Position numbers and translations under genes: made by a program. The notes under the pieces are model-generated. The model had not been told where the DNA came from. It did not search any database and worked only from the letters and a program-made list of their open reading frames with translations. Shown here one piece after another: positions 1 to 6,099 of a stretch of DNA of 6,099 bases (position 1 is the stretch's first letter; each line of letters opens with the position of its first letter). The stretch covers positions 1-6,099 of the forward strand of contig QMUK01000069.1 of NCBI GenBank assembly GCA_003660555.1, given 5' to 3'. The DNA comes from Thermococci archaeon. GTDB lineage: Archaea > Hadarchaeota > B88-G9.

Positions 1-2
1 AA

Positions 3-500
3 TCCAGAATCTCGGAACTGAAAGAAACAATAGGGAAAATTAAAGAGAGTCAAAGAGAGGAGAAGAGAAAATACGAGGATTTGCTAGAGAGTGAAAGGAA
101 TAAGAGGAAAGATGCTGAAGAAAAGATGAAGGATGCTGAAAAAAAGGTTAAAGATCTGGAATGGGAGATATCCAAAAAAGAAAAAACAATAGAGGAGCTG
201 AAGAGGAGGATTAGTCATCTCGAAGATAGGAAAAAGGAACTGGAGAAAGTGCTGACCGAATACAACATATTGAAGAGTGACTTCAACTCACTGAAGGAGA
301 GGTACTCTTCACTAGAGAAAAGGGCTAAAACACTTGAAGAAGAGATAGAAAAGGGTAGAAAAGAGAGAGAAGAGCTAGTAGAACAAATAGAAAAACTAAA
401 GAGAGAGAACTCGATATTAAAAGAGGAAATAAAACAAGCAGAGAACGAAAAAATAAAATTAGAGGCAAGAATTGCTGAGTTAGAGCGAGAAATGAGATAG
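3..500 (+). CDS. Long coiled-coil protein, 3' part (5' end outside window)
   Basis: The reading frame is open from the left window edge to a TAG stop at 498-500, so this is the C-terminal 165 residues of a longer protein. The TTG at 81 is not needed as a start, because codons 3-80 continue the same Lys/Glu-rich pattern. Nearly all visible residues are K, E, R, L, I, with hydrophobic residues at heptad spacing (for example LEWEISKKEKTIEELKRRI and LKRENSILKEEIKQ), and almost no Pro or Gly. This is a long parallel-type coiled coil ending abruptly at a C-terminal Arg. No catalytic motif is visible, and the N-terminal part that would define the family (SMC/Rad50-like ATPase, membrane anchor or other) is missing. 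It is transcribed toward the minus-strand operon and is probably functionally separate from it. Coding is certain; function is unknown. Confidence 0.85.
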   Translation, partial: SRISELKETIGKIKESQREEKRKYEDLLESERNKRKDAEEKMKDAEKKVKDLEWEISKKEKTIEELKRRISHLEDRKKELEKVLTEYNILKSDFNSLKERYSSLEKRAKTLEEEIEKGRKEREELVEQIEKLKRENSILKEEIKQAENEKIKLEARIAELEREMR

Positions 501-535
501 CAATACTTCTTTCTTCTCTCCCCCAATTCTTTTAA
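501..535 (+). terminator. Pyrimidine-rich termination region between convergent genes
   Basis: The stop of the coiled-coil gene is followed at once by a run of pyrimidines (about 506-524, CTTCTTTC then CTCTCCCCC) and a second T cluster at 527-533 (TTCTTTT). Archaeal transcription commonly ends at U-rich tracts without a hairpin, so this fits a terminator for the plus-strand gene. I see no convincing stem-loop. Read from the minus strand the same region is purine-rich, so it would not serve as a U-tract terminator for the converging operon, which may end inside the coiled-coil gene. Confidence 0.35.
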
Positions 536-542
536 ACAGGGA

Positions 543-1682
543 CTACTCCTCTATTATTTCCACGTTAGCCCTGGGCACGGTTACCCTTCTACCGTCTTCT
601 AATTCCACTTCCACAACTCTAACCTTGGATCCTGTTTCTATCAGTTGTGGTTCCACCGGTAAGGAGACTACTCTTCCTATTGCTCCGAAATACGGTTTCC
701 TTATTATTCTAACAAGCGTTCCTATGTCCATTCCTTGCGAAAATTCGGTTTCTCCTGACTCAATGCTCCTTAACTCGTTTACATCTAAATCAGATCTAGG
801 AACTATTATCTCTGGCCTGACTACTCCTGCTCTTATCTGAGTGGCTCCGCTTATGGATGCCTCCATACCTTCGAATTTCTTTAATATCTCGAAAGTTCTA
901 TCTGACATGTTCATCTTCCCAAATCCTTCTGTGACTATTAGGGTAAGAGGTACGTCCTCGTGTCCAGTAATAGCTACCCCTATTTCGTAACCTAGCCACT
1001 TCCTTAAATCTCTGTCCTCTATTCCGCCCACAACTATTCCTCTTGCACCGACTTCTATGGCCTTCTGTATTCCATCATATGTCACTAGAGACCCTCCAAT
1101 TAGCACTTTTCCATCTGCATCACTGTCTATTTTCTCGGAAGTTAATATCTCCTTTGGAGAGTTTACCGCTAGTTTTATTTCTCCTCTCCTCTCCCCACCA
1201 ATTCCAAATATTCCTTGTATAAATGCCGCTGCAGTTTCTATGACTGCTCCCTCTCCGGGCAGAACGTCCACTACTTCCCCAGGGATGTAAGCGTTCACCT
1301 CTATTTTAACTGGAGGTTCCCTTATGACGACTTGTCCAGTGACATCTGATATGTGTTCTATTATACCATCCGTTGGTGCTACACACTCACTCTTAAATAG
1401 ACCGAAAAACGCTTTATATCCCGCTATTATCTCACCCTTACTCACTTTATCTCCTTCTTTCTTCAATAAGAAATCTCTTATCTCATCTGGTTCTACATTC
1501 AGTAGCCTAGCCACGTTGACTACTTTAGATTCTCCAGGAATCTCTGCCACTGCTACTATATCGTCCGGAGACACTTCCTGGCCTTTCTTCACCAACACTT
1601 CTCCTTTTATTGGCAACCTTCTGGTTTTCCTGACTATGGTAGCTTCTTTCCTCTTTAGTCCAGGAGTGTATGCGTGAGCCAT
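543..1682 (-). CDS. Barrel-sandwich (lipoyl-like) plus C-terminal KOW-like domain protein
   Basis: This is a 379-residue soluble protein with no signal peptide or membrane span. Residues about 24-92 (GEVLVKKGQEVSPDDIVA, later KKEGDKVSKGEIIAGY) and 98-145 (VAPTDGIIEHISDVTGQVVI, PGEVVDVLPGEGAVIE) have the 'capsule' wording of barrel-sandwich hybrids such as RnfC or biotinyl/lipoyl-like domains. No MKM or DKA lysine-attachment motif is present, so it is probably not modified. Residues about 189-250 (ADGKVLIGGSLVTYDGIQKA, ARGIVVGGIEDRDL) form a Gly-rich alpha/beta segment I cannot name. Residues about 320-379 (GTLVRIIRKPYFGAIGRVVS, then GRRVTVPRANVEIIE) resemble a KOW/SH3-like barrel as in NusG/Spt5. 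The ATG abuts the TAG of the upstream ATPase gene with no gap, and AGGTGG lies 4 nt upstream, so the two are probably translationally coupled. A cytoplasmic partner of the ATPase or membrane subunits is inferred. Coding is certain; the function is unknown. Confidence 0.85.
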   Translation of the reverse strand: MAHAYTPGLKRKEATIVRKTRRLPIKGEVLVKKGQEVSPDDIVAVAEIPGESKVVNVARLLNVEPDEIRDFLLKKEGDKVSKGEIIAGYKAFFGLFKSECVAPTDGIIEHISDVTGQVVIREPPVKIEVNAYIPGEVVDVLPGEGAVIETAAAFIQGIFGIGGERRGEIKLAVNSPKEILTSEKIDSDADGKVLIGGSLVTYDGIQKAIEVGARGIVVGGIEDRDLRKWLGYEIGVAITGHEDVPLTLIVTEGFGKMNMSDRTFEILKKFEGMEASISGATQIRAGVVRPEIIVPRSDLDVNELRSIESGETEFSQGMDIGTLVRIIRKPYFGAIGRVVSLPVEPQLIETGSKVRVVEVELEDGRRVTVPRANVEIIEE

Positions 1683-3572
1683 CTAACCACCTGGTTCCAC
1701 ATAATTTTCTAATACTTCCCTCTCATATGCTCCTATTGAGTCGAACCAATCCAGCAATAATTTCCTTCTTAACTTATCGTCTTCCGGTAGGGTTAATGGT
1801 CTGCCTCTAGCGTCTAAGACTATCCCTGCGACTCCTCCACTCACCTTGGTCTCTATCTCTCTTCCCGGTCCTCGGCCGAGATCCAATGCCTTGGAGGGTT
1901 TCGCTTGTATTACTGCTTCCTCAGATTCTCCGAGTTTTATTCTCTTGAGTTCTCCAAAATTAAGTTTTAGATCTATTTCCTCTTCTCCTTTGAGTATTTT
2001 TACTTCCATTGCCTTCTCGCCTAATTTTAGCTGTCCCCTTGGCGATATTACAGTTCCTAGCCATATTAAACAGTCCTTCTCGAAGACATCTAGGGCCGCT
2101 TTCGGATGAACGGTAGAGAGAACGCCCAAGTGAGGCATCATGAATATGCTATCAACAGCAATCCTAGTCACTCCCTCTGGCTGGAACGCGTCTATGAGCA
2201 TTAACATCGCCTGCTCTCTTCTGGGCGCGTGAGCATTTACCCCGCCACTACCAACTATTATGTGGACTCTCATCATGTCTATGAATGTCTCCTCTCCCGT
2301 TTCTTGTTCGAATACATCGCTTACAGTCCTAACCCTCTGAACCCCTCTTAGTCCCCTCGCTAGTAATTTGTGTTGCTCAAATGCCAATCTCATTCCTTCC
2401 CTATTGACTCCCTGTTCTATCAGGAGGTCGAGTATTGTCTGAGGTATCGTTGTTGGTCTTATCATCTTGTTCCTCAATCTGTTCCTAACGTCTGCCTCGT
2501 CCACTTCCAGAGGAACCCATCTAATTATGTTTCTCAATCCAGCTTCTTTCATTACGTTACATATGCTGTAGCTCATCCCCAAGTTAGCGCTTACGCTCTT
2601 AGTATATCTTCCGTCGAAGACTGAAAACACGTCAGTGGTGGCTCCTCCCGGATCTGTTCCTATGACGTTTATCCCGTACTTCTTGGCTAATTCTTGGATT
2701 ATCATCCCCACTGCTCCAGGAGTCGGTAATATCGGAGCATCAACCCATCTCAAGAGTTTGTCGTATCCTGGTGCATGAGACATGACGTGCTCTAGGAACA
2801 GCTCGTGTATGGCATCTCTGGCTGGTCCAACGTTTTCTACTTCCAAGACTGGCCTTATGTTGTCTACTATTTTTATCGCGAACTTCTCGCCCAATACCTT
2901 TTTCACGTGCTCTCTAGCGTCTTTATTCCCAGCGTAAACTATCGGAAGTTGGAAAGTAGTGCCCAATCTTGGCCTGGGTTCCGCTGCCGATATCAGTTCA
3001 GCCAACTCCACCACGTGAGTTATCGTTCCTCCGTCCGTACCTCCAGCGAGAAGGATCATATCTGGTCTCAGTGTCCTAATCCTCTGGATCTTCTCATGCA
3101 CAGGTCTTCCGTCGTCTATCGAAACTACGTCCATGACTATTGCCCCAGCTCCTAGAGCTGCTCTCTCTGCACTTTCTGCAGTCATCACCTTGACCACACC
3201 GAAGACCATCATTTGGAGGCCGCCACCAGCACTACTAGTAGAAACATAGAGATCTACCCCAACTGAGTCTGAATTAGGCTCTATTATTCCTTCTCCATCC
3301 TCTCTCAGTATTTTGTGACCTGTGAGTTCCTCTACCTCTCTGACTGAATTCTTAACTCCAAGGGTGACGTCTTCAAATGGGGCTTCTACTGTAGTTGGGG
3401 CTTCTCCCCTCACCACTAATCTGTAATCTCCATTTTCCATTCTCTTGATCAAAATCGCCTTAGTCGTGGTCGATCCCACGTCTGTAGCTAGTATTACTCT
3501 CACTCTCTCTGGATCTATCCTCCTAACATTAGATGACGATGGACTCGTAGTCTCATTTCCTCTGTCTTCCAA
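1683..3572 (-). CDS. MutL/GlmL-family ASKHA ATPase with C-terminal extension
   Basis: This 629-residue protein belongs to the 'glutamate mutase L' family, whose studied member is tied to coenzyme-B12-dependent methylaspartate mutase. The ASKHA ATPase motifs are intact: phosphate-1 at 29-41 (ATDVGSTTTKAIL, with D31), SSAGGGLQM at 113-121, TAESAERAALGAGA at 131-144, LLAGGTDGG at 174-182, phosphate-2 at 305-316 (GTDPGGATTDVF), and an adenosine-type loop at 440-447 (VGSGGVNA). The ATPase core ends near 505. Residues 506-629 form an extra beta-rich region containing LDLGRGPGREIE, then GGVAGIVLDARGRPLTLP, and a helical tail; as I recall, classical MutL is only about 460 residues. The start is TTG at 3572, with AGGGGGT seven bases upstream; a GTG at codon 24 is the alternative. 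It sits between membrane-protein genes and the sandwich/KOW gene, without mutase subunits, so a glutamate-mutase role is unlikely here. Family certain, role unknown. Confidence 0.93.
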   Translation of the reverse strand: MEDRGNETTSPSSSNVRRIDPERVRVILATDVGSTTTKAILIKRMENGDYRLVVRGEAPTTVEAPFEDVTLGVKNSVREVEELTGHKILREDGEGIIEPNSDSVGVDLYVSTSSAGGGLQMMVFGVVKVMTAESAERAALGAGAIVMDVVSIDDGRPVHEKIQRIRTLRPDMILLAGGTDGGTITHVVELAELISAAEPRPRLGTTFQLPIVYAGNKDAREHVKKVLGEKFAIKIVDNIRPVLEVENVGPARDAIHELFLEHVMSHAPGYDKLLRWVDAPILPTPGAVGMIIQELAKKYGINVIGTDPGGATTDVFSVFDGRYTKSVSANLGMSYSICNVMKEAGLRNIIRWVPLEVDEADVRNRLRNKMIRPTTIPQTILDLLIEQGVNREGMRLAFEQHKLLARGLRGVQRVRTVSDVFEQETGEETFIDMMRVHIIVGSGGVNAHAPRREQAMLMLIDAFQPEGVTRIAVDSIFMMPHLGVLSTVHPKAALDVFEKDCLIWLGTVISPRGQLKLGEKAMEVKILKGEEEIDLKLNFGELKRIKLGESEEAVIQAKPSKALDLGRGPGREIETKVSGGVAGIVLDARGRPLTLPEDDKLRRKLLLDWFDSIGAYEREVLENYVEPGG

Positions 3573-3608
3573 ATCTTAACCCCCTGGAAAAAACGAGGAG
3601 GAGGGTTT
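3573..3608 (-). promoter_or_regulatory. 36-bp leader of the ATPase gene: pyrimidine repeat, T6 tract and RBS
   Basis: This is the only real gap inside the cluster. Read on the minus strand it contains CCCTCCTCCTC, then TTTTTT (3593-3588), then AGGGGGT (3585-3579), and the TTG start at 3572. AGGGGGT matches the Shine-Dalgarno core AGGAGGT at six of seven positions, with suitable spacing, and supports the TTG start. The CCTCCTCCT stretch is complementary to Shine-Dalgarno-type sequence, including an AGGAGG inside the gene at 3524-3519. The U6 tract could cause partial termination after the membrane-protein genes. The RBS is well supported; the other roles are speculative. Confidence 0.4.
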
Positions 3609-4343
3609 TTAGGTTTTACCCTCCCCCTTGAAGAGCGAATACGAAAGTATTGCTAGAATCACTCCTATGATGAAAAGCGTCGAAGTTATTTTCCAATTGA
3701 CTATCATGTCGTGTACTCTGCCTATTAGTAGCGAAACCCTTGCCATGACTGTGTATCCGAATGCCGCTCCGAAGGCCACCATCATTGTCCATCTGCCTAT
3801 CACTCCCCAAGTCCTCACTGAGCCCCTCTCAGTTGTGAAGAAGAAGTAAGCCAGCGTTCCAGTCACTCCTATGAATATTATCAGTGCGTTGATGAACTCT
3901 ATCCAGTTCCCCTCTATCAGTGGGTATATTAGGTCCAACATCGTATCTAGGATCTGCTTAACCAATTGGGTTTGAGCAGCACCACTCATAGCTAGCCCTA
4001 GTCCTATTCCCACGAATATTGCCATGGGTATTCTGTAAATCCACAGGTACCTCCTCGAGAAGAAGAAGTACAGAAGTACTCCTAGGAACATCGGCAATAT
4101 GTATTTCCCGAATAGATATCCAGTATTGTAAAGAGTTAACCCTGCTGCAATTGTTTCTCCCATTGGTTTTATTGCGTTGGTGTAAACGTATTCTATGGCG
4201 AACATTATTCCGAAGCCAACACCTGATCCTATGAATATGTGTTCTGCTAGTCTGTACGCTCTGTTCTCCCTCCAAAGGAAGCTATATATCACTAGCGTGA
4301 AAGTCATAGCCATAGCTATTGCTAACGTTTCTACCAATGACAA
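3609..4343 (-). CDS. Integral membrane protein, about seven spans, unknown function
   Basis: The protein has 244 residues from the preferred TTG start at 4343. A GTG at 4352 would add three residues (MLN) but lies inside the Shine-Dalgarno sequence, whereas TTG has GGAGG eight bases upstream, as in the neighbouring genes. Numbered from the GTG, likely spans are about 6-26, 38-56, 84-99, 105-124, 150-172, 185-210 and 221-243. Charged loops include WRENRAYRLAEHIFIGSG near 27-44, TTERGSVRTWGVIGR near 173-187 and RVHDMIVNWK near 212-221. The Asn/Tyr/Arg/Glu-His pattern after the first span looks conserved-family-like; I recall similar wording in bacterial membrane proteins encoded beside MutL-like genes. 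No known transporter motif or signal peptide cleavage site is seen. It starts one base after the upstream stop. It is likely a core membrane subunit of the complex inferred for this operon; its function is unknown. Confidence 0.85.
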   Translation of the reverse strand: MSLVETLAIAMAMTFTLVIYSFLWRENRAYRLAEHIFIGSGVGFGIMFAIEYVYTNAIKPMGETIAAGLTLYNTGYLFGKYILPMFLGVLLYFFFSRRYLWIYRIPMAIFVGIGLGLAMSGAAQTQLVKQILDTMLDLIYPLIEGNWIEFINALIIFIGVTGTLAYFFFTTERGSVRTWGVIGRWTMMVAFGAAFGYTVMARVSLLIGRVHDMIVNWKITSTLFIIGVILAILSYSLFKGEGKT

Positions 4344-4344
4344 G

Positions 4345-5214
4345 TTAAGCACCTCCCGATTCCCTTCTTCTTTCTTCCTCTTGCCTCCTTCTCTCTAGGA
4401 GATACTGTATGTTTCCTATTACAATGAATATTATTATTAGTCCGTGAACAAAGCTCTGGGCTACCATACCAGCCATTCCGAGACCTTTTCTTTCCACGAG
4501 CAATTCGTACTCTGCAGCTCCCCTGAGACCTCCTAGTATTCCCACGAAGTACTTGGGGTAATATGGGTAAAACCCAGGAGCTGAGACTGCGGTAACTGCC
4601 GTTCCCATGGTCACGTTATATGGAACTCCTATCTGTCTCAGTAATTCCTCTGCCCCGGGAGTTCCAGAGGAGAAAGACACTATCAATTTGACGTCGTGGG
4701 CGTCTTTTACTCCTTCGAAAATGGGCATGTCTTTCAGCATGTTTCCGTAGTTATCCTGTTCCTTTATTCCTGCGACGTTCTCTCCCAATCTGGCCATTCC
4801 GACTTCTCCTCCTGGGATCCATCCGATATTAACGAATTTCTTCCCGTAATCTGGAAGTTCATCTACTGGTTCAGTCTTGTTCAATCCATAGACCTCTCTG
4901 ATCGTGTTCTCGATCCAAGGAACTCCTTGTAGCCAGAAGGCTACCGCTATTATTCTAGCGTCTTTTCTCCTCAAGTGTTCCCATATGGCAACAGATTGCG
5001 GAAATTGTTCCACGTAAGTACTTGCATCGTAATCAAATGAGAGTATGACTACATCTCCTGGTTCTAACTTCTCTATGGCATCGTAAAGACCCTTGGTGTG
5101 AGGACTCACCTTCATGCTCATTTCCCATCCCATGACCAGAGGAAATATGACTGCTGCGAAAACTAGAATGTAGAGGATTCTTCTGCTCCATTCAATTTGA
5201 ATTTCAGCTGCCAT
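4345..5214 (-). CDS. Bitopic membrane protein with large extracytoplasmic alpha/beta domain
   Basis: This 289-residue protein has one membrane span near the N-terminus (about 12-30, preceded by RR) and one near the C-terminus (about 248-268), followed by a highly charged tail (LLERRRQEEERRRE). By the positive-inside rule both ends are cytoplasmic, and residues about 32-245 face outside. This domain alternates beta strands and helices: GDVVILSFDYDAST (53-66), ARIIAVAFW (86-94), YGKKFVNIGWIPGGEVGM (123-140), VKLIVSFSSGTPGAEELL (175-192), TAVTAVSAPGFYPYY (205-219) and VGILGGLRGAAEYELL (224-239). That resembles a Rossmann-like or periplasmic-binding-like lobe. The Gly/aromatic motifs look like those of a widespread uncharacterised family, but I could not confirm this. 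The ATG at 5214 has GGAGGGTGAT nine bases upstream and follows the previous stop by 5 bp. A sensing or scaffold role outside the membrane is inference. Confidence 0.85.
   Translation of the reverse strand: MAAEIQIEWSRRILYILVFAAVIFPLVMGWEMSMKVSPHTKGLYDAIEKLEPGDVVILSFDYDASTYVEQFPQSVAIWEHLRRKDARIIAVAFWLQGVPWIENTIREVYGLNKTEPVDELPDYGKKFVNIGWIPGGEVGMARLGENVAGIKEQDNYGNMLKDMPIFEGVKDAHDVKLIVSFSSGTPGAEELLRQIGVPYNVTMGTAVTAVSAPGFYPYYPKYFVGILGGLRGAAEYELLVERKGLGMAGMVAQSFVHGLIIIFIVIGNIQYLLERRRQEEERRRESGGA
4352..4356 (-). promoter_or_regulatory. Shine-Dalgarno site that decides the start at 4343
   Basis: The minus strand reads GGGAGGTG just before the end of the upstream gene, then CTTAAC, then TTG. GGAGG (4356-4352) is 8 nt from the TTG at 4343, matching the 9-nt spacing of the two upstream genes in the operon. 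The in-frame GTG at 4352-4350 overlaps this site with no spacer, so it cannot be the start served by it. Confidence 0.7.
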
Positions 5215-5219
5215 TCACA

Positions 5220-5876
5220 TCACCCTCCAGTGGGTCCTAAAACTCCTCTTTCCCTACCCATCAGTGTCCTTATTCCTAGGGAAAGTACTCCTATCGTGGC
5301 TGCTATTAGAATTCCTCTCATTCCTGCCTTGTTTGGTACCGCCATTATCCAGTCCGTGAGAAGAGGGAAGTCTGCCCATATTTTCTCTCCTAGAGGAACT
5401 CTTCCAAGCATCACTAGGGTTGCAGCCACTAGTAAGACTACTGCCTCCATCGTTCTAGCTCTAAACGCCCTATAGGCAGCCGATGCTATGTAAAAGGCTA
5501 GCATCGAGAACATAGTCGCGCTTAGAGGCACTATTATGTAATTGTATAATCCTTGGAAAATGGGACCTCCTGTTACAGTTCCCTCCTTCCACCACTCGTA
5601 GAACCCAACTATTATGAAGACGAACATTGCTATGAACAAGAAGACACTGTTGTACCATCCTGGCCTCTTCCTGAGTATGTTGTGGATGTGTATTCTGCTG
5701 ACGTTTATCACTCCTATTCCTATGGCAAACGCTCCCATTATCATTACCCAGTCCTTGAGCCACTCTGCCCCTTGATCTAGATACTTGAAGAATCCGGCTT
5801 CTCCTTTTATGTAAAAACTAAATATCATCCACATTCCTGTTATAAAAAGTATTGCCAACGGTAAAGTTCTCTTCAT
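5220..5876 (-). CDS. Integral membrane protein, about six spans, unknown function
   Basis: The protein has 218 residues, with hydrophobic spans at about 4-22, 42-61, 75-95, 112-134, 142-158 and 185-204. Between spans are short basic loops, such as RIHIHNILRKRPGWYNS (61-77) and YRAFRARTMEA (135-145), and a segment with VMLGRVPLGEKIW (155-167). The end carries IRTLMGRERGVLGPTGG, a basic cytoplasmic-type tail. The YRAFRAR...VMLGRVPLG and GRER..LG signatures look like family hallmarks rather than random membrane sequence, and I recall comparable ones in bacterial proteins near MutL-like genes. The ATG start at 5876 is preceded by AGGAGGG with nine bases between GGAGG and the start. The neighbouring genes lie 16 bp upstream and 5 bp downstream, so it is co-transcribed with both. 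No transport or enzymatic motif is visible. It is likely a membrane subunit of the same complex; its function is unknown. Confidence 0.85.
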   Translation of the reverse strand: MKRTLPLAILFITGMWMIFSFYIKGEAGFFKYLDQGAEWLKDWVMIMGAFAIGIGVINVSRIHIHNILRKRPGWYNSVFLFIAMFVFIIVGFYEWWKEGTVTGGPIFQGLYNYIIVPLSATMFSMLAFYIASAAYRAFRARTMEAVVLLVAATLVMLGRVPLGEKIWADFPLLTDWIMAVPNKAGMRGILIAATIGVLSLGIRTLMGRERGVLGPTGG

Positions 5877-5892
5877 GTGTACATCCCTCCTA

Positions 5893-6099
5893 CTACTTGC
5901 CCAGTAATGTTTTTAGCCACATTAATTTCTCCGCTAATCCCTCTGCCCCTAGTCCTTTGGCTAATCCAGCTAAACTCACTGTAATAGTTCCTATTATTAT
6001 CAAGGCCAGTGCTACAGCTTTTGAATAGTCCTGACCAGCTATGGATCCAATTTGCACTGGGTCCTTGCTCACATAAGCTCCAGCTGCATATATTTCCTC
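5893..6099 (-). CDS. C-terminus of a membrane-anchored protein (5' part outside window)
   Basis: The frame is open from the right window edge to TAG at 5895-5893, giving 68 residues and the true C-terminus of a larger protein. It reads EEIYAAGAYVSKDPVQIGSI, then AGQDYSK, followed by one hydrophobic span (about residues 28-47 of the visible part) and a helical amphipathic tail ending in LLGK. The motif of Glu-Glu, an Ala/Gly-rich turn, 'DP.Q.GS' and 'QD' just before the final span resembles what I remember of the DUF6754 family, which is also seen near MutL-like genes; this is from memory and tentative. Its stop is followed 16 bp later by the next gene, so it is the first visible member of the operon and co-transcribed with it. 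It is absent from ORF lists that require a start codon. Coding is well supported by frame, context and spacing. Confidence 0.8.
   Translation of the reverse strand, partial: EEIYAAGAYVSKDPVQIGSIAGQDYSKAVALALIIIGTITVSLAGLAKGLGAEGLAEKLMWLKTLLGK

Follow-up and report, generated by a model that had tools for sequence, protein, structure and literature searches.

The question raised by this locus is what an ATPase of the MutL family does within a tight cluster of genes encoding membrane proteins. The window, i.e. the whole stretch of 6,099 nucleotides that was analyzed, corresponds to contig C83, which belongs to a 1.3-Mb bin from an archaeon. Six minus-strand genes occupy positions 543-6099 (Table 1). 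An earlier note had described them as tightly spaced genes of one strand, and the gene coordinates confirmed this, the consecutive gaps being 16, 5, about -8 or 1, 36 and 0 bp; the M2/M3 value depends on the start of M3 (about -8 with the GTG codon, 1 with an in-frame TTG at 4343). Hydropathy analysis likewise predicted the expected membrane proteins in the operon, with seven spans in M3, two in M2, six in M1 and one in the partial gene.

Table 1. Position of the cassette genes and of the motifs or domains recognized in their products (window coordinates unless contig C108 is named).
Feature	Position	Strand	Basis
DUF6754 gene, 3′ end (PF20539), truncated by the contig end; rest on C108:3219-4103	5893..6099	-	profile match and contig overlap
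M1, six-span membrane protein, 218 aa, without Pfam/NCBIfam family	5220..5876	-	
M2, membrane protein with predicted extracytoplasmic Rossmann-like domain between two TM helices, 289 aa, no family	4345..5214	-	
M2 Rossmann-like ectodomain (predicted), residues about 49-240; invariant D154 and GAAEYE motif	4495..5070	-	
M3, polytopic membrane protein, 247 aa, seven predicted spans, no family	3609..4352	-	
MutL-type ASKHA ATPase, 629 aa, C-terminal extension of ~130 aa past the Pfam and GlmL models	1683..3572	-	
MutL, ASKHA phosphate-1 motif ATDVGSTTTK	3459..3488	-	
MutL, ASKHA phosphate-2 motif GTDPGGATTD, aspartates retained	2631..2660	-	
MutL, adenosine motif VGSGGVNAHAP	2223..2255	-	
B, cytosolic MutL partner, 379 aa; barrel-sandwich-like N-terminus, swivelling-like middle, KOW-like C-terminus, every match weak	543..1682	-	
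S7, seventh operon gene, ~120 aa, helical-looking	C108:2851-3213		adjoins DUF6754 on C108

Completion of the operon

Contig C83 ends inside the DUF6754 gene, and an exact 123-base overlap joins it (minus strand) to the end of contig C108. The DUF6754 gene joined across this overlap encodes a full-length protein of 322 aa. Both parts match PF20539: the fragment in the window with 44.7 bits (cut-off 27; E=1.2e-11) and the C108 portion with 312 bits. Upstream of DUF6754, C108 carries the S7 gene and the gene of DNA polymerase DP2. The six genes of the proposed operon were real, but the gene set was incomplete, S7 being the seventh. The presence of GlmE/GlmS genes in the same operon, named in the earlier note as a reason to abandon its view, was not observed, since the upstream neighbours are S7 and DP2.

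The composition of the window falls within the range of its own genome, and the DP2 of C108 is nearest to that of its own phylum (52-56% identity, compared to 48-52% elsewhere). On both grounds the cassette is not obviously misbinned, and a misbinned contig was rejected as an explanation. The cassette is rare in this phylum, with M2 detected in 1 of 28 genomes. A scan for promoters and terminators, built for bacterial sigma-70 and applied here to an archaeal host, gave matches at chance level only. The neighbouring genes are unrelated housekeeping genes, with no common pathway and no hint of a substrate.

Relatives of S7 occur beside cassette genes in both domains of life (E values of 1e-29 to 1e-45). 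The gene adjoins MutL in Eisenbacteria and DUF6754 or B elsewhere; in archaea its neighbour is M3, in some cases with MutL on the other side. It was not found near the seven modules of genome G109, where it may be absent or too diverged. Comparison of S7 with Pfam and NCBIfam gave no convincing family.

Gene order and co-occurrence in Archaea and Bacteria

A search with MutL identified 20 loci, in Thermoproteota, Bathyarchaeota, Njordarchaeum, Eisenbacteria, Delongbacteria, Cloacimonadota and two further, differently named bacteria; the named carrier genomes are metagenome-assembled. DUF6754 was found in 20 of 21 genomes, the exception having M2 and M3 at a contig edge. At each DUF6754 gene whose adjoining sequence was read, the next genes are M1, M2 and M3, in that order. 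A census contained 45 runs of DUF6754>M1>M2>M3 and 12 of MutL>B>DUF6754>M1>M2>M3 (some loci were counted twice, and the figures do not stand for independent genomes), and no run in it breaks the order of the four membrane genes. Incomplete runs away from contig edges were few: one locus (L021) is without DUF6754 and M1 beside M2, and another (L105) has M3 alone among other membrane proteins. Homologues with this arrangement occur in both Archaea and Bacteria, which takes the operon far beyond what chance would produce.

The genes also occur together at the genome level. Of the 250 genomes of Thermoproteota, seven contain B, seven DUF6754 and seven a full-length MutL, and these are the identical seven; the chance of such co-occurrence is 9e-14 if the genomes are independent, a figure that overstates their independence, since the carriers include close relatives. 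In Eisenbacteria (47 genomes), DUF6754 was detected in 45 and B in 43, and both are missing from the same two. The 195 genomes of the Njordarchaeum phylum contain DUF6754 only in the genome from which the search started.

The MutL-B pair is contiguous with the membrane genes in Eisenbacteria, in one further genome (G248) and in the window, and lies apart from them in most archaeal and Delongbacteria loci. A scattering of homologues without the other genes, which would have spoken against the complex as first proposed, is contradicted for the four-gene module by the census and at the genome level by the co-occurrence, but MutL-B often does not adjoin the membrane genes. Comparison across these genomes strongly supports the view that the genes form one system.

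The numbers of engines and modules differ among genomes. A single B accompanies seven modules in G109 and G204, six in G180 and four in G263, each module being a four-gene operon in those cases that were read and lie clear of contig ends. In G034 (3:3) and G035 (2:2), by comparison, there are as many MutL-B units as modules. MutL and B share 52-61% and 47-61% identity, respectively, with their counterparts in the window, compared to 17-42% for M1, M2 and M3. In the M2 tree the branches are long, and sister genomes have paralogues in common. Conservation of MutL-B beside divergent membrane parts is the pattern expected of a common engine with diversified modules, short of proof, and suggests that a number of divergent modules may share a single conserved MutL-B. 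In outline, the membrane system proposed in the earlier note was upheld, but the seventh gene, the sharing of one MutL-B by several modules and the MutL::B fusions described below had been missed.

Properties of the ATPase, its partner and the membrane module

The MutL of the window matches PF13941 over the entire model (positions 1-450 of 450; E=1.2e-121; 407 bits, cut-off 27), but falls below all NCBIfam cut-offs for GlmL (equivalog, 217 bits vs 475; GlmL subfamily, 153 vs 204; Or-4, 216 vs 600), as does the MutL of another locus (L007, from Eisenbacteria). It resembles GlmL/MutL (PF13941; NCBIfam NF040745) in its ASKHA fold family, the full-length Pfam match and the three nucleotide motifs, and differs from it in these scores, in its longer C-terminus, in its apparent partners (B and the membrane module) and in the lack of a detectable GlmE. 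Glutamate mutase E (PF06368) was found in none of 27 carrier genomes, whose bins are incomplete, while a control in Haloferax was positive. A glutamate mutase operon was rejected because no GlmE was found in these bins and the GlmL cut-offs were missed. To this extent the initial description was supported: the genes form a conserved membrane system, seemingly not described before, that includes an ATPase of the MutL family and gives no indication of a glutamate mutase.

The three ASKHA motifs, previously read as intact, are all present in the window MutL. Its phosphate-2 motif, DxGGATTD, is kept in all bacterial sequences and is replaced by GLGGATTN in 17 of the 41 MutLs compared, all 17 of which are archaeal. 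The phosphate-2 aspartate of ASKHA proteins takes part in Mg-ATP handling, and its loss in these archaeal forms cautions against assuming ATP turnover throughout the family. Judged from the motifs, ATP binding is likely in all MutLs; turnover may differ among them, with hydrolysis weak or absent in the GLGGATTN forms. Of the arguments from sequence, this replacement speaks most strongly against the idea that every member is a simple pump driven by ATP. MutL has a single invariant cysteine (C501), whereas Fe-S activators of the BcrA/HgdC type have two conserved cysteines in each subunit, which bind a shared [4Fe-4S] cluster.

In the MutL tree, archaea stand apart from bacteria, with the window MutL near the division. 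Recent transfer from Eisenbacteria, hinted at by the identities of M1-M3, is not claimed, since the window sequence falls between the group of archaea and that of bacteria in this tree.

Protein B immediately follows MutL in every locus of the MutL search that is not cut by a contig end. In Delongbacteria-type genomes, diverged MutL and B are fused in a single reading frame of 976-1012 aa, which argues for physical contact between the two proteins. B had been described as a barrel-sandwich/KOW protein; a weak resemblance was indeed observed, but both assignments are sub-threshold (RnfC_N, 16.7 bits vs a cut-off of 25.6, E=0.008; NusG KOW, E=0.007), and the match to RraA-like proteins is also weak. 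The barrel-sandwich match recalls the Rnf/Nqr complexes, from which the cassette differs in that the RnfC score is below the cut-off, no other subunit was matched and there are no conserved cysteines.

Structure prediction placed a Rossmann-like domain between two membrane helices in both M2 (mean pLDDT 91.8) and DUF6754 (pLDDT 84.5). The charge bias flanking the helices puts the soluble domain of M2 outside the membrane and that of DUF6754 inside; together with the confident M2 fold, it backs the exposed extracytoplasmic domain postulated earlier. The best structural matches were Sir2 for DUF6754 (Z 11.4, 144 residues, 3.7 Å) and MT0777 for M2 (Z 9.6, 138 residues, 3.3 Å), in both cases with many unrelated proteins close behind, and these matches are generic for Rossmann-like folds. 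A search by sequence for solved relatives of MutL, M2 and DUF6754 gave no convincing match. M2 and DUF6754 have a similar order of helices and strands, yet profile comparison detected no homology between them, nor between M1 and M3, and neither pair was accepted as a duplication. Some bacterial DUF6754 proteins carry several hundred extra residues before the domain, belonging to no recognized family; this N-terminal segment is often long and is predicted to lie outside the membrane.

No cysteine or histidine is conserved in 80% of the sequences of M1, M2, M3, DUF6754 or B, and there is accordingly no visible site for a metal, an Fe-S cluster or a histidine-ligated cobalamin. No residue signature of known transporters was found. 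Confident family models exist for DUF6754 and MutL only; Pfam gave no confident match for the other five of the seven proteins (S7, B, M1, M2 and M3), yet 45 of the 47 genomes of Eisenbacteria, together with archaea of scattered lineages, encode proteins of the system.

Candidate functions of the system

We propose, with a probability of about one half, that the MutL-B engine and the membrane module form one machine in which ATP-dependent movement is relayed to the M2 ectodomain, solute transport being the likeliest task. The machine would consist of a four-subunit membrane module (DUF6754, M1, M2 and M3), the two-protein cytosolic MutL-B and S7, with one predicted Rossmann-like domain held outside the membrane by M2 and another inside by DUF6754. 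MutL would bind ATP and, via B, dock on DUF6754 at the domain that faces the cytoplasm. As the ASKHA clamp opens and closes with ATP, its movement would be relayed by the membrane helices to the M2 ectodomain, and may either power work there or reset a spent module. Many specificity modules would rely on a single MutL-B to energise or recondition them. The diversity of the paralogues weakly suggests that the task is most likely the uptake or export of different solutes. The broader proposal that Archaea and Bacteria share a primary active membrane machine of a new class, powered by an ASKHA (Hsp70/actin-fold) ATPase and with one cytosolic engine exchanged among up to seven specificity modules, is tentative, and we consider it possible rather than probable.

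The chief rival, itself unlikely, is a membrane enzyme complex reconditioned by MutL-B, which as a reactivase or maturase would eject a damaged cofactor or product and then reload the complex, using ATP occasionally for repair rather than in every cycle. Diol dehydratase reactivase ejects and reloads the cofactor of a B12 enzyme; one reactivase for many enzyme modules would fit the 1:7 ratio, slow turnover would fit the archaeal loss of the phosphate-2 aspartate, and the soluble domains of M2 and DUF6754 are both Rossmann-like. MutL/GlmL has moreover been described as a chaperone in glutamate mutase reactivation (PMC4682846). Such an enzyme is, however, difficult to reconcile with the lack of conserved cysteines and histidines in the module and B, with the failure to find the glutamate mutase E gene in the 27 carriers and with the absence of a match to any enzyme family.

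A sensing or regulatory assembly, in which M2 and the outer segment of DUF6754 would detect a ligand and MutL-B would act as a cytosolic read-out or ATP-loaded switch, seems improbable: no known signalling output domain occurs in any cassette protein, although the bacterial outer segments are long and variable, the paralogous modules diverge fast and some MutL motifs suggest binding more than hydrolysis. It is very improbable that MutL-B is an independent cytosolic system sharing genomes, and sometimes operons, with the membrane module by coincidence. Its separation from the module in most archaeal and Delongbacteria loci would agree with this, but the two parts are confined to an identical set of 7 among the 250 Thermoproteota genomes, are contiguous in Eisenbacteria, G248 and the window, and S7 adjoins either of them. 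Since the gene set is fixed, the question is directly testable.

The proposed ATP-driven machine has partial parallels among known systems. The diol/glycerol dehydratase reactivases DdrA/DdrB combine an ASKHA ATPase with a smaller partner, acting on a soluble target enzyme and lacking membrane subunits. MutL-B is similar in pairing such an ATPase with a smaller protein that would act on another machine, but B has no resemblance to DdrB in any match seen, and membrane subunits are present here. In transporters of the ECF type, one energising unit can serve many specificity modules; these proteins are unrelated to the cassette, and no ABC ATPase domain was found in any subunit from the window or locus L007. 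If the system is ATP-driven, ASKHA ATPases would join the short list of membrane-machine engines, and the idea of a reactivase would reach from soluble B12 enzymes to membrane complexes.

The partial gene of the window and its relatives belong to DUF6754 (PF20539), a family of unknown function; no description was found of its fixed link with M1-M3, MutL, B and S7. The open-licence literature yielded nothing on DUF6754, PF20539 or PF13941, which may be described elsewhere, and the archaeal literature on uncharacterised genes that was examined does not mention MutL or ASKHA proteins. Searched with the PADLOC defence models, the six cassette proteins gave no match, and S7 gave a weak match to Cmr5 (E=0.004) in its tail only.

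MutL fusions and the second phosphate motif

In Delongbacteria-type genomes (loci L092-L097), MutL and B are fused in a single reading frame (976-1012 aa), and these genomes also carry a separate MutL-B pair. Alignment A3 of MutL sequences revealed that the aspartates of the second phosphate motif are gone in 17 archaeal MutLs; they are kept in the window MutL and in bacterial MutLs.

Coordinates of the features discussed
Feature	Location	Strand	Remarks
MutL second phosphate motif	window 2631-2660		MutL residues 305-314; alignment A3
S7 gene	L053 (contig C108) 2851-3213		outside window; 120 aa, unannotated family
Long DUF6754 proteins	L139 867-3719; L141 2305-4809
Coiled-coil reading frame	window 3-500	+	convergent, truncated by contig end
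M3 relative and neighbours	L105 12022-15709		genome G036
Lipoate protein ligase-like gene	L007 16148-17119		one Eisenbacteria genome
MTTB family gene	L149 2126-3709		Eisenbacteria genome

S7 and long DUF6754 proteins

Relatives of S7, which gave no convincing family match in Pfam or NCBIfam, adjoin cassette genes in both archaea and bacteria. In the long DUF6754 proteins, the domain is preceded by 570-690 residues, in which no family was recognised.

Neighbouring genes and an M3 relative

The only matches of the coiled-coil frame were SMC/Rad50-like coiled coils. Near Eisenbacteria cassettes, the ligase-like gene lies immediately 3' of M3, and the MTTB (trimethylamine methyltransferase) family gene is close to the cassette. 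The G036 M3 relative is followed by three membrane proteins (204, 208 and 328 aa) without family assignment; this stretch is possibly a further, very diverged cassette.
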